A model generated the notes under the pieces. That model saw only the letters and a list, made by a program, of their open reading frames with translations. It was not told the DNA's origin and made no database searches. The position numbers were made by a program, and so were the translations under genes. Source: Sutcliffiella horikoshii (GTDB lineage Bacteria > Bacillota > Bacilli > Bacillales > Bacillaceae_I). From it: a stretch of 64,000 bases of DNA. The stretch lies in the NCBI RefSeq assembly GCF_002157855.1, contig NZ_CP020880.1:2790001-2854000 (forward strand), read 5' to 3'. Positions 1-64,000 of this stretch are shown here, one piece after another; within the stretch, counting starts at the first letter, position 1; the number at the start of each line of letters is the position of its first letter.

Positions 1-1000
1 TTTGATTTCTAAGTGATTCTCTATTAATGGATTGAGGAGGTTTTTCAAACCATCCATAATTAATTAAGAGTTTTGCACCTTCTTCAGCATAAGCCCCTAC
101 TCTAATAAGATAACTTTCATAGTTAGCTATTAAATCCTTTCTTAATGATGCTGCAATGGCAAGTCCAAAATCTCCAATACCGATGGCACTTTGCATATTT
201 GTATGAAATAACATTAATTTATCAGAAAATGGTGGGTCAGTGCTATTTGTAATAGTAGAATCCCATGTAGAGGGATAAGAATTGTCGTCTTCTTTTAGCT
301 TTATCATAAAATTTTCAACCATTTTCTTTCCCAAGTCATAACCTTCTTTAAAATAATCACTTATTTTTTTGGACTGAGCAACTTGGCTAAACCCTAAAAG
401 CATGGTTTTCGCGACATTTGCCACTTCGATATTAACACCTAAATGGGCCATTTCTATTCCGAGGAGTGGTCGGCGATGACCTACTAGACCACCAAGGAAT
501 TTTTTCTCCGTTACATATTCTACTTTATCAGGATACGATATATATGGAGCTCGTATAAAAATACCTTTTTCCTGCATTAGTTCCACATTACTGTCATACA
601 ACGTTTCTGTTTGGTTTAAAAACTGTTTAAATAATTTACGGACATCACTACGGGCTGATACTGACTTAGCCAAACTGTATGAGTTCAATCCTGTTCTACC
701 CATATGATGCAGGTAACGCATATATGTTACATCTGAAAAGAGTTTCTTTGCTTGCAAGTTCACATCCTGATCACCAAACCCATTAGGAAGTGGAATACCT
801 TCTTTTGTAAATAAATCCGATATTTGAGCTACATGTTCTAAAGAATAACTAAGAGCTAGTTCAATAATAGGTATAACATCTTGTTCTTCACAAGTTTGTA
901 AGAAATGTTTTAATACGCAAATAGACATGGTGTCACCAATATAGGTGCTCCATAACATGGAAATTTCAGCAGAAGTTATTTTGGGTGAGTGTTCAACCAT
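1..1000 (-). CDS. DUF3231 family protein (3' end beyond window)
   Basis: The reading frame starts at an ATG (MVEHSPKITSAEISML) preceded by AAGGGGTTG and stays open to the window edge, giving 333 residues. DUF3231 proteins are about 330-340 residues long, so only a few residues are probably missing. The protein shows the usual two similar helical halves (a TWDSTITNSTDPPFSDKLML segment near residue 240 resembles the first-half pattern). Members are common in spore formers, often annotated only as DUF3231 and sometimes linked to sporulation; no biochemical role is established. No signal peptide or membrane segment is visible. The assignment is by recognition of the family pattern, not by a search. 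Confidence 0.75.
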   Translation of the reverse strand, partial: MVEHSPKITSAEISMLWSTYIGDTMSICVLKHFLQTCEEQDVIPIIELALSYSLEHVAQISDLFTKEGIPLPNGFGDQDVNLQAKKLFSDVTYMRYLHHMGRTGLNSYSLAKSVSARSDVRKLFKQFLNQTETLYDSNVELMQEKGIFIRAPYISYPDKVEYVTEKKFLGGLVGHRRPLLGIEMAHLGVNIEVANVAKTMLLGFSQVAQSKKISDYFKEGYDLGKKMVENFMIKLKEDDNSYPSTWDSTITNSTDPPFSDKLMLFHTNMQSAIGIGDFGLAIAASLRKDLIANYESYLIRVGAYAEEGAKLLINYGWFEKPPQSINRESLRNQ

Positions 1001-1130
1001 AAATTTTCAACCCCTTACACATTTTTTTTTATTATTTCCATAAATCTGGCGGGGAATGTATAAGAAAAGAGAAAAGCAGTTGCCAAATAATAATCGATTC
1101 CATTACCTATCGTAAAACTAGAATTTACAC

Positions 1131-1144
1131 AGTGCAATTGCACT
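1131..1144. promoter_or_regulatory. 14-bp perfect palindrome in intergenic region
   Basis: AGTGCAATTGCACT is a perfect palindrome in the 268-bp gap between the DUF3231 gene and the alpha/beta hydrolase gene. It lies upstream of the DUF3231 start and could be an operator. No cognate regulator is nearby, and nothing else recognisable is in this gap. Confidence 0.25.
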
Positions 1145-1268
1145 CCTACTTACACCGTGTATATAAAAAATCCAGTTTATAGAGGAACTGGACCAACACT
1201 TTTGTATAAATTTTAATATTCATTTTATAACAAAGAATTCAATATTGTGACTTAAGAAGGTTCATTTG

Positions 1269-2135
1269 CTACAAGACAGTATGAGCTTTAAGGAACCTAA
1301 TAAGTATTTCATCTGTCTCTTTTGATGATTTACCTAGCCAAATAAGATGTCCCCATGTGTCAAGGAGGCATAATTCAGATGTAGGTACTTTTTTATGAGC
1401 AAGATAAGGGTGTTCTAATGGTACAGAACCATCATGTTTACTGTGCATAATTAGAGTTGGACAACTTATGTCCTGTAAATTTTCAATTGTTAATTCATTT
1501 ATCTGTGCTAAGTCGATAAAAAACCCATCTCCTGATCGCTGGCGATTATTCATTTTTCTTATTTCTTCAACATCCTCCTTACCTAACATCTCCTTTGCTT
1601 GATCTTGAGATAATTTACTAAAGGTAGGAAACATTTGATTGAAGATAAATCGCGGAAATAGATTATTCATTATTGAGATTAACTTCCAAGTGTACTTTTC
1701 TGTTTTGGGACGGAATAATACCTTTGCAGCTTTTAATTCTTTATCCTTAGTAGTAAGCCATTCTTTTGTAACAGCTGATTGTAAAATAAGCGAGCAAACC
1801 AATTCGGGATATTTAGAAGCAAAATATATACCACTAGGACCACCTGCGGAAATTGCCAAAAGGTGGACTTTTTTTATATTCAAATGATTTAGTAACTTCA
1901 TATAATAGTCGCACGCAGCAGATAGACTTTTTCCTATTTCTTTGGAGGTATCTCCATATCCTGCTCTTGATGGGGTAATTATTGAAAAGCCATTTTCTAA
2001 TAACGCTTTATATCCAAACTCTTCCCTACAATTTGAGTGTCCTCCATGCATGACAAATATAGGTTCACCTTCACCAATTATAGAATATTCTAGCGTTAAC
2101 CCATTTGAAAAAAATTTCTCTATTCTTCTCTCCAT
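1269..2135 (-). CDS. alpha/beta hydrolase
   Basis: A 288-residue alpha/beta-hydrolase fold protein, cytosolic by absence of a signal peptide. The oxyanion-loop HGGHSN lies near residue 30, the nucleophile elbow is AISAGG near residue 95, the acid is probably the Asp of HSKHDGSVP, and the catalytic His is in DTWGHLIW close to the C terminus. The substrate cannot be told; relatives include esterases, haloperoxidase-like and MhpC-like hydrolases. The gene stands alone on the minus strand, with ATG following AAAAAGGAGACTGGGTT as a clear ribosome binding site. Confidence 0.8.
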   Translation of the reverse strand: MERRIEKFFSNGLTLEYSIIGEGEPIFVMHGGHSNCREEFGYKALLENGFSIITPSRAGYGDTSKEIGKSLSAACDYYMKLLNHLNIKKVHLLAISAGGPSGIYFASKYPELVCSLILQSAVTKEWLTTKDKELKAAKVLFRPKTEKYTWKLISIMNNLFPRFIFNQMFPTFSKLSQDQAKEMLGKEDVEEIRKMNNRQRSGDGFFIDLAQINELTIENLQDISCPTLIMHSKHDGSVPLEHPYLAHKKVPTSELCLLDTWGHLIWLGKSSKETDEILIRFLKAHTVL

Positions 2136-2364
2136 AACCCAGTCTCCTTTTTACAGAAAAAAATCAGATAATCTTCTAGTTCAATAAATGAAGTCCGATA
2201 GCCTAATGCCAATTATTTCATAATCCTAAAACCCCTACAATATTATTTTGATTTTATACAGCTAAAAACAATAAATAATCATATTAGTATTCTTAGTGAA
2301 ATCCAGGTATATCGTTGTAAGTAAACGGTAGAAGCGTTACACTTTAGAAAGAAATTATAGGGAG

Positions 2365-2907
2365 GTGAATGACATTAAGAAATGGTGGATTGTATTGCTC
2401 ACTTCATTAATTGTACTAACTTTTTATTTTACACTTGAAAGAAATGATTTATTTTATGTCGAGTTAACCATTCCTTCGTCGTTATTTGTTAGTGATATTA
2501 ATGAGGATGAGCTAATTTCCAGCTCAGAAAAGGAAGGAATCCTGGTTACCAAAAATGAAGATGGATCATTGACATATAGAATGAACAGATTAAAACATTA
2601 CGAGAAAAAGTCTGAATATAAGAATACTATTCTACATACAATCCAAGATATCATAGCTGATGATGAATACTATGAACCTATATATGATGTGACCCATAAT
2701 AAATCCCTTAACCAATTTACCTTTATCATAGATAGATCCAAGAGTGAGGGGGGACTTGGTTTAGATAGAATTGTATCTTTGTTAATTGGTATGAATGCTG
2801 CAATGTACCAATTGTACAATGGAGCCTCACTAGACAATTATCACGTAAATGTCCGCTTGCAAGACAAGGACACGGATGAAATTATTAGTGAAACAACTCT
2901 TCCGTAG
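2365..2907 (+). CDS. membrane-anchored protein of unknown function
   Basis: 180 residues with one N-terminal hydrophobic segment (about residues 7-23, WWIVLLTSLIVLTFYF) followed by an acidic extracytoplasmic domain of about 155 residues with no motif I recognise. An N-in, C-out anchored protein is likely. The start is unusual: the first in-frame codon, GTG at 2365, overlaps the strong Shine-Dalgarno sequence GGGAGGTG itself, so it has no room for a ribosome binding site. The in-frame ATT at 2374 sits at the right distance from that sequence and may be the true start. The gene is flanked by convergent tyrS and a 229-bp gap upstream. Confidence 0.6.
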   Translation: MNDIKKWWIVLLTSLIVLTFYFTLERNDLFYVELTIPSSLFVSDINEDELISSSEKEGILVTKNEDGSLTYRMNRLKHYEKKSEYKNTILHTIQDIIADDEYYEPIYDVTHNKSLNQFTFIIDRSKSEGGLGLDRIVSLLIGMNAAMYQLYNGASLDNYHVNVRLQDKDTDEIISETTLP

Positions 2908-2937
2908 AGTGGCAGTTGAGAAGGTTACGTCAATAAA

Positions 2938-2984
2938 AGTGGAAGCGATAACCCCTAATTCCAGGTTAACGCTCCCCTATCTAT
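2938..2984 (-). terminator. probable terminator of tyrS
   Basis: Read on the minus strand, just after the tyrS stop, GGAGCGTTAACC pairs imperfectly with GGGGTTATCGCTTCC and is followed by a short ACTTTTA tract. The stem is imperfect and the U run short, so confidence is moderate. Confidence 0.4.
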
Positions 2985-2991
2985 GTGATTT

Positions 2992-4206
2992 TTATTTTAT
3001 GAACCGTATAAAACGCTTTTTACCAATTTGCAGTACTTCATCGTTCATTAATACTCGATCCAGTTCATCGATGCTTAATTTTTCTTTGTTGAGCTGGACA
3101 CCGTTTTGTTTGATTAAGCGCATGAATTCGCTTTTGCTTTTAACAAAGCCTTGCTTGACTAGTTGTGGAATGATGGCTAATACGGTTTCTGCCCCGATTT
3201 CGATCAATAATTCTGGGATGTCATCTGGGATTTCTTTTTTGCTAAAGGCTGTTTCGTAGAATGTGATTGCTCTTTTCGTTTCTTCTTCTCCGCAGTATAG
3301 ATTCGTAATGATTCTAGCCAATTCTAATTTAATATCTCTAGGGTTTATTCCTTGTTCTAACTGTTGGACTATATTGTGTATGTCGTCCGGATGCTCATCC
3401 GTCGCCAGTTCAAAGTATTTGATAATGAGCTCGTCTGGAACCTCCATCACCTTTTTAAACATGACTTCGGCTGGTTCATTGACACCGATGTAATTACCTA
3501 GGCTTTTACTCATTTTTTCTACTCCGTCAAGCCCCTCAAGCAATGGCATGAAAATGGCAACTTGCTTTTCTAATCCCCACTGTTTTTGGAGAGTGCGTCC
3601 CATGAGAATATTAAATGTTTGGTCTGTGCCACCTAGTTCAATATCCGCTTTGATTTCTACGGAATCGTATGCTTGCATTAATGGGTAGAAAAATTCGTGA
3701 ATGCCGATCGGCACTTGGCTGTTGTATCTTTTTTGAAAATCGTCACGCTCTAGTATTCTTGCCACAGATGTGGTCGCTGCTAGTTTGATTACTTCCTCAA
3801 AGGTTAATTTAAATAACCATTCACTGTTAAAGCGGACCGTTGTTTTTTCTGCATCTAACACTTTGAAGATTTGCTCGCAGTATGTTTGTGCATTGAGTTT
3901 TACCTGCTCATCACTTAAAGCTTTCCGTCCTTTGGCTTTTCCTGTCGGATCCCCGATACGCCCAGTGAAATCCCCAATAATGATGACGATTCTATGGCCA
4001 AGATCTTGCATTTGTTTCATTTTCCTTAGGACAACTGCGTGACCCAAATGAATATCTGGGGCAGAAGGATCAAGCCCTAATTTAACAGTTAGAGGCTTCT
4101 TTGATTCATAGGACTTCTCCAATTTTGCCAATAGCTCTTCTTTGTTTACTATTTCTTGAGCACCTTTCATGATGATGGTCAATTGTTCTTCTGGTTTTAC
4201 TAACAT
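2992..4206 (-). CDS. tyrS: tyrosyl-tRNA synthetase (TyrZ-like)
   Basis: A class I aminoacyl-tRNA synthetase that charges tRNA-Tyr. HIGH motif HLGH at residues 53-56, KMSKS at 231-235, tyrosine-pocket segment DIELGGTDQTFN near 188-199, and a C-terminal S4-like RNA-binding domain over the last ~65 residues. The sequence style (LRKMKQMQDLGH after HIGH) resembles the second bacillar enzyme, TyrZ, more than B. subtilis TyrS. The open frame extends 38 codons further upstream, but that stretch is the T-box terminator and antiterminator; ATG at 4206 follows AAGGAGATGTTAGT, so 405 residues is the right product. Confidence 0.93.
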   Translation of the reverse strand: MLVKPEEQLTIIMKGAQEIVNKEELLAKLEKSYESKKPLTVKLGLDPSAPDIHLGHAVVLRKMKQMQDLGHRIVIIIGDFTGRIGDPTGKAKGRKALSDEQVKLNAQTYCEQIFKVLDAEKTTVRFNSEWLFKLTFEEVIKLAATTSVARILERDDFQKRYNSQVPIGIHEFFYPLMQAYDSVEIKADIELGGTDQTFNILMGRTLQKQWGLEKQVAIFMPLLEGLDGVEKMSKSLGNYIGVNEPAEVMFKKVMEVPDELIIKYFELATDEHPDDIHNIVQQLEQGINPRDIKLELARIITNLYCGEEETKRAITFYETAFSKKEIPDDIPELLIEIGAETVLAIIPQLVKQGFVKSKSEFMRLIKQNGVQLNKEKLSIDELDRVLMNDEVLQIGKKRFIRFIK

Positions 4207-4259
4207 ACTAACATCTCCTTGGAATATTATTTCTAATATTGCAAGCTCTATAAGAACCA

Positions 4260-4545
4260 AAGGAATAAAAAAAACGCCCTTTTGGATTAACCAAAAGGAC
4301 GATTTATCTCGTGTTACCACCTTTAATTCATAAGCAATTCACATTGCCTACCTTTGAAAGTACAGTCATATGACGATACTCTAGCACATGATTACGGGTG
4401 CTTCACCGGTGTAGCCTACTCAAGTCTTCACCTTTTCGGTACACAGCTCCAAGACGTATTCACAATCGTTCAACATGCACCTCTCATCAGCCGGTAACTT
4501 TCTGTCTGTTTACGTGATTGCTACTCTTTCTTATCATAGCCTTTG
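4260..4545 (-). promoter_or_regulatory. tyrosine T-box riboswitch leader of tyrS
   Basis: On the minus strand the leader has a T-box core (AAAGGTGGTAACACG, about 4308-4325) followed by an intrinsic terminator (CCTTTTGG / CCAAAAGG with a run of U, about 4267-4302). The upstream part contains a stem-I-like region with a GAATACG segment whose UAC (4456-4458) can serve as the tyrosine specifier codon. Uncharged tRNA-Tyr would stabilise the antiterminator and turn on tyrS. The match of specifier to downstream gene makes this call firm. Confidence 0.93.
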
Positions 4546-4632
4546 TTCTTATACTCCGAAATGTTTATAACAAATCTTCGTTATGCAGATATTAAGTGTT
4601 ATTTTATCTATTTCATTTCAAATGTCAATAGT

Positions 4633-5634
4633 TTATTTTTGCTTATAATACGTAATTCCCAATGCAAAGGCAAGCACAAGGCCTTTGACGATATCCATTG
4701 CATAATAAGGAACGGACATCATGACAAGACCGTTTTGTAGAATTCCGATTAGTACCGCTCCTATAAATGTACCGAATGCGTTAGGTTTGCCTGCTCCAAG
4801 GACGGCAAATCCAATAAATGCAGCCGCTACAGAATCCATTAAGTAAGGAGTGCCGGCATTGATTTCCGCTGTCATGATCCTCGAAGCAAGCACCATCCCT
4901 CCAATTGCAGCCAATAAGGCGGAAAATAAATAAGCTGCTACTTTGTATTTGTTCACAGCTATTCCCGAAAGCTTGGCCGCTTCTGCATTTCCACCGATGA
5001 TGTACATGAATCTTCCGTGCTTGGTGTAAGTGAGGAAAATATGTACTACCACTACAATCGTTAGCATGATGACGATAATCCATGGAACCTGTCCAAATTT
5101 CTGAAATAGCGGGCTGATGGTTCCCGTTGCAAACGTTCCGTCAGACATGACCATATTTTGCGAAATTGTAGAGCCTTTCGTATAAGTCAGGGCAATTCCC
5201 TGGATGATAAACATGGTCGCAAGGGTCATCAGCATATCAGGGATTTTTAATTTTACAATCATAAAAGAGTTGAAGGCACCAACTAACAGTGCTGCTGCAA
5301 TTGCTGAAAAAATCGCCATTGCGGTATTTTGTGAAAACCAGACAAACATGGAGATGACAATCGCATTGGATAAAGATGCAACAGACCCGACAGATAAATC
5401 GAAGCCGTTAACAGTCAGGGAAATGGTGATACCGATTGCGATAATCGTTACGATCGATATGGACCTTAAAATATTGATGACATTATTGGATTGGATGAAT
5501 GCTGGATTCGCTAGGGCAAACACGGCAATCAATACAAAAATGGTAATGATCGTACCGTATTTATATAAGAAGTCGAACAGTTCAAAGCGGAAAGCCGGTT
5601 TTACGTTCTCCTGTACTGGTATGTCAGTTTTCAT
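4633..5634 (-). CDS. sugar ABC transporter permease (RbsC family)
   Basis: 333-residue polytopic membrane protein of the BPD_transp_2/RbsC type, with about eight to ten hydrophobic segments and the family signatures NGFDLSVGSVASL (near residue 80) and VAAAFIGFAVLGAG (near 270). It is the last gene of a three-gene minus-strand operon (binding protein, ATPase, permease), starting one base after the ATPase gene. Substrate class is a pentose or pentose-like molecule by family; the SAM riboswitch upstream argues for a sulphur-containing ribose derivative such as methylthioribose rather than ribose. That last step is inference. Confidence 0.88.
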   Translation of the reverse strand: MKTDIPVQENVKPAFRFELFDFLYKYGTIITIFVLIAVFALANPAFIQSNNVINILRSISIVTIIAIGITISLTVNGFDLSVGSVASLSNAIVISMFVWFSQNTAMAIFSAIAAALLVGAFNSFMIVKLKIPDMLMTLATMFIIQGIALTYTKGSTISQNMVMSDGTFATGTISPLFQKFGQVPWIIVIMLTIVVVVHIFLTYTKHGRFMYIIGGNAEAAKLSGIAVNKYKVAAYLFSALLAAIGGMVLASRIMTAEINAGTPYLMDSVAAAFIGFAVLGAGKPNAFGTFIGAVLIGILQNGLVMMSVPYYAMDIVKGLVLAFALGITYYKQK

Positions 5635-5635
5635 G

Positions 5636-7141
5636 TCAATGTCCCCCTGTTGAAAAGTATAGAAGCTCTTGCTCGTCTGTATCTGCGGTGGAAAGCTCTT
5701 TTGTCACCTTGCCGTCGTATAAGACATACACCCTGTTGGTCAGACCGACAATTTCTGATAGCTCAGATGATGCGTAAAAGATGGCCTTGCCCCGTTTTGC
5801 TAGGGCGGCAATCAGTTCGAAAATGTCACGTTTTGCTCCAACATCGACCCCTTTTGTCGGTTCATCAAAAATATAGATATCAGCTTCTGACACAAGCCAT
5901 TTTCCAATGGCAATCTTTTGCTGATTTCCGCCTGAAAGGGTGTGGACGCTTGTGTCAGGTGATGGTGTTTTAATGCCTAATGTTTGGATAAGCTCTTGCG
6001 ATTTATTTTTCTGCGCTTTTTTATCAAGGAAATGTAGTGCCTTCGTGAATGCATGAAGATTAGCGGAAACTAAATTTGTTTGCACGGATTCTTGAAGGAT
6101 GAGCCCCTCTTTTCTCCGCTCTTCTGGAATAAAGGCCAGCCCGTTTTGTACTGCTACGTGAGGACTTTTTACTTTGACCGTACTTCCTTTGATTTTAATA
6201 GTTCCCGAGGTTTTGGAGGAATCTCCGAAGAGTGCCTTGCACAGCTCCGTTTTCCCTGCTCCAACTAAACCAGCTATCCCCACAACTTCTCCAGCTTTTA
6301 CATGAAGGTATACATCTTTCACTATAGTGTTGTCGCTAAGTCCCTCTACTTCCAGCAAAGTCTCACCTATAGTTGGAGTTTGTTCCGGAAACTGCTGCTC
6401 TAGTTTTTGGCCGAGCATCCACTCGACTATCCTTTCTGAAGTAAGGTTTGCCACTTTGTCCCTCTTAACTACTTGGCCATTTCTCATAATCGTTATTTCA
6501 TCACAGATCTCGACAATTTCAGGAATTCGGTGGGAAATGAAGATGATCCCTACTCCTTCCTCTTTCAATTTCTTGATGACGGAAAACAGTTTTTCTGTCT
6601 CCCTGTTGCTAAGGGGCGCTGTTGGTTCATCTAAAATCAAAAACTTACAATCTGTTGAAATGGCTCTTGCCAGGAGAACCATCTGCTTCTCTGCTAATGT
6701 CAGCGAGCTTACTAGACGCTTGGTTGAGATATTGCTATTTAATTTCTCTAATTGTGAGGCTGCTTTCTTATGTACATTTCTCCAATGGATCCACTGCTTG
6801 CTACCGGAGTTTTGCACCGTCTCTTGCAGCATGATGTTCTCCGCTACCGTCAGAGTTGGAATCAACGCCGCATCCACTTCCTGATAAACGATTTGCACGC
6901 CTGCCTTTTGGGAGTCTGTTGGTTTCGAAATAGAAAGTCGATTTCCTCCGAGATAGATTTCTCCGCTAAAATGATCGTACGCTCCAGCCAGCACTTTCAT
7001 CAATGTCGATTTCCCCGCTCCATTGGCCCCGATTAATGCATGCACACTACCGGGTTTGGCGGTAAATGTCACCTTGTCCAAAGCTTTCACTCCAGGAAAC
7101 TCAATGGATATGTCTTTCATTTCAAGTATAGTGTTTGTCAT
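5636..7141 (-). CDS. sugar ABC transporter ATP-binding protein (RbsA family)
   Basis: A tandem-duplicated ABC ATPase of about 501 residues. The first domain has Walker A GANGAGKST at residues 38-46; the second has GLVGAGKTE near 280 and an LSGGNQQK signature near 395, followed by Walker B (FDEPTKGVDVG). Its first-domain signature is degenerate (SSLTLAEKQM), as usual in the RbsA/MglA/AraG class. I chose ATG at 7141 (MTNTILEMKD, after GAGGGGGAGCAGA), which matches family N termini; an in-frame ATG eight codons upstream at 7165, with its own AGGAGGGAG, is possible. Partner of the adjacent permease and lipoprotein. Confidence 0.9.
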   Translation of the reverse strand: MTNTILEMKDISIEFPGVKALDKVTFTAKPGSVHALIGANGAGKSTLMKVLAGAYDHFSGEIYLGGNRLSISKPTDSQKAGVQIVYQEVDAALIPTLTVAENIMLQETVQNSGSKQWIHWRNVHKKAASQLEKLNSNISTKRLVSSLTLAEKQMVLLARAISTDCKFLILDEPTAPLSNRETEKLFSVIKKLKEEGVGIIFISHRIPEIVEICDEITIMRNGQVVKRDKVANLTSERIVEWMLGQKLEQQFPEQTPTIGETLLEVEGLSDNTIVKDVYLHVKAGEVVGIAGLVGAGKTELCKALFGDSSKTSGTIKIKGSTVKVKSPHVAVQNGLAFIPEERRKEGLILQESVQTNLVSANLHAFTKALHFLDKKAQKNKSQELIQTLGIKTPSPDTSVHTLSGGNQQKIAIGKWLVSEADIYIFDEPTKGVDVGAKRDIFELIAALAKRGKAIFYASSELSEIVGLTNRVYVLYDGKVTKELSTADTDEQELLYFSTGGH

Positions 7142-7201
7142 TCTGCTCCCCCTCTCTTCAAACATACAAACACTCCCTCCTGATGAAGAGAGTGCCGTCT
7201 A

Positions 7202-8314
7202 TTATTTTTTGTAATGCTCTTTCAATGTGTTCATCCACTCTTCTAAGAATGCGTCAGATTCTCCCCAGCCTTCCACGACCTTTGAAAGGTTGCCCATGTT
7301 TACCGCTTCGCTTGATTGTTGAAGATCTTCTTGAGAGATCAAAGAAGCTTCTAAGTCATAAGTTTGTGGCGTTTCTTCCCCTGCAAGCTTTTTAGCAAGT
7401 AGACGTAGGTTTACCGCACCGATTAACTTCGGGTCCACAGCAGCTGTATACTCCCAAGGGCTTCCTTCTGTACTGATTTCCTGAAGGTCCGCATTGGAAA
7501 CATCTATTCCGTAAATCTTGATTTCTTCACGACCTGCTTCTTTCAACGCACGAGCCGCTCCGACTGCGAATGCATCCCATGTAGCAAAGATAGCATCAAT
7601 GCTTCCTTTAGGATGCTTGTTCAACATTGCCGCAACCGCGTTCTGGGTTTGAACGGATGTATCTGCCGCCGCAACGCCAAAACGTTCCACTTCGTTCAGG
7701 CCAGGATTATTTTCTAACGTTTCTTTATACACATTGTTACGTCGAACCATCGGCGAGAAACCGTCCACCCACAGATACACCACATTTGCTTCGCTGTTGA
7801 AATCATTGACGAGTTGATCAAGTGCTAATTTTGCCAACTCCTCATCATCTTGAGAAGTTAGCGTCACTCTTTCAATGTTTGCAAGATCTCCATTGGAATC
7901 GAATGTCACCACTTCTTTGCCGCTGTCGACAAGCTGTTGGACACCTTCCACAGTTGCCGCATCATCACCGTGTGATATGATCACTCCGTCATAATCTTGG
8001 TTAACCGTCTGATTGATTGCATCATGGAATTTCGCACTGTCACCATTTGCAGTAAATACATCCACTGTAAATCCTAGGGACTCCCCTTCCTCTTTCGCTC
8101 CAGCTAAAAATTGCGCCGTATGATCATCTCCGCCAATCTTTCGGATTACCTTAATTTTCGCACCTTCTCCATCTGCAAACTTCTCTGGTACATTCTCAAT
8201 TGGCCCAGTCGGCTTACTGCTCTCTGCAGAATCGCCTCCACCACTGCACCCTGTTAATAGTAAAGTCGCTGTTGTTAATGCCACAATTCCTTTTTTAAAA
8301 ATGTTTTTTCTCAT
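7202..8314 (-). CDS. sugar ABC transporter substrate-binding lipoprotein
   Basis: 370 residues with a lipoprotein signal peptide and lipobox LLTGC (Cys23), then a linker and a type I periplasmic-binding fold (RbsB/Peripla_BP_4 type: GVIISHGDDAATVEG, KEVVTFDSNGD, AIFATWDAFAVGAARAL). It is somewhat longer than RbsB. As first gene of the operon it lies directly behind a SAM-I riboswitch, so the transporter is predicted to be made when S-adenosylmethionine is low. That makes a methionine-salvage sugar such as 5-methylthioribose the leading ligand candidate; the sequence alone does not prove the ligand. Confidence 0.88.
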   Translation of the reverse strand: MRKNIFKKGIVALTTATLLLTGCSGGGDSAESSKPTGPIENVPEKFADGEGAKIKVIRKIGGDDHTAQFLAGAKEEGESLGFTVDVFTANGDSAKFHDAINQTVNQDYDGVIISHGDDAATVEGVQQLVDSGKEVVTFDSNGDLANIERVTLTSQDDEELAKLALDQLVNDFNSEANVVYLWVDGFSPMVRRNNVYKETLENNPGLNEVERFGVAAADTSVQTQNAVAAMLNKHPKGSIDAIFATWDAFAVGAARALKEAGREEIKIYGIDVSNADLQEISTEGSPWEYTAAVDPKLIGAVNLRLLAKKLAGEETPQTYDLEASLISQEDLQQSSEAVNMGNLSKVVEGWGESDAFLEEWMNTLKEHYKK

Positions 8315-8350
8315 TCTTTTTACTCCCCTTTTTGCTTTATTACTTTAATA

Positions 8351-8384
8351 AAATAAAAAACCTCTCCAAGTAAGAGAGGTTTGA
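8351..8384 (-). terminator. SAM-riboswitch-controlled terminator
   Basis: Minus-strand hairpin AACCTCTCTTA / AGAGAGGTT class (8359-8382) followed by a U-rich tract, placed between the SAM aptamer and the start of the binding-protein gene. It is the expression platform of the riboswitch. Confidence 0.85.
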
Positions 8385-8399
8385 GCGCTAATTGAAAAC

Positions 8400-8530
8400 A
8401 AAAAGACTTGTCCCTCTCTTATCTTTCAAAACATCACTGTTTTGCAGGATTTAGCACCAATTCCAAACGGAACGGTTGCTGGGCGTCATAGGGCCAGTCC
8501 CTCTGCCACTCTTGATAAGAGATCGAAATA
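8400..8530 (-). promoter_or_regulatory. SAM-I (S-box) riboswitch
   Basis: The minus strand reads as a canonical S-box: 5' arm CTCTTATCAAGAGTGGC, then AGAGGGACTGGCCC, ACGCCCAGCAACC, GGTGCTAAATCCTGCA and the closing 3' arm GATAAGAGAG. All conserved blocks of the SAM-I aptamer are present in order. It precedes an RbsABC-type transporter operon, an uncommon client for this riboswitch. Confidence 0.95.
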
Positions 8531-8557
8531 TTTAGTTTATTAAAAGAATTAAGTATT

Positions 8558-8586
8558 ACTTTACCGCCTTAAAGGAGAAGTGTCAA
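8558..8586 (-). promoter_or_regulatory. sigma-A promoter of the S-box transporter operon
   Basis: On the minus strand, -35 TTGACA (8581-8586), a 17-nt spacer and -10 TAAAGT (8558-8563). Transcription would begin near 8550, just upstream of the SAM aptamer. Confidence 0.75.
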
Positions 8587-8647
8587 TGACTTTTTTGAAG
8601 AAAAGTAAAAATTTACGGTTGGTATTAAAGTATGATCCACCTCGCCT

Positions 8648-8757
8648 TGATAGGGTCGATGAGGACCTCACTTTTGCCTTTCTCCTCAAACTGACGTCTT
8701 CATAACTGCGATGAAGACACCTCTCCGGCCTTTCTCTACAAACTGAGGTCTTCATAA
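8648..8757. repeat. 52-bp tandem repeat array, left part (split by IS)
   Basis: About two units of the same 52-bp repeat that continues at 10425. Each unit contains the inverted repeat GTCTTCAT-N7-ATGAAGAC. The outermost unit (GGTCGATGAGGACCTC) is degenerate. The array was one block before the insertion sequence landed in it, as the 3-bp duplication TAA at the junctions shows. Confidence 0.9.
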
Positions 8758-8826
8758 TGATATGCTCCCTTTTAAGTAGACAGATAAAAAACTAAAAATC
8801 TGTTTCTGCTAAGGGGAGTATTTATT

Positions 8827-9501
8827 ATGTCAAAAAAAGCTAACTCTTTCGATGTCAAAATCAATGTCATAAGAGCCTGGGAAAATCGCACGCACACTAT
8901 TACAGATTTAGGCCATATAAATAATGTTAGTCCATCCACTATATATAATTGGATCGATAGATATGAAAGTCTGGGGGAGAAAGGTTTACACCCTACCTCA
9001 AAAGCGTATTCGAAGGAATATAAGCTGAAGGTAGTCCATGAATACCTTAACGGTGGGTATTCTCAAAAAGAACTTGTTAGGAAGTATGAAATATCAAGTA
9101 AATCTGTCCTCCAAAAGTGGATTAAGAATTATAATAGCCATAGAGAGTTAAAGGATACTTCAAAAGGAAGGAAATTCACTATGACTAACAAAAGAAAAAC
9201 TACCTTAAATGAACGAATAGAGATTGTGCACTATTATCTAGAGAACGGCATGGATTTCCATAAGGCAGCTGAGACCTTCCAGGTCTCTTACCAACAAGTG
9301 TATCAATGGGTTAAAAAGTATGAGAATGGTGGCGAAGAAGCCCTCCGAGATAAACGTGGGAGGAAAAAGGAAGAAGTGGAACTTTCTCATGAACAGAAAA
9401 TACAACGAGAGATGCATAGGCTAGAAAGGGAAAATGAACGATTGCGAGCTGAGAACGCATTTCTAAAAAAGTTAGAGGAGATCGAAAGGAGGCAAAAATA
9501 A
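8827..9501 (+). CDS. IS3-family transposase OrfA
   Basis: 224-residue DNA-binding part of the transposase. It carries two or more helix-turn-helix segments (near residues 12-45, 60-85 and 115-155, the last with VSYQQVYQWVKKYE) and a C-terminal leucine-zipper-like coiled coil (MHRLERENERLRAENAF). The length and multiple helix-turn-helix units fit the IS150 subgroup. Near its end lies the slippery run AAAAAAG (9465-9471), where a -1 shift would join OrfA to OrfB and make the full OrfAB transposase; OrfA alone usually acts as a repressor. Confidence 0.92.
   Translation: MSKKANSFDVKINVIRAWENRTHTITDLGHINNVSPSTIYNWIDRYESLGEKGLHPTSKAYSKEYKLKVVHEYLNGGYSQKELVRKYEISSKSVLQKWIKNYNSHRELKDTSKGRKFTMTNKRKTTLNERIEIVHYYLENGMDFHKAAETFQVSYQQVYQWVKKYENGGEEALRDKRGRKKEEVELSHEQKIQREMHRLERENERLRAENAFLKKLEEIERRQK
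9465..9471 (+). other. programmed -1 frameshift site (orfA/orfB)
   Basis: The heptamer A-AAA-AAG is in the orfA frame. Slipping back one base at this point leads straight into the orfB frame, which is open from here to 10379 with no intervening stop, so the OrfAB fusion would be about 517 residues. Confidence 0.75.
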
Positions 9502-10379
9502 GTCAGGTACGCCATGAGGAGAAATATTTAGCTATTCAGGAACTGGAACAGGAAGAAGGATTTTCTATCGTGATGCTCTGTGACATTGCGGAGATTGCCC
9601 GGTCTGCCTATTACAAATGGTTGAAGCGCGAGCCTTCAAAACGTGAACGGGAAAGTGAAAAGTTAATGAAAGAGATTTCTACTATATTCCAAAAAGTGAA
9701 GGGGATTTATGGATATCGTAGAGTGGCCATTACTTTGAATCGAAAGTTAGGAAAAGCTTATAACCATAAACGTATCTATAGATTAATGCGTGTTTTAGGC
9801 ATTCAAAGCATTATTCGAAGAAAAAAGAGCCGTTACAAAAAAGCGACCCCTAATCATATTGCCCAAAACTTGTTAAACCGGGAATTCCAAGCGGAAAAGC
9901 CAAATGAAAAGTGGGTGACGGACGTTACGGAGTTTAAGTTCGGTAAGGCTACAAAGGCTTATTTGAGTGCCATTCGAGATTTATATGATGGGGCTATTAT
10001 TAGTTATGTGTTAGGACTTAAAAATAACAATCAGCTAGTGTTTAAAACCTTGGATCAAGCAACTGCCATGTTGAATGGTGAACAGCCGCTTTTACATAGT
10101 GATCGAGGATTTCAATATACCCACCTTGAATTCAAAAGAAAAATTGATACAGCAAAGATGACTCATAGTATGTCCCGAGTTGGACGATGTATTGATAATG
10201 GTCCAATAGAGTCTTTTTGGGGGACATTGAAATGCGAGAAGTATTATTTGGAGAAATATGAAACGTTCGACGATCTTGAAGAGGCGATTGATGAGTACAT
10301 TCATTTTTATAATCATGACCGCTATCAAAAACGTTTAAACGGTCTTAGCCCTTTAGAATACAGGGCTAAGACCGCTTAG
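9472..10379 (+). CDS. IS3-family transposase OrfB (DDE catalytic domain)
   Basis: The rve-type DDE integrase domain of the IS. Catalytic residues are visible as Asp in VTDVTEFKFG, Asp in LLHSDRGFQYT and Glu in NGPIESFWGTLKCE, with an HTH_21-like segment (GIYGYRRVAITLNRK) before them. The first ATG in frame is at 9570 (269 residues), but the frame is open back to the frameshift site at 9471, as expected for a product made mostly as OrfAB. No internal stop or deletion is seen, so the transposase appears functional. Confidence 0.9.
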
Positions 10380-10424
10380 TCTTGTTTTATTATTTCGAGT
10401 GTCTACTTGACAGGGGGCAGTTCA

Positions 10425-10893
10425 TAACTGCGATGAAGACCTTTCTCCGGCCTTTCTCTACAAACTGACGTCTTCATAACTGCGATGAAGACACCTCTCC
10501 GGCCTTTCTCTCCAAACTGACGTCTTCATAACTGCGATGAAGACACCTCTCCGGCCTTTCTCTCCAAACTGACGTCTTCATAACTGCGATGAAGACACCT
10601 CTCCGGCCTTTCTCACCAAACTGACGTCTTCATAACTGCGATGAAGACCTTTCTCCGGCCTTTCTCTCCAAACTGACGTCTTCATAACTGCGATGAAGAC
10701 ACCTCTCCGGCCTTTCTCACCAAACTGACGTTTTCATAACTGCGATGAAGACACCTCTCCAGCCTTTCTCACCAGACTGACGTCTTCATAACTGCGATGA
10801 AGACACCTCTCCGGCCATTCTCTACAAACTGACGTCTTCATAAGGTCAATGAGGACCTCTTTCATTAAATCTTATCAAATCAGAGGTCTTCAT
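10425..10893. repeat. 52-bp tandem repeat array, right part
   Basis: Eight near-identical 52-bp units starting at TTCATAACTGCGATGAAGAC, plus a degenerate ninth at the right edge (CTTCATAAGGTCAATGAGGAC). Each unit joins its neighbour through GACGTCTTCAT-N7-ATGAAGAC, so every unit carries a short palindrome. Units differ at a few fixed positions only (ACACC or CTTTC after GAAGAC; TCTCC, TCTAC or TCACC before AAACTG). No open reading frame with a ribosome binding site is in it. Confidence 0.95.
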
Positions 10894-10981
10894 CATCGCC
10901 GCCTAGCAGATTCGTTACCTCTACCGCCACAAAAAAAGAAAAAGCCCCACCCAAAATGGTGAGACTTTCCCAAGCAATATC

Positions 10982-12652
10982 TTACTTCGCTACCACATAA
11001 ACACGAGTTTCATAAGGCTTTAGCGTCAATTCAGACACACCTTCATGCGCAGCAACCTCATAGTTTTGAAGACGAAGGTCAGCTGAAACTACCTCAAGAT
11101 CTTCAAGCTCTACTGTGACTTCTTCTTCACTCAAGTTACATAATACTACAGCTACCTTGTTATCAAGTGTTCGAGTGTAACCGTAAACTTGTGTGTCATC
11201 TTCAAGAATCAGATTGTATTCGCCATAAACAAATACTTCCTCTTCTTTGCGGATTTTGATCATGTCACGGTAGAAGCTTAATACGGAATTCGGGTCATTC
11301 CATTGCTTTTCCACATTGATCGTTTTGTAGTTTTCATTTACGCCCATCCAAGGGGTACCTGTAGAGAATCCACCGTTTAGTTCATCGTTCCATTGCATTG
11401 GAGTACGGGAGTTGTCACGGCCTTTTGCCCAAATGATTTCCATCACTTTTTGAGCATGCTCTTCACCTTTAGCACTCTCAATGTCATAAAGGTTTTTCAT
11501 GCCAACATCATCGTAATCGTTAATGCTGTCAAACTTCACATTCGTCATACCAAGTTCTTGACCTTGGTAGATGAATGGAGTTCCTTGCATCAAGAAATAC
11601 AATGCACCAAGGGATTTCGCACTTTCTACTAGGTACTCTTTGTCATTTCCCCATGTAGAAACAGAACGAGCCTGGTCATGGTTTTCAAGGAATAATGCAT
11701 TCCAGCCATTTCCTTCCAATCCTTTTTGCCATTTTGTTAATGTTTTTTTCAGTTGAAGAAGGTCTACGCCGCCTTCTGTTCCTTTTTCCCAAAGTCCAAG
11801 ATGTTCAAATTGGAAGATCATGTTGAACTTACCGTTCTCTTCGCCAACCCACTCATCTGCTTGGTTCAGCTTGACGCCATTTGCTTCCCCGACAGTCATG
11901 ATGTCATAGCGCGCAAACGTTTGCTCTTTCAATTCCTCGAGATGCTTTTGAATTCCTTCCACATTCATCATGTAGTCAAAAGATGGAACATAATCTAGGC
12001 CTTTTGGATTTGGTAGGTCTGGGAATCCAGGCTCTTTTTTAATATGAGAAATTGCATCCACACGGAATCCGTCAATTCCTTTATCCAACCACCAGTTAAT
12101 CATATCGTACAATGCAAAGCGAACATCTTTATTTTCCCAGTTCAAGTCAGGCTGCTCTGTTGCGAAGATATGCATGTAATACTGGCCAGTCTTCTCATCC
12201 AACTTCCAAGCTGGACCATTGAAAATACTTTCCCAGTTGTTCGGCTCCTTGCCGTCTTTTCCATCTTCCCAAATATACCAATCGCGCTTTGGGTTATCCT
12301 TAGAAGACGCAGACTCAATGAACCACTCATGCTGATCAGAAGTGTGGTTGATAACTAAATCAATGATAAGCTTCATGTCGCGGTTATGCACTTCTTCCAG
12401 TAACTCATCGAAATCCGCCATGTTCCCGAAGTCTTCCATGATGTCCTGATAATCACTGATATCATAGCCATTATCAACATTTGGAGACTTATACATTGGA
12501 CAAATCCAAATAACATCTATACCCATATCTTTTAAATAATCTAGTTTAGAAATAACTCCTCGTAAATCACCAATACCGTCCCCATTGGAATCCATGAAAC
12601 TTCTAGGATATACCTGATAGGCAACTGCTTCTTTCCACCATATCTTTTTCAA
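10982..12652 (-). CDS. GH13 alpha-glucosidase / oligo-1,6-glucosidase
   Basis: 556 residues, cytosolic, of the GH13 subfamily that includes MalL, TreC and oligo-1,6-glucosidase. Conserved region I DLVINH near 99-103; region II GFRVDAISHI with nucleophile Asp199; region III TVGEAN with acid Glu256; region IV ENHDQ with Asp326. Residue 200 is Ala, whereas strict alpha-1,6 enzymes typically carry Val there, so alpha-1,4 (maltose-type) activity is favoured; this is knowledge of the family, not proof. The gene is alone, with no transporter or regulator beside it, and has two operator-like motifs upstream. Confidence 0.9.
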   Translation of the reverse strand: MKKIWWKEAVAYQVYPRSFMDSNGDGIGDLRGVISKLDYLKDMGIDVIWICPMYKSPNVDNGYDISDYQDIMEDFGNMADFDELLEEVHNRDMKLIIDLVINHTSDQHEWFIESASSKDNPKRDWYIWEDGKDGKEPNNWESIFNGPAWKLDEKTGQYYMHIFATEQPDLNWENKDVRFALYDMINWWLDKGIDGFRVDAISHIKKEPGFPDLPNPKGLDYVPSFDYMMNVEGIQKHLEELKEQTFARYDIMTVGEANGVKLNQADEWVGEENGKFNMIFQFEHLGLWEKGTEGGVDLLQLKKTLTKWQKGLEGNGWNALFLENHDQARSVSTWGNDKEYLVESAKSLGALYFLMQGTPFIYQGQELGMTNVKFDSINDYDDVGMKNLYDIESAKGEEHAQKVMEIIWAKGRDNSRTPMQWNDELNGGFSTGTPWMGVNENYKTINVEKQWNDPNSVLSFYRDMIKIRKEEEVFVYGEYNLILEDDTQVYGYTRTLDNKVAVVLCNLSEEEVTVELEDLEVVSADLRLQNYEVAAHEGVSELTLKPYETRVYVVAK

Positions 12653-12690
12653 TCTTGATACACTCCCTTATTAACGACGCTCTTTGCTAT

Positions 12691-12722
12691 GATAACGGTT
12701 GCATGATTGCGTAACCGTTTGC
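12691..12722. promoter_or_regulatory. LacI-family operator-like motifs upstream of the glucosidase
   Basis: GTAACCGTTTGC (12711-12722) is a near-palindrome with the central CG usual for LacI-family regulators, and AACGGTTGC (12695-12703) is a related half-site 18 bp away. Position between the glucosidase start and its likely promoter fits a MalR or CcpA-type site. Confidence 0.45.
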
Positions 12723-12878
12723 ACAAATCTACAAAAAAAATATCACTTGGAATAATTCCACTACTTTACTATACCATCTTTTTCACTAATTTCAACTTAA
12801 ATTCTGATTTTGTTTTATTCATGAAATGATGGTAGCTGGTAACACTAATGGGTAGGAATATTTTAGGAGGATTTTACC

Positions 12879-14126
12879 ATGAAATATTTATTGATTTGTT
12901 TATTGGCTGCATCCGTTGTTTTCGCTCCTCTATCTAGCTATGCTGAAGCTACGGAACAACCAAAAGCGGCATTTACAAGGTACCAATCTTTATGGCTTTT
13001 TGATGGTACGAAGGAAGTCTCCTTGCATGAGAATATAGAAGTAGGAAAATTCAGTTGGTCACATGACGGTAAATGGCTTGTTTATGAAGCCAAGCAGGTG
13101 GATACACAATCAGAATCAAAAGAATTTGACATCTGGTTATATAATACCGAAACGATGAGTTCTAGCAAGCTAAAGATTGCTGGACATGATCCACAGTGGA
13201 ATCCCGCGGATCATTCTTTTTCATTCCTGACTGGCTCCATACTTTGCGTGGTGGAGCTCGCTTCCGGAACACCTATTATTCATCAGCTTACAGGTGGTGT
13301 GTCTAATTTCACTTGGGATGCAGAAGGTGTTAACTTAATTGCATCTGCTAGTGCGGCTTTGTTTCCTGATGGTTGGAGCCACCCAAGACTCTACGAAGTT
13401 CATTGGGGTGTGGAGAAGGAATCTCATGAGATGGATGTAAAAGTTACGCCGCTTCATACGATTGGATCTCCACTTAAGTATGAAGATATCTCGATCCTCT
13501 CAGTGGATGTGGAAAGCTTCTCCTGGTCACATGACGGAAAAAGTTTGGCAATGGTGGTGGCGCCGACAGCATCGTGGTCTGCTGACAGCAATATGCTTAG
13601 CATCTATGTAAAAGAGAACAAGCTTTTTATACCGCTTGGGGAAGTCCTTCTTGATGCCGATTGGATTAAGTGGGCGCCGACAAAGCCCCTTCTTGCCTCT
13701 ATTCAGGGAGGTGGCCGGATGACCAGTGGCGGAGTTAAAAATAAAGTCCTGACGACAAGCACCATTATCCCAAATTATAAAAAGGTTCATACACCAAAAG
13801 GGTTTGCAGATGTGGATTTTGATTGGGTAGATGATGAGAGGATTGTTGTGGCGCGTGGGAGAGAAACCAGTGACAGTCCTGATAAATTTAAGTCGTCGTT
13901 GTATATGGTGGATTTGAAGGAAAAAGAGGCAGTCAAAATTGTGGAAACGCCTGAGGGTTACTCCGATGGTGAGCCTGTGGTGTTGGAACATGGTTCTGGG
14001 TTGCGGTTGTCTTGGGTCCGGGTAGATGCGGATGGCAGAAAGCATATTTGGATGAGTAAGGTGGATGGATCTGACGGTCGGAAGGTTGTGGAGAATGTGT
14101 TTGATGTGGTTTGGTTTGGGGAGTGA
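12879..14126 (+). CDS. exported beta-propeller (TolB-like) protein
   Basis: 415 residues with a clear Sec signal peptide (MKYLLICLLAASVVFAPLSSYAEA) and no lipobox. The rest shows repeated propeller blades of TolB/WD40-like type: FSWSHDGKWLVYEA, PQWNPADHSFSFLTG, FSWSHDGKSLAMVV, DWIKWAPTKPLLASI, VDFDWVDDERIVVA and LSWVRVDADGRKHIWMS. In Gram-positives such proteins have no TolB role; a ligand- or polymer-binding job is possible. Good ribosome binding site (TTAGGAGGATTTTACC). It stands alone between the glucosidase and a repeat array. Confidence 0.65.
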   Translation: MKYLLICLLAASVVFAPLSSYAEATEQPKAAFTRYQSLWLFDGTKEVSLHENIEVGKFSWSHDGKWLVYEAKQVDTQSESKEFDIWLYNTETMSSSKLKIAGHDPQWNPADHSFSFLTGSILCVVELASGTPIIHQLTGGVSNFTWDAEGVNLIASASAALFPDGWSHPRLYEVHWGVEKESHEMDVKVTPLHTIGSPLKYEDISILSVDVESFSWSHDGKSLAMVVAPTASWSADSNMLSIYVKENKLFIPLGEVLLDADWIKWAPTKPLLASIQGGGRMTSGGVKNKVLTTSTIIPNYKKVHTPKGFADVDFDWVDDERIVVARGRETSDSPDKFKSSLYMVDLKEKEAVKIVETPEGYSDGEPVVLEHGSGLRLSWVRVDADGRKHIWMSKVDGSDGRKVVENVFDVVWFGE

Positions 14127-14174
14127 GATTGGCGGGAGGTTCTATTGGACGGTTTGCGGGGATTAGTATGTGGT

Positions 14175-14570
14175 TTGGGCTTTGAGAGGGCTTCTCTTTG
14201 ACCGTTTTGTTGAATTTGCTTGCTGTTCGGGCCCTGAGAGGGCTTCTCTATGCCCGTTTTGTTGAATTTGCTTGCTGTTCGGGCCTTGAGAGGGCTTCTC
14301 TTTGACCCTTATTGTGAATCTGCTCCCTGTTTCGTCGTTGATATTCCTTTTATTTCCTTCTATTAGACATTTCAACCAGATTTCACTACCGTTCGGGAGT
14401 ATAGAGCGCTTCTATTTGACTTTTCACCACGGATTCACTACCGTTCGGGCGTATAGAACGCTTCTATTTGACTTTTCACCACGGATTCACTACCGTTCGG
14501 GCGTATAGAACCCATCTATTGGACAAAGCACACAGATTTCACTACCGTTCGGGCAAATAGATTCCTTATA
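14175..14570. repeat. two adjacent 52-bp tandem repeat arrays
   Basis: The 568-bp gap between the propeller gene and efp holds no gene. Its first part has about three units of a 52-bp repeat (GAGAGGGCTTCTCT ... GCTTGCTGTTCGGGCC). After a ~60-bp bridge it continues with about four units of a second 52-bp repeat (CGCTTCTATTTGACTTTT ... CTACCGTTCGGGCGTATAGAA). Both unit types contain a short inverted repeat (GAGA-N5-TCTC; ATAGAA-CGC-TTCTAT) and share the core GTTCGGG. Open frames running through it have no ribosome binding site and consist only of repeats. Confidence 0.9.
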
Positions 14571-14635
14571 TTCGTAACCAGAACACTCAACCACCAATCG
14601 CACACCCATTCACACCTCCGCCCTCCCACCAACAC

Positions 14636-14680
14636 CAAAAAAGGAGAAGCTCCCCCTACCAACAAGGGACCTTCTCCTTT
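14636..14680 (-). terminator. terminator of the efp operon
   Basis: AAGGAGAAG and CTTCTCCTT form the base of a hairpin (14641-14679), with a U run on the minus strand just after the efp stop codon. Confidence 0.8.
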
Positions 14681-14694
14681 TTAAAAAAATCAAA

Positions 14695-15252
14695 TTAAGC
14701 TCTAGAAACGTAAGAAGAGTCAGTTGTATTGATAATCAATACGTCACCTTCGTTTACGAAGAATGGTACGTTAACTGTTACGCCAGTTTCCATAACCGCT
14801 GGCTTAGATCCGCCCGAAGCTGTATCGCCTTTGATACCTGGCTCTGTTTCAGCTACTTTTAGTTCTACTGTGTTTGGAAGCTCGACTCCAAGCGTCTCAC
14901 TATGGTACATCATGATAGCAACTTCCATGTTTTCTTTTAAGAATTTCAATTCGTATTCAATTTGAGCAGATGGAAGTTCCAACTGGTCATAGGACTCATT
15001 GTCCATGAATACGTGCATGTCGCCGTTTGCGTAAAGGTATTGCATTTTGCGGTTGTCGATCTGTGCTTTTGCTACTTTTTCGCCAGCACGGAACGTTTTT
15101 TCTTGGATAGCACCATTACGTAGGTTACGTAATTTAGAACGTACGAATGCTGCTCCTTTCCCTGGCTTCACGTGTTGGAAATCCATTACGCGCCAAATGC
15201 CGTTGTCTACTTCGATTGTTAAACCTGTACGAAAATCGTTTACTGAAATCAT
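14695..15252 (-). CDS. efp: elongation factor P
   Basis: 185-residue, three-domain OB/KOW protein that helps ribosomes through polyproline stretches by binding between P and E sites. The modification loop KPGKG has its Lys at residue 32, the lysine that receives 5-aminopentanol in B. subtilis. Full length. It is the last gene of a minus-strand group with the Xaa-Pro peptidase and aroQ, the same neighbourhood as in B. subtilis. Confidence 0.97.
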
Positions 15253-15346
15253 TTATTAGTTCCTCCTAAAGCTATGTAAAATAATGCCCTACACGTATTG
15301 TATCCTTGAGTACCTTACTCTAGTCTACACGACGCTAGATACATTT

Positions 15347-16408
15347 TTACAAAATAATAAGTTCTTTTGTAGAGAAGGAAAGTGTTTCGTTACCTGTTTC
15401 TGTAACGATGGTATCGTCTTCAATACGCACTCCGCCTAATCCAGCAACATAAATACCAGGTTCTACTGTTACAATCATTCCCGGTTCTAAAACTGTGTCT
15501 GATTTCACAGATAGAGAAGGACCTTCATGCACTTCCATTCCAAGTCCGTGACCTGTAGAATGTCCGAAGTACTCTCCATAGCCTTTTTCCGTAATGTAAT
15601 CACGTGTCAGCGCATCCGCTTCACGGCCGGTGATGCCTGCCTTGATTCCTCTCATGCCTCGTAACTGTGCTTCCAATACAGTATCATAGATCGTTTTCAG
15701 CTCATCGCTTGGCTCTCCCACAGCAAGTGTTCTTGTAATGTCGGAGTTATAGCCTTTATAATAAGCTCCAAAATCAAGCGTTACAAACTCACCGTTTTCA
15801 ATCACTTTATCCGAAGCGACGCCGTGTGGCAGGGCTGAGCGGAAACCAGAAGCAACGATAATGTCAAAGGATGAAGAAACAGCGCCTTGTTTTCTCATGA
15901 AGAATTCCAACTCATTGGATACATCCAATTCTGTCAGACCTGGCTTGATGTATGTAAGAATATGTTCAAAAGCTGCGTCAGCAATCTGTGTAGCTTCCTT
16001 TAATATCTTAATCTCTTGTTCACTCTTAATCAAGCGTAACTTTTCAATAACGCCAGAAACAGGGACAAGATCTGTTTTTATAGTGGTTTTGTAGTTTAAG
16101 TACGTGGAAAAAGTAACATGGTCTTGCTCAAAGCCAAGCTTTGCTACCCCAAGGTCTTTCACCACATTTGCGATTTCTTCTACCAAACCACCTTTATGCT
16201 GAACGATTTCGAACCCTTCACATTGTTTGGCAGCTTGTTCAGTGTAACGGAAGTCTGTGATGAATACAGCTTTGTCTTCTGTCACGACTGCCACACCTGC
16301 TGAACCGGTGAATCCTGTGATGTATTGGCGGTTTTTTCCGCTTGTAATTAGTAATGCATCAATTCCTGAATCTTGAAAGCTTTCTCTAAGTTTAGTTAAC
16401 TTTGTCAT
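15347..16408 (-). CDS. yqhT: Xaa-Pro peptidase, M24 family (YqhT)
   Basis: 353 residues, the same length as B. subtilis YqhT. An N-terminal creatinase-like domain (residues 1-125) is followed by a pita-bread metallopeptidase domain. Metal ligands are visible: Asp in TLDFGAYYKGYNSDITRT, His in STGHGLGMEVHEGP, Glu in TVEPGIYVAG and Glu in VRIEDDT. It should remove N-terminal residues ahead of proline in the cytosol. It lies four bases after aroQ and upstream of efp, which fits translational and proline-related co-expression. Confidence 0.93.
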   Translation of the reverse strand: MTKLTKLRESFQDSGIDALLITSGKNRQYITGFTGSAGVAVVTEDKAVFITDFRYTEQAAKQCEGFEIVQHKGGLVEEIANVVKDLGVAKLGFEQDHVTFSTYLNYKTTIKTDLVPVSGVIEKLRLIKSEQEIKILKEATQIADAAFEHILTYIKPGLTELDVSNELEFFMRKQGAVSSSFDIIVASGFRSALPHGVASDKVIENGEFVTLDFGAYYKGYNSDITRTLAVGEPSDELKTIYDTVLEAQLRGMRGIKAGITGREADALTRDYITEKGYGEYFGHSTGHGLGMEVHEGPSLSVKSDTVLEPGMIVTVEPGIYVAGLGGVRIEDDTIVTETGNETLSFSTKELIIL

Positions 16409-16412
16409 CTTG

Positions 16413-16850
16413 CTATTCCCCCTTGTTCTGATTCAATAGTGCTAATAGTGCTAGTTCGTATCCATAAAAGCCCAGCCCGACAATCTGGCCTGCTGTTACC
16501 GGTGCGGTGACGGATGTATGTCTGAATTCTTCCCGCTTATGTATGTTGGAAATGTGCACTTCCATTACCGGTACTGAAATGCTTGCAATGGCATCGCGAA
16601 TTGCATAGCTGTAATGGGTGAAGGCGCCTGGGTTCATGACAATCCCGTCAAAACTGCCTTCCGCATCATGAAGCTTATCGATAAGCTCTCCTTCGTGATT
16701 GCTTTGAAAACAAGTTAGTTCACACGAATTTTTGCCTGCGAATGCTTGAAGTTGCGCTTCTAAATCTTGCAATGTTTGACTGCCATATACTGAGGGTTCC
16801 CTAAGTCCTAATCGGTTTAGGTTAGGGCCGTTGAGAACAAGTAAGCGCAT
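16413..16850 (-). CDS. aroQ: type II 3-dehydroquinate dehydratase
   Basis: 145 residues, small dodecameric enzyme of the shikimate pathway that dehydrates 3-dehydroquinate. Signature LNGPNLNRLGLREPSVYG at the N terminus holds the catalytic Tyr and Arg; catalytic Asn and His follow in NPGAFTHYSYAIRDA and VEVHISN. Equivalent to B. subtilis yqhS and in the same position next to yqhT. The ATG follows AAAAAGGGGAGATCGCAGC. Confidence 0.95.
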   Translation of the reverse strand: MRLLVLNGPNLNRLGLREPSVYGSQTLQDLEAQLQAFAGKNSCELTCFQSNHEGELIDKLHDAEGSFDGIVMNPGAFTHYSYAIRDAIASISVPVMEVHISNIHKREEFRHTSVTAPVTAGQIVGLGFYGYELALLALLNQNKGE

Positions 16851-16871
16851 GCTGCGATCTCCCCTTTTTAA

Positions 16872-17006
16872 CTCTTGTCGATTTCCGTTCCAGGTGTTCG
16901 CTTATCCAGAGGGCGGTCCGGAAGCCTCCTCGGCTTGCGCCTGTGGGGTCTTCCCTGTCCCTTCCTCCCGCAGGAGTTTCACACCTTGCACTACAATCGA
17001 CAAGGA
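16872..17006 (+). repeat. ~130-bp GC-rich interspersed repeat, copy 1
   Basis: A GC-rich block ending in short complementary arms (TTGTCGATT at the left, AATCGACAA at the right) with the core AAGCCTCCTCGG and GGGGTCTTCC. It shares core and layout with copies at about 20268, 20478 (inverted) and 60742. It lies between aroQ and yqhR. Confidence 0.8.
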
Positions 17007-17026
17007 AAACACCCTAATTCAATAAT

Positions 17027-17057
17027 AAAAAAGAATGTCCAATTACTGAACATTCTA
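17027..17057 (-). terminator. terminator after yqhR
   Basis: Minus-strand hairpin AGAATGT / ACATTCT around a 10-nt loop, followed by TTTTTT, 20 bases after the yqhR stop. Confidence 0.75.
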
Positions 17058-17077
17058 TCACATTCTGGTATTCGCTA

Positions 17078-17602
17078 CTACTTTGAGGATTGTGATTGTT
17101 GTTTTGAATGTTGATTTTGGTGTTGCATTTCATTGTGTTCAAAGGAGATGGAGTAGCCTACAAAAACACCGAAGAGTATGTATAAGCATACATTTGTCAC
17201 ATTGGTATCAAGGGTAAGTTCTCCGACAGTTTTTATGGAAGGAAACATTGGGTTCAATAAAAAGAAAACTAGACCCCAAAGGGCAATACCATACACGATT
17301 CCAATCCAGAACTGTTGAAACTTCTTTAATATCGCTGCATATATAAGAGCAGCACCTATGCCAAACAAACCAAGTAATATGACACTAATTATATGACCCA
17401 GCCATCCTTTTTTCCAATCACCAAGCGCCCATGGCTGAAGCACAACATTTGGGCTGATTTCAGTGAAGCTGAACATATAGGCAAAATATCCGATTAAACT
17501 CCATAGCACCCCACCTACAAACCCGGTAACGATAACTTTTGTCATAAACCCCATCGGTTCTTCTCTTTGGTTCTGTTCCAATTTCTTTTTATCGCTCATC
17601 AT
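17078..17602 (-). CDS. yqhR: YqhR-like membrane protein
   Basis: 174 residues with four hydrophobic segments (about 22-45, 66-90, 98-116 and 135-152) and charged, Gln-rich ends. The function of YqhR is unknown. The assignment rests on the match in topology and on its place between aroQ and the divergent yqhQ, as in B. subtilis. It starts at tandem ATGs after AAAGGAAGCC. Confidence 0.8.
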   Translation of the reverse strand: MMSDKKKLEQNQREEPMGFMTKVIVTGFVGGVLWSLIGYFAYMFSFTEISPNVVLQPWALGDWKKGWLGHIISVILLGLFGIGAALIYAAILKKFQQFWIGIVYGIALWGLVFFLLNPMFPSIKTVGELTLDTNVTNVCLYILFGVFVGYSISFEHNEMQHQNQHSKQQSQSSK

Positions 17603-17781
17603 TTGGCTTCCTTTCTACTGCATCTTTACACATATCTTTCCATAAGAACGACAGAACCATACAAAACTAACCAACTTTTTAAAACAAAGAATCTCAGGGA
17701 GTAGAGGTTTTTTGAAGATTCGGGTAGAATATTAAGTAATAGAAATTTTTTTCTTCTTAGAAAAGTTAGGTTGGTGCTATT

Positions 17782-18729
17782 ATGTCAAAAGATTCAAAAC
17801 CTGTTTATGGAGGACAGGCTGTGGTTGAAGGTGTAATGTTTGGTGGAAAGCGCCATTATGTTACTGCCATTCGCAGAAAAGATGACTCCATCGAATACCT
17901 TCATGTGCCAAGAAAGGTAAATCCGACATTACAGTCTTTAAAAAAGATTCCTTTTATTCGCGGAATCGTTGCAATAGTGGAAGCTGCTGGGAATGGATCG
18001 AAGCATCTGAATTTTTCCACAGAGCGTTATGATGTGGATCCGAGTCAAGATGAGGAAGAGATTTATAACAAAAAAGAGCCTTCCAAGCTTGAAATGATTT
18101 TAAGCGTTGCAGCTGTCGGGGTATTATCGTTTATTTTCGGGAAATTCATCTTCACACTTGTGCCCGTTTTTTTGGCAGAACTGACAAAGCCAATTTTCCC
18201 AAGTGATTTTGCACAGGTATTAGTAGAAACGGTGTTTAAATTGATGCTTTTGTTGGCATACATATATTTCATCTCTTTTACCCCTATCATTAAAAGGGTA
18301 TTTCAATATCATGGTGCGGAGCATAAAGTGATTAACGCTTATGAAAACGGGAAAGAATTAACTGTAAGCAATATTCAAGCTCAATCTAGATTGCATTATA
18401 GATGTGGCAGCAGTTTTATCCTGTTCACAGTAGTTGTAGGCTTCTTTGTATACCTTCTTGTACCGACAGATCCTTTATGGGTGCGTGTACTGAATCGTTT
18501 AGCGCTCATTCCTGTTGTTTTAGGTATTTCTTTTGAAGTATTACAGCTTACGAACAAAGTCCGCGATATTCCTGTTTTAAAAGTTTTAGGGTATCCCGGC
18601 CTGTGGTTGCAATTGTTAACCACAAAGGAACCAACGGACGACCAAGTGGAGGTCGCTATCCTTTCCTTTAACAGATTATTGGAGCTAGAACAAGATTCAG
18701 AGAAAAAGATTACCGAAGAAATAGTATAA
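17782..18729 (+). CDS. yqhQ: DUF1385 membrane protein YqhQ
   Basis: 315 residues with the DUF1385 signatures YGGQAVVEGVMFGGK at the N terminus, HGAEHKVINAYENG near residue 175 and SRLHYRCGSSFIL near 205, plus about four transmembrane segments (roughly 110-130, 150-168, 205-225 and 240-258). The family is widespread and of unknown function; His, Glu and Cys in these motifs could bind metal. Divergent from yqhR and followed on the same strand by yqhP. Confidence 0.92.
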   Translation: MSKDSKPVYGGQAVVEGVMFGGKRHYVTAIRRKDDSIEYLHVPRKVNPTLQSLKKIPFIRGIVAIVEAAGNGSKHLNFSTERYDVDPSQDEEEIYNKKEPSKLEMILSVAAVGVLSFIFGKFIFTLVPVFLAELTKPIFPSDFAQVLVETVFKLMLLLAYIYFISFTPIIKRVFQYHGAEHKVINAYENGKELTVSNIQAQSRLHYRCGSSFILFTVVVGFFVYLLVPTDPLWVRVLNRLALIPVVLGISFEVLQLTNKVRDIPVLKVLGYPGLWLQLLTTKEPTDDQVEVAILSFNRLLELEQDSEKKITEEIV

Positions 18730-18829
18730 AAATCCGCAACAAGCCTTATCCTAGAAAATATACTATTAAAACAATCAGTGGTGGTAACCATCGAAAACAA
18801 GCATACTGGTTACCTGGGAGGTGGCGAAG

Positions 18830-19216
18830 ATGAAAAGAAGCTATCGAAAACCAATTTTCTATACTCTTGTTTCCTTAGCAGCTTTTTATTTGATCATTCA
18901 ATTATTTACTAATCCAGGAGGGTTATTTACGAGTCTCCTTTTAATTGTAGGGGGGGCAACCGTATTTTACTTAATTTTCCGCTATTTTATTCAAGGGAAA
19001 ATTGGAGCAAAAACGGATGCCAGGTATAGTAAGGCTGTGAAGCAATCCAAAAAGAAATACTCAGCCACAAGTAGCGCAAAGCCAACTATCAGCCCGATTA
19101 CATCCAGCAGAGATCGTGCAAGCTCCAAACCTGCCGCACCAAAACGCAAAGCCCCATCCCATCTGACCGTCATTGAAGGGAAAAAGGGCAAAAAGAAAAA
19201 CCGTGCTTTCTTTTAA
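18830..19216 (+). CDS. yqhP: YqhP-like small membrane protein (SA1362 family)
   Basis: 128 residues with two N-terminal transmembrane segments (about 8-24 and 30-52) and a basic, low-complexity tail rich in Lys, Ser and Pro. Function unknown. I place the start at ATG 18830, eight bases after GGGAGGTG; the in-frame GTG at 18821 overlaps that ribosome binding site. Position after yqhQ and convergent with the patatin gene matches B. subtilis. Confidence 0.8.
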   Translation: MKRSYRKPIFYTLVSLAAFYLIIQLFTNPGGLFTSLLLIVGGATVFYLIFRYFIQGKIGAKTDARYSKAVKQSKKKYSATSSAKPTISPITSSRDRASSKPAAPKRKAPSHLTVIEGKKGKKKNRAFF

Positions 19217-19241
19217 ATAAGGAAGCTCGGTTTTTTCTATT

Positions 19242-20126
19242 TTAGTAACACCACTTCATCAAAAATGCCTCTGCTCTTTTCCTCCCTATTTCCACTAGTC
19301 CCCTTTTCCGCTCCTCTGTTAAAGCAAATTCCGTCACAGCAATATGATCCATGGGGATAAAAATGACATCCTTCTCATGACGGCTGGAGATATGTTTGGC
19401 ATCATGAGCATCCTTCATCGTCTCAAACAGCGCGCCAAACATTGTGATGGCATTATCGATTTTGTTAACCGGCCGATCCTCTTGCTTTGCACTTAACTGA
19501 ATACCAAGAACAGGGCGCACTTTAGGAATACGGTCATTATCAAATAACCAAATAGGAAAATTGCTCAATACCCCTCCATCTACAAAAAGGAAGGTTACTC
19601 CCTTTCCCTTAAGTTTGACAGGTTCAAAAAAATAAGGAATGCTGCAGCTCATCCGTACCGCTTTGGCAACAGAAAATTTCTTCGGATCCGAATTATATTT
19701 GGGAAGGTCATCAGGAAGGACGGCAATGGTTCCACTTGTGAGGTCGGAGGCAATGATTCTGAGATGATCTTTGGGAAGATCTTCAAAAGTTTTTATCCCC
19801 TTTGCAGCTAGCTTTTTCTCTAGCCACCTCTCCAACACTTCCCCCTTATACAATCCAAGCCTCCAGTATAAAAGCACCCACTTGGTAATGGGTGATGGCA
19901 GAAAAGTTCTTCGTTGGTCTAAAAAATTCATGATATCTGTTTCATCAAGCATGTTACGGATTTCATTTGCGGTGTATCCTGCCGCTGTAAACGCAGCTAC
20001 AATAGAGCCCGCACTTGTCCCTGCTAACCGTTGGAACTTTAATCCCCTTTCCTCCACCGCCTGCAGCGCTCCGATAAGGGCAAACCCTTTAATTCCTCCT
20101 CCAGAAAATACACCATCTATCTTCAA
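19242..20126 (-). CDS. yqhO: patatin-like phospholipase (YqhO)
   Basis: Patatin-fold serine lipase of about 294 residues. GGGIKG near residues 10-14 is the oxyanion motif, GTSAGS holds the nucleophile Ser (about 38), and the dyad Asp is in VDGGVLSNFP. B. subtilis YqhO is 291 residues, beginning just before GVFSGGG. I therefore use the TTG at 20126 (MKIDGVFSGGG), which follows GGAGGGGTTCCA, rather than an upstream ATG that adds 31 residues unlike the family. Cytosolic. Confidence 0.88.
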   Translation of the reverse strand: MKIDGVFSGGGIKGFALIGALQAVEERGLKFQRLAGTSAGSIVAAFTAAGYTANEIRNMLDETDIMNFLDQRRTFLPSPITKWVLLYWRLGLYKGEVLERWLEKKLAAKGIKTFEDLPKDHLRIIASDLTSGTIAVLPDDLPKYNSDPKKFSVAKAVRMSCSIPYFFEPVKLKGKGVTFLFVDGGVLSNFPIWLFDNDRIPKVRPVLGIQLSAKQEDRPVNKIDNAITMFGALFETMKDAHDAKHISSRHEKDVIFIPMDHIAVTEFALTEERKRGLVEIGRKRAEAFLMKWCY

Positions 20127-20218
20127 TGGAACCCCTCCATCACATTGAACCGGATAACTTCCTTTTACATCTTTAATAAAGAAGAAGGGGAAATATACCG
20201 TTTTCCGTGATGAGAGCA

Positions 20219-20248
20219 AGAAAAAACCGGGCAGAAACCGCCCGGTCC
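20219..20248 (-). terminator. orphan intrinsic terminator upstream of yqhO
   Basis: ACCGGGC and GCCCGGT pair around a short loop (20226-20246), with TTTTTT following on the minus strand. It lies upstream of yqhO and far downstream of mntR, so it may stop read-through from mntR. Confidence 0.65.
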
Positions 20249-20267
20249 TTTAGTAGATTAATTAATC

Positions 20268-20403
20268 CCCGCTGTTCCTTTCCGCAAATGGCTTCGCTTT
20301 TCACGGGGCGACCTTGAGCCTCCTCGGCAAGCCTGCGGGGTCTCAACATTGCCGTTTCTCCCCCGTAGGAGTCTTCGCCATTTGCTCCAATACACAGCTA
20401 AAA
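20268..20403 (+). repeat. ~130-bp GC-rich interspersed repeat, copy 2
   Basis: Shares TTGAGCCTCCTCGG, GGGGTCTCAAC and GGAGTCTTCGCCAT with the other copies. Same orientation as the copies at 16872 and 60742; inverted relative to copy 3, which lies only about 75 bp away. Confidence 0.85.
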
Positions 20404-20477
20404 ACTACAAGAATAAAAAGTTAATTCCCTTCTCCGTTAACTCAATTACCTCTTCATAAACCCTATGTTGAATGAAG

Positions 20478-20612
20478 TGACTTAGTTGATTGGAGTGGAA
20501 GGCGCGCAGACGCCCGCGGGAGGAAGGGACAGGTGAGACCCCTGAAGCGTTGTGAGGAGGCTCACGGACCGCCCGCAGGCAAGCGAAGCGCGTGAAACGG
20601 AAATCAACAGAT
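20478..20612 (-). repeat. ~130-bp GC-rich interspersed repeat, copy 3 (inverted)
   Basis: Reads on the minus strand as GTGAGCCTCCTCACAACG, CAGGGGTCTCACCTG and so on, matching the others, and is closed by GTTGATT / AATCAAC arms. With copy 2 it forms a large inverted pair in the 550-bp gap between yqhO and mntR. The rest of the gap is A/T-rich and shows no gene. Confidence 0.85.
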
Positions 20613-20633
20613 TTTTATACTTTCTTATCTTTC

Positions 20634-20671
20634 AAAAAAAGAGACAGACCTCACTGCCAATTGGCAAGGTC
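20634..20671 (-). terminator. terminator of mntR
   Basis: AGACCTTGCC-AATT-GGCA and AGGTCT form a strong hairpin (20645-20671), then TTTTTTT on the minus strand. Confidence 0.8.
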
Positions 20672-20678
20672 TACCTCC

Positions 20679-21104
20679 TTACTGATTATCTTCATTTTGC
20701 TTTTGGATGGTTTGCAGTGCTTCCACGCGTTCTTTTTCTTCTTCAAAATATTGAACAAGATCCCCGATGCGATCAATGGCATTCCAGCTCAAGTGATGTT
20801 CAATACCTTCCACATCTTCATAAATATTTTCCTCATCTACACCTATCACACGCAAGAACTGCTCGAGTAATTCATGTCGATATACTAATCGCTTACCGAT
20901 TTTCTTTCCTTTAGTGGTAAGAACCAGTCCACGATATTTTTCATAGATTAAATATTGGTCCTTATCAAGTTTCTGGACCATTTTTGTAACAGAAGAGGGA
21001 TGTACCGCCAATGCTTCGGCAATGTCTGATACCCGTGCATATCCTTTATCTTCAATCAACATGTAAATCTGTTCTATGTAATCTTCCATACTTGGGGTAG
21101 GCAT
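20679..21104 (-). CDS. mntR: manganese-dependent transcriptional regulator MntR
   Basis: A DtxR-family dimeric repressor of manganese uptake genes, 141 residues. N-terminal winged helix (residues 1-60) and C-terminal metal/dimerisation domain. Metal ligands of the B. subtilis protein are present: Asp8, Glu11, and the His and Glu of YRHELLEQ and [10 protein letters not shown] choose ATG 21104 ([12 protein letters not shown], after GGAGGGATATT) because it matches the B. subtilis N terminus; eight upstream codons are not part of the protein. Confidence 0.96.
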
Positions 21105-21151
21105 AATATCCCTCCATTTCCAATCCACGTTCTAAGCCGTCATTTAAAATG

Positions 21152-21188
21152 ATACCCTAACTCATGGGGGATGACAAGTTAGGGTTTT
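21152..21188 (-). terminator. terminator of the ger operon
   Basis: CCCTAACT and AGTTAGGG pair across a 14-nt loop on the minus strand, between the gerC-like stop and mntR; a short U-rich stretch follows. Confidence 0.55.
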
Positions 21189-21214
21189 GTTACAGTAAAA
21201 GAGGAACAAAACAT

Positions 21215-22360
21215 TTAATTCTTTTCGTATTCATAGCTATTAAAATGGAAAATTTGAATATCGACTTTTACTTTTTTCAAGGAATCTTTTTTGAGGTAAA
21301 AATGTTTGGAGTCTTCTAATTCCTTAAAAGCCTCTCGATCTTTTCGATACCATTTCTCTCCTGCATTTAATAAATCAAGTTTGCTATCTACCCCTTTTTC
21401 ATAGAGATGTATGATTTGCATTTTTAATTCTTCTTCCAATAGTGTTTTTAGCTCGTCTGCAGATATATCCCTTAATTTCTCCAGCAAATCGGCTCGGGCA
21501 GAAATTTCTAGGGAGAAGACTGGTTCGGATTTATCTTTTTCGTAAGTAATCTTCATTTTCGGGCTGGATAGCTTTACTGCCGCGATTAATTCTTCCTTAT
21601 CTTTAACAGGTCGATTTAAAGCTATATTCTTTTCCACCATCCAATCGAGAAGTACGGCATCTTCCAAAGTAATATTTTTAACAAACGATTGCTGTTGAAA
21701 GACTGAGTATCCATCATAAAAAAGAACAGGAAATTCCTTTTCTGATACCCATGAGCTTGTATCGATGGTTACAGTAGGTATTTTCGCCACTCCCATTGGT
21801 TCATAATAGGACCTTAAGAAAAGTAAAAGTGAGGTTGGTTGCAACTCATCCTGTGCCAACCCATTTGCCTTATCTTTAAATAGAACTGTATAAACAGCAG
21901 GATAATTGAAAAGTGCTTTTATGTTAAAAATTTCTTCAATACTCTCTTCTGTCGTTACAATCCTCAATCTATGCCTAAGAGATTTATTTCTTGCAATCTC
22001 CTCTAAAACTTCCTTAGATTTACTATTTATTACACGCTGACTAAGAATAAGTGTTTTCACATGACCGAAATAGATAGGAGGATCGGACTTACCATACAAC
22101 TCACTAACAGCAAGATTTAACGTTTTACCTCTTGCCGATCCAACAAAGCTAGGAATTTTTTCAACTGGCTTCCCTCCTTCTTGCTTTGCCACATTTGCAA
22201 AGTTCAGCCCTTGAAGGTACACGATATACTCCTCTTCCGCTTCATCATAGTCCATTCCAATTGCCACAATGTAAGTTAGATCCTGGATATTTTTTATGCC
22301 TCCACACCCTGTTAGCAAAATTATACACAACAAAATGGAGATTGCTCCTTTACATTTCAA
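21215..22360 (-). CDS. spore germination lipoprotein, Ger(x)C family
   Basis: 381 residues with signal peptide and lipobox LLTGC near residue 19, followed by the GerC fold (N-terminal YIVAIGMDYDEAEEEYIVYLQG, then the C-terminal half with the Ger(x)C pattern of long helices). It is the C subunit of a germinant receptor on the spore inner membrane. The start is TTG at 22360 after GAGGTGAGC; it overlaps the stop of the A gene by four bases, indicating translational coupling. Which germinant it serves cannot be told. Confidence 0.9.
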   Translation of the reverse strand: MKCKGAISILLCIILLTGCGGIKNIQDLTYIVAIGMDYDEAEEEYIVYLQGLNFANVAKQEGGKPVEKIPSFVGSARGKTLNLAVSELYGKSDPPIYFGHVKTLILSQRVINSKSKEVLEEIARNKSLRHRLRIVTTEESIEEIFNIKALFNYPAVYTVLFKDKANGLAQDELQPTSLLLFLRSYYEPMGVAKIPTVTIDTSSWVSEKEFPVLFYDGYSVFQQQSFVKNITLEDAVLLDWMVEKNIALNRPVKDKEELIAAVKLSSPKMKITYEKDKSEPVFSLEISARADLLEKLRDISADELKTLLEEELKMQIIHLYEKGVDSKLDLLNAGEKWYRKDREAFKELEDSKHFYLKKDSLKKVKVDIQIFHFNSYEYEKN

Positions 22361-23808
22361 TTATGCTCACCTCTTGTTGCATCATCAGGACTAGTTGAGG
22401 TAGTTCTTGACTTGTAGAATTGGACCGGTGCCTTTAAAAAGGATTTCACAATCTCTGTAAAGCTAATAGGTGCCAACGATCCAAAGTATGGCGCTCCAAA
22501 TGAATTTAAGGTGGAAAAATAGAAAACAGCCAATATAAAGCTTAAGATCACTCCAAATAACCCGAAAAATGTACTTATCAAAATAACAGCAAATCGAATG
22601 ATAGTAATGGCTGAACTTAAAGACTGGTTCACTAATGTAAAGGAAGCAATATATGTGGTAGCAGCAACCACCAACATGGTTGGGGATGTTAAACCTGCTC
22701 GGATAGCTGCATCTCCGACAATTAAACCTCCAAGAACCGCTACCGTCTGTCCAATGGCTCGTGGAAGGCGTACTCCTGCTTCATTAAATAATTCAAACAG
22801 GAATAAGATGATAAACATTTCGATCGGTGCAGACAATGGCAACCCAAAACGTGAAACCGATATGGTAGCAACAAGTAAATATGGTATTTGCTCTATATTA
22901 AAGGCGGAAAAAGCAATCCAAATACCAGGCAAAAAACCCGAAACCATAATCCCAAACATTCTTATTAACCGCTCAATTGAAACAAAAGCATAACTTATAT
23001 AGGTATCTTCTGGAGATTTCGTTTGCAATAATAAATTTACCGGTGCAAACGAAACAGTAGGGTTTCCATCCACTAATAATGCAAATCTTCCTTGATTTAA
23101 GACTTGTACAACAAAGTCAGGCCTTCCGGAAAAATCCATCGTCGGAAAGACAGAGTAAGGACGATCACGAACAGAGGATTCCAATTCATAAGCACTAGTC
23201 AAAATGTCCAGTTCGACTCCATTTAGTCTTGTTCTTATTTCATGAAGAACCTTCTTATCAATAACATCATTAAGATACATTAATACTACTTTTGTCTTGC
23301 TCCGTTTCCCTATAGTAAATTTCTCCATGCACAATGAAGGGGTATTAAGTCTCCTTCTTATCAACGAAACATTTGTTTTAATGTCCTCTACAAACCCGTC
23401 TTTTGGTCCTCTGATTGAGGTTTCTAATGCTGATTCTTCCGGTTGACGCTTTGGAAACTCACCAGCCTTAAGACTTAGTAAACTATCCCCTGCATAGAAA
23501 ATTACATTTCCTTCAAAAAGCAAAGAAGCCACATCTTCCATCGATTTGAAGGTGACCTCCTCGATTTGAAACAATGCCTGCAAATGTGACTTGATGGAAA
23601 CATCCTTACATTCGCTAAGCTTAGGTAAAATATATTGATCCAAATATTGGAGGTTAACAAGGCTGTCTATGTATAGTAATTCAAATGATTCGCCATCGTT
23701 TTTATGTACTTTGTATACAAAATCCTGGCTTTGACTGAATAAAGATTTAAGTTGATCAACTTTTTCATTGAGATTATCTTTATTATCCAGGTTGGTTGTG
23801 TTTTCCAT
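22357..23808 (-). CDS. spore germination protein, GerA family (A subunit)
   Basis: 483 residues. A soluble N-terminal region (about 1-270, with KSKTKVVLMYLNDVIDKKVL and the conserved GRPDFVVQVLNQGRFALLVDGNP) is followed by four to five membrane segments (about 285-435, containing GLPLSAPIEMFIILFLFELFNEAG). It is the large subunit of a Ger receptor, now thought to form an oligomeric ion channel in the spore inner membrane. Its start overlaps the upstream B gene by 26 bases. Confidence 0.93.
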   Translation of the reverse strand: MENTTNLDNKDNLNEKVDQLKSLFSQSQDFVYKVHKNDGESFELLYIDSLVNLQYLDQYILPKLSECKDVSIKSHLQALFQIEEVTFKSMEDVASLLFEGNVIFYAGDSLLSLKAGEFPKRQPEESALETSIRGPKDGFVEDIKTNVSLIRRRLNTPSLCMEKFTIGKRSKTKVVLMYLNDVIDKKVLHEIRTRLNGVELDILTSAYELESSVRDRPYSVFPTMDFSGRPDFVVQVLNQGRFALLVDGNPTVSFAPVNLLLQTKSPEDTYISYAFVSIERLIRMFGIMVSGFLPGIWIAFSAFNIEQIPYLLVATISVSRFGLPLSAPIEMFIILFLFELFNEAGVRLPRAIGQTVAVLGGLIVGDAAIRAGLTSPTMLVVAATTYIASFTLVNQSLSSAITIIRFAVILISTFFGLFGVILSFILAVFYFSTLNSFGAPYFGSLAPISFTEIVKSFLKAPVQFYKSRTTSTSPDDATRGEHN

Positions 23809-24901
23809 TTGAATCCTCTCTTTTCCTCATAACTATTATCAGTAAGGCTGATATTAGTATTTGGAATAGAAAAAATGCCATGCATGCTGGTAAAAAATAA
23901 CGGTAAATAAACTCATAGAAATAAAAAGTCTCCACTTCTATCCACGTAACACCGAAAAAAATCAGATAAATCCCCACAACCAAGATAGGGTTCAACTTAT
24001 ACTGCTTTTTCTTTTTGGTGAAAAAAGCAGCAGCAAGATAGATAAACAAACCAATTCTTATAATGGCCCCACTTAACCATTGATAAAGGGCAAAAAAATC
24101 CATGTGTGAAATATAATCACCTATATTCAAGACCCGCCATTGTTCATATGCAGGATAGCGGAAATTTGCCGATTCAACAGGGCCAAACTCCATGATAGCA
24201 GCAGTCAATGGACCAAGGATTAACCCCATTAATAAGGTGATTAAAATGAAAAGATGCCTGAATTTAATTGGAGATTGTGAATAAGGTTGTAATAAAACGA
24301 TAAGGTAGATTTCAAGAAGTCCTGAAAGAGAATAAATGATCGCTTCTATCACTGGTGTGTATCCTTCACTAAACAACGGAAACAATAGGCTTGGGTCTTT
24401 AATGGAAGTATTGGTAATGGCGATGAAAATGCCTAAAATCATCACTAACGGAAGCAAAAAACCGCTAGAAATAGCCATATACTTTATTCCACCAAGTGTC
24501 ACCACACAGCAGACTAATATCATAATTAAATTAATCATCGTAACCGAAGCATCAGCTAGAAAGTAAGCATTAAGCCAGATCATTAAATCTCTAAAGGTAA
24601 CATATGCACTCAAAAAAAGATAAACAACAACCGGCATTGAAATTAATGCAGATACAAATTTTCCAAATCGCTTTTCCACCATTGCGAAAAATCCCTTATC
24701 AGAGCAGTTCTTAGTTATAAAATATACCAACCATAGAAAGACCAGCCCGATTGGGTAAGCTATGAGCACACCTAACCAACTGTCCCTGCCCGCAGCATTT
24801 AATAGATTCGGTATGAGGATAACGTGGTTGAGTAACCCAGTTGATAATATCAACATCATGAATAGCTGTCTTGGAATTAGGATTTTCGTTACGTTCTGCA
24901 T
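23783..24901 (-). CDS. spore germination permease, GerB family (B subunit)
   Basis: 372 residues with about ten membrane helices of the APC-type endospore germination permease family; this subunit usually binds the germinant amino acid. It is the first gene of the operon, so the order here is B-A-C rather than the A-B-C of gerA or A-C-B of gerK. ATG follows CTGGAGATGGCCC. Confidence 0.92.
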   Translation of the reverse strand: MQNVTKILIPRQLFMMLILSTGLLNHVILIPNLLNAAGRDSWLGVLIAYPIGLVFLWLVYFITKNCSDKGFFAMVEKRFGKFVSALISMPVVVYLFLSAYVTFRDLMIWLNAYFLADASVTMINLIMILVCCVVTLGGIKYMAISSGFLLPLVMILGIFIAITNTSIKDPSLLFPLFSEGYTPVIEAIIYSLSGLLEIYLIVLLQPYSQSPIKFRHLFILITLLMGLILGPLTAAIMEFGPVESANFRYPAYEQWRVLNIGDYISHMDFFALYQWLSGAIIRIGLFIYLAAAFFTKKKKQYKLNPILVVGIYLIFFGVTWIEVETFYFYEFIYRYFLPACMAFFLFQILISALLIIVMRKREDSNGKHNQPG

Positions 24902-24972
24902 GGGCCATCTCCAGGTTCATTAAAGTTACTTTTATGATGACCTGGATTTGATAAAATATGCCAATTCGAACA

Positions 24973-25014
24973 AACAAAAAAGAGTATGGAATACACTAGC
25001 ATTCCACACTCTTT
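24973..25014 (-). terminator. terminator of nrdJ
   Basis: GAGTGTGGAATGC and GTATTCCATACTC form a hairpin on the minus strand with TTTTTTG after it, ten bases beyond the nrdJ stop. Confidence 0.8.
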
Positions 25015-25023
25015 TCGTTAAGA

Positions 25024-26793
25024 TTATAATCCGCACTTAAGTTGCGCACCGCAATCTGTGCAAGTATTGCATCCGCCGATTTCTTTAACCGTACCAATAC
25101 GGCATACTGGGCAGGTGTTCCCTACTTCTGATCCGTATTGAACATTGGTCGAGCGTAAATCATTAATTGTTTCAACGAGGACGACCGGCTTTTTTACCAC
25201 ATCTTCCATTTGAATCTGTTCGCCTTCATCCATCGTGTTCTCTTCTGCTTTTAGCGTCAGTACCTGGGAGTCACGGCTTCCATCCACATAAACGGTACCG
25301 CCTTTTGCTCCACCTTTATAGAGGCGTTCGTATACTTTCTTCACTTGATCAACCGTATATCCTTTCGGTGCGTTTACCGTTTTGGAAATGGAACTGTCAA
25401 TCCAGTTTTGGATAATACATTGAACATCAGCATGCGCTTGTGGAGCGAGTTCCATTGCAGAGATGAACCAGTTTGGCAGGTTCTCTGCATCTGCTTCTGG
25501 GTTCGCATCCAAGTACTCTTGTACGATGTCAGCCTTTACCTCAATGAACTTCCCTAGACGTCCACTGCGGAAGTAAGAGAAGGAGAAGTATGGCTCAAGT
25601 CCTGTAGATACCCCTACCATTGTTCCTGTAGATCCAGTTGGAGCTACTGTTAACAAGTGAGAGTTACGGATACCTGAGGATAGAATTCCTTCTTTAATAT
25701 CTTCCGGCATCTTGCTCATGAAGCCTGTTTTCGTAAATGCGTCACGAAGACGATTCGTTTCTTCTTCTGTGGCACCTTCTAAGAACGGGAAGCTTCCTTT
25801 TTCTTTTCCAAGTTCTACAGAAGCACGATATGCAGTAACCGCAATCGTTTCAAATACTTTATCTACAAGCTCATTGCCTTTTTCAGAGCCGTATTCTGTT
25901 TCACAATAGATTAATAGGTCGTGAAGGCCCATTACTCCTAAACCAACACGGCGCTCACCTAATGCCTGTTTTTTATTTTCTTCTAAGAAGTAAGGTGTCG
26001 CGTCGATAACGTTATCTTGCATTCTAACGCCGACTTCTACTGTTTGTTTCAGCTTTTCGAAGTTTACTGTTTTCGTTTCCTTGTCCGCAAATTGAGCAAG
26101 GTTTACTGCTGCCAAGTTACAGACAGAAAATGGTGCGAGGGGTTGTTCCCCACATGGGTTGGTTGCTACAACCTTTTGTCCGTATGCTTTTGCATTTGTC
26201 ATATCGTTAGCATTGTCGATAAAGAAGATTCCAGGCTCAGCTGAGTATGTTGCACAAATATTGACCAGGTTCCAAAGTTCTTTCGCCTTAATCTTTCTGT
26301 ACACTCTCACTTTGTGACCAAGTTTCTCCCACTCTCGTACGTCTCCAACTTCTGACCATTGTTCATTATAGATAGCCATTTCGTCTTTATCGTATGCTTC
26401 CACATCAGGGAAACGAAGATCAAAGTCAGCGTCGTTTTCAACAGCTTCCATAAACTCTTTTGTGAGGGTAATGGAAATGTTGGCTCCTGTAAGGAACTCT
26501 GAGTTATGAACTGTATAGGTTCCGCCAACTTTCAATTTCTGCTCTGCATCTTTGATGATTGCTTCTGTAAATCCGCCATATCCAGGGATGTGCTTGAAGT
26601 TTGTCACAGATTGATACATTGTAATTTCTTGATCTGTTAACGGGGTGAACTTCAGCTTATCTTCAGCTGCTTTTTTAATGCTTTCATCGTTTGTATTTTC
26701 AATTAGGTAGCGTAGAATTCTCGGGTTTTGCATTTTGGAGATGATAAATTCAACGATATCTGGGTGCCAGTCTGCTAGCATAATCATTTGAGC
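25024..26793 (-). CDS. nrdJ: class II (B12-dependent) ribonucleotide reductase NrdJ, exon 2
   Basis: The C-terminal 589 residues of an adenosylcobalamin-dependent ribonucleotide reductase, which makes deoxyribonucleotides without oxygen dependence. Visible are NPCGEQ with the radical Cys and Glu of the active site, VCNLAAVNLAQF with the second redox Cys, GLGVMGLHDLL, the PTGSTGTMVGVSTGLEP substrate loop, and a C-terminal cluster CPVC...CNTC...C...C for thioredoxin-coupled re-reduction. It begins GCT CAA ATG, directly continuing exon 1 (GGSRRG|AQMIMLADW). A separate ATG three bases upstream, inside the intron, is only an apparent start. Spliced length is 855 residues. Confidence 0.93.
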   Translation of the reverse strand, partial: AQMIMLADWHPDIVEFIISKMQNPRILRYLIENTNDESIKKAAEDKLKFTPLTDQEITMYQSVTNFKHIPGYGGFTEAIIKDAEQKLKVGGTYTVHNSEFLTGANISITLTKEFMEAVENDADFDLRFPDVEAYDKDEMAIYNEQWSEVGDVREWEKLGHKVRVYRKIKAKELWNLVNICATYSAEPGIFFIDNANDMTNAKAYGQKVVATNPCGEQPLAPFSVCNLAAVNLAQFADKETKTVNFEKLKQTVEVGVRMQDNVIDATPYFLEENKKQALGERRVGLGVMGLHDLLIYCETEYGSEKGNELVDKVFETIAVTAYRASVELGKEKGSFPFLEGATEEETNRLRDAFTKTGFMSKMPEDIKEGILSSGIRNSHLLTVAPTGSTGTMVGVSTGLEPYFSFSYFRSGRLGKFIEVKADIVQEYLDANPEADAENLPNWFISAMELAPQAHADVQCIIQNWIDSSISKTVNAPKGYTVDQVKKVYERLYKGGAKGGTVYVDGSRDSQVLTLKAEENTMDEGEQIQMEDVVKKPVVLVETINDLRSTNVQYGSEVGNTCPVCRIGTVKEIGGCNTCTDCGAQLKCGL

Positions 26794-27113
26794 CATTTCG
26801 TTACGCCGATTCGCTTAATCGACTCTCTATGTCACCATAGAGTTCAGACCATATCTTACACTTTTTAAAGTGTCCTCGCACTTCGGATTCGCTTGAATCC
26901 TACTCTACTCACTTCTGCCATACTTCGGCATGTTTTCGATGGTCGTTGAACCTTCACCATTTCACAGGTGCTTGGCTGCTGATTATCTTTGACCGCTTGT
27001 TGTTTTTAGGCATTCACGCTCACCGTTTCCAGTCACGTTGTAGCCAACAAGTCATAAAAGACTTTCCAGCAATTCACGAGGTTTGTTTATAGACGAGGCA
27101 CTTAAGCTGATTT
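26794..27113 (-). ncRNA. group I self-splicing intron in nrdJ
   Basis: A 320-nt insert that splits nrdJ exactly inside the conserved SRRG-A site, keeps the frame when removed, and has group I core elements in order: P (AATTGCTGGAAAG), Q (AATCAGCAGCC), R (TTCAACGACCATC) and S (AGATATGGTCTGAAC). P7 is perfect (GACCAU with AUGGUC). The 5' exon end GACGUGGU pairs with the internal guide GCCUCGUC (27092-27099), leaving the required U-G pair at the splice site. The intron ends in G. There is no homing-endonuclease ORF inside. Confidence 0.93.
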
Positions 27114-27911
27114 ACCACGTCTTGATCCACCTTGTTCCACAAGATGCGTCAATTTTGCAATGTCATCCAACCAGGAAACACTACCAGAGGATTTACCGTT
27201 AACCCCTCTTGCAAGCGCGTTTCGTGGGCGAAGCGTTGATCCGTTTGTACCAACTCCGCCTCCGCGGCTCATGATTTCCATTACTTGTTTACGGTGTTCC
27301 GAAATTCCTTCACGGGAATCTTGTACGAATGGCATTACGTAACAGTTAAAGTAGGTTACATCAGTGTCTGCACCAGCTCCGTATAACACACGTCCTGCAG
27401 GTACAAAATTCATGTTAACTAGTTCATGATAGAACTTTTCAAACCATTCCTGGCGCTTCTCTTCTGTCGTTTCTACTGCTGCCAAGCCTTTTGCGTTACG
27501 TTTGGCAATCTGCTCGTAGAAGACTTCTAGAGGCTTCTCAATTACATCCAGGGATCGAACGACAACGCCCGTTTCGGCTTCACCTAGCTTTGTCAACACT
27601 CCACGATACTCTTCTTCAATTAGTACAGAAGCCTTCTTGGTAGACCAGTCTATGTCTTGTATGAAACCAAGACCTCTTGCAGGGAATTTAGGATCTTCTT
27701 TTATCGTTAATACAACAAAATCTCCAGCTGTAAGGGTTACTTTCTCTGTATCTTTAAATGCGTAACGATCGAGCATGACCAGGCGGGAAACACCTTTATG
27801 TGTAGTGGTCATGTCCTCTGTAATGGGGTGTACTTGAGGAAACAAGCCGATGTCCTTGTTCAAGCGTTCTACATTGATTTTCAATTTGGATTCATTAATT
27901 GCGATCGTCAT
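27114..27911 (-). CDS. nrdJ: class II ribonucleotide reductase NrdJ, exon 1
   Basis: The N-terminal 266 residues of NrdJ, ending ...VEQGGSRRG at the intron. It includes the first active-site Cys in TYFNCYVMPF and the GGGVGTNGSTLRPRN segment. If the intron were not spliced, translation would read only three more residues (KSA) and stop, giving an inactive fragment, so activity depends on splicing. ATG at 27911 follows TAGAGGAGTTGTAATA. Two NrdR-like boxes lie about 95-140 bases upstream. Confidence 0.93.
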
Positions 27912-28002
27912 TATTACAACTCCTCTAAAACTAGTAGTTCTACCAAAAATTACTTCTGTAAAATTTGTTTGTATAGATAAGGTATCATATCTTCCAACAA
28001 AA

Positions 28003-28051
28003 TATCAACATATAGTATTTGAATTATTTTCGACACTACTATATATTGATT
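28003..28051 (-). promoter_or_regulatory. paired NrdR boxes upstream of nrdJ
   Basis: On the minus strand, AATCAATATATAGTAG (28036-28051) matches the NrdR consensus ACACWATATWTWGTGT at all eleven central positions, and ATACTATATGTTGATA (28003-28018) matches at about eleven of sixteen. Their starts are 33 bp apart, close to three helical turns, as usual for NrdR. The rest of the 434-bp gap (27912-28345) is A/T-rich and shows only the lipM terminator. Confidence 0.6.
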
Positions 28052-28311
28052 TTCTGCAGAATGAATCTAAATTTGTCAAATGATAAAAGCGTCAATATAA
28101 GGAGGAATTTAAAGAGAAACGAAGATTATAATCTATTTTCAAGGCAGAATGACTTTTTTTGTCGCTTGCGCATTTTTACGAAATATAGCGAGCCTATTAT
28201 ACCAACGTTTCAAGAAAATCCTTCCTTTTTGACGAAAAATATTTTTTAATTTTTCTTTTTTGACTTTTGTATATCTAGTCGACTCTTTTTTCTACCCTAC
28301 TACATGTAGTG

Positions 28312-28353
28312 CAAAACAAAAAGATAACGAGAATTTAAATCATCGTTATCTTT
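28312..28353 (-). terminator. terminator of lipM
   Basis: AAAGATAACGA and TCGTTATCTTT pair across an A/T loop on the minus strand and are followed by TTGTTTTGC; the stem overlaps the end of lipM. Confidence 0.7.
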
Positions 28354-29182
28354 TATAATTCCACTCATCTGTGGAATATTTCTTTTCCATTATGGCATGT
28401 ACTTCAGCCAGTTCCGCTTCTGTCAGCTCATGTGGCTCAAGCGTAATGTTCAATCCTTTTTCAAATCCATCATAAAAAGCTTTTTTTGCTTCTTCAATTG
28501 TTACGGGAGTTTCGCGAAGGGCATTGATTGCCACCGCTTTATTTTTGAAATTCTTCTGCATTCGTTCTTTCACTCGCTCACTTGGATAATTGAACAGACT
28601 AAAAAGTAAGTCTTCATCAATATCTAGTAGAATGGAACCGTGTTGCAGGATGACACCCTTTTGACGAGTTTGTGCACTGCCGGCAACCTTTCTACCCTCG
28701 ACTACAAGCTCATACCAGGATGGTGCATCAAAACATACAGATGAACGCGGATTCTTCAACCCTTGCTTTTCCTCTTCTGTTCTCGGAATCGCAAAGTATG
28801 CATCCAGTCCAAGTGCCTTAAATCCTTCTAAAATGCCTTCTGAAATAACTCTGTAAGCCTCTGTGACAGTTTGAGGCATCTCTGGGTGTTCTTCCGAGAC
28901 AATGACACTATATGTTAATTCTTTGTCATGAAGGACACCCCGTCCGCCTGTTGGTCTCCTTACAAATCCTAGACCTAACTCTTTCACACGTTCCATATTT
29001 ATTTCTTTTTCTACCTTTTGAAAATAACCGACAGATAGTGTCGCAGGTTTCCACCCATAGAAACGGATAGTCGGAGGAATTAAACCTTCGCTATGCCATT
29101 CTAATAACTTCTCATCAAGCGCCATATTAAATGCTGGAGATTGATTTTGTGAATCAATAAATCTCCAAGTTTCCTTCGTCAT
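28346..29182 (-). CDS. lipM: octanoyltransferase LipM
   Basis: 278 residues, same length as B. subtilis LipM (YqhM). It transfers octanoate from ACP to GcvH in lipoate synthesis. Signature [18 protein letters not shown] (75-92), the catalytic Cys in SSVCFD at residue 150 exactly as in B. subtilis, and the conserved Lys in [14 protein letters not shown] 29182 follows GAGGTACATAAT; the frame runs 21 codons further upstream without a ribosome binding site. The neighbouring glycine-cleavage genes fit, since GcvH is its acceptor. Confidence 0.94.
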
Positions 29183-29354
29183 ATTATGTACCTCATTTAT
29201 CTTTATATGATGAATTAGTCTACCAAAAGTGCACCGAGATTTCAAAGTTAAAGCTTGGTAGTTTTTTATGTCGAATAGTAGAAAAGGATGACATTTCCCT
29301 TAACCTTTTATATAATATACTTTGGTATAAAAAGAAAAAGAGGGGTTGTCTAGT

Positions 29355-29735
29355 TTGGTTTTATACGTAACATTAGGAATTTTGGCAGCATTTATTGTCT
29401 ATTCAGTGATCATGTTCATCTACCAACGTAAAATTCTAACAACCTTAACGGAAGAAGAATTTCGCGCAGGTTATCGTAAAGCGCAATTGATTGATGTCCG
29501 TGAACCAAAAGAGTATGAAGGCGGACACATTCTTGGCGCAAGAAACATTCCTTTGTCTCAAATGAAAATGAGAATAAGAGAGGTTCGTCCAGACCAACCT
29601 GTCTATATTTATTGCCAGAACACCATGCGCAGTGGTCGTGCAGCTCAAATGTTAAAACGTAAAGGGTACACGCAGCTTTATCAACTAAAGGGCGGCTTCA
29701 AGCAATGGGGCGGTAAAATTAGAACGAAGAATTAA
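29355..29735 (+). CDS. yqhL: rhodanese-like membrane-anchored protein YqhL
   Basis: 126 residues: one N-terminal membrane helix (about 2-22) and a rhodanese domain with active-site Cys in IYCQNTMRS. It handles sulphane sulphur or acts as a thiol-binding domain; a precise role is not known. I use TTG at 29355, eight bases after AGAGGGG; the TTG at 29346 abuts the ribosome binding site. Divergent from lipM, as in B. subtilis. Confidence 0.9.
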   Translation: MVLYVTLGILAAFIVYSVIMFIYQRKILTTLTEEEFRAGYRKAQLIDVREPKEYEGGHILGARNIPLSQMKMRIREVRPDQPVYIYCQNTMRSGRAAQMLKRKGYTQLYQLKGGFKQWGGKIRTKN

Positions 29736-29740
29736 TAAAT

Positions 29741-29780
29741 AGAGCACTTGCAGAGTGAGTAACTGCAAGTGCTCTTTTGT
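29741..29780. terminator. bidirectional terminator between yqhL and the DinB-like gene
   Basis: AGAGCACTTGCAG and CTGCAAGTGCTCT form a perfect 13-bp stem, with TTTTG on the plus side and A/T-rich sequence on the other; it can serve both convergent genes. Confidence 0.85.
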
Positions 29781-29782
29781 GT

Positions 29783-30277
29783 TTATTGGACGGTGTTGTT
29801 TAATGTTTGGTTGATCTGCTCAATGTGACGGCGCTCATGGAAACCGATTAACTGTACCCATTGCTGTGCGGAAAGGTCCCCGATCCAACGATGATTGAAC
29901 CCGTATTTATGTAATGCTTCCTCGTCCACTTCTTGGATGAATGTGTTCAAGTTGTTTCTGGATTGCTCCAACAACTCAACTAGTTCTGCTTTCGTATAAG
30001 GGTGTTCGGATGGTACGATGTCTTCTGGCGCTTCCACCTTATATGTTCTATTCGCCAGCATTTTCGCTAGAGGTAAATCTTTTTCTTCTACTTCATTTTT
30101 GACTTCAATCGCTTTTCTTAAGCCGTTGGTAATTTTGTTTTCAATTAAATATAAGTGCTCTACGTTTTGTGAGACTGTCCAGAGGTTTTCGTGCTTTTGG
30201 TGCAGTTGTTCTTCTGAGATCCCTTCTAATAGTTCAAGTAGCTCTTCTCTTGCTTTGTAGGTTTGCTCATAGTACAT
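29783..30277 (-). CDS. DinB superfamily protein
   Basis: 164-residue four-helix-bundle protein of the DinB/YfiT type. The three metal-binding His positions are visible as His in VSQNVEHLYLIE and two in GFHERRHIEQI. Related proteins are metal-dependent hydrolases or thiol S-transferases (bacillithiol-linked in Bacillus), but the substrate here is unknown. It sits alone between yqhL and gcvPB. Its ATG follows AAGGGAGGGAAAGCAA. Confidence 0.85.
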   Translation of the reverse strand: MYYEQTYKAREELLELLEGISEEQLHQKHENLWTVSQNVEHLYLIENKITNGLRKAIEVKNEVEEKDLPLAKMLANRTYKVEAPEDIVPSEHPYTKAELVELLEQSRNNLNTFIQEVDEEALHKYGFNHRWIGDLSAQQWVQLIGFHERRHIEQINQTLNNTVQ

Positions 30278-30335
30278 TTGCTTTCCCTCCCTTTGGTTCT
30301 AGTTATATCTTAAGGGTTTTTGGGGAATTTGAGAA

Positions 30336-30367
30336 GTAAAAAGAGAACAGGTCGCCCTGTCCTCTCT
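30336..30367 (-). terminator. terminator of the gcv operon
   Basis: AGAGGACAGG and CCTGTTCTCT pair around GCGA on the minus strand, followed by TTTTT, after the gcvPB stop. Confidence 0.8.
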
Positions 30368-30385
30368 CTAGTCAAACTTTTATAT

Positions 30386-31852
30386 TCACGCTTCCTTCTG
30401 ATAACGCAACACCGGTTTACGGGCTGCCAACGTTTCGTCCAATCTCTTAATCACAGTTGTATGAGGTGCTTCTTGCACCACTTCCGGATTTTCTTCCGCT
30501 TCACGGGCAATCTGAATCATCGCTTCAATGAAGGAATCTAATGTTTCTTTTGATTCCGTTTCTGTCGGCTCGATCATGATGCACTCCTCAACATTCAGTG
30601 GGAAGTAAATGGTTGGTGGATGGTAGCCGAAATCCAACAGGCGTTTAGCTATATCCAATGTACGCACACCCAGTTTCTTCTGACGTTTACCGCTCAGTAC
30701 AAACTCATGCTTACAATGTCTGTCAAACGGCAGGTCGTAGTGCTCTGCCAGACGGCGCATCATGTAGTTCGCATTCAGTACGGCATATTCCGTTACTGCT
30801 TTTAATCCATCTGGACCCATAGAACGGATATACGTGTAAGCACGAACATTAATGCCGAAGTTACCGTAGAACGGCTTCACGCGGCCGATAGATTGTGGAC
30901 GGTCGTAATCGAAACCGAACGTGCCGTCTTCTTTTTTCACCACAAGTGGTTTTGGCAAGTAAGGAATTAAGTCAGCTTTTACGCCGACTGGACCGGAACC
31001 AGGGCCACCGCCACCGTGAGGGCCTGTAAATGTTTTATGCAAGTTCAAGTGAACCACATCAAAGCCCATGTCACCAGGACGCGCTTTGCTTAGTACTGCA
31101 TTCAGGTTCGCTCCATCATAATAAAGCTTTCCGCCTGCATCGTGGACAATGCGGGCCATTTCTAAAATATTCTCTTCAAAAAGACCAAGTGTGTTCGGGT
31201 TGGTCAGCATCAAAGCAGCCGTGTCTTCCCCTACTACTCTGCGAAGATCCTCTAAGTCTACCAAGCCGTTTTCGTCGGATTTTACGGTAATGGTTTCAAG
31301 ACCAGCTACTGTTGCAGACGCCGGGTTTGTTCCGTGTGCAGAGTCAGGAACGATAACTTTTGTACGGTTATGGTCATTATTTGCTTCATGGAAGGCACGA
31401 ATCATCATTAGACCTGTCCACTCACCGTGTGCTCCAGCCGCTGGTTGAAGTGTCACTTCGTCCATTCCCGTGATTTCAATCAAATGTTCTTGCAAGTCGT
31501 GCATCAATTCCAAAGCACCTTGCACAGTGGACTCATCCTGTAGGGGATGGATATGCGCGAATCCTGGGAAGCGTGCCACGTTTTCATTTATTTTCGGGTT
31601 GTATTTCATCGTACAAGATCCTAGCGGGTAGAAGCCAGAGTCTACACCGTGGTTACGATTACTTAATGCTGTATAGTGGCGCATAATATCAAGTTCGGAA
31701 ACTTCCGGTAGTTCTGGCGCTTCCTCGCGAATGTATTCGCTTGGGAAAAGTTCCGCTAAATCTACTTCTGGTACATCGTTTTCAGGCAGGCTGTATCCGA
31801 TACGACCTTCTCTGGACATTTCAAAAATGAGTGGTTGATTTTGCTTTTTCAT
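30386..31852 (-). CDS. gcvPB: glycine dehydrogenase (decarboxylating) subunit 2
   Basis: 488 residues, the PLP-binding half of the two-subunit P-protein of the glycine cleavage system. The PLP lysine is in [17 protein letters not shown], and HGTNPASA and [12 protein letters not shown] are conserved. It decarboxylates glycine with GcvPA and loads the aminomethyl group onto lipoyl-GcvH. Its start overlaps the gcvPA stop by four bases. Last gene of the operon. Confidence 0.97.
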
Positions 31853-33195
31853 TGTTGATGAGCCCCCATTTCTCTCGCTAGTGTGTCGATTTCCTCTTTC
31901 GTGCGCAGTTCTGTAACTGCAAGCAGCATATGGTTTTCAAGCTCAGGATAGTAAGTGCCCAAGTCATAACCACCGATTAATCCTTTTTCAAGAAGCTTGC
32001 GGTTGACTTCTTTGATTGGAGTGTACAGCTTCACAACAAACTCATTGAAGAACGGACCGCTGAATGTTACTTCAAGACCTGCTGCTTCCAAAGAACGTTT
32101 CGCATATTGCGCTTTTTGGATGTTTTGTACAGCCATCTCTTTAACACCTTTTTTGCCCAGTGCCGTCATGGCAACGGAAGCAGCTAGTGCATTCAATGCC
32201 TGATTGGAACAAATGTTAGATGTCGCTTTGTCACGACGGATATGTTGCTCACGCGCTTGAAGCGTCAGAACGAATCCGCGTTGACCTTCCTCATCCACCG
32301 TTTGTCCTACTAATCTACCAGGAACTTTACGCATCAATTTAGTTGTCACCGCAAAATAACCACAGTGAGGTCCTCCGAATTGTGTCGGGATACCGAATGG
32401 TTGTGCATCACCTGTTACGATATCAGCGCCAAATTTCCCCGGAGGAGTCAACGCGCCAAGTGCCAATGGATTAGAAGAAACCACAAACATTCCTTTATCT
32501 GTATGTGCTAATTTTTCAATTTCTTGTAGAGGCTCGACTTGACCAAAGAAGTTTGGATATTGAACCATAACTGCTGCAACGTCAGAGGACATCATTTCTT
32601 CAAGAGCCGCTACATCGGTTACTCCGTTTTTCGTTGGAATTTCCACTACTTCGACATATTGACCTTTTGCGTAAGATGTTACAACTGCTTTAGCTTCAGG
32701 ATGTACAGCCCCTGAGATAAGCACTTTTTTCTTTTTCGTATGACCGCATGCAAGCATCGCCGCTTCTGCAAAGGCAGTTGGACCGTCATACATGGAGGAG
32801 TTAGCCACGTCCATGCCTGTTAGTTCACAAATCATAGTTTGGAATTCAAAGATTGCTTGCAGTTCCCCTTGTGAGATCTCAGGCTGGTAAGGTGTGTAAG
32901 CTGTGTAAAATTCAGAACGGGAGATAACATGGTCCACGATTACTGGCATGTAATGATCGTATACGCCAGCACCTAAGAAGGAAGCGTGTTTTCTAAGGTC
33001 TTTATTTTTAGCAGCAAGCTCACTTAACTCGCGCATCAATTCTGATTCGGATTTTGCTTGTTTGATTTTCAATTCTCCGTCAAAGCGGACGCTTTCCGGG
33101 ATGTCTGAAAATAGTTCGTCAATATTTTGCACACCTATTACTTGCAGCATTTCTTGGATGTCTTGGTCTGTCATCGGTAAATAACGATGTTTCAT
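31849..33195 (-). CDS. gcvPA: glycine dehydrogenase (decarboxylating) subunit 1
   Basis: 448 residues, the N-terminal-half-like subunit of the split P-protein (motifs [35 protein letters not shown] and [10 protein letters not shown]). It forms the heterotetramer with GcvPB. Middle gene of the glycine riboswitch-controlled operon, 18 bases after gcvT. ATG follows GGAGAGGGGAACTCAC. Confidence 0.97.
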
Positions 33196-33213
33196 GTGAG
33201 TTCCCCTCTCCGG

Positions 33214-34317
33214 TTAGTTTTTCGGACGTTGATAGAATGGTGCTTTGACCACTTTTGCTTTAAGACGTTTTTTACGAACTTGCACTTCCACTTCTGTATC
33301 AAACTCAGTGAATTCTTTCTTTAAAAGTGCCAGGCCGACATTTTTCTTTAGGGTTGGAGATTGCGTACCTGTTGTCACTTCCCCAATTTGTTCCTCACCG
33401 ACAAATACTTCATAGCCGTGTCGCGGAATACCTTTGTCTATCATTTCAATCCCAACAATACTGCGAGGTGCTCCGTTTTCTTTTTGCTCTTTTAATACTT
33501 CTTTTCCGAAGAAATCTTCTTCTTTGTTCGTTTTTACCGCGAAACCGATACCAGCTTCAATCGGAGTGATGTCTTTTGAAAGCTCTTGTCCGTATAGAGC
33601 AAGCTTTGCTTCAAAGCGCAATGTATCACGGGAACCTAATCCACAAGGAACCAGCCCGTCTTCTTTTCCAGCTTCAAGCAACGTGTTCCAAAGCTTGACC
33701 GCGTCTTCTTGTTGACAATAGATTTCAAAACCGTCTTCCCCGGTGTAGCCGGTTCTAGAAACCAGGGCAGAAACTCCATTGATCTCTACGTTTTCTTTAA
33801 ATTTAAAAAATTTGATCTCTGAAAGGTCCGTGCTTGTCAGCTTTTGCAAAACTTTCTCCGCTACAGGTCCCTGTATAGCCAGTTGTGCGATGCTTTCTGA
33901 GATATTTGTTACTTCTACTTCTTCTATAGCATGGCTTTTTAACCAGTCAAAATCTTTTTCAATATTAGAGGCATTTACAACAAGCAGGTAATCCTCGTCT
34001 GCTTTTTTGTATACCAGTAAATCATCTACCGTCCCACCGTCCGGATAGCACATTGCTGTATATTGCGCGCCACCGTCTTTAAGTTTGGAAACGTCGTTTG
34101 TCATCATTTTCTGTAGGTAAGCAAGACTGTCTTTTCCTTTCACTTCAATTTCTCCCATGTGGGAAACATCGAATAATCCAGCTTTCGTACGAACCGCTTC
34201 GTGCTCTTCTTTGATGCTTGAAAATTGAACAGGCAGATCCCATCCGCCAAAATCGATTGTTTTTGCACCATGTTCTTTGTACACATCATATAATGGTGTT
34301 TTTTTAAGTTCAGTCAT
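33214..34317 (-). CDS. gcvT: aminomethyltransferase (T-protein)
   Basis: 367 residues; takes the aminomethyl group from GcvH and makes 5,10-methylenetetrahydrofolate and ammonia. [25 protein letters not shown] and the folate-site [14 protein letters not shown] are all present. First gene of gcvT-gcvPA-gcvPB, behind a tandem glycine riboswitch. The start ATG follows GGAGGAGAAAAAAGTA. Confidence 0.97.
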
Positions 34318-34379
34318 TACTTTTTTCTCCTCCTTTTACTAAACAAAAGAATTTCAACCTACGCTTTTCCCTTTTTGCT

Positions 34380-34432
34380 TCAAAAAAGGACAGAGAAACT
34401 CCTTTTTCAAAAAAGAGTTCTCTGTCCTTTGC
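34380..34432 (-). terminator. glycine-riboswitch-controlled terminator
   Basis: AAGGACAGAGAA and TTCTCTGTCCTT form a long stem (34387-34430) on the minus strand, then TTTTTTG. It overlaps the 3' end of the second aptamer, as expected for the expression platform. Confidence 0.88.
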
Positions 34433-34615
34433 ACCTGAAAGTTTACCTTATGTATAAGGCTTTCCCCTTTGGTGGTTTATTCTAAAATAAGAATAAACAC
34501 TCTCCAGAGTTGCGTCCAACAAGAGTCTTTTTGCCTGAGAGATTCACAGTCATTCTGCTTGCTCCTTCGGCGCTGCCGCATCTTTATGGGCAGTCTCTCC
34601 CCTTGTTCTCATTCG
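34420..34615 (-). promoter_or_regulatory. tandem glycine riboswitch of gcvT operon
   Basis: Two aptamers on the minus strand. The first (about 34514-34612) has GGGGAGAGACTG, GCGCCGAAGGAGCAA and AATCTCTCAGGCAAAAAGAC; the second (about 34420-34507) has TCTGGAGAGTG, CCACCAAAGGGG and ACTTTCAGGTGCAAAGGAC. This is the known cooperative gcvT architecture that turns on glycine cleavage when glycine is plentiful. The rest of the 563-bp gap holds the divergent yqhH promoter region. Confidence 0.95.
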
Positions 34616-34880
34616 CAATATAATATTTTCTCTAAACATGGTCATACTAATAGGAAGCTACAACATTCATGTTCATATTGCCAGGCAAACCGCCTTAAAA
34701 AGCTCACTATTATCCTACCATTAGACAAAGGATTCTGGCAATATAAAAACACTTATTATTATTATTTTTATATAGCTAAACGTTCGTGTTTAAACAAGTA
34801 GATTATCAATATTTTCTAATGAAAACGCTATCCTTTTTCAACATACTATAAATTGGATAATTCAGAAAGGATGCACAACA

Positions 34881-36578
34881 ATGAATGTAGAGATTGTTTT
34901 TGACCAGGAATGGCAGGACGAACTGCTTAAACGTATGGAAGATGATGGTCCTTGGGCTAATTACGAACTATTCAAACTTGCATTAGAAGTGGAGAACCAT
35001 CTTAGCATCCCAGAATTTGAAGGATTGCTTGCTCCTTCCCATCTGCCACAACTTACTCCACTACCCCACCAGTTGGAAGTAGCCAGAAACGTGGTGGAAG
35101 AGATGAACGGAAAAGCGATACTTGCCGATGAGGTGGGGCTTGGTAAAACCATTGAAGCAGGTCTGATTCTTAAAGAATATATGATTCGCGGACTAGTGAA
35201 GAAGGTTTTGATTTTAGTTCCAGCTTCCCTGGTTTCTCAATGGGCAATTGAACTGAATCAAAAATTCTATATCCCTGCTATCGGTCAGAAAAAAAGTTAT
35301 GTATGGGAGCAATGTGACGTAGTAGTTTCTTCTATTGATACAGCAAAAAGAAGCCCTCATCGTGAGATCATCAATAGCTTGGAATATGACATGGTGATTA
35401 TTGATGAGGCTCATAAACTGAAAAATAATAAAACCAAAAACTATGAATTTGTCCAGAATTTAAAGAAGAAGTTTTGCCTGTTGTTAACAGCCACTCCTAT
35501 TCAAAATAAAGTGGAAGAGATTTTCAACCTTGTATCCCTCCTTAAACCGGGTCATCTTGGCAGCGAGAGCAATTTCACCGAGGTGTTTCGTGCGAAAAAC
35601 CGAAAGCTTGAGAACGATGATTATTTAAAAGAACTTGTCAATAAAGTGATGATTCGAAACAGGCGCGGGGATACAGGAATCGATTGGCCAAAACGAAATG
35701 TAGAGTCTTGTATCATTGAATTTTCAAAAGAGGAACAGGATCTTTATGATGCCATCAATGAGCTAAAGTCAGACCCTTACGTACCGATTACTAGCCAGTT
35801 CTCCATCATGACCTTGCAACGCGAAGCTTGCAGCAGCAGAGAAGCTGTTTATTACACTGTTAAAAATATGATTGAGCGTAAGCAACAGGAAAATCCACAT
35901 TATCAGCCTTCACAGGGCCTTTTGAAAATTTTCGAGAAAATTGATTTGGTTGGACGAAACTCTAAAGCCGAGAAAGTGTTAGAGCTGATCCAAAAAGTCA
36001 AAGATAAGGTCATTATTTTCACCGAATACAGAGCAACACAGATGTATTTACAATGGTTCTTAAAGCAAAATGGCATTACTTCTGTTCCCTTCCGCGGCGG
36101 GTTCAAGCGAGGCAAAAAGGATTGGATGAGGGAATTGTTTAAAAACCATGTTCAGGTCCTTATTGCTACTGAAGCAGGAGGCGAGGGGATCAACCTCCAG
36201 TTCTGTAACCATATTATAAATTTCGACCTTCCCTGGAATCCGATGAGACTTGAGCAGCGAATTGGTCGAATTCACAGGCTTGGACAAGAGCGTGATGTGA
36301 ATATCTATAACTTTGCTACAAATAACACCGTCGAGGAGCATATTCTGAAGCTGCTTTATGAAAAAATCAATCTCTTTGAACGAGTCATTGGGGAGCTTGA
36401 CGATATCTTGACGAAGATGGAAATCAAGAATCTAGAAGAGCATATTCAAGACATTATGCTTCATTCTAAATCAGAGGGTGAAATGAAGATAAAGATGGAG
36501 AACCTCTCCTCTATTATTGAATTTGCCGATCAGATGAAAAAGGAGGACGGACCACATGCAGCAGCGGGAAATTCATAG
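34881..36578 (+). CDS. yqhH: SNF2-family helicase YqhH
   Basis: 565-residue RapA/SNF2-like ATPase. Motif I DEVGLGKTIEAG near residue 90, motif II DEAHKLKN near 175, motif III LLLTATPIQN near 195, and C-terminal motifs V/VI (EAGGEGINLQ, WNPMRLEQRIGRIHRLGQ). It is probably a DNA translocase that remodels nucleoprotein; the exact role is unknown. It overlaps yqhG by 23 bases, so the two likely work together, as in B. subtilis where they are also paired and divergent from gcvT. Confidence 0.93.
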   Translation: MNVEIVFDQEWQDELLKRMEDDGPWANYELFKLALEVENHLSIPEFEGLLAPSHLPQLTPLPHQLEVARNVVEEMNGKAILADEVGLGKTIEAGLILKEYMIRGLVKKVLILVPASLVSQWAIELNQKFYIPAIGQKKSYVWEQCDVVVSSIDTAKRSPHREIINSLEYDMVIIDEAHKLKNNKTKNYEFVQNLKKKFCLLLTATPIQNKVEEIFNLVSLLKPGHLGSESNFTEVFRAKNRKLENDDYLKELVNKVMIRNRRGDTGIDWPKRNVESCIIEFSKEEQDLYDAINELKSDPYVPITSQFSIMTLQREACSSREAVYYTVKNMIERKQQENPHYQPSQGLLKIFEKIDLVGRNSKAEKVLELIQKVKDKVIIFTEYRATQMYLQWFLKQNGITSVPFRGGFKRGKKDWMRELFKNHVQVLIATEAGGEGINLQFCNHIINFDLPWNPMRLEQRIGRIHRLGQERDVNIYNFATNNTVEEHILKLLYEKINLFERVIGELDDILTKMEIKNLEEHIQDIMLHSKSEGEMKIKMENLSSIIEFADQMKKEDGPHAAAGNS

Positions 36579-37374
36579 GTTTTTGGAGCGCTATTTTACA
36601 GCCAATAGCTGTGAAATTGTCGAGAACACGAACAGCCATCTTGCCGTGCAATTGACCATTGATATGGACAAAGAACTGATGAACCGCCCTTTCTATTGGC
36701 ATTACCTCGAAAAAACAGGCGGTATACCTAATCCAATGAAGATGACATTAATTACAGACAGCAACAAAGCACCTGAAGACCTTAAAGGAGATCATGTTCA
36801 TTTTGGCTCTCCTAGGATGCATCAAATTTTTGAATCCACTAAAAGTCTTGCAGGTTATATACGATTGTATGAAAATATTCCTTCTCATACCGGTGGGGGT
36901 CATCTTCCTCTTCACCCGTGGCTGAACGTAAATATGAAAGTGAGCTATCAGTGTGACCGGAAGAAGGATGTCATTATGTCTCTTGGAATTCACTTGATTA
37001 CAGGGTCGATCTTGGAAAATTTTCAAGAAGAAGTAGAAAAGATTAATCTGACACCGAAGATTCCTGATTTTTGTTTCACCATGACCCCAATCATCAAGCC
37101 AGCGAGCGGACTTTCAAGGCTTGAGCATTATGTAAATGGATTTATCGCAAGTGAAGATCATCAGTGGGCAGAAGATGCGAGAAAAAGATGGGATCAAGAT
37201 CTTCAGCTTTTGAAGCATTTTTATGAGGATGATGAAGAAAAACCGGAGTCTTATGAAACCGAGATGAAGGCTCTTCAAGAGCAATATGAGCCTAAAATTC
37301 ATGTATCAATTATAAATGGCGGCCTTTTCTATTTGGGTCCATCTTTTATCCAAAACATACACAGTGGCAGATGA
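36556..37374 (+). CDS. yqhG: YqhG family protein
   Basis: 272 residues, soluble, homologous in position and length to B. subtilis YqhG (about 265). The family has no known function; conserved-looking stretches are PFYWHYLEKTGGIPNPMKM and GSPRMHQIFESTK. Its start lies within the end of yqhH, after AAAAAGGAGGACGGACCAC, which argues for coupled translation and a joint role. Confidence 0.9.
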   Translation: MQQREIHRFLERYFTANSCEIVENTNSHLAVQLTIDMDKELMNRPFYWHYLEKTGGIPNPMKMTLITDSNKAPEDLKGDHVHFGSPRMHQIFESTKSLAGYIRLYENIPSHTGGGHLPLHPWLNVNMKVSYQCDRKKDVIMSLGIHLITGSILENFQEEVEKINLTPKIPDFCFTMTPIIKPASGLSRLEHYVNGFIASEDHQWAEDARKRWDQDLQLLKHFYEDDEEKPESYETEMKALQEQYEPKIHVSIINGGLFYLGPSFIQNIHSGR

Positions 37375-37399
37375 AGACTGCCATTGTGTATGTTTTTTT
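37354..37399 (+). terminator. terminator of yqhHG
   Basis: CATACACAGTGGCAG and CTGCCATTGTGTATG form a 15-bp stem with one mismatch, followed by TTTTTTT. Confidence 0.88.
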
Positions 37400-37700
37400 A
37401 AGTGATATAGTAGTAAATCCAGTACATATGTAGGAAACTGACCATGCTGTAGACACAAACGGCGGTTAGGCAGACAACTTTAAGAATGGTTGATTTAAGT
37501 TTCAAGTTATTTTTTATGAAGAACAATAGAAGTATGGAGATGCCTAGTTTTATGAGTAAAAATAAGGCTGGGCTTGTTTCATAGAGGGATTTCATCAGCG
37601 GGTTGCCTTCGTTAATTAACTGGAAGTGCAGGCCAAAATATGTGGCAACTCCGTCAAAGATGTTTAATAGCAACAACGCGATCAATAGCTTTTTGACCAT
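37398..37700 (-). CDS. DUF5658-like small membrane protein
   Basis: 100 residues with three hydrophobic helices (about 4-24, 44-62 and 75-95). The pattern LLLNIFDGVATYFGL followed by EGNPLMKSL is typical of DUF5658 proteins, whose function is unknown. ATG 37700 follows GGAGGTGTGCT; five upstream codons in frame are not used. It marks the left edge of the block that replaces the sin/tas genes of B. subtilis. Confidence 0.75.
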   Translation of the reverse strand: MVKKLLIALLLLNIFDGVATYFGLHFQLINEGNPLMKSLYETSPALFLLIKLGISILLLFFIKNNLKLKSTILKVVCLTAVCVYSMVSFLHMYWIYYYIT

Positions 37701-37874
37701 AGCACACCTCCACAACGATTTCGTTCTTTAGTAAGAACAATTATACCTTGTTTATTCGCTATTAAGCAAGTGTGTTGTTCTTTTTTAAGAACATAAAGCT
37801 GGTATTATTTCTACAGTGTATCCAGTCTGAGTGGGATTATAAGGTGGTGATGCGCTGTGGGCAGGTTTATAATT

Positions 37875-38100
37875 TTTTTGGCATTGTTCGGCTTCTTAGA
37901 TGCCAAAGTTCTTGGGGGACTGCTTATTTTGGCGCCGTTCGGCTTCTTAGATGCCAGAGTTCATGGAGGAATGCTCACTCTGGCGCCGTTCGGTCTCATA
38001 GATGCCAAAGTTCGAGGAATTCTTTTTATTTTGGCACCGTTCCGCTCATTAGATGCCAGACTATAAGGCATACCGCTTTTTCTGGCATCTCTAGACCCTT
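37875..38100. repeat. 51-bp tandem repeat array
   Basis: Four units of 51 bp starting GTTCGGCTTCTTAGATGCCA and related forms. Each unit places TTTTGGCGCC before and GATGCCAAAG after the GTTCGG core, so TTTGGC/GCCAAA can pair within each repeat junction. Unrelated in most of its sequence to the other arrays but nearly the same period. Open frames running through it are repeat translations without a convincing start. Confidence 0.88.
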
Positions 38101-38105
38101 AAATA

Positions 38106-38351
38106 TCAAAACCAAACTTGATTCATTTTCTCCAAAAACTCTCTTGTTATGGGATAACCCGAACTTTCTCCAATAACAGAATCAATGCCACAATGGGGAC
38201 ATATAGCCGTTTGACCCTGATCAACCCATTCCTTTATAAGAGAAGGACTGTAAATTTCCAGACAGAAAAAACACCCGCATTTCTTATCCTTTACTAATTC
38301 TTTTTTATGAAGACTGCTCAATTTGTGCGCATTAGCAATATAATCTTCCAT
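38106..38351 (-). CDS. small protein with putative zinc ribbon
   Basis: 81 residues with CGCFFC near 27-32 and CPHC near 51-54, a four-Cys arrangement suited to bind one zinc. I do not recognise a named function. It is cytosolic, single-gene, and begins at an ATG after GAGAGGAGATATTAGA. It lies between the 51-bp array and an AraC-type regulator on the same strand. Confidence 0.65.
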   Translation of the reverse strand: MEDYIANAHKLSSLHKKELVKDKKCGCFFCLEIYSPSLIKEWVDQGQTAICPHCGIDSVIGESSGYPITREFLEKMNQVWF

Positions 38352-38422
38352 TCTAATATCTCCTCTCTGTTTTCAAAAAAATAAGAGTCCACCTCATCAC
38401 ATCAAGGTGGACACTCTACTAT

Positions 38423-39289
38423 TTATTTTATCGGTATCCATATCTCTGAGTAAAGGTCTGGGCTCGATGGATCCTCGTCTGTGTACAACTCAAAATCCGG
38501 TGCACCAGAATGCTCGTAGCTGTTGGAGGGGAACCATTCTGAGAAGATGCGCTTCCAAGTATCCTGCATGGCATGGGGCATCGGGCCATGCACTTCGAAG
38601 ACGACCCATTTTGAAGCAGGTATCTCTAACTTTTCCAACTCTTCCGGAATATCACCATCAATCGCTGTAGCCACCCAGTAATCCATTACTTGTTCTGATT
38701 TCATTTCTTCCGTGGTTCCTTCACATACACCAAGAACACCTTTAATGGCTCCATTATTTAATGTAAAGAGCTTATCTGTAAAACCTTCTGCATTCACGTC
38801 CTGCCAAAACTTCGGTATCTCTCTGGATTGCTCATCATTTGCACAAGAAAATCTTCGTTTTTTCCCGGCTACTGTAAATGCCTCTTTGTTCACTACACTA
38901 TACTTCATCGGTTCTGCCCCTTCCAATGTCACCTGGATCACCAGGCGGTTATAAGTTTGCAGCTTCCCTTCATGCCTCCGCACTTCAGTTGGAGAAGTGC
39001 CGTGTTGCCTGCGGAATGCCTTTGTGAAAGCCTCGGGAGTGTCGTAACCATATTTCCAGGCGATATCGATGATCTTATTGTCCGTTGTAAGCAATTCCTG
39101 TGCAGCAAGCGTCAACCTTCTTCTTCTCAAATATTCTGCAACCGACGTATCTGTCAACAAACCGAATGTACGTTGAAAATGAAAGGAAGAAACATTTGCA
39201 TATCTAGCAATATCCTCAATTGTTATATCTTCTGTCAGATTCTTTTCCATATATTCAATTGCACGCTGAATCGACTCTACCATCGCCAT
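38423..39289 (-). CDS. AraC-family regulator with GyrI-like effector domain
   Basis: 288 residues: two helix-turn-helix units at the N terminus (about 8-105, with IEDIARYANVSSFHFQRTF and IIDIAWKYGYDTPEAFTKAF) and a C-terminal GyrI/SOUL-like effector-binding domain (about 130-288, ending DLYSEIWIPIK). Proteins of this build (Rob/BltR-like) often sense amphipathic compounds and control transporters or modifying enzymes. The Nudix, methyltransferase and acetyltransferase genes upstream on the same strand are possible partners, but nothing proves it. Confidence 0.9.
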   Translation of the reverse strand: MAMVESIQRAIEYMEKNLTEDITIEDIARYANVSSFHFQRTFGLLTDTSVAEYLRRRRLTLAAQELLTTDNKIIDIAWKYGYDTPEAFTKAFRRQHGTSPTEVRRHEGKLQTYNRLVIQVTLEGAEPMKYSVVNKEAFTVAGKKRRFSCANDEQSREIPKFWQDVNAEGFTDKLFTLNNGAIKGVLGVCEGTTEEMKSEQVMDYWVATAIDGDIPEELEKLEIPASKWVVFEVHGPMPHAMQDTWKRIFSEWFPSNSYEHSGAPDFELYTDEDPSSPDLYSEIWIPIK

Positions 39290-39316
39290 AATGCCTCACT
39301 CCTTATGTCTATCCTA

Positions 39317-39784
39317 TCAGCGTGAACGATGGATTTCCTGTTCATTTGTGCTTTGTTTTGGCAGGTTTCTTAATCGATCCGCTTCTCTAATATTGTCATG
39401 TAAATAGGCTTCCGTTTGAGGATGATTGATTATTTCTTCGGTCGTCATCCAATGAACAGCCTCCACCTCATCCGGACTCTTCGAATAGGGCTCGCCACTC
39501 TGCCATTCACATAGGAATACAATGTCTACAACTTCCCGACCATCCGGTAGAACAAAAGAAGTATTTCGGACATACGTCATGTTATCATGAACGCTGATAC
39601 CCACTTCCTCCATTAACTCACGTCTCAAAGTCCGTTCCAAAATATTAGAAGAAGCACCTTCAGGGTCAACCGTCCCGCCAACAAAGGAAAGCATCCTCGC
39701 CGCATGCTCCTCCTTGTGACTGCGCTCTATCATCAACCATTTGTTCCCTCTGTACACAGCACCTTCTACATTAATGAAAAACAT
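39317..39784 (-). CDS. Nudix hydrolase
   Basis: 155 residues with the Nudix box as GGTVDPEGASS followed by LRRELMEEVGI, metal-binding Glu residues in place. It would cleave a nucleoside diphosphate linked to an unknown moiety. It sits 12 bases downstream of a methyltransferase gene on the same strand; together with the acetyltransferase gene they form a tight three-gene group that is likely co-transcribed. Confidence 0.88.
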   Translation of the reverse strand: MFFINVEGAVYRGNKWLMIERSHKEEHAARMLSFVGGTVDPEGASSNILERTLRRELMEEVGISVHDNMTYVRNTSFVLPDGREVVDIVFLCEWQSGEPYSKSPDEVEAVHWMTTEEIINHPQTEAYLHDNIREADRLRNLPKQSTNEQEIHRSR

Positions 39785-39796
39785 CTCTAATCCCCC

Positions 39797-40549
39797 TTAT
39801 TTTCTGGCTTTAATAATTAATGTTGAAGGAAATCTGCGAGTTTTGTAAAGAGAATAGTACTGGTCAGATACCGGAGCGTCCTCATCTTTAAAATGGGCTC
39901 CCTCATCACTTTCCACTACCTTCTCAATGATAAAGCCTGCTTGAATCAGTTCATTTATGTAGGTTGCCAGTTTTCTAGTGTGTATGGTCATCGGTGCATT
40001 TTCTCCTTTGAATTTTTCAAAGGTGTGCAGACCTTCTTGCTGGTAGGACCCATTTAAAGTTATAACGCCCTTCTCGCTACTAATATGAGCATATAAAGGA
40101 TGATCCCAACTAAATACGAAGCTGCCTCCTTGTTTTAAATAAGAATGGATCAGCTTCAATGTTGCCTTTAAATCCGTTGTCCAGCCTAACGCATAAATAG
40201 AATAAACACAATCAAAATAATCTTTTGGAAGGTCAATCTCTTGTTCCATCGGCGCACAAAATAAGCGGGGTTCCAGCCCTTGAAGAGTCTTTTCTGCCGC
40301 TAGTTTCTGCTCGGTGGAAAGGTCCACTCCCCATAGTTCAGTTGCGCCTTTTTCCTCCGCCATATATTTTAAAGAATGACCACTGCCAAAACCAATATCC
40401 AAGACCTTTTTATTTTGCAAATCATCCAAAAGCTTCAGTTCATCTTCCGTTTGAGTAAAAGGTCCGTAACTAGGAAGGGCGTCCACCCCGTTGAAATAAT
40501 GGGCGACCTTGTCCCAGCTTTTTCGATTACTTTCCAATAGTTGATTCAT
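39797..40549 (-). CDS. SAM-dependent methyltransferase
   Basis: 250-residue class I methyltransferase. Motif I VLDIGFGSGHSLK near 50-62, acidic motif II ELWGVDLS, motif IV YFDCVYSIYALGW. The overall pattern resembles small-molecule methyltransferases of the Methyltransf_11/25 type. The substrate is unknown. Four bases separate it from the acetyltransferase gene upstream. Confidence 0.87.
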   Translation of the reverse strand: MNQLLESNRKSWDKVAHYFNGVDALPSYGPFTQTEDELKLLDDLQNKKVLDIGFGSGHSLKYMAEEKGATELWGVDLSTEQKLAAEKTLQGLEPRLFCAPMEQEIDLPKDYFDCVYSIYALGWTTDLKATLKLIHSYLKQGGSFVFSWDHPLYAHISSEKGVITLNGSYQQEGLHTFEKFKGENAPMTIHTRKLATYINELIQAGFIIEKVVESDEGAHFKDEDAPVSDQYYSLYKTRRFPSTLIIKARK

Positions 40550-40553
40550 ACCC

Positions 40554-41462
40554 CTACCCCTTTATTTTCTTAATAAATGCAATTAATCTACTTGATTCCT
40601 TAAATCCCATCCCAATGTGGAAATAATAGCTAACATGGTTGTCCAAATGGATGTCCGAACCGATTTGCTTGCAGCCGTTCTTTTTTAACCATTCTTCCCC
40701 TACTTCTACCAGCTTTGCAGAGTATCCTTTTCTCCTAAACTCCGGTTTCACATATACCCCTTCAATATAACCTGTTGGAGATGATTCTGTACCCTCCACA
40801 TAATCCACCCGTATAGATAGATGAATGAACGAAACAAATTCATTACCTATGCGGTAAAATAAAACTTTGTCCCGGTTGGAAGCCATAATTTCACGAAATG
40901 ACTCATGTAATTCCTCCTCCGTGCTTTCTGGCCAGAGGTCTAACGCCATTTCGGTGTAATGTGCCAAATGATTGTTTGATGCAAATACGACATTGTCATT
41001 CGTACTCTCTTCTGATGATTGAAGCTCCAGCCTAGCAAGCTGCTCCCCCCACGAAGCAATCTCCGTTTCTACAAAACCAGCGTCCTTATACATCTTTTTC
41101 GCTACGTGGTTTGTTGGTTCAAAGCCATGCACGACATACGGAATAGCACTGGAATTTATATTTCTTATGTCTTTCAACACCTTATCAAGGGCTGCTCTAC
41201 CAAATCCTTTCCTTTGAAATTTTTCGTCGATCATTAACCGGTATATCCAGTAATTTCCGTCATCCGGATCAATCCCATACATTGCAAAACCCACCATCTC
41301 CTCTTCCGCATATACTCCCATCGCTTTAAAATCCGTCAAAAATTGTACCTGGGCAAGGGAGTACAGGTTGGAAGCCACGAAGTCTTTTTGGTCCTCTGAA
41401 ACTTTTAGTTGAATTGCTTTTTGCCAATTTTCAGCTGTAATTTGTCTTAGTGTGATTTTCAT
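40554..41462 (-). CDS. two-domain GNAT acetyltransferase (BltD-like + AAC(6')-like)
   Basis: 302 residues made of two complete GNAT domains. The N-terminal domain (1-150, acetyl-CoA loop EKFQRKGFGRAAL) looks like spermine/spermidine acetyltransferases. The C-terminal domain (about 158-302; YVEGTESSPTGYIEGVYV, EFRRKGYSAKLVEVGEEW, SDIHLDNHVSYYFHIGMGF) resembles AAC(6')-Ig/Ih-type aminoglycoside 6'-N-acetyltransferases. Both CoA-binding loops are intact. Whether it modifies polyamines, aminoglycosides or something else is not known. First of a tight three-gene group. Confidence 0.85.
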   Translation of the reverse strand: MKITLRQITAENWQKAIQLKVSEDQKDFVASNLYSLAQVQFLTDFKAMGVYAEEEMVGFAMYGIDPDDGNYWIYRLMIDEKFQRKGFGRAALDKVLKDIRNINSSAIPYVVHGFEPTNHVAKKMYKDAGFVETEIASWGEQLARLELQSSEESTNDNVVFASNNHLAHYTEMALDLWPESTEEELHESFREIMASNRDKVLFYRIGNEFVSFIHLSIRVDYVEGTESSPTGYIEGVYVKPEFRRKGYSAKLVEVGEEWLKKNGCKQIGSDIHLDNHVSYYFHIGMGFKESSRLIAFIKKIKG

Positions 41463-41551
41463 AATCTTGTCCCTCTTCTATTTTTTAGTTTTGTTCATAC
41501 CAATAGAATAGTGTGTATTTCCCCATTATTTTTTAATGAAGGGTGATCTAG

Positions 41552-42736
41552 ATGACTGATGATAAAATAGACAAACGAATTCCCCAACCCATCAGAAGCG
41601 ACGGGGCAGGAGCATTGGACCTCGGACCCCGTAACGTCCTGAGAGATTTACAAAATCCTGATCTTCTCGTGCCGCCCAAGACGGATGCCGGAATTGTTCC
41701 GAATTTGCGTTTCTCTTTCTCCGATACTTCTATGATTCTTAAACATGGTGGATGGTCCAGGGAAATAACGATCAGAGAGCTTCCCATCGCCACTACTCTG
41801 GCAGGTGTAAATATGAGTCTGACCGCCGGTGGTGTGAGGGAGCTCCATTGGCACAAAGAGGCAGAATGGTCCTATATGATTCTCGGTAGGGCCCGTATTA
41901 CAGCTGTAGACCAGGACGGTAGGAATTTCATTGCCGATGTCGGACCTGGTGACTTGTGGTATTTCCCACCTGGCATTCCCCATTCCATTCAAGGATTGGA
42001 ACTTTGTGAATTCTTACTGGTTTTTGACTCTGGCGATTTTTCCGATTTGAGTACCCTTTCCATTTCCGATTGGTTCGCCCATACCCCAAAAGAAGTGTTG
42101 TCTGCTAACTTTGGAGTTCCAGCGAGCACATTTGATGACCGACCAAAAGGACAACTATATATCTATCAAAGCGAGGTTCCAGGACCTCTTGAAACACAAA
42201 CAGTTCAGTCACCAAATGGAAAGGTTCCGCTGCCATTTAAATTTGAAATGTTGAAACAGCCCCCACTAGAATTTTCAGGCGGCTCTGTTCGCATTGTTGA
42301 CTCTACCGTTTTCAAAATATCCAAAACCGTTGCCGCCGCCCTCGTGGAAGTGAAGCCTGGTGGCATGCGAGAACTCCACTGGCACCCAAACAATGATGAG
42401 TGGCAGTATTACCTTACCGGCAAAGCCCGCATGACCGTCTTTCTTGGAGACGGAACAGCCAGAACCTTTGATTATATGGCAGGCGATGTCGGCTACGTCC
42501 CATTTGCAACCGGGCATTATATTCAGAACACAGGCGATGAAACATTATGGTTTCTCGAAATGTTCAAAAGTGACCGATTTGAAGACGTATCCCTGGCCCA
42601 GTGGATGGCATTGACGCCAAGACAGCTTGTGGACAGTAATGTCAATATCAGTTCAGCTTTTACAAAAAATATAAGGAAAGAAAAGGAGCCTGTGGTGAGC
42701 TTTCCACCTTATACGTATAAGTCGAAGAATAATTAA
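41552..42736 (+). CDS. oxalate decarboxylase-like bicupin
   Basis: 394 residues, two cupin domains with manganese ligands His99, His101, Glu105, His144 in the first and His276, His278, Glu283, His322 in the second. Overall it follows B. subtilis OxdC closely. The active-site lid of OxdC, Ser-Glu-Asn-Ser (FSENST), here reads FSDLST: the proton-donor Glu becomes Asp165 and Asn becomes Leu. Lid changes in OxdC are known to shift decarboxylase to oxidase activity, so the reaction here is uncertain. No signal peptide. Divergent from the acetyltransferase gene. Confidence 0.9.
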
Positions 42737-42744
42737 AAATTTAT

Positions 42745-42778
42745 GGATGGCCCTGTTATTGGTCACGGGGCTCTTTCT
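42745..42778 (+). terminator. terminator of the bicupin gene
   Basis: GGCCCTGT and ACGGGGCT pair around TATTGGTC, followed by CTTTCTT. It overlaps the end of the convergent small membrane-protein gene and may serve both. Confidence 0.55.
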
Positions 42779-43199
42779 TGCTTGCGTACCTTAAGGATAA
42801 GACAATAAAAAGGAAAAAAGCCGCAATCCCCATCAAAATATATGGAAGAATATCAGTCCAATGAAAAGGTGCTTCATGAAGGTACACTGCTTTAACCCAC
42901 ATGTCTTGTTGCTCTTCGACTGCGATGGCAGTACCAGAGTCGATTCCTTTAATGGCGTAATACCTTGTACCTTTTTCATAATAGTTTGAGGCGTCGCCAT
43001 AATAGGCTCCTGTCCTATCATCAGCCATCCGTTTTACCTCGCCAATCTTTTCTCCTATGTCTGAAGCAGCCATGAATTCCTCTGTTACTTCATACACTCC
43101 ACCTTCCCATACAACAAACTTGTATGCCCAACTTAGCGCATAACTAGTTGAGGTAGCTACCGTGAAGCAAATCAAGAACAATAATAGCCCTTTTTTCAT
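42756..43199 (-). CDS. membrane protein of unknown function
   Basis: 147 residues with an N-terminal hydrophobic segment (about 4-22) and a C-terminal membrane helix (about 115-137, DILPYILMGIAAFFLFIVLSL). The extracellular part between has KIGEVKRMADDRTGAYYGDASNYYEKGTRYY and a following AIKGIDSGTAIAV, a pattern I have no name for. It lies 30 bases downstream of the pseudo-signal-peptidase gene on the same strand and probably belongs to that operon. Confidence 0.7.
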   Translation of the reverse strand: MKKGLLLFLICFTVATSTSYALSWAYKFVVWEGGVYEVTEEFMAASDIGEKIGEVKRMADDRTGAYYGDASNYYEKGTRYYAIKGIDSGTAIAVEEQQDMWVKAVYLHEAPFHWTDILPYILMGIAAFFLFIVLSLRYASKKEPRDQ

Positions 43200-43229
43200 T
43201 TCTGTATCCCCCGTCTAAAGTCCATACTA

Positions 43230-43994
43230 TTACTTCCACTTTCGATAGCCTAAAACCTTCCCGTTTATATTTTCAATCGGAACCGCTCCGAAATTTCTGC
43301 TATCAAAGCTTCTCCACCAGGCATCCCCCAATAAGAAGACATGACCCTCAGGAATGGTGTATTTTTCTGTATCATATTCTTTCGCATCCTCGAATAAAGG
43401 ACGATTATAAACATTATCCAGACCTCTGCCATAAAATGCATCTAATTTCTTGTCATCTATATAAACCTGAGCATCTTTTAAGTAAATTGTTTCTCCGGGC
43501 AACCCCACAATTCTTGAAATACTTTTCGGTTCATTGTACTTATCAACCATACTCGAATCGTTTTTCATTTCTTCAGGATACGTATAATACACTGCATCTC
43601 CACGGTTCACGCTATTTTCTTCATAAAAGTCCGGATCGATGACAAGCAGATCTTTATAGAAATGGTGATCTCCCCTATCCATGGAATCACTACGCCATTC
43701 ATATAAAATCATGTCATCCTCGTACACTACTCTTTCAATATCGGGTGAAGTAATTGAATCGGTAAGTACCGAAGAGGTCGGTTCGAATAGAGGCATAAAA
43801 ATAAGTATCACTAACAATAAAGAGATAGAGAGCGACATCGCTAATCCCATTGAAAGAAAGTCAGGCTTTTTTTTGGAAGGATTCTTCTTAATATTTTTTA
43901 ATACACTTTGTTTACGTTCTTCTGAAAATGCGGCATATTGAAATACAGTCGTTTCCATCTTTTTTCTAAGTTGCTTCAACTCTTGTTCAATCAT
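43230..43994 (-). CDS. membrane protein with degenerate signal peptidase I (S26) domain, candidate anti-sigma factor
   Basis: 254 residues: a cytosolic N terminus of about 46 residues rich in charged helices, one membrane helix (47-70), and an outside domain with signal peptidase I boxes: SM at 104-105, RGDAVYY at 131-137, RIVGLPGETI at 161-170 and GDAWWRSFDSRNFG at 223-236. The general-base Lys before RIVGLPG is Ser160, and the SM-x-P of box B has lost its Pro, so proteolysis is doubtful. ATG 43994 overlaps the sigma gene stop by eight bases after GGAGGTAGGGATA. An anti-sigma role is inferred from position and topology. Confidence 0.75.
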   Translation of the reverse strand: MIEQELKQLRKKMETTVFQYAAFSEERKQSVLKNIKKNPSKKKPDFLSMGLAMSLSISLLLVILIFMPLFEPTSSVLTDSITSPDIERVVYEDDMILYEWRSDSMDRGDHHFYKDLLVIDPDFYEENSVNRGDAVYYTYPEEMKNDSSMVDKYNEPKSISRIVGLPGETIYLKDAQVYIDDKKLDAFYGRGLDNVYNRPLFEDAKEYDTEKYTIPEGHVFLLGDAWWRSFDSRNFGAVPIENINGKVLGYRKWK

Positions 43995-44556
43995 TATCCC
44001 TACCTCCATCCGTATAGTGAACTCGCAATAGCTCTTTCCCTCTAGTCAGTCTGGTCTTAACAGTACTGAGGTTGGTATGAAGAAAACTGCTTATTTCCTT
44101 CAAGCTAAGTTCCTCATAATAAAAGAGGAAAACGACTTCTCTATATTTTAATGGTAGTGCTAACACCAAATCCGCCAAATCAGTAATATTCTCTTTTTCT
44201 AAAAATGTTTGTTCAGGTGTACTTGTATGGTCCGCAATCACCCTTCCAAACATTTCAGAAATTTGCACTTTTCTATAGTTCCAACTTTTCAAATAATCCT
44301 TACATTTATTAATGGTGATTCTGTAAAGATAGGTTTTCACACTGCACTCACGACGAAAGTTATCCAGCTGATTAAAATAGGTTACAAATACCTCCTGCGA
44401 AATATCTTCAGCTATATTAAAATCCTTGACATAAGAATAGGCCAGCTTAACAATATCACTTCCGAATTGATTCATCACACTTTCCAAGTGTATTTCCTTA
44501 TGGTCAATAACATCATGCAAAGGTTCTTCCAAGGCTGCCATCACCCTCTCTTCCAT
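43987..44556 (-). CDS. ECF sigma factor
   Basis: 189 residues with sigma region 2 (YVKDFNIAEDISQEVFVTYF, then YLYRITINKCKDYLKSW) and region 4 (LPLKYREVVFLFYYEELSLKEISS, TNLSTVKTRLTRGKELL). It has a ~25-residue N-terminal extension before region 2. Four-base-style overlap with the downstream membrane protein is typical of ECF sigma and anti-sigma pairs. A promoter of ECF type lies directly upstream, suggesting autoregulation. Which B. subtilis ECF factor it matches cannot be told by eye. Confidence 0.92.
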   Translation of the reverse strand: MEERVMAALEEPLHDVIDHKEIHLESVMNQFGSDIVKLAYSYVKDFNIAEDISQEVFVTYFNQLDNFRRECSVKTYLYRITINKCKDYLKSWNYRKVQISEMFGRVIADHTSTPEQTFLEKENITDLADLVLALPLKYREVVFLFYYEELSLKEISSFLHTNLSTVKTRLTRGKELLRVHYTDGGRDND

Positions 44557-44573
44557 TCTTTCATTAATAAAAG

Positions 44574-44603
44574 TTAGACGACACTTCTCTTTGGAAAGTT
44601 TGG
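44574..44603 (-). promoter_or_regulatory. candidate autoregulatory ECF promoter
   Basis: On the minus strand, CCAAACTTT (44595-44603, -35-like AAC motif) is followed after about 14 bases by CGTCTAA (44574-44580, -10-like CGTC). This is the typical layout of bacillar ECF-recognised promoters and is just upstream of the sigma gene. Confidence 0.55.
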
Positions 44604-44629
44604 AAATTCTTTCTTTATTTTACCAAAAG

Positions 44630-44673
44630 AAAAAGCAGGTGAACTTCTTTTTAGAAAAGAAATTCTCCTGCTC
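44630..44673 (-). terminator. terminator of the M29 aminopeptidase gene
   Basis: GCAGGAGAATTTCTTTT and AAAGAAGTTCACCTGC form a long stem, then TTTTTC on the minus strand. Confidence 0.75.
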
Positions 44674-44678
44674 TATTT

Positions 44679-45905
44679 TTAGATAACCCATTCGCCATCT
44701 GTCATTATTGTTTCTTTTACTCCAGCTTCCGTTTCTCCTTCAATGCTCATCTCTTCCGAACCAATCATAAAATCGACGTGAATCATACTTGTGTTGACCC
44801 CTTTTGATTCTAGCTCCTCTTTGCTCATCTTTGCTCCGTCTTCAATATTGATCGGATAAGCTGAACCTAGCGCCAAGTGGCAGGAAGCATTTTCATCAAA
44901 AAGTGTGTTATAGAAAATCACTTCCTGCTTGGATACTGGTGAGCTATGTGGGACAAGCGCAACTTCCCCTAAGTGAAGTGCTCCTTCATCCGTTTCTAAA
45001 AGCTTTTTCAACACTTCATATCCTTGCTCAGCCGAAAACTCCACCACTTTGCCTTCTTTAAATGTAAGGCTGAAGTTATCTACCAGGTTTCCGTTCAGGT
45101 TTAACGGCTTAGTGGAAGATACGACTCCGTTAACTCCGGTCTTCACAGGTGCCGTAAACACTTCTTCTGTTGGAAGGTTCGGAACGAAATAAGTACCTTG
45201 ATCGTTGTTCATTCCACCGCCTAGCCAAACCTGTTCGTTTGGAAGTTCGATTGTCAGGTCTGTCCCTGGCGCTTTGTAATGAAGTTTTTTGTACTTTTTG
45301 GAGTTAAGGATTTGTAGCTTTTCTTGCAAAGTTTTTATGTGTTTATTCCACGCTTCAACAGGGTCGTTTTCATTGACACGTGTTACTTGGAAAATGTTTT
45401 CCCATAGGCTTGCAACCTGATCTTCTGGAGATCTGTCCGGGTAAAGTTTCGCTGCCCATTCTTGAGACGGCACGGAAACAATCGCCCAGCTGACTTTCGC
45501 AGTTTGAATGTATTTTCGGTAGTTCTGCATTGCTTTGGCCTGAGCTTTGTTAGAAATGGACACCCGCTCTGGATCGACGTCTTTAAGAAGATCTGGGTTG
45601 GAAGCAACAATCGACATAAATGCTGCACCTTCTTCTGCCATTTCCTCCATTCCTTTTACTTTCCACTCTCGGACATGACTGAGAGATTCTGTGGAGGCTG
45701 TTTCATATGTAATTTTCGTTAGTTGCTCGTCGTTCCATTCGGTATGTACGTATTTGGCGCCTAGCTTGTACGCAATTTTGGCAACTTCTCTTACAAATGG
45801 GGCTGCTGCTATTGGGGCATTGATGACAAGCGGCTGGTTTTCTTGCAGGTTGATCCCAACTTTTAGCGCAAGCTCTGCGTATTTGGTCAATTTTTCTTGT
45901 ATCAC
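44679..45905 (-). CDS. aminopeptidase, M29 family (AmpS/PepS)
   Basis: 408 residues, cytosolic metallo-aminopeptidase of the thermophilic aminopeptidase family. Metal-site motifs visible: SAEQGYEVLKKLLETDEGALHLGEVAL, NTLFDENASCHLALGSAYP and MIHVDFMIGS, carrying the Glu, His and Asp ligands. It would trim N-terminal residues from peptides with broad specificity. Single gene; ATG (as ATA-preceding GTG/ATG context AAAAGGAGGAAATACATAG) has a good ribosome binding site. Confidence 0.92.
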   Translation of the reverse strand: MIQEKLTKYAELALKVGINLQENQPLVINAPIAAAPFVREVAKIAYKLGAKYVHTEWNDEQLTKITYETASTESLSHVREWKVKGMEEMAEEGAAFMSIVASNPDLLKDVDPERVSISNKAQAKAMQNYRKYIQTAKVSWAIVSVPSQEWAAKLYPDRSPEDQVASLWENIFQVTRVNENDPVEAWNKHIKTLQEKLQILNSKKYKKLHYKAPGTDLTIELPNEQVWLGGGMNNDQGTYFVPNLPTEEVFTAPVKTGVNGVVSSTKPLNLNGNLVDNFSLTFKEGKVVEFSAEQGYEVLKKLLETDEGALHLGEVALVPHSSPVSKQEVIFYNTLFDENASCHLALGSAYPINIEDGAKMSKEELESKGVNTSMIHVDFMIGSEEMSIEGETEAGVKETIMTDGEWVI

Positions 45906-46011
45906 TATGTATTTCCTCCTTTTGGTTGATGAGGATATTGTATCATAGGATGCCGCGGTATTGGATTGGGGAGATTTATTAACTTTTGGAGGGGTACTTA
46001 AATGGCCCCTG

Positions 46012-46078
46012 AGGTTATTGTGAGTTTTCCGAAGCTTATTGTGACTTTTTCAAGCGTTATTGTGAGTTTTTCGAATCA
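46012..46078. repeat. three 21-bp direct repeats
   Basis: TTATTGTGAGTTTTCCGAAGC, with two close variants following at 21-bp spacing. They lie in the gap between the M29 peptidase gene and ptsI and do not match the 52-bp arrays. Confidence 0.75.
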
Positions 46079-46092
46079 CCTCACTAAGCTCA

Positions 46093-46130
46093 TAAAAAAA
46101 ACCAACTCCCCCTAAAAGGAAAGTCGGCCT
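46093..46130 (-). terminator. terminator of ptsHI
   Basis: CCGACTTTCC and GGGGGAGTTGG pair around TTTTA on the minus strand, followed by TTTTTTTT, directly after the ptsI stop. Confidence 0.75.
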
Positions 46131-46136
46131 CCAAAA

Positions 46137-47855
46137 TCACACATTAAACTTCTCTTTCACAAATTCTACAACTTCTTCTGCTGTGCTCATGCCAAGGATC
46201 TCTTCACGGTAGGAAGCAGCTTCCTCTTTAGAGATGCCGCGCAGTTGGCTTCTTGCAGGAAGGATGGATGTCGCGCTCATACTGAACTCGTCCAGTCCAA
46301 GTCCTAGAAGGATTGGGATTGCGATTGGGTCGCCAGCCATTTCTCCACACATGCCGGCCCATTTGCCGTTTTTGTGTGCAGCTTGGATGACATTATCTAC
46401 TAGGCGCAAGATTGCCGGGTTGTATGGTTGATACAGGTAGGAAACCTGCTCGTTCATACGGTCCGCTGCCATTGTGTATTGAATCAAGTCGTTTGTTCCG
46501 ATGCTGAAGAAGTCTACTTCCTTCGCGAAAATATCAGCCATAACCGCTGTTGATGGGATTTCCACCATGATACCGATCTCGATATTTTCGTTTACAGTTA
46601 TACCATTCTTCACAAGCGCTTCTTTTTCTTCTAAAAGAATTGCTTTTGCTTGGCGGAACTCGTCCAATGTTGCGATCATCGGGAACATGATTTTCAGGTT
46701 TCCATAAGAGCTAGCACGCAATAATGCACGAAGCTGTGTACGGAAAATATCCTGTTCCTCTAAGCAAAGGCGAATCGCACGGAAACCTAGGAACGGGTTC
46801 ATTTCTTTTGGAAGGTTTAAATAAGGAAGTTCCTTATCTCCGCCGATGTCCAATGTACGGACAACAACAGGTTTGCCTTCCATGCTTTCAAGAACCTCTT
46901 TATAGGCTTTGTACTGCTCGTCCTCTGTCGGAAGTTCCGTTCTGCCCATGTAAAGGAATTCGGTACGGTAAAGACCGACACCTTCTCCGCCATTGGCAAG
47001 AACGCCTTTCACATCTTTTGGAGTACCGATGTTTGCAGCAAGCTCGACTTCTTGTCCGTCAGAAGAAAGACTTTTCTCGTTGACAAGCTTAGCCCACTCT
47101 TTTTTCTGCTCTTCGTACTTCTCTTGCTTTTCTTTGTAAGAAGCAATTTCTTCTTCTGTCGGATCGACGATTACCACCCCGTCTAAACCATCAATGATGA
47201 CCATTGTGTCATTTTGAATAGTTTCCATGACGTTCTTTGTTCCAACTACTGCTGGAATTTCCATCGAACGAGCCATGATCGCCGAGTGAGACGTACGTCC
47301 ACCGATATCAGTTGTAAATGCTTTTACATATTGACGATTAAGTTGAGCAGTGTCAGAAGGAGTTAAATCTTCTGCAATGATAACAACTTCTTCTGAAATA
47401 AGTGCAGGATTGGAAACTGTCACACCTAAAAGGTGAGCTAGTACACGTTTGGTCACGTCGCGGATATCCGCTGCACGCTCCTTCATGTACTCGTTATCCA
47501 TTTGTTCAAACATATTGATGAACATTCCTGCTGTTTCATCCAAAGCATACTCAGCATTTACACTGTCGCTTTTAATTTTTTCTTTAATTGGATTTATAAG
47601 TTCAGGGTCACTCAATACAAGAAGGTGTGCAGAAAAGATTTCAGCCTTGTCTGCTCCAAGCTCTTTATGTGCGTGTTCCTTGATTTTTTCCAATTCGCTT
47701 TTAGAGATTTCTACTGCTTTTTCAAATCTTTCCACTTCCGCTTGGGCATTGTCGATCGTCTTCTTGTCCACAGATAGTTCTGGGTTTTCAAGACGATATG
47801 CTTTCGCAATCGCAATCCCGCTAGAAGCAGGGATACCTTGAATCGTGTTTGACAT
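46137..47855 (-). CDS. ptsI: PTS enzyme I
   Basis: 572 residues; phosphoenolpyruvate-protein phosphotransferase that phosphorylates HPr. Active His190 in [13 protein letters not shown], the PEP-binding [15 protein letters not shown] segment, and the C-terminal Cys region [13 protein letters not shown] are present. Its ATG overlaps the ptsH stop, so HPr and enzyme I are made together. No ptsG is attached. Confidence 0.97.
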
Positions 47856-48121
47856 TATTCCCCTAACCCTTCTGATTTCAAAGTTTCTTCAATTGCAGAA
47901 ATTGCCTCACTCTCATCAGAACCTTCTGCAACAATTTTAATTTCCGCACCTTGAGGAATTCCAAGAGACATTACACCCATGATGGATTTCAAGTTAACAG
48001 ATTTACCGTTGTACTCAAGGTTTACGTCTGCATCGAATTTACCTGCAGTTTGTACCAATTGAGTAGCCGGACGTGCGTGAATTCCTGAATCTGCTGTTAC
48101 TTTAAATGTTTTTTCTGCCAT
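47855..48121 (-). CDS. ptsH: phosphocarrier protein HPr
   Basis: 88 residues, the standard HPr length, with His15 (GIHARPA) for PTS phosphorylation and Ser46 (NLKSIMG) for HPr kinase and CcpA-mediated catabolite control. ATG 48121 stands ten bases after AAAGGAG; an in-frame TTG three codons upstream is too close to that site. Confidence 0.96.
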
Positions 48122-48245
48122 TGTAATCAAACTCCTTTAGGATATGTGTATTTTTTACTTTAGAAACTATTCAACTAAAAGAACTTTGTTCCCTTTATTC
48201 CTATACCCTGTAGCTTTCACCAGTAATCGCGGTGAATATGTAGGA

Positions 48246-48345
48246 AAAAATATAGAAAAAGGCATGAGTGAGGGCTTGTCTATATAAAAGGGTACACTCG
48301 TCCCCTTAGTATGGATCAAAACCTCTTCACTCATGCCTGATCGTA
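48246..48345 (-). other. large inverted repeat with U tract upstream of ptsH
   Basis: GGCATGAGTGA (minus strand 48337-48327) pairs perfectly with its complement at 48271-48261, enclosing an inner AAGGGG/CCCTT hairpin; the closing arm is followed by TTTTTC. It lies 130 nt after the yqzE stop and 140 nt before ptsH, so it could be the terminator of aroK-yqzE or a leader attenuator of ptsHI. The remainder of this 345-bp gap shows nothing else. Confidence 0.5.
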
Positions 48346-48466
48346 TCAGTAACACGTAAAGTTCTTATCTATGTTGAAAGCATTTGCATGAACATTTAGT
48401 TGAACGCTTCTTAACTGTCCGATGAGATTGTAGCATAAAAAACAAAACCTTGGCAATACTTTTGAC

Positions 48467-48655
48467 TCATACTCCACTTTTTTTCTTTTTAAAAAGCATC
48501 ATGATTGCATAAGGAATCACACCGAAGAGCTGAAAGGCGATGGGCGAACGCTCTTGCTTTTTCAGTTGCCTTTGCTCACGCTTTACTTCTTTCGGCTGAT
48601 CCATGTAGGTGACAAGCTGCTGTGTCACATATTTCACATAATCATTTGTTTTCAT
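48467..48655 (-). CDS. yqzE: YqzE family protein
   Basis: 62 residues. NDYVKYVTQQLVTYMDQPKEVK followed by a basic linker and a short hydrophobic C-terminal segment (PIAFQLFGVIPYAIMMLF) is the YqzE pattern. In B. subtilis yqzE lies next to comGG; function is unknown. Here it follows aroK on the same strand. Confidence 0.85.
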   Translation of the reverse strand: MKTNDYVKYVTQQLVTYMDQPKEVKREQRQLKKQERSPIAFQLFGVIPYAIMMLFKKKKSGV

Positions 48656-48686
48656 TTAGTCCACCACCCAAGAGATTCTTTTATCT

Positions 48687-49202
48687 CTAGTGTTGACGGT
48701 TACTCCATATTTTAATCGCGTTATGTACGGCCTCTGCAGCAGATTCCAAGTCCAGCCCGGTTGTATCCACCGTGATGTGCGCTTGTTTATAAAGAGGTAA
48801 ACGTGTGTCAAAAAGCTCTATGATTTCTTCTTTCTTTTTCTGTTTTATAAGGGGCCTGGTCGTATCATTTTCCAAACGCTCCCAAATAACTTCCGGGTCT
48901 GCGTAAAGAAAAATCATACAGCCGTTCTCTTTCATCCAATCAATGTTATTTTGAGTTGTTACTATTCCTCCACCAGTTGTCACTAGGGTATCATTCACGG
49001 GTAGTTCTTGAAGGGTCTTTGTTTCCAGCTCCCGAAAAAAACTCTCTCCATATTGCTCGAAGATATCCTTAATTTGCAACTTCATATTCTGTTCAATCAG
49101 TGTGTCTGTATCAACGACATCGAGACTCAGGTTGGTTGCCAACGCCTGTCCGATGGTTGTTTTCCCCGCTCCCATAAATCCTGTAAGATAGATGCTTTTC
49201 AT
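48687..49202 (-). CDS. aroK: shikimate kinase
   Basis: 171 residues; phosphorylates shikimate with ATP. Walker A GFMGAGKTTIGQ at the N terminus, shikimate-binding DTDTLIEQ, FRELETKTL and TTGGGIV, and the lid Arg in NDTTRPLI are visible. ATG follows AAAGAGAGGCATGGAAC. Followed by yqzE. Confidence 0.94.
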   Translation of the reverse strand: MKSIYLTGFMGAGKTTIGQALATNLSLDVVDTDTLIEQNMKLQIKDIFEQYGESFFRELETKTLQELPVNDTLVTTGGGIVTTQNNIDWMKENGCMIFLYADPEVIWERLENDTTRPLIKQKKKEEIIELFDTRLPLYKQAHITVDTTGLDLESAAEAVHNAIKIWSNRQH

Positions 49203-49384
49203 GTTCCATGCCTCTCTTTCTTTTTGGATGCCTCTTTATTTTATTATTATAGGGCAAAGCTCCCTCTCCCTCCACTTTAAGAAAAACTAGGCAATACCTA
49301 GCCGGTCCTTTTAGAGCTAAAAACCTTTAGTTGTTTGGTAAGTCGCCACTGTCATTTTCTAAATGGCTGCACTTTTCCTTGAGA

Positions 49385-49592
49385 TAAACTAATGAAGACA
49401 TCCTTGACTGATTTTCTACGATAAAGACGTCTTCATGAATCGAATGAAGACCTTTCTCCCTCCATTTTCCCGACAGAGATGTCTTCATACACCTCATGAA
49501 GACCTTTCTACTCCCATTTCCCCGCAAGAGATGTCTTCATATACCTGATGAAGACCTTTCTACTCCCATTTCCTCGCTAAAGAGGTCTTCAT
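49385..49592. repeat. 52-bp tandem repeat array with ATGAAGAC/GTCTTCAT palindromes
   Basis: About four units of 52 bp. Two are clear: ATGAAGACCTTTCTCCCTCC... and ATGAAGACCTTTCTACTCCC..., each ending GATGTCTTCAT. The palindromic arms ATGAAGAC and GTCTTCAT are the same as in the array at 8648-10893 40 kb away, while the sequence between differs. The 474-bp gap between aroK and the DUF2642 gene holds nothing else but a terminator. Confidence 0.9.
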
Positions 49593-49629
49593 AGAACTAC
49601 AAAAACAGTATTATGTATTTAAAAACTAC

Positions 49630-49662
49630 AAAAAAGTGCCTCCATCAATAGGAGACACTTCT
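49630..49662 (-). terminator. terminator of the DUF2642 gene
   Basis: AAGTGTCTCC and GGAGGCACTT pair around TATTGAT, then TTTTTTG on the minus strand. Confidence 0.8.
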
Positions 49663-49676
49663 GACTAGTTTTCCTC

Positions 49677-49904
49677 TTAGTTATCAGGCATAACCCAGAT
49701 AACTTCTGCAGTTCGAATGAAAAAGCTCGAATCTCCAGCAACTAACACAACATGATCTGGTTTAACATCCTTCAGGTTACCTCTTATTGATCCTCGCGTT
49801 GTTTCAATGACCACTTCGGTGCCAACGATACTTCTTAAAGTATGGTATACATAGGGTTCTATCACCATATATTGAATGGGCATCCCATTGTCCGCTTGAT
49901 TCAT
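49677..49904 (-). CDS. DUF2642 protein (YuzF-like)
   Basis: 75 residues. PYVYHTLRSIVGTEVVIETTRGSIRG and VKPDHVVLVAGDSSFFIRTAEVIWVMP match the DUF2642 pattern, an Sm/SH3-like small beta fold found in spore formers; some members are coat-associated. No proven function. It begins after AAAGGAGGTAAATACCCA, downstream of the comG operon on the same strand. Confidence 0.8.
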   Translation of the reverse strand: MNQADNGMPIQYMVIEPYVYHTLRSIVGTEVVIETTRGSIRGNLKDVKPDHVVLVAGDSSFFIRTAEVIWVMPDN

Positions 49905-49966
49905 TGGGTATTTACCTCCTTTGTTACACGGTACATTTATATGATTGGGACAATGGGATGGTGATT

Positions 49967-50395
49967 TTATGTGATTAATTTAATTGTTTCATACCAGCCG
50001 AGTACCTTCTTTTCTTCCATATCGTAAAGGATGGTTGCTTTGTACTCCCTCGCCATCCTGGTTGTGCAGACAATGACAATCTCCCTTTCTGTTCCAAGTT
50101 CCTTTACAGTTACCGCAGCTTCTCCCCTTGGCATTTCAAACGACGAAATAATTTCCTCCCTCTCCTCTTTCAACTGTTCCTCCACTTTGTCCCATACAAA
50201 TTTCATCATGATTTCCAGCTCAAATTGTTGATCCGATTCATGATAAAACATTTTCTCCAGCCGGTAGTTTTCAATTTGATGAAGCAAAAAGGAGGAGACT
50301 ATTACACTTATGATAAGTGTGACAGGAAAAATATACCCTTTGTTCTGTTTACTTCGAAGTCCAGCTTGTACGGATTGCCCCCAATTTGAATTCAT
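49967..50395 (-). CDS. comGG: competence protein ComGG
   Basis: 142 residues; pilin-like minor subunit at the end of the comG operon, with one N-terminal hydrophobic helix (GYIFPVTLIISVIVSSFLLHQ, about 20-40) and a soluble tail. Sequence is weakly conserved in this family; position and topology decide the call. Its start overlaps comGF by 47 bases. It needs the other pseudopilins to assemble the DNA-uptake pseudopilus. Confidence 0.85.
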   Translation of the reverse strand: MNSNWGQSVQAGLRSKQNKGYIFPVTLIISVIVSSFLLHQIENYRLEKMFYHESDQQFELEIMMKFVWDKVEEQLKEEREEIISSFEMPRGEAAVTVKELGTEREIVIVCTTRMAREYKATILYDMEEKKVLGWYETIKLIT

Positions 50396-50795
50396 GGATT
50401 ATTTCGTCCTTCCCCTTTACATTCACTATAGCCCCATTATTCACTTCTTTAAAAGTAATACTTTCTACTCCATGCAAGAGTAATTCGTGTCCAGTTCCAT
50501 TAACTCTACGTCTGACATTTTTTTGATAAAATTCATATGTCACTCTTTGATCGTCTTGATTGATAATGACCATCGCATTACTCTCCACCGACACTCTCTT
50601 TGCATTTCGAACCTCCCTTGTAGCCTGCTGAATAAACACCTCGAGCTCCAAAGGATGAATTCCATCGCCCTTTTCTGTCAATAGCGAGAGATTTTTAAGT
50701 AGAAGAGGGAAAAACGCGGTGAGAATAAGAATGACTGAAAAACTGACCAAGACCTCCAATAAGGTAAAACCGTCATGTTTACGGAAGATGGACAT
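50349..50795 (-). CDS. comGF: competence pseudopilin ComGF
   Basis: 148 residues with the prepilin cleavage region HDGFTLLEVLVSFS (ComC cuts after Gly) and a hydrophobic helix, then a soluble C-terminal domain. Minor pseudopilin of the competence pseudopilus. Confidence 0.92.
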   Translation of the reverse strand: MSIFRKHDGFTLLEVLVSFSVILILTAFFPLLLKNLSLLTEKGDGIHPLELEVFIQQATREVRNAKRVSVESNAMVIINQDDQRVTYEFYQKNVRRRVNGTGHELLLHGVESITFKEVNNGAIVNVKGKDEIIHEFKLGAIRTSWTSK

Positions 50796-51114
50796 AAATA
50801 CACCTTTCCTCCTCCAACGATTTATAATTCATATAGGACACACACAGCACTGGCGGAACGGTTTCTTCCACCAATGTCAGGGAATAGGTGGTGCCATTTC
50901 TGTTTACCATATTATCTTCAAACAATTTGGCACCTGTACGTATTTCTTCCAATTCCATTGTCAAAAGGAACCTTGCTTGCTGATCGAGAATAAATCCCTT
51001 GCGTTCCTGATTCATTCGTACCAACCCAGGAAGCAGAACGGAGGCAATGACCATCCAAATTACCAAAGCCCCTAAAACCTCTACTAATGTAAATCCTTTA
51101 GAGCTTTTCCACAT
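50779..51114 (-). CDS. comGE: competence pseudopilin ComGE
   Basis: 111 residues starting MWKSSKGFTLVEVLGAL; prepilin-like cleavage site KG|FTLVE and hydrophobic helix. The Met-Trp start is like B. subtilis ComGE. Overlaps both neighbours by 16-17 bases. Confidence 0.92.
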   Translation of the reverse strand: MWKSSKGFTLVEVLGALVIWMVIASVLLPGLVRMNQERKGFILDQQARFLLTMELEEIRTGAKLFEDNMVNRNGTTYSLTLVEETVPPVLCVSYMNYKSLEEERCIYVHLP

Positions 51115-51556
51115 AGAAACGGCCTTTTCCTAAGGTGAAAACGTATCGATAGCTTTCCATTTCGTCCACATAAATACCGATTGCGCCAGCTTTATTAATG
51201 CTGCCATTTCCATTGTAAATCAGTCTTTCTCCCATCGTGCGTGTATCTATTCTTACATCACGGTGGTATTCCCGATATACCATTTCGTTAATCTGGAAGG
51301 TTCCTTGCCGTATACGGTAATAGTTATTTTGTGGAGTAAAAATAATACTTACACTTGTTTTCGTACTTATTGCATATTGTTGGGCGAACAAGAGATCATT
51401 GCTTAATTGATCGCTAAATTGTTCTGCAATTATGTTTTTGTTGGTCGCATTAAGATTAAGGATGGTCACCGATAGAATGATGGAGATGAGAGAAAGAACC
51501 AGCATAGATTCCAAAAGGGAGTATCCCTTGGAATCTAAAGGTCTATAAACCAACAT
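51098..51556 (-). CDS. comGD: competence pseudopilin ComGD
   Basis: 152 residues from ATG 51556 (MLVYRPLDSKGYSLLESML), with prepilin-like site KG|YSLLES and hydrophobic helix, and a GspH-like soluble domain. The frame also starts at a TTG at 51580; I prefer the ATG, which overlaps the comGC stop by 14 bases as is common in this operon. A minor pseudopilin. Confidence 0.9.
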   Translation of the reverse strand: MLVYRPLDSKGYSLLESMLVLSLISIILSVTILNLNATNKNIIAEQFSDQLSNDLLFAQQYAISTKTSVSIIFTPQNNYYRIRQGTFQINEMVYREYHRDVRIDTRTMGERLIYNGNGSINKAGAIGIYVDEMESYRYVFTLGKGRFYVEKL

Positions 51557-51878
51557 CAGCTTCCGCTTTGCTGTTGACAATCGTAACGGTACTTCCGTTT
51601 GGACAGTTTAAAGTTCCGTCTTCATCGAAATGATCTTGAAGATATTCTGGTGAGTCCAAATCATCAATGGTTGCCGGCTCGCTCCCCTTATCCAATCGGT
51701 ATGTCTGAATCTGGGCGTCCACCATGCTAAGCAGCGCCTCACATCCTTTATCCCCAATAATGCTAGAATTCTTTGTCACGTTTGGAATCATGATTAAGAG
51801 TAACACGGTAATAACCAACATAACTAAAAGCATTTCCACCAACGTAAAACCACGTTCTTCCTTTAATAGCTTTCTCAT
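51543..51878 (-). CDS. comGC: major competence pseudopilin ComGC
   Basis: 111 residues with the best prepilin signature of the operon, RGFTLVEMLLVMLVITVLLLI, cleaved before Phe and N-methylated. Conserved Cys pairs (Cys in GDKGCEALL and in GTLNCPNGS) can form the intramolecular disulphide of ComGC. It makes up the pseudopilus that pulls in DNA. Confidence 0.95.
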   Translation of the reverse strand: MRKLLKEERGFTLVEMLLVMLVITVLLLIMIPNVTKNSSIIGDKGCEALLSMVDAQIQTYRLDKGSEPATIDDLDSPEYLQDHFDEDGTLNCPNGSTVTIVNSKAEADVGL

Positions 51879-52916
51879 CTATAACCCTCCTAGTAATTGA
51901 AACATTGGAATGAAGATACAGAGATATAACACAAAAACAAATGAACCGATCCCTAAAAATAAAACAGGCTGAACTCTTCCCAGTAGCTTTTCGCTTTTTT
52001 CCTGCATCTTCACTAACAGTAACTTGCTGTATTGCTCCAATTCCTGACCTAATTTCCCATTCTTTTGTCCATGTACAATAACTACATCAAGCCCCTTTAC
52101 AAACACTTTCTCCCTTCCCACCAATGTTTCGAGCTTTTCCCCCTCCACTAAAAACTTACGATATTCTTTTGCTTTAGAATGGAAAAAAGAATGATAACGT
52201 TGCTGCTCGAACACAGCTATGGCTTCATTAATCGTTAATCCACTTAATAGCAAGCTGCTTAATTGTTGCGTGAAGTAATGGGAATAATGAAGGGAGAGAA
52301 AGGTTTTAACAAGAGGAATTTTCAACAGCAAATCCACCTTTTGAGACGGATTCAATTTTCTTTCATAAATTTTATAAAATAAATAGGCTGCGAAGATCCC
52401 AAGTACACACCACAATAGTAAAATGGGTATTTGAACAACGAGAAAGAAAAATACGGAGATGATTGGACTTAAAGAAATGTTCATTTGGGAAAAGAGAAGA
52501 TGAAACTGTGGCAACAACACCAATTGAACAAAAACAAGCATGATCGTTACAAGGAAGAGAAGCATGATTGGATACCTGAGAATGGAGAAAATCTTATCTC
52601 TATAGAACCTTTTCCTCTCAAGCAGTGCTCCCCCTGTCCGAAATGCCTGTCCTAGGTTTCCGTGCTTTTGTGAAAAGAATAGCAACGACAATATATCCTG
52701 ATTAAAATGCAGACTTTCTAAAACTTGATGTACACTGTACCCTTTTTTCAGCTCCTCAATGGCCTCAAGCAAGCTTCTTTTCTTTTCCGCTTCGAAGTGA
52801 ATACTCATCAACTCCAATGCTTCTAATAAAGAATAGCCATTAGTGTAGAGGTCTCCCATCCTTTTTAGGAAATCCTCCTGAACTTTAAGCGGCCAACCCC
52901 TATTGCCCTTTGCCAT
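51879..52916 (-). CDS. comGB: competence membrane protein ComGB
   Basis: 345 residues, GspF/PilC family polytopic platform protein, with three membrane segments (about 115-140, 165-190 and 320-342) and two repeated T2SSF domains. It anchors the ComGA motor to the pseudopilus. It directly abuts comGC and overlaps comGA by 17 bases. Confidence 0.95.
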   Translation of the reverse strand: MAKGNRGWPLKVQEDFLKRMGDLYTNGYSLLEALELMSIHFEAEKKRSLLEAIEELKKGYSVHQVLESLHFNQDILSLLFFSQKHGNLGQAFRTGGALLERKRFYRDKIFSILRYPIMLLFLVTIMLVFVQLVLLPQFHLLFSQMNISLSPIISVFFFLVVQIPILLLWCVLGIFAAYLFYKIYERKLNPSQKVDLLLKIPLVKTFLSLHYSHYFTQQLSSLLLSGLTINEAIAVFEQQRYHSFFHSKAKEYRKFLVEGEKLETLVGREKVFVKGLDVVIVHGQKNGKLGQELEQYSKLLLVKMQEKSEKLLGRVQPVLFLGIGSFVFVLYLCIFIPMFQLLGGL

Positions 52917-53970
52917 CGTTCACCCATTTTTCATATTCCCTTTGATGAATAAAGCCCAGAGCTATTCCCTTTTTAATTACTTCCTTCAGTGTAGGATAGT
53001 GTAATTCCACCTTTGCCCCTTTACACTCTTCCATCACCTTGGACAGTTCCCGCCCATATAAAAGTTCATATACACTGACCAATCGATGTTGCCTGTACTT
53101 TCTGCAGAAAGATGTACATTCCCCATGGCAATAAGGACATTTCAACTCCACGAGCCTTTGCGCTGAAATTGCTATTAATGTCTGTTCCAACTCTTGTTGC
53201 GAGACCCCAAACTCCAACAGCCGATGTACCGCCCCTTTTGCATCCCGCGTATGCAAGGTACTTAAGACTAAATGACCCGTCAGCGATGCCCTTATAGCAA
53301 TCTTCGCCGTTTCTTCATCCCTGATTTCCCCGACCATGATAATATCCGGATCGTGTCTTAGAATGGCCTTCAAACCTGTTGCATAGGTTATCCCTGCCTT
53401 TTCATTCACCTGCACCTGAAGCACATTTCTACTTCTCCGCTCCACCGGATCCTCAAGCGTTATAATATTTCGTTGCAGCATCCCTTTTGACTCTTCCAAA
53501 ATCGAATACAGAGTGGTGGTTTTGCCAGAGCCGGTCGGGCCAGTGAACAGAATAAGGCCATGTGAGTGCTTCATTAAGGAAAATAGTTTTCTAGTGGAGT
53601 TCGGAAACAGGGATAAACGTTTTAAAGGGAATTGGCTGTCATCATGCGGTAGGATTCGGATGACAAGACTTTCTTGGTTAACAGTGGGCAAGGTCGAGAG
53701 TCGTAGATTGATGGGTTTGGAGTCAATGTAAAGGTTTAATGCGCCATTTTGGGGCTTTCTTGTTTCACCTATGTCCATTTCGGCTTGGAATTTAAGGTGT
53801 GATAATATCCGTTCATAGATTTCTGGTGGGAGATCTTCTTGATCGTAGAGGTAGTGGTCCAGACGGAAAAGTACTTTGGCGGACGTTTCATGTGGTTTGA
53901 TGTGAATATCTGATACACGCAAACGGATAGCTTGGCGAATGATCTCTTCACACTTTTTTTCAATATTCAT
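52900..53970 (-). CDS. comGA: competence ATPase ComGA
   Basis: 356 residues, GspE/PilB/VirB11-type secretion ATPase. Walker A GPTGSGKTT at 144-152, Asp box ITLEDPVERRS, Walker B ILRHDPDIIMVGEIRD, His box LVLSTLHT, and the Cys pair CPYCHGECTSFC near 275. It powers pseudopilus assembly and also helps growth arrest in competent B. subtilis. First gene of comGA-GG; ATG follows ATGAGGTGACAA. Confidence 0.96.
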   Translation of the reverse strand: MNIEKKCEEIIRQAIRLRVSDIHIKPHETSAKVLFRLDHYLYDQEDLPPEIYERILSHLKFQAEMDIGETRKPQNGALNLYIDSKPINLRLSTLPTVNQESLVIRILPHDDSQFPLKRLSLFPNSTRKLFSLMKHSHGLILFTGPTGSGKTTTLYSILEESKGMLQRNIITLEDPVERRSRNVLQVQVNEKAGITYATGLKAILRHDPDIIMVGEIRDEETAKIAIRASLTGHLVLSTLHTRDAKGAVHRLLEFGVSQQELEQTLIAISAQRLVELKCPYCHGECTSFCRKYRQHRLVSVYELLYGRELSKVMEECKGAKVELHYPTLKEVIKKGIALGFIHQREYEKWVNDGKGQ

Positions 53971-54077
53971 TTGTCACCTCATTTTGTGTTGATTTGTTTG
54001 TTGGATGGGAGTGAGTGAGCTTTCTTGCCTTGAGGAAAAGAGAGAAAAAAGATGGGGTACAGGTCTGCCTTTATAAT

Positions 54078-54106
54078 TTTCTACACGGATTGACATATTC
54101 CTGCAA
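54078..54106 (-). promoter_or_regulatory. possible comG promoter
   Basis: On the minus strand TTGCAG (54101-54106), 17 bases, then TAGAAA (54078-54083). An A-rich tract lies just upstream, but I could not make out two clear ComK AAAA-N5-TTTT boxes, so ComK control is only expected from the family. Confidence 0.35.
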
Positions 54107-54124
54107 GTTTTTTTATTTTTTTTC

Positions 54125-54170
54125 AAAAAAATGAAGACCCCTGCTTTTCAACAAAAAGCTTCGGTCTCCA
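54125..54170 (-). terminator. terminator of the dpp-ykf operon
   Basis: AGACCGAAGC-TTTTTG and AAAAGCAGGGGTCT form a stem on the minus strand at the end of the last gene, followed by CATTTTTTTG. Confidence 0.7.
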
Positions 54171-54981
54171 CTAAATATTCCTCTACTACCTTGCCAATCT
54201 CCTGTATCGCTCTTTTCCCAATGGAGTTATCAACCAAGTCGTCGATAAGAACGGCTACGAAAAGTTTCTCGCCCTTATAGGTAACAATCCCGCAATCATG
54301 CTCCACACCGGGCAGCTCCCCGGTCTTATTGGCAATTCCCACTAATTCTAGGTCCATGTAAAACGGAAGCTTATCTAGAAGCTGCTGACCACCAAGAATT
54401 CGCAGCATTTTTTGTCTGCTCTCATCGGAAAACACAGCCCTCTCGGCGTCTTCTATATGCAAATACTTTAAACACTCTATCATTTCAAGGGCACTTGTCC
54501 TGTTTTCTATACCGGCAGCCGTGGCTTTAAAATCCATCATTTTTCGCTCAAGTTTTGTATTCGTTAAACCCTGCTCTCTACAGAAATCATTTACACCATT
54601 CCACCCAATAATGTCAATAACCTTATTGGTCGCGGTATTATCGGATACTATAATCATTAACGTCAACAATTCTCCTAACGTAAAACTTGTGTCACCATCC
54701 ATAAATTGAATGACACCTGCTCCACTGACAATATTTCTAGTGTCAATGGAATATCTATCAGAAAGACTCAAAATGCCTGCTTCTACCTGTTTAAAAGCCG
54801 CCATCATAATTGGGATTTTAATTAGGCTGGCTGCTTTTTTTGTAACATAAGCATCTTTATCCAGACGCTGGCCACCGCCGTCTTCTATCACATAACTAAC
54901 GTGTCCCGCAGTCGAATCTACCACTGCTTGGACACGTTCCTTCAATAGTTGTAGGTTAGTTTCAATTCCCATCATGCGCAC
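54148..54981 (-). CDS. cytosolic class-A beta-lactamase-fold serine hydrolase
   Basis: 277 residues from GTG 54981 (ATGs at 54975 and 54972 also possible). The serine motifs are intact: SLIK at 52-55, SDN at 113-115, KTG at 219-221. The omega-loop Glu that activates water in true class A enzymes (E-x-E-L-N) is missing: the aligned stretch reads LERKMMDFKA. There is no signal peptide, so the protein should be cytosolic. It is the last gene of the dpp-ykf operon and overlaps ykfD, hinting at hydrolysis of a cell-wall-derived peptide or a D-Ala bond rather than beta-lactam defence. That role is inferred. Confidence 0.8.
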   Translation of the reverse strand: MRMMGIETNLQLLKERVQAVVDSTAGHVSYVIEDGGGQRLDKDAYVTKKAASLIKIPIMMAAFKQVEAGILSLSDRYSIDTRNIVSGAGVIQFMDGDTSFTLGELLTLMIIVSDNTATNKVIDIIGWNGVNDFCREQGLTNTKLERKMMDFKATAAGIENRTSALEMIECLKYLHIEDAERAVFSDESRQKMLRILGGQQLLDKLPFYMDLELVGIANKTGELPGVEHDCGIVTYKGEKLFVAVLIDDLVDNSIGKRAIQEIGKVVEEYLVETEAFC

Positions 54982-55981
54982 TTGCCACCATTTCCCTTAC
55001 CTTATCTGGGCCGACAATTTTTTCATTATATAAATGACAGGCTACATAATGACGTTCTTCTACTTCCTGCCACTCTGGAATCGATTGGCTGCATGCTTCC
55101 ATTGCATGCGGACAACGGGTGCGGAAGACACAGCCACTTGGCGGATAAATCGGACTTGGGATCTCCCCTTGAACTATTTGCCTTTCCCGTTTGTCCTCTA
55201 TATCTGGATCTGGTATCGGGATGGCAGATAATAAGGCTTGTGTGTAAGGGTGCAACGGCTTTTTATAAAGGGCCTTACTTTCCGTCAGTTCCATCATTTT
55301 TCCAAGATACATAACCCCTATCCTGTCACTGATATGCTTAACCATTGAAAGGTCGTGGGCAATGAACAAGTAAGTTAATCCTTTTTCTTTCTGAAGACGT
55401 TTCATTAAGTTCACCACTTGCGCTTGCACGGATACATCCAAAGCGGATATTGGTTCATCCGCAATGATAAAATCTGGATCCAGTGCAAGGGCCCGTGCAA
55501 TTCCGATTCGCTGTCTTTGTCCACCGCTGAATTCATGCGGGTAACGGTTCGCATGCTCCCGATTTAACCCCACATCTACCAATAGCTGATAGACACGCTC
55601 TGTGCGTTCTTTGCTATTTTTGTAGATGCCATGCACTTCCATTGGTTCGGAGATAATTTCTTTTACAGTTGAACGCGGATTAAGCGATGCATAAGGGTCT
55701 TGAAAGATCATTTGCATGTTGCGGTGGAAAGCAAACTTCTCTTTTTCGGTTAGTTTATGAACATCTTTTCCGTTAAAGTTCACTTCGCCTGCCGTTTTAC
55801 CATAAAGTCCGATGATGGTCCTTCCTGTAGTGGATTTACCACATCCTGACTCTCCCACCAGCCCAAAGGTTTCCCCTTGGTATACATCAAATGAAACATT
55901 GTCTACCGCTTTTAGGGCTTGATTTTTGCCTAGAAAAAAATACTTTTGCAAGTTTTTCACTTGAAGTAGTTTCTTTTGCAT
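54962..55981 (-). CDS. ykfD: oligopeptide ABC transporter ATPase (YkfD/DppF/OppF)
   Basis: 339 residues; Walker [10 protein letters not shown], signature FSGGQRQRIGIARALA, Walker B FIIADEPISALD, and a C-terminal oligopeptide-transporter extension with CVFRTRCPHAMEAC. It pairs with DppD as the second ATPase for the DppB/C permease. I use ATG 55981 (MQKKLLQVKN, after GGACGGGGGATAATC) two bases past the ykfC stop; a 14-codon upstream extension lies inside ykfC. Confidence 0.9.
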   Translation of the reverse strand: MQKKLLQVKNLQKYFFLGKNQALKAVDNVSFDVYQGETFGLVGESGCGKSTTGRTIIGLYGKTAGEVNFNGKDVHKLTEKEKFAFHRNMQMIFQDPYASLNPRSTVKEIISEPMEVHGIYKNSKERTERVYQLLVDVGLNREHANRYPHEFSGGQRQRIGIARALALDPDFIIADEPISALDVSVQAQVVNLMKRLQKEKGLTYLFIAHDLSMVKHISDRIGVMYLGKMMELTESKALYKKPLHPYTQALLSAIPIPDPDIEDKRERQIVQGEIPSPIYPPSGCVFRTRCPHAMEACSQSIPEWQEVEERHYVACHLYNEKIVGPDKVREMVASAHDGN

Positions 55982-55983
55982 GA

Positions 55984-56910
55984 TTATCCCCCGTCCTTTT
56001 GCCAGTACCTTCTTGCTGCACATAGTTCTTTTTCATAAATGGTGTTTTCCATTGGGAGAATTTCAATATCTCTACCGGTTTTTGGTGAGTGCAACAGCTT
56101 CCCGTCTCCATAATAAATTCCTACGTGATGAATCTTGCCCTTGCCTTCTTCATAAGCAAAGAACAACAAGTCCCCCGGTTCTAAAGCGTTTAACTTCACT
56201 TCTGCACCCTCTTTAGCCTGGTCGTGGGCATCTCGGGGGATGATATAGCCATTGGCTTTGCACATGGTATAGCTGAATCCCGAGCAATCCATCCCGTATC
56301 CACTCATACCACCCCATAAATATGAAAGGCCGAGGAATTTCTCACCGCTCCTGACAATATCCGTCCCAGTTCCTTTTGGAAGGAAAGCAAGACCATCATA
56401 TACCGAAATGTGATCTGTTTTCAGCAACCCATAAGTTCCATCAGGAAGTTGGACTTTCACCTTTTCTTTCCCATTCTCCTTTACAGGCAAAATGGTTTGA
56501 AAGCTCAGCTCTAGTAACACTTTTTCCTCAGTCGAAAATAAAGGAGCAAGGTTGCTCGTCACAACAGCAACCGGACCATCTGCAAGCTTCCAATCCATTA
56601 CTTCAGTGACCTGACATTTCGGCACCCAACCAGGATATCCCCTCTCATCCTTTGATGAACCTTGAGTCAAAGCAATAATATGATAGTAATCTTTCTTTTC
56701 CTCTAGAACGAGTACTTCCTGTCCGTATAACAGTTGAGATTGGATAAGGTTGGCATCACAAAGTTCTAACCTTGTTTCAAAATTCAGCAAATCCAGCCAA
56801 CCATTAATGTCTGTGGGATTCGAGGTGGCTTTCTCGTCTAGCACTCTTGCTGAATCATAAGAGGTCCAGATGGTGGCTACTGGTACATTTATGACATATT
56901 TACTCAACAC
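55984..56910 (-). CDS. ykfC: gamma-D-glutamyl-L-diamino acid endopeptidase (YkfC)
   Basis: 308 residues: two N-terminal SH3-like domains (about 10-175) and a C-terminal NlpC/P60 domain with catalytic Cys209 (GMDCSGFSY) and His in IHHVGIYYG. It cuts the D-Glu-diaminopimelate bond of murein tripeptides with a free L-Ala end. No signal peptide is seen at this start, in keeping with cytosolic recycling. It overlaps ykfB by 11 bases. Confidence 0.92.
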   Translation of the reverse strand: MLSKYVINVPVATIWTSYDSARVLDEKATSNPTDINGWLDLLNFETRLELCDANLIQSQLLYGQEVLVLEEKKDYYHIIALTQGSSKDERGYPGWVPKCQVTEVMDWKLADGPVAVVTSNLAPLFSTEEKVLLELSFQTILPVKENGKEKVKVQLPDGTYGLLKTDHISVYDGLAFLPKGTGTDIVRSGEKFLGLSYLWGGMSGYGMDCSGFSYTMCKANGYIIPRDAHDQAKEGAEVKLNALEPGDLLFFAYEEGKGKIHHVGIYYGDGKLLHSPKTGRDIEILPMENTIYEKELCAARRYWQKDGG

Positions 56911-58000
56911 TGACGCCTCCTTTTACATTTATATCTCCAATTCCTAATCCAGGCGCATCCGGGAAACTGATCAATCTACCGTTATAAATAATGCCGCCTG
57001 TTACGATGTCTTCTGCGAGCATAAGCGGTGCATCAAAATCAAATCGTGTGATATTGCTCTTACTTGCAGCAAAATGGGCGGCCGCCGTGATGCCAAGCCT
57101 GGTTTCAATCATGCTTCCTACCATGCATTCGACTCCAAAGGACTCTGCAATACTATTAATCTTTTCTGCCTGGAAAATGCCGCCTGATTTCATCAGTTTA
57201 ATATTTATCAGGTTGGCACTGCGCGTTTTAAGTACTTGAAGTGCCTGTTCAGGAGTAAAGACGCTCTCATCCGCCATGATTGGTGTTTCCACTGCATCGG
57301 TAACCTGTTTCAATCCCTCTACATCATGGGCGATGACAGGTTGTTCCACAAGCTCGATATTCAGCCCCAGATCTTCCATTTTGCGAATGCCGCGTATAGC
57401 TTCTTTAGCCGTCCAACCTTGATTGGCATCAAGTCGAATCTCTACCATATCTCCTACACGGCTTCTAATTTCTCTTATTCTAGCAATATCTGTCAGCATA
57501 TCATCTTTCCCTACTTTTACTTTCAGGACACGGAAACCTCTCTCTACATATCCTATGGCGTCCTCTCCCATTTCCTTCGGGGAATTGACGCTAACGGTAA
57601 AGTCTGTCTCAAGCTCGCTCTTGGCCCCGCCCAAATACTGATACAGTGGCAGCCTGCTATGTTGAGCTAAGCAATCATAGATGGCCATATCGACTGCAGC
57701 CTTTGCACTTGAATTTCGCACAAGCGATTTATGTAATCTCTGCAATATGGGTTCATAGTTTAGGAGGTTCTCGTTTAAAAGAATCGGTTTCAAAATTTGT
57801 TGAATGGCATATTCAATACTATCAAGACTGTCCCCAGTAATGACATGTGTAGGTGGTGCCTCTCCCCACCCAACCAGACCATTGTCACAGGTGATCTGCA
57901 CTACCACAGCCTCCGCTACATACACGGTACGCAAGGCTGTCTTAAATGGTTTTGACAGAGGTACTGCGGTTCGGAACGTCTCAACCTGCAGTATTTTCAT
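56900..58000 (-). CDS. ykfB: L-Ala-D/L-Glu epimerase (YkfB)
   Basis: 366 residues, enolase superfamily. Lys160 and Lys162 in VLKVKVG, metal ligands Asp in IRLDANQGW, Glu in LVEQPV and Asp in MADESVF, and the opposite base Lys in INIKLMKSGG. It converts L-Ala-D-Glu from murein to L-Ala-L-Glu. ATG 58000 follows AAAGGAGAGGGAAAT; the 35 upstream codons overlap ykfA and are not used. Confidence 0.94.
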   Translation of the reverse strand: MKILQVETFRTAVPLSKPFKTALRTVYVAEAVVVQITCDNGLVGWGEAPPTHVITGDSLDSIEYAIQQILKPILLNENLLNYEPILQRLHKSLVRNSSAKAAVDMAIYDCLAQHSRLPLYQYLGGAKSELETDFTVSVNSPKEMGEDAIGYVERGFRVLKVKVGKDDMLTDIARIREIRSRVGDMVEIRLDANQGWTAKEAIRGIRKMEDLGLNIELVEQPVIAHDVEGLKQVTDAVETPIMADESVFTPEQALQVLKTRSANLINIKLMKSGGIFQAEKINSIAESFGVECMVGSMIETRLGITAAAHFAASKSNITRFDFDAPLMLAEDIVTGGIIYNGRLISFPDAPGLGIGDINVKGGVSVE

Positions 58001-58014
58001 ATTTCCCTCTCCTT

Positions 58015-58935
58015 TCATTCCACTCCTGGTTGGATGGTCAATGTCTTGTTGTATGTGTTCAATTCCGCTTTTGCTCCATGCGGGATGGCAATATTCGGAG
58101 AGCAATGTCCAAATTGGAACCCGCTCATAGTCGGTTTTCCTGCATCTTTTACCTGTTGAGAAATGACTTCCTCAAGCGTCAAAGATGCCTTTCCTTCATC
58201 AGGCACACAGTTATGGAAGTCGCCAATAACAATACCTTCTGCGTCTGCAAACTTGCCTGCCATTTTCAACTGATTTAGCATCCTGTCCACTTTGTATGGC
58301 TGTTCATCAATATCTTCAAAAAAGAGGATTTTCCCCTTTGTCTGCAATTCAAACGGCGTTCCAAGTGAACTTACAAGCAAAGTTAAGTTCCCGCCAACAA
58401 GCTCTCCGGTTGCAACACCCTCGTTCATCACTTCAAGTGGGGAGAGTTCTTCTGTATATACTATTTCAGTTGGCTCAAATAACTGTTGAAAATAAGTTTT
58501 TGATAGAGGGTGAATGCTTTCAAGCCCGATATCCGAGCTTAGCATTGGACCATGGAAGGAAGTTAATCCGGCCTGCTGGTAGAATGCTTGATGCAAAAAT
58601 GTGATATCGCTATACCCCCAAAAAATCTTAGGATTATTCTTTACCAAGTCATAATCTATACTGGACGCAATCCTTGCCGTGCCAAATCCTCCGCAAGCAC
58701 AGAAAATCGCCTTTACTTCATCATCTTGAAACATAGCGTGCAGATCCTCTAGTTTTTCTTTGTCCTTGGATGCAAGGTAGCCGTAGGGAGCATCTACATA
58801 TTTGCCCAACTTCACTTTCAAACCCAGTTCTTCTTCCAAAAAAGGAAGTGCCCGTTTCAACTTCTCCTGTTTCGGTGGACTTGCAGGTGCAATGACACCA
58901 ACCGTATCTCCTTTTTTCAAACGAATCGGCTTCAT
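58015..58935 (-). CDS. ykfA: LD-carboxypeptidase, S66 family (YkfA)
   Basis: 306 residues. The nucleophile Ser is in FWGYSDITFLH, and the Glu and His of the triad are in the C-terminal half (IVIGDFHNCVPDEGK, GFQFGHCSPNIAIPHG). It removes the terminal D-amino acid from murein tetrapeptides or acts on microcin-like peptides (MccF relatives). It begins the ykf part of the operon, 14 bases before ykfB. Confidence 0.93.
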   Translation of the reverse strand: MKPIRLKKGDTVGVIAPASPPKQEKLKRALPFLEEELGLKVKLGKYVDAPYGYLASKDKEKLEDLHAMFQDDEVKAIFCACGGFGTARIASSIDYDLVKNNPKIFWGYSDITFLHQAFYQQAGLTSFHGPMLSSDIGLESIHPLSKTYFQQLFEPTEIVYTEELSPLEVMNEGVATGELVGGNLTLLVSSLGTPFELQTKGKILFFEDIDEQPYKVDRMLNQLKMAGKFADAEGIVIGDFHNCVPDEGKASLTLEEVISQQVKDAGKPTMSGFQFGHCSPNIAIPHGAKAELNTYNKTLTIQPGVE

Positions 58936-59019
58936 GTCTCGCCACTCCTCTCCTTTAAAAATTCCCGTTAAACTATGTATATGTATGGTGTTTCTTGATT
59001 GAATATGTATGATAATTTC

Positions 59020-59054
59020 AATGAGAAGGGTGTTCCGCGAACACCCTTCTCCTG
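59020..59054. other. perfect hairpin between dppE and ykfA without U tract
   Basis: GAGAAGGGTGTTC and GAACACCCTTCTC form a perfect 13-bp stem around CGC. Neither strand has a proper U run after it, so it is more likely an mRNA-stabilising or processing hairpin inside the dpp-ykf operon than a terminator. Confidence 0.7.
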
Positions 59055-59071
59055 TTAAAACTTATAGTATG

Positions 59072-60703
59072 TTATTCTTTGTCCGCCCATTTAAGTTCGA
59101 TATATCCAACAGGGTGACGAACAATTCCTTTAACTGCTTCGTTTTGAAGATATACATGGTTGTAGAAATACAACGGAATGATCGGCATGTCTTCAAATAA
59201 TACTTTCTCCGCTTCGTACATTTGCTCATAGCGAGCTGTTTCATCTGTTTCATTAAGTGCCGATTGAATTAACTCATCATATTTTGAGTTGCTCCAACCT
59301 GTACGGTTCATGGAATGTCCAGTTTGGAAGTTTTCTAGGAAGTTGATAGGGTCAGCATAGTCTGCTAAGAATGAGCTGCGGGAAAATTGGAACTCAAGTG
59401 CCGTTTGCATATCAAGGAACACGTTCCATTCCATATTGGCAAGCTTCACATCGACTCCAAGATTGTCCTTGAACATTTGTTGCATCGTCTCAGCGATTCG
59501 TTTGTGCTCATCACTTGTGTTATAAGTAAATGTAACTTCAGGTAATGTTTCATACCCTTCTTCTTCCATTCCTTTTTCCAATAATGCTTTTGCTTCTTCC
59601 GCGTTAAAAGTAACAAGGTCTCCATTTGTTTCACGGAAGTCTTTGCCGGATGGATCTGTGAATCCTGAAGAGACAAATCCTGTTGCCGCTTCTTCTCCTC
59701 GTTTTGTCACATAATCAACAATATCCTGCTGATTGACCGCCATTGCGAATGCCTTTCTGATGTTTGCATTTTGGAATGGCTCTTTGTCTACCCCAAATCG
59801 GAAGAAATACGTACCAGCCTGCTCGCCAATATTTACTTTTCCTTCTGCAAATAACGCTTCACTTGCATCAGCAGGCACTCCTGACGTATCCAGGTCACCC
59901 GCTTGGTACATTTGATACTCTGTGTTTGTATCATTTACAATCGCCCAGTGAACTTTGTCCAATTTAACCGTATCTGCATCCCAATATTGGTCATTCTTCG
60001 CCATAACAAAGTGGCTTTCATGCTCCCACTCAGCAAGGTTAAATGGCCCGTTTCCTACAAAAGAATCCGCTTCAGCAAACCACTCTGGATTTTCTGTAGC
60101 AACCTTCTCATTGATTGGGAAGAAGGCTGGATTCGTGATGACACTTAGGAAATATGTTTGTGGAGCAACAAGTGTCACTTCCAATGTCTTTTCATCCAAT
60201 GCTTTTACTTGTACATCATCAACAGAGCCTTCCCCGTTGTTGTAAGCTTCCCCACCCTCGATGAAGTAACCAAGGAATGCAGCAGGAGATGCTGTTTCAG
60301 GGTTTAATAGGCGCTTCCATGCGAATTCAAAATCACCCGCAGTTACATCGTCCCCGTTAGACCATTTTGCATTGTCACGGATATAGAATGTGTACGTTTT
60401 GCCGTCTTCGGACACGTCCCATTTTTCCGCTGTTGCTTCTTGTGGTAAGTGTTCGTCATTTAAGCGAGTCAGACCTTCCATCAAGTTGTTTAGTGCGTTC
60501 CAAGAATAGGAGTCAAAGCCGATTGGCGGATCAAGTGATGTTGGTTCAGATCCGTTGTTCAGGCGAAGTACCTTTTCTCCTGATGCGCTGTCGTTGTTGT
60601 TCGTGTTTTCGTTTGTGTCGGTGCCTGCGTTGTTGCTTGCTGTACAGGCTGCTAAGATGAATACTAGCATTGCGGTCATTAGTAATGACAATACCTTTTT
60701 CAT
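59072..60703 (-). CDS. dppE: dipeptide/oligopeptide-binding lipoprotein DppE
   Basis: 543 residues, SBP_bac_5 family, with lipobox FILAAC near residue 20 and an Asn/Asp/Thr-rich linker, then the OppA fold (LRLNNGSEPTSLDPPIGFDSYS, FYIRDNAKWSNGDDVTAGDFEFAWKRLLNPETA). In B. subtilis DppE brings in dipeptides and murein tripeptides. ATG follows AAAAAGGGGGAGTAACAC. Confidence 0.93.
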   Translation of the reverse strand: MKKVLSLLMTAMLVFILAACTASNNAGTDTNENTNNNDSASGEKVLRLNNGSEPTSLDPPIGFDSYSWNALNNLMEGLTRLNDEHLPQEATAEKWDVSEDGKTYTFYIRDNAKWSNGDDVTAGDFEFAWKRLLNPETASPAAFLGYFIEGGEAYNNGEGSVDDVQVKALDEKTLEVTLVAPQTYFLSVITNPAFFPINEKVATENPEWFAEADSFVGNGPFNLAEWEHESHFVMAKNDQYWDADTVKLDKVHWAIVNDTNTEYQMYQAGDLDTSGVPADASEALFAEGKVNIGEQAGTYFFRFGVDKEPFQNANIRKAFAMAVNQQDIVDYVTKRGEEAATGFVSSGFTDPSGKDFRETNGDLVTFNAEEAKALLEKGMEEEGYETLPEVTFTYNTSDEHKRIAETMQQMFKDNLGVDVKLANMEWNVFLDMQTALEFQFSRSSFLADYADPINFLENFQTGHSMNRTGWSNSKYDELIQSALNETDETARYEQMYEAEKVLFEDMPIIPLYFYNHVYLQNEAVKGIVRHPVGYIELKWADKE

Positions 60704-60741
60704 GTGTTACTCCCCCTTTTTCATTTGTAAATCTTTAGACG

Positions 60742-60880
60742 CCGCTGTTGATCTCCGCACTGTGCTTCGCTTTCCGCGGGACGGTGCTTGAGCCTCCTCA
60801 CAACGCTTCAGGGGTCTCAACCTACCGTGATTCCCCCGCTGGAGTCTTCGCACTGTGCTCCAATCAACAGCTATGAAACT
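60742..60880 (+). repeat. ~130-bp GC-rich interspersed repeat, copy 4 (inside the dpp operon)
   Basis: Core CTTGAGCCTCCTCACAACG, CAGGGGTCTCAACC and GGAGTCTTCGCACTGTGCTCC, with GCTGTTGATC and AATCAACAGC closing arms. It fills the gap between dppD and dppE, so it should be transcribed with the operon as a large hairpin. Confidence 0.85.
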
Positions 60881-60897
60881 CTATTTCACTATAAGTC

Positions 60898-61908
60898 TTA
60901 TCTTATAGTTGAAATCACTGTTTTTATGGGCTTCGGAGCTCTTGGGTCCTGAAGCCAGCAGTCTACATGGTGTTCCTCGGACAGACGTGTCTTCATTGGA
61001 TATAATCGCTCGCATACTTCCATGGCATACTCGCATCTTGCTGCAAATGCACAGCCTGTCGGTGGTGAAAACAGGTCAGGTGGAGAGCCTATTATTGGCA
61101 CCAGTTCTTCATCTTCTAAATCAAGGCGAGGAACCGAGTTTAATAGACCTTTCGTATATGGGTGCTCCCCTCTATAGAAGATTTCTCTTCTATTCCCGGA
61201 CTCTACTATCTTACCTGCATACATAACAGCCACACGGTCTGCCACTTGCGCTACTACTCCTAAGTCATGCGTGATAATGATGATGGAAACCCCAGTTTTC
61301 TTTTGAATATCCTTAAAAAGGTTTAAAATCTGGGCTTGGATGGTCACATCTAGTGCCGTTGTCGGTTCGTCTGCAATCAATACTTCAGGCTGGCAGACAA
61401 GGGCCATGGCAATAACAATACGCTGTCTCATGCCTCCACTGAACTGGTGCGGGTATTGTTTCAATCGTTCAGTCGGGCTAGGTATCCCGACAAGATTCAG
61501 CATGTCCACCGCCTGTTTCCTCGCTTCTGCTTTAGAGACTTTCTTATGCTGGATGATCCCTTCCATGATCTGATCTCCAACAGTTAGAGTTGGATTCAAT
61601 GCTGTCATGGGGTCTTGGAAAATCATTGAGATATCTGCGCCTCGAATCTTTCTCATTTCCGGTTCAGACGCTTTGGTCAAGTCCTTGCCTTTAAAAAGGA
61701 CTGTGCCTTGCGTTATCCTCCCCGGCGGTTGTGGAATTAATCGCATGATACTTTGGGATGTCACACTTTTTCCACAGCCGGATTCCCCTACAATTGCGAG
61801 GGTTTCTCCTTTATGCAAATCAAAACTGACTCCCCGGACTGCTTTCACTTCGCCTCCGTATGTTGTAAAGGAAACATGTAAGTCTTTTACTTCCAGTACT
61901 TTTTCCAT
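60898..61908 (-). CDS. dppD: dipeptide ABC transporter ATPase DppD
   Basis: 336 residues; Walker [10 protein letters not shown] near 39, signature [15 protein letters not shown], Walker [15 protein letters not shown]-terminal oligo_HPY region with [14 protein letters not shown]. Partner of YkfD/DppF on the DppBC permease. ATG follows GGTAAGTGACATC, eight bases after dppC. Confidence 0.94.
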
Positions 61909-61916
61909 GATGTCAC

Positions 61917-62864
61917 TTACCTCCTCAGCTTTGGATCTAGTGCGTCTTGTAATCCGTCTCCAAACACGTTAAATGCAAACATGGTCATGGAGATGAAGAA
62001 TGCCGGGAAGAACAGGCGCCACCAATGTCCTGAAATAATCGTTGATAACCCATCATTGGCCATCACACCCCAACTGGCATACGGGGCACTAACACCAAGA
62101 CCCAGAAAGCTTAAAAATGCTTCTGCGAAAATTGCAGCAGGTACCGTCAATGTCATTTGAACAATGATAGGACCCATCGTATTAGGGAGAAGATTTTTTC
62201 TAATGATCCGGGAAGTCTTCGTTCCAAAAGTTTTAGACGCAAGCACAAACTCATAATTTTTTATTTGCAGTACCTGCCCCCGGACAATCCTAGCCATTCC
62301 AACCCATCCTGTTACGGTTAGTGCGATAATGATGGTCAATAATCCCGGTCCCATTACAACCATTAATAGAATCACGACCAATAGATACGGAAGGCCGTAT
62401 AAAACCTCCACCACACGCATCATTGCATTATCGGTTCTGCCACCTTTGTACCCGGCGATTCCGCCGTAAACAACACCAATGATAAAGTCAATCAATGCCG
62501 CCATTAATCCGACGAATAAAGAAATCCTTGCACCATACCAGGTACGAGTGAAAACATCTCTCCCCAGTTCATCTGTACCAAAAAAATGGGTGGAGGACGG
62601 TGGCTGATTTTGATTTGGTAAATTTGTCTGCATAACACTATAAGGGGAAAAAATCGGTCCAAAGATGGCCATGATGGTCAAGAATAAAAGAAAGATCAAT
62701 CCTGCCATCGCAAGTTTGTTCTTAACCAATCGCCGCCAAGCATCCTGCCAATAAGATAGACTTGGACGGACTACAGCTTCAGCCTCTCCCTTGTTTTTAT
62801 CAATGGGTTTGAACCACTCATCAGGAACGGTTTGGTGATTTTCTTGAAGTTTACGTTGTGCCAT
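61917..62864 (-). CDS. dppC: dipeptide ABC transporter permease DppC
   Basis: 315 residues, with a long cytosolic N terminus and about six membrane helices; EAA-like loop EAFLSFLGLGVSAPYASWG near 255 contacts the ATPases. Its partner dppB ends one base before it starts. Confidence 0.94.
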   Translation of the reverse strand: MAQRKLQENHQTVPDEWFKPIDKNKGEAEAVVRPSLSYWQDAWRRLVKNKLAMAGLIFLLFLTIMAIFGPIFSPYSVMQTNLPNQNQPPSSTHFFGTDELGRDVFTRTWYGARISLFVGLMAALIDFIIGVVYGGIAGYKGGRTDNAMMRVVEVLYGLPYLLVVILLMVVMGPGLLTIIIALTVTGWVGMARIVRGQVLQIKNYEFVLASKTFGTKTSRIIRKNLLPNTMGPIIVQMTLTVPAAIFAEAFLSFLGLGVSAPYASWGVMANDGLSTIISGHWWRLFFPAFFISMTMFAFNVFGDGLQDALDPKLRR

Positions 62865-62865
62865 A

Positions 62866-63810
62866 TTAGTTCCCCTCCTTTTTATGAAGCTTAATACGAG
62901 GGTCTAATATCCCGTAAGCTATATCTACAAGAAAAAGCATCAAAATCAAGAATGCACTATAAAACACTGTTGTGCCCATAATGACTGGATAGTCACGGGT
63001 ATTAATACTTTCCACGAAATATTTGCCCATGCCTGGAATGGCAAAAATTTTCTCGATAACAAATGTCCCCGTCAATATTCCGGCAGCAAGGGTACCCAGG
63101 ATGGTGACTACCGGCAATAATGCGTTACGAAGCGCATGTTTGAATACTATTTTCACCGGAGACAGGCCCTTGGCTTTTGCGGTACGTATGTAATCTTGAG
63201 TCAACACTTCCATCATGCTAGCTCTCGTCAATCTCGCAATGATTGCCATCGGACCTGTTGCAAGAGCTAATGTAGGCAAAATCATATGCTTCCAACTTGA
63301 CCAAGTGGCCGGCGGAAGCAAGCCCCAGTTGACAGCAACATGTTGTATCAACACGGTGGCAAGGACAAAGTTCGGTATGGAAATCCCGAACACAGCAAAA
63401 GTCATCGCCATATAATCAATAACGCCATTGCGTTTAAGTGCAGCAATTACTCCAAGGAAAATACCTGAAATGACGGCAATCATTAAGGTGATCATCCCAA
63501 GCTCGAACGAAATAGGGAAGCCTCTTCCCAACATATCATTCACTGTCTGGGACGGTTGTTTAATAGATGGACCGAAATCCAATGTCACTAACGTTTTTAA
63601 ATACATCACATACTGAACCGGTACCGGCTTGTCCAAATGATAGTGTGCCTCAAGATTACGTTGGACCACTTCGCTTGTAGACCGCTCTTCATTGAGCGGA
63701 GAACCCGGTATGGCATGCATCAAGAAGAAGGTCAATGTGATGATGACCCATAAAGTTATGAGCATTGCTAGTAATCGTTTTGCTATAAATGTTCCCATTC
63801 TCCCACTCAC
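62866..63810 (-). CDS. dppB: dipeptide ABC transporter permease DppB
   Basis: 314 residues, about six membrane helices; N-terminal MGTFIAKRLLAMLITLWVIITLTFFL and the EAA-like loop DYIRTAKAKGLSPVKIVFKHALRNAL are typical of DppB/OppB. It lies 45 bases downstream of the dppA-like gene. Confidence 0.94.
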   Translation of the reverse strand: MSGRMGTFIAKRLLAMLITLWVIITLTFFLMHAIPGSPLNEERSTSEVVQRNLEAHYHLDKPVPVQYVMYLKTLVTLDFGPSIKQPSQTVNDMLGRGFPISFELGMITLMIAVISGIFLGVIAALKRNGVIDYMAMTFAVFGISIPNFVLATVLIQHVAVNWGLLPPATWSSWKHMILPTLALATGPMAIIARLTRASMMEVLTQDYIRTAKAKGLSPVKIVFKHALRNALLPVVTILGTLAAGILTGTFVIEKIFAIPGMGKYFVESINTRDYPVIMGTTVFYSAFLILMLFLVDIAYGILDPRIKLHKKEGN

Positions 63811-63855
63811 ACTTTCTTTCCTATTGGGTTTTTATGTACTTAAGGAGCAAACCTA

Positions 63856-64000
63856 TTAACAAAATGTCGTTCTCATTGCCAGTTCTGTCATGACAAGCAT
63901 GGCTTGATAGGCTTCCTTAATATCTTTTGCCTGAAATTTGACGATAGTCGTCCCCGGCTCTAACTCTGTTCCTGGCATCAAACTTGCCCACTCCGCTTGG
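63856..64000 (-). CDS. dppA: D-aminopeptidase DppA, C-terminal fragment (5' end beyond window)
   Basis: Only the last 47 codons are in the window, reading QAEWASLMPGTELEPGTT and ending MRTTFC. No catalytic motif is contained in this piece. The call rests on position: in B. subtilis dppA, a zinc D-aminopeptidase of family M55, precedes dppB, and the rest of the operon here has exactly the B. subtilis order. Confidence 0.65.
   Translation of the reverse strand, partial: QAEWASLMPGTELEPGTTIVKFQAKDIKEAYQAMLVMTELAMRTTFC

Follow-up and report, generated by a model that had tools for sequence, protein, structure and literature searches.

The window analyzed here, a 64,000-nt stretch of the Sutcliffiella horikoshii genome taken at its full length, carries on its minus strand the class II ribonucleotide reductase gene nrdJ, the reading frame of which is broken by 320 nt. 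In coordinates of the window, the locus consists of the following parts:

27114..27911, minus strand: nrdJ exon 1, 266 codons, ending in ...GGSRRG, its last base (U) pairing with G in P1; placed by translation and by positions 6-265 of the profile NF005991.
26794..27113, minus strand: group I intron, 320 nt, no ORF; placed by RF00028, by intronless alleles with a gap of 0, and by covariation.
25024..26793, minus strand: nrdJ exon 2, 589 codons plus stop, starting with AQMIMLADWHP; placed by translation and by positions 266-858 of NF005991.

The joined product has 266 + 589 = 855 residues, and on NF005991 (a B12-dependent reductase profile of 858 positions) the two exons follow each other with neither gap nor overlap. 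By the translations and this contiguity, the coordinates 26794-27113 and the 855-residue joined protein given in a preliminary description of this DNA are exact, the former to the base. The first in-frame stop of the intron is its fourth codon (27104-27102), and its longest sense-strand open stretch is 46 codons, in keeping with the earlier statement that it has no endonuclease. In two intronless S. horikoshii alleles (L027 and L034), residue 266 of exon 1 is directly followed by residue 1 of exon 2. The same gap-0 junction occurs in 6 of the 15 genomes of the genus that have nrdJ and, as an empty site, in 55 of the 80 named alleles (the best 80 of 584 nrdJ relatives). Within that best 80, the closest named relatives are S. 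horikoshii and its kin, some labelled Bacillus sp., with 98-99% identity over exon 2. The split at SRRG|A proposed in the preliminary description is therefore exactly the junction of the uninterrupted gene in close relatives, and the comparison with intronless alleles that it had suggested returned that junction with a gap of 0. These data confirm the identification of the 320-nt element as a group I intron interrupting nrdJ. The window also holds a T-box leader (4292-4546), a SAM riboswitch (8416-8521), and a tandem glycine riboswitch (34420-34612); an assumed NrdR-like pattern matched twice in the window, neither time upstream of nrdJ.

A cmscan search of the whole window, the covariance-model search also proposed earlier, returned RF00028 on the minus strand at 74.9 bits (gathering 50; E 3.5e-17; model positions 1-253). 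The match spans 26825-27153, beginning within exon 1 and stopping short of the splice site, and it covers the P3-P8 core. The minimum free energy of the intron RNA has a z score of -3.06. The elements of the fold are as follows:

27076..27081, minus strand: P3 5' strand, partner 26874-26879; 6 pairs, 100% of cells paired, nearly invariant.
27066..27071, minus strand: P4 5' strand (P element), partner 26977-26982 (Q element); from the structure alignment and the Rfam alignment.
26986..27061, minus strand: P5 and extended P5 domain with a GAAA-capped hairpin; in relatives, the loop holds an endonuclease gene.
26950..26976, minus strand: P6/P6a; 2 of 4 P6a pairs changed on both sides.
26939..26944, minus strand: P7 5' strand (R element), partner 26847-26852 (S element).
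26885..26933, minus strand: P7.1 and P7.2 hairpins; 10 of 12 pairs changed on both sides.
26858..26873, minus strand: P8 hairpin; 5 of 6 pairs changed on both sides.
26805..26842, minus strand: P9, with a GUGA loop, and P9.1, two hairpins preceding the terminal G (26794); both-sided changes in 1 of 7 P9 and 5 of 6 P9.1 pairs.

For the comparison of this fold, we collected 66 loci (many fetched twice) in which, within one locus, the exon 1 match ends precisely at residue 266 and the exon 2 match begins at residue 1, a position hereafter called site 1; they hold 41 distinct introns, and L095, L111, L151, L160, L161, and L162 fall outside this filter. The covariation alignment comprised 23 of the 41 (the window and 22 relatives of at most 470 nt), with longer introns and L140, which looks like another lineage, left out. 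Across the 23 sequences, 98.2% of the cells of the 83-pair structure are paired. Changes on both sides affected 32 pairs and 139 cells, against shuffled means of 16.2 and 36.9, and the observed values were reached in 0 of 500 shuffles. Sliding the partners by 1-3 columns lowered pairing to 33.7-40.8%, a control that favors the structure because the structure was drawn on the window from these same sequences. Most of the covariation support lies in P5a-P5d, P6a, P7.1, P7.2, P8, and P9.1; P3, P4, and P7 are nearly invariant in the sample and thus uninformative in this respect. The perfect P7 described earlier (GACCAU/AUGGUC) is present as stated. From its P7.1 and P7.2 hairpins, which we take to be marks of subgroup IA, the intron probably belongs to that subgroup.

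The pairings at the splice sites involve three short segments:

27114..27121, minus strand: P1 5' strand, exon GACGUGGU, with a U-G pair at the splice site and an internal U-U mismatch.
27092..27099, minus strand: internal guide sequence GCCUCGUC (P1 3' strand).
27100..27102, minus strand: P10 strand (A-G-U) pairing with bases 1-3 of exon 2 (26793-26791).

The P1 of the preliminary description stands as far as the U-G pair at the splice site is concerned, which is present in 23 of 23 sequences, but the internal U-U mismatch, unpaired in 22 of the 23, had been overlooked. The glycine codon before the intron is GGT in all 41 distinct site-1 introns. In the named set, it is GGT in 15/15 alleles with a single insert at site 1 versus 18/55 intronless alleles; with the two-insert allele L095 added, the counts become 16/16 versus 18/55 (Fisher p 7e-7, relatedness ignored). 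Where another arginine codon is used, exon and guide have changed together, to GACGCGGT and GCTGCGTC in L088 and to GCAGAGGT and GCCTCTT in L114. The six-position P10 proposed earlier (GCUCAA with UUAAGU) fared less well: its first three positions are borne out, but it contains a C-A mismatch and its fourth position pairs no better than shuffled sequences. Counted over positions 1-4 of those six, position 1 makes a standard pair with the base adjoining the guide in 41/41 introns (G-U in 40), position 2 a standard pair in 40/41, and the synonymous position 3 is paired in 31/41 against 18.5 by shuffling (p 5e-5, relatedness ignored), while position 4 is paired in 11/41. The intron ends in G in the window and in 39 of the 41 distinct site-1 introns; L116 and L165 end in A.

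We propose that the group I ribozyme would excise itself from the nrdJ pre-mRNA and join exons 1 and 2, giving the 855-residue B12-dependent reductase, and that the 320-nt intron belongs to a homing-intron lineage of this Bacillales nrdJ site, of which it is a form without endonuclease. In fuller relatives, the P5 loop holds an endonuclease gene of the Vsr/DUF559-like (EDxHD-type) kind; the window's lineage would have lost its endonuclease and now persist by inheritance. This explanation as a whole, a self-splicing group I intron of nrdJ that descends without its endonuclease from the site's homing lineage, appears highly probable to us, and splicing in cells is very likely, judging from sequence comparison. 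The grounds read directly are the sequence family, the conserved folding with compensatory changes, the exon-guide pairing, and the intronless alleles with the exact junction; for the homing lineage, they are the occurrence of forms with an endonuclease, with a decayed one, and with no ORF at a single site, and the disagreement between intron and exon trees. Unspliced RNA stops four codons into the intron, so splicing would be needed for NrdJ; an in-frame stop lies among the first 12 codons in 41 of the 41 distinct site-1 introns. Could the two frames instead be translated without splicing, as two polypeptides that assemble in the manner of the split NrdJ of Pseudomonas aeruginosa or the genes-in-pieces NrdA? 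Split class II reductases are known (PMC4520616; PMC3653736), the frame of exon 2 has an ATG that overlaps the last bases of the intron, and the ORF list gives frames of 269 and 590 aa. However, two separate polypeptides would leave the ribozyme fold and its covariation, the co-changes of exon and guide, and the exact junction of intronless relatives all unexplained, and the last bases of the intron vary among relatives; we regard this alternative as very improbable.

Besides nrdJ, the window's genome encodes a class I reductase, recognized from a small-subunit match adjoining a large-subunit frame; NrdJ is therefore not the sole ribonucleotide reductase of this genome. This bears on two further readings of the locus: (i) nrdJ could be redundant and dying, with the intron an inert remnant in a pseudogene, as the presence of the class I enzyme would allow. 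Against this, the exon frames are open, protein identity is 98-99% among the alleles of the S. horikoshii group and 94% in G011, and the ribozyme structure has been kept with compensatory changes, which makes a pseudogene the least probable of the alternatives weighed here. (ii) The intron could be an active regulator, its conditional splicing (for example, with temperature or GTP) gating NrdJ and dNTP supply. The stop just inside the intron ties NrdJ to splicing, and flagellin introns of thermophilic bacilli splice in a temperature-dependent manner according to parts of PMC4853749; nevertheless, the same genome has a class I reductase, and the absence of the intron from 6 of the 15 genomes of the genus with nrdJ argues against a general need; such gating is a conjecture that we consider improbable.

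All 16 genomes of the genus have a reductase match and 15 have nrdJ, G001 (80% complete) showing only a class I-like match. Eight of the 15 carry an insert at this site, one carries an insert two codons upstream (G002), and six have none. A 39-base pattern covering the guide and P3-P4, with at most 3 mismatches allowed, matched 33 of 397 genomes in the order, and the reversed control pattern matched none. For 30 of the 33 pattern places, loci were given, with nrdJ exon 1 beside the pattern in 30/30 and exon 2 as well in 27; the remaining three genomes (G048, G326, and G299) have endonuclease loci in nrdJ (L117, L108, and L109). The 41 distinct site-1 introns fall into three length classes, 309-352 nt (20 introns), 411-682 nt (7), and 1183-1953 nt (14), with longest sense open stretches of 30-60, 30-74, and 170-361 codons, respectively. 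The longest of them, the 1953-nt intron of L116 (G080), exceeds the other endonuclease-bearing ones by about 700 nt. Three site-1 inserts (L138, L139, and L140) have a ribozyme unlike that of the window's lineage, with L140 59% identical to the window and open stretches of 334 and 361 codons in L138 and L139. They look like another intron lineage, so site 1 would have been invaded more than once.

The window copy encodes no homing endonuclease in cis. Among its site-1 relatives, the endonuclease of L009 and L041 matches PF04480 (DUF559) above the cut-off and Vsr below it. A profile of the relatives' endonuclease matched 3hrl (E 6.4e-4), 3r3p, entitled "Mobile intron protein" (E 7.7e-4), and the Vsr structure 1cw0 (E 0.05), and a single-sequence phmmer search of one site-1 endonuclease against PDB found nothing. 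By these profile matches, the ORF has a Vsr-like nuclease domain, as in EDxHD homing endonucleases. Since we take 3r3p to be I-Bth0305I, the relatives' ORF resembles that and other EDxHD systems through its 3r3p and PF04480 matches, with the differences that the relatives' endonucleases have N-terminal Cys pairs and that the window intron lost, or never had, an endonuclease. A DUF559 gene assigned to EDxHD, together with nrdJ and other inteins, appears for Thermosynechococcus in part of PMC9403480.

At E<=1e-3, the site-1 endonuclease matches 29 of the 397 genomes of the order. Strong matches (E<1e-20) were found in 13; both nrdJ exons sit at the positions of site 1 in 12 of these loci, and L111 has exon 1 only; several of these 13 copies are broken by stops or in pieces. 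The other 16 genomes (L121-L136) gave weak matches at loci without an nrdJ exon, and the window's own genome has no relative of the site-1 endonuclease at E<=1e-3. The closest endonuclease-bearing relative is G003/L009, with a ribozyme 98% identical to the window's; its 288-codon endonuclease frame lacks the expected start in frame and looks frameshifted near the N terminus. In G011, the endonuclease has decayed into two fragments. A single endonuclease family occupies the same loop in many genera, and decayed intermediates exist, which suggests that the gene has been lost repeatedly. For the window copy, the best reading is a descendant that lacks the endonuclease, its former possession of the gene being presumed from these relatives.

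The preliminary description had left the intron as either a stable relic or an element mobilized in trans. That choice can be narrowed, in that same-site relatives have an intact or decayed endonuclease gene but the window's genome has no such relative. Mobility of an ORF-less intron through an endonuclease acting in trans, i.e., collaborative homing, is known from passages of PMC3984707; the site-1 endonuclease gene, intact or decayed, lies within nrdJ in 13 of the 397 genomes, a relative of it occurs in a phage contig, and endonuclease-bearing and ORF-less lengths both occur in the genus. However, given the lack of a relative at E<=1e-3 in the window's genome, and with the genus copies of G003 apparently frameshifted and of G011 decayed, continued homing of the window intron in this way seems rather unlikely. 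Two other ideas were rejected. The P5 loop spells the last codons of G003's endonuclease and could have been its fossil, yet the same stretch occurs in the recA intron of phage Romulus, the endonuclease gene of which lies elsewhere, and it pairs with covariation, i.e., it belongs to the ribozyme. Reading the long G003 intron as an insertion sequence failed because its ORF is homologous to ORFs of other genera.

Trees built from 36 introns and from the corresponding 1050 exon columns disagree in the way expected of homing. The intron clade of L115, L041, L163, L120, and L142 (support 100/97) is rejected by the exon data (p-AU 1e-83). The window's own branch, Sutcliffiella plus L152 (98/97), is likewise rejected by the exon data (p-AU 0.013), and the exon clade of L115 and L166 (100/100) by the intron data (p-AU 0.005), although the clades for these AU tests were picked after viewing the trees, so that the smaller effects are soft. 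Many of the deeper branches of the intron tree lack resolution (17 of 33), and identity in the intron still correlates with identity in the exons (Spearman 0.48). Within the genus, the two trees agree broadly, which fits inheritance there. Overall, the comparison points to horizontal spread of the intron lineage independently of its host gene.

The site is not alone. In the named nrdJ set (the best 80 of 584 confirmed relatives, which is biased to close kin), 25 of the 80 alleles carry insertions and 55 none, and the insertions occupy four sites within 30 nt: site 1, SRRG|A, in 15 alleles plus L095 (16/80); site 2, SR|RG, in 5 alleles plus L089; site 3, SRR|G, in L084 only; and site 4, AQMIMLAD|W, in L046 and L101 plus L095 and L089. 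The two alleles with paired inserts are L095 (sites 1 and 4), with a 24-nt exon between them at 4620-4643, and L089 (sites 2 and 4), with a 30-nt exon at 4647-4676. Skipping of either short exon would preserve the frame. At the gathering threshold, Rfam recognizes a group I intron in 8 of the 10 site-2, -3, and -4 loci given, with two in L089 and one (the second) in L095; it gave no call at that threshold for L033, L084, and the first L095 intron, all of which have a long ORF. With a laxer search, L033 showed two partial matches flanking its ORF (38.2 and 32.2 bits; gathering 50) and L084 none. Site 3 is therefore the weakest of the four, the identity of L084 resting on the common P3-P4 motif; its 304-codon frame resembles that of L033 by eye. 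The ORFs differ by site: DUF559/Vsr-like at site 1 (L009 and L041), LAGLIDADG at site 2 (L033) and in the first L095 intron, and HNH at site 4 (L046).

Mobile elements of phages and plasmids were compared with both the intron and the site-1 endonuclease. In 50,697 phage records, the intron matched 159, none over 80% of its length; every one of the 20 matches listed is a Staphylococcus phage, and two carry a recA annotation. Among the best-scoring of these records is the recA intron of Staphylococcus phage Romulus (L168), which, with its kin, is 86.9% identical to the window over 45% of the intron, including the P5 domain. It differs in its host gene (recA) and in the position of its annotated endonuclease gene, the start of which lies downstream of the P7 5' strand and not in P5, and the guide region falls outside the match. 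Three plasmid records match the intron, of which Priestia megaterium NZ_CP045273.1 849543-849824, with no gene annotated, covers 83% at 70.5% identity. The site-1 endonuclease matches 7 phage records, all at <60% identity. In IMG/VR, there are at least 80 endonuclease loci and 41 loci with the exact P3-P4 motif; among the loci compared, only L170 and L171 match nrdJ exon 2 (tblastn 1e-8), and none matches exon 1. The phage contig L170 is interrupted at NARKG|ALKIDLNDWHPDI, apparently the counterpart of site 1, and the insert includes an endonuclease sequence of 41% identity with an open frame of 259 codons. Searched alone against Rfam, this insert scored 46.2 bits (gathering 50; E 3.1e-10), and the large search at E<=0.01 gave no call. 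In L171, a 43%-identical endonuclease lies a few codons downstream of the site in a phage reductase, between the parts of an intein-like segment, which from its motifs may be an intein. A second intein-like segment is found further on in the same phage reductase (L171 3902-8551).

With four sites, three endonuclease families, intron pairs, a phage intron, and a phage intein-like segment, the 30 nt of nrdJ around SRRG|A may be a homing hotspot, with phage nrdJ genes shuttling introns into bacterial nrdJ and the window copy being one endonuclease-less survivor; we incline, by a little, to this view. Four sites within 30 nt bear on why mobile elements converge on the same codons. The homing cycle also becomes testable, since alleles with an endonuclease gene, with a decayed one, with no ORF, and with no insert coexist at a single site, in part inside a single genus.

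The closest counterparts known are introns of class I ribonucleotide reductase genes (nrdE and nrdF of Bacillus, SPbeta, and phage Twort) and of Bacillus recA. They too are group I introns that interrupt conserved genes of DNA metabolism in Firmicutes and their phages, and some encode a homing endonuclease, as set out in sections of PMC3984707 and PMC3653736; in contrast, the host gene here is the class II nrdJ. As bacterial protein-gene hosts, the review PMC3984707 gives flagellin, recA, and nrdE. The RNRdb paper, in excerpt, mentions >100 group I introns curated from reductase entries without giving their classes, and such nrdJ introns may therefore already be catalogued. Among the literature matches listed, some represented by extracts, we found no account of a bacterial nrdJ interrupted by a group I intron. 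The earlier remark that such introns are rarely described thus agrees with the literature found, but in nature they are not rare (16/80 alleles and 33/397 genomes). The intron is an ordinary kind of element, in a host gene for which no description was found and at an unusually crowded insertion hotspot. With it, the class II reductase joins the few bacterial protein genes known with group I introns. Gene-calling programs would divide a gene of this kind into two frames, which can make nrdJ look broken.

The window's genome has a second group I intron (L002; G000:C1:3753028-3753277), located in the flagellin gene hag at NAQDG|ISMIQ. It scored 57.9 bits in one search and was unlisted by cmscan; its core motifs and both exon ends can be seen in the sequence. 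The same host gene carries an intron in thermophilic bacilli, reported for Geobacillus in a portion of PMC3984707. This hag intron is a locus separate from nrdJ, and parts of its core are 70-85% identical to the nrdJ intron in relatives of the genus. Of 13 other partial-match loci of the genus that were checked, 12 hold flagellin start motifs. L011 1375-2175 and L016 1372-2165 each contain two successive group I introns in roughly 0.8 kb, and flagellin motifs are present in L016 and in L020, which overlaps L011.
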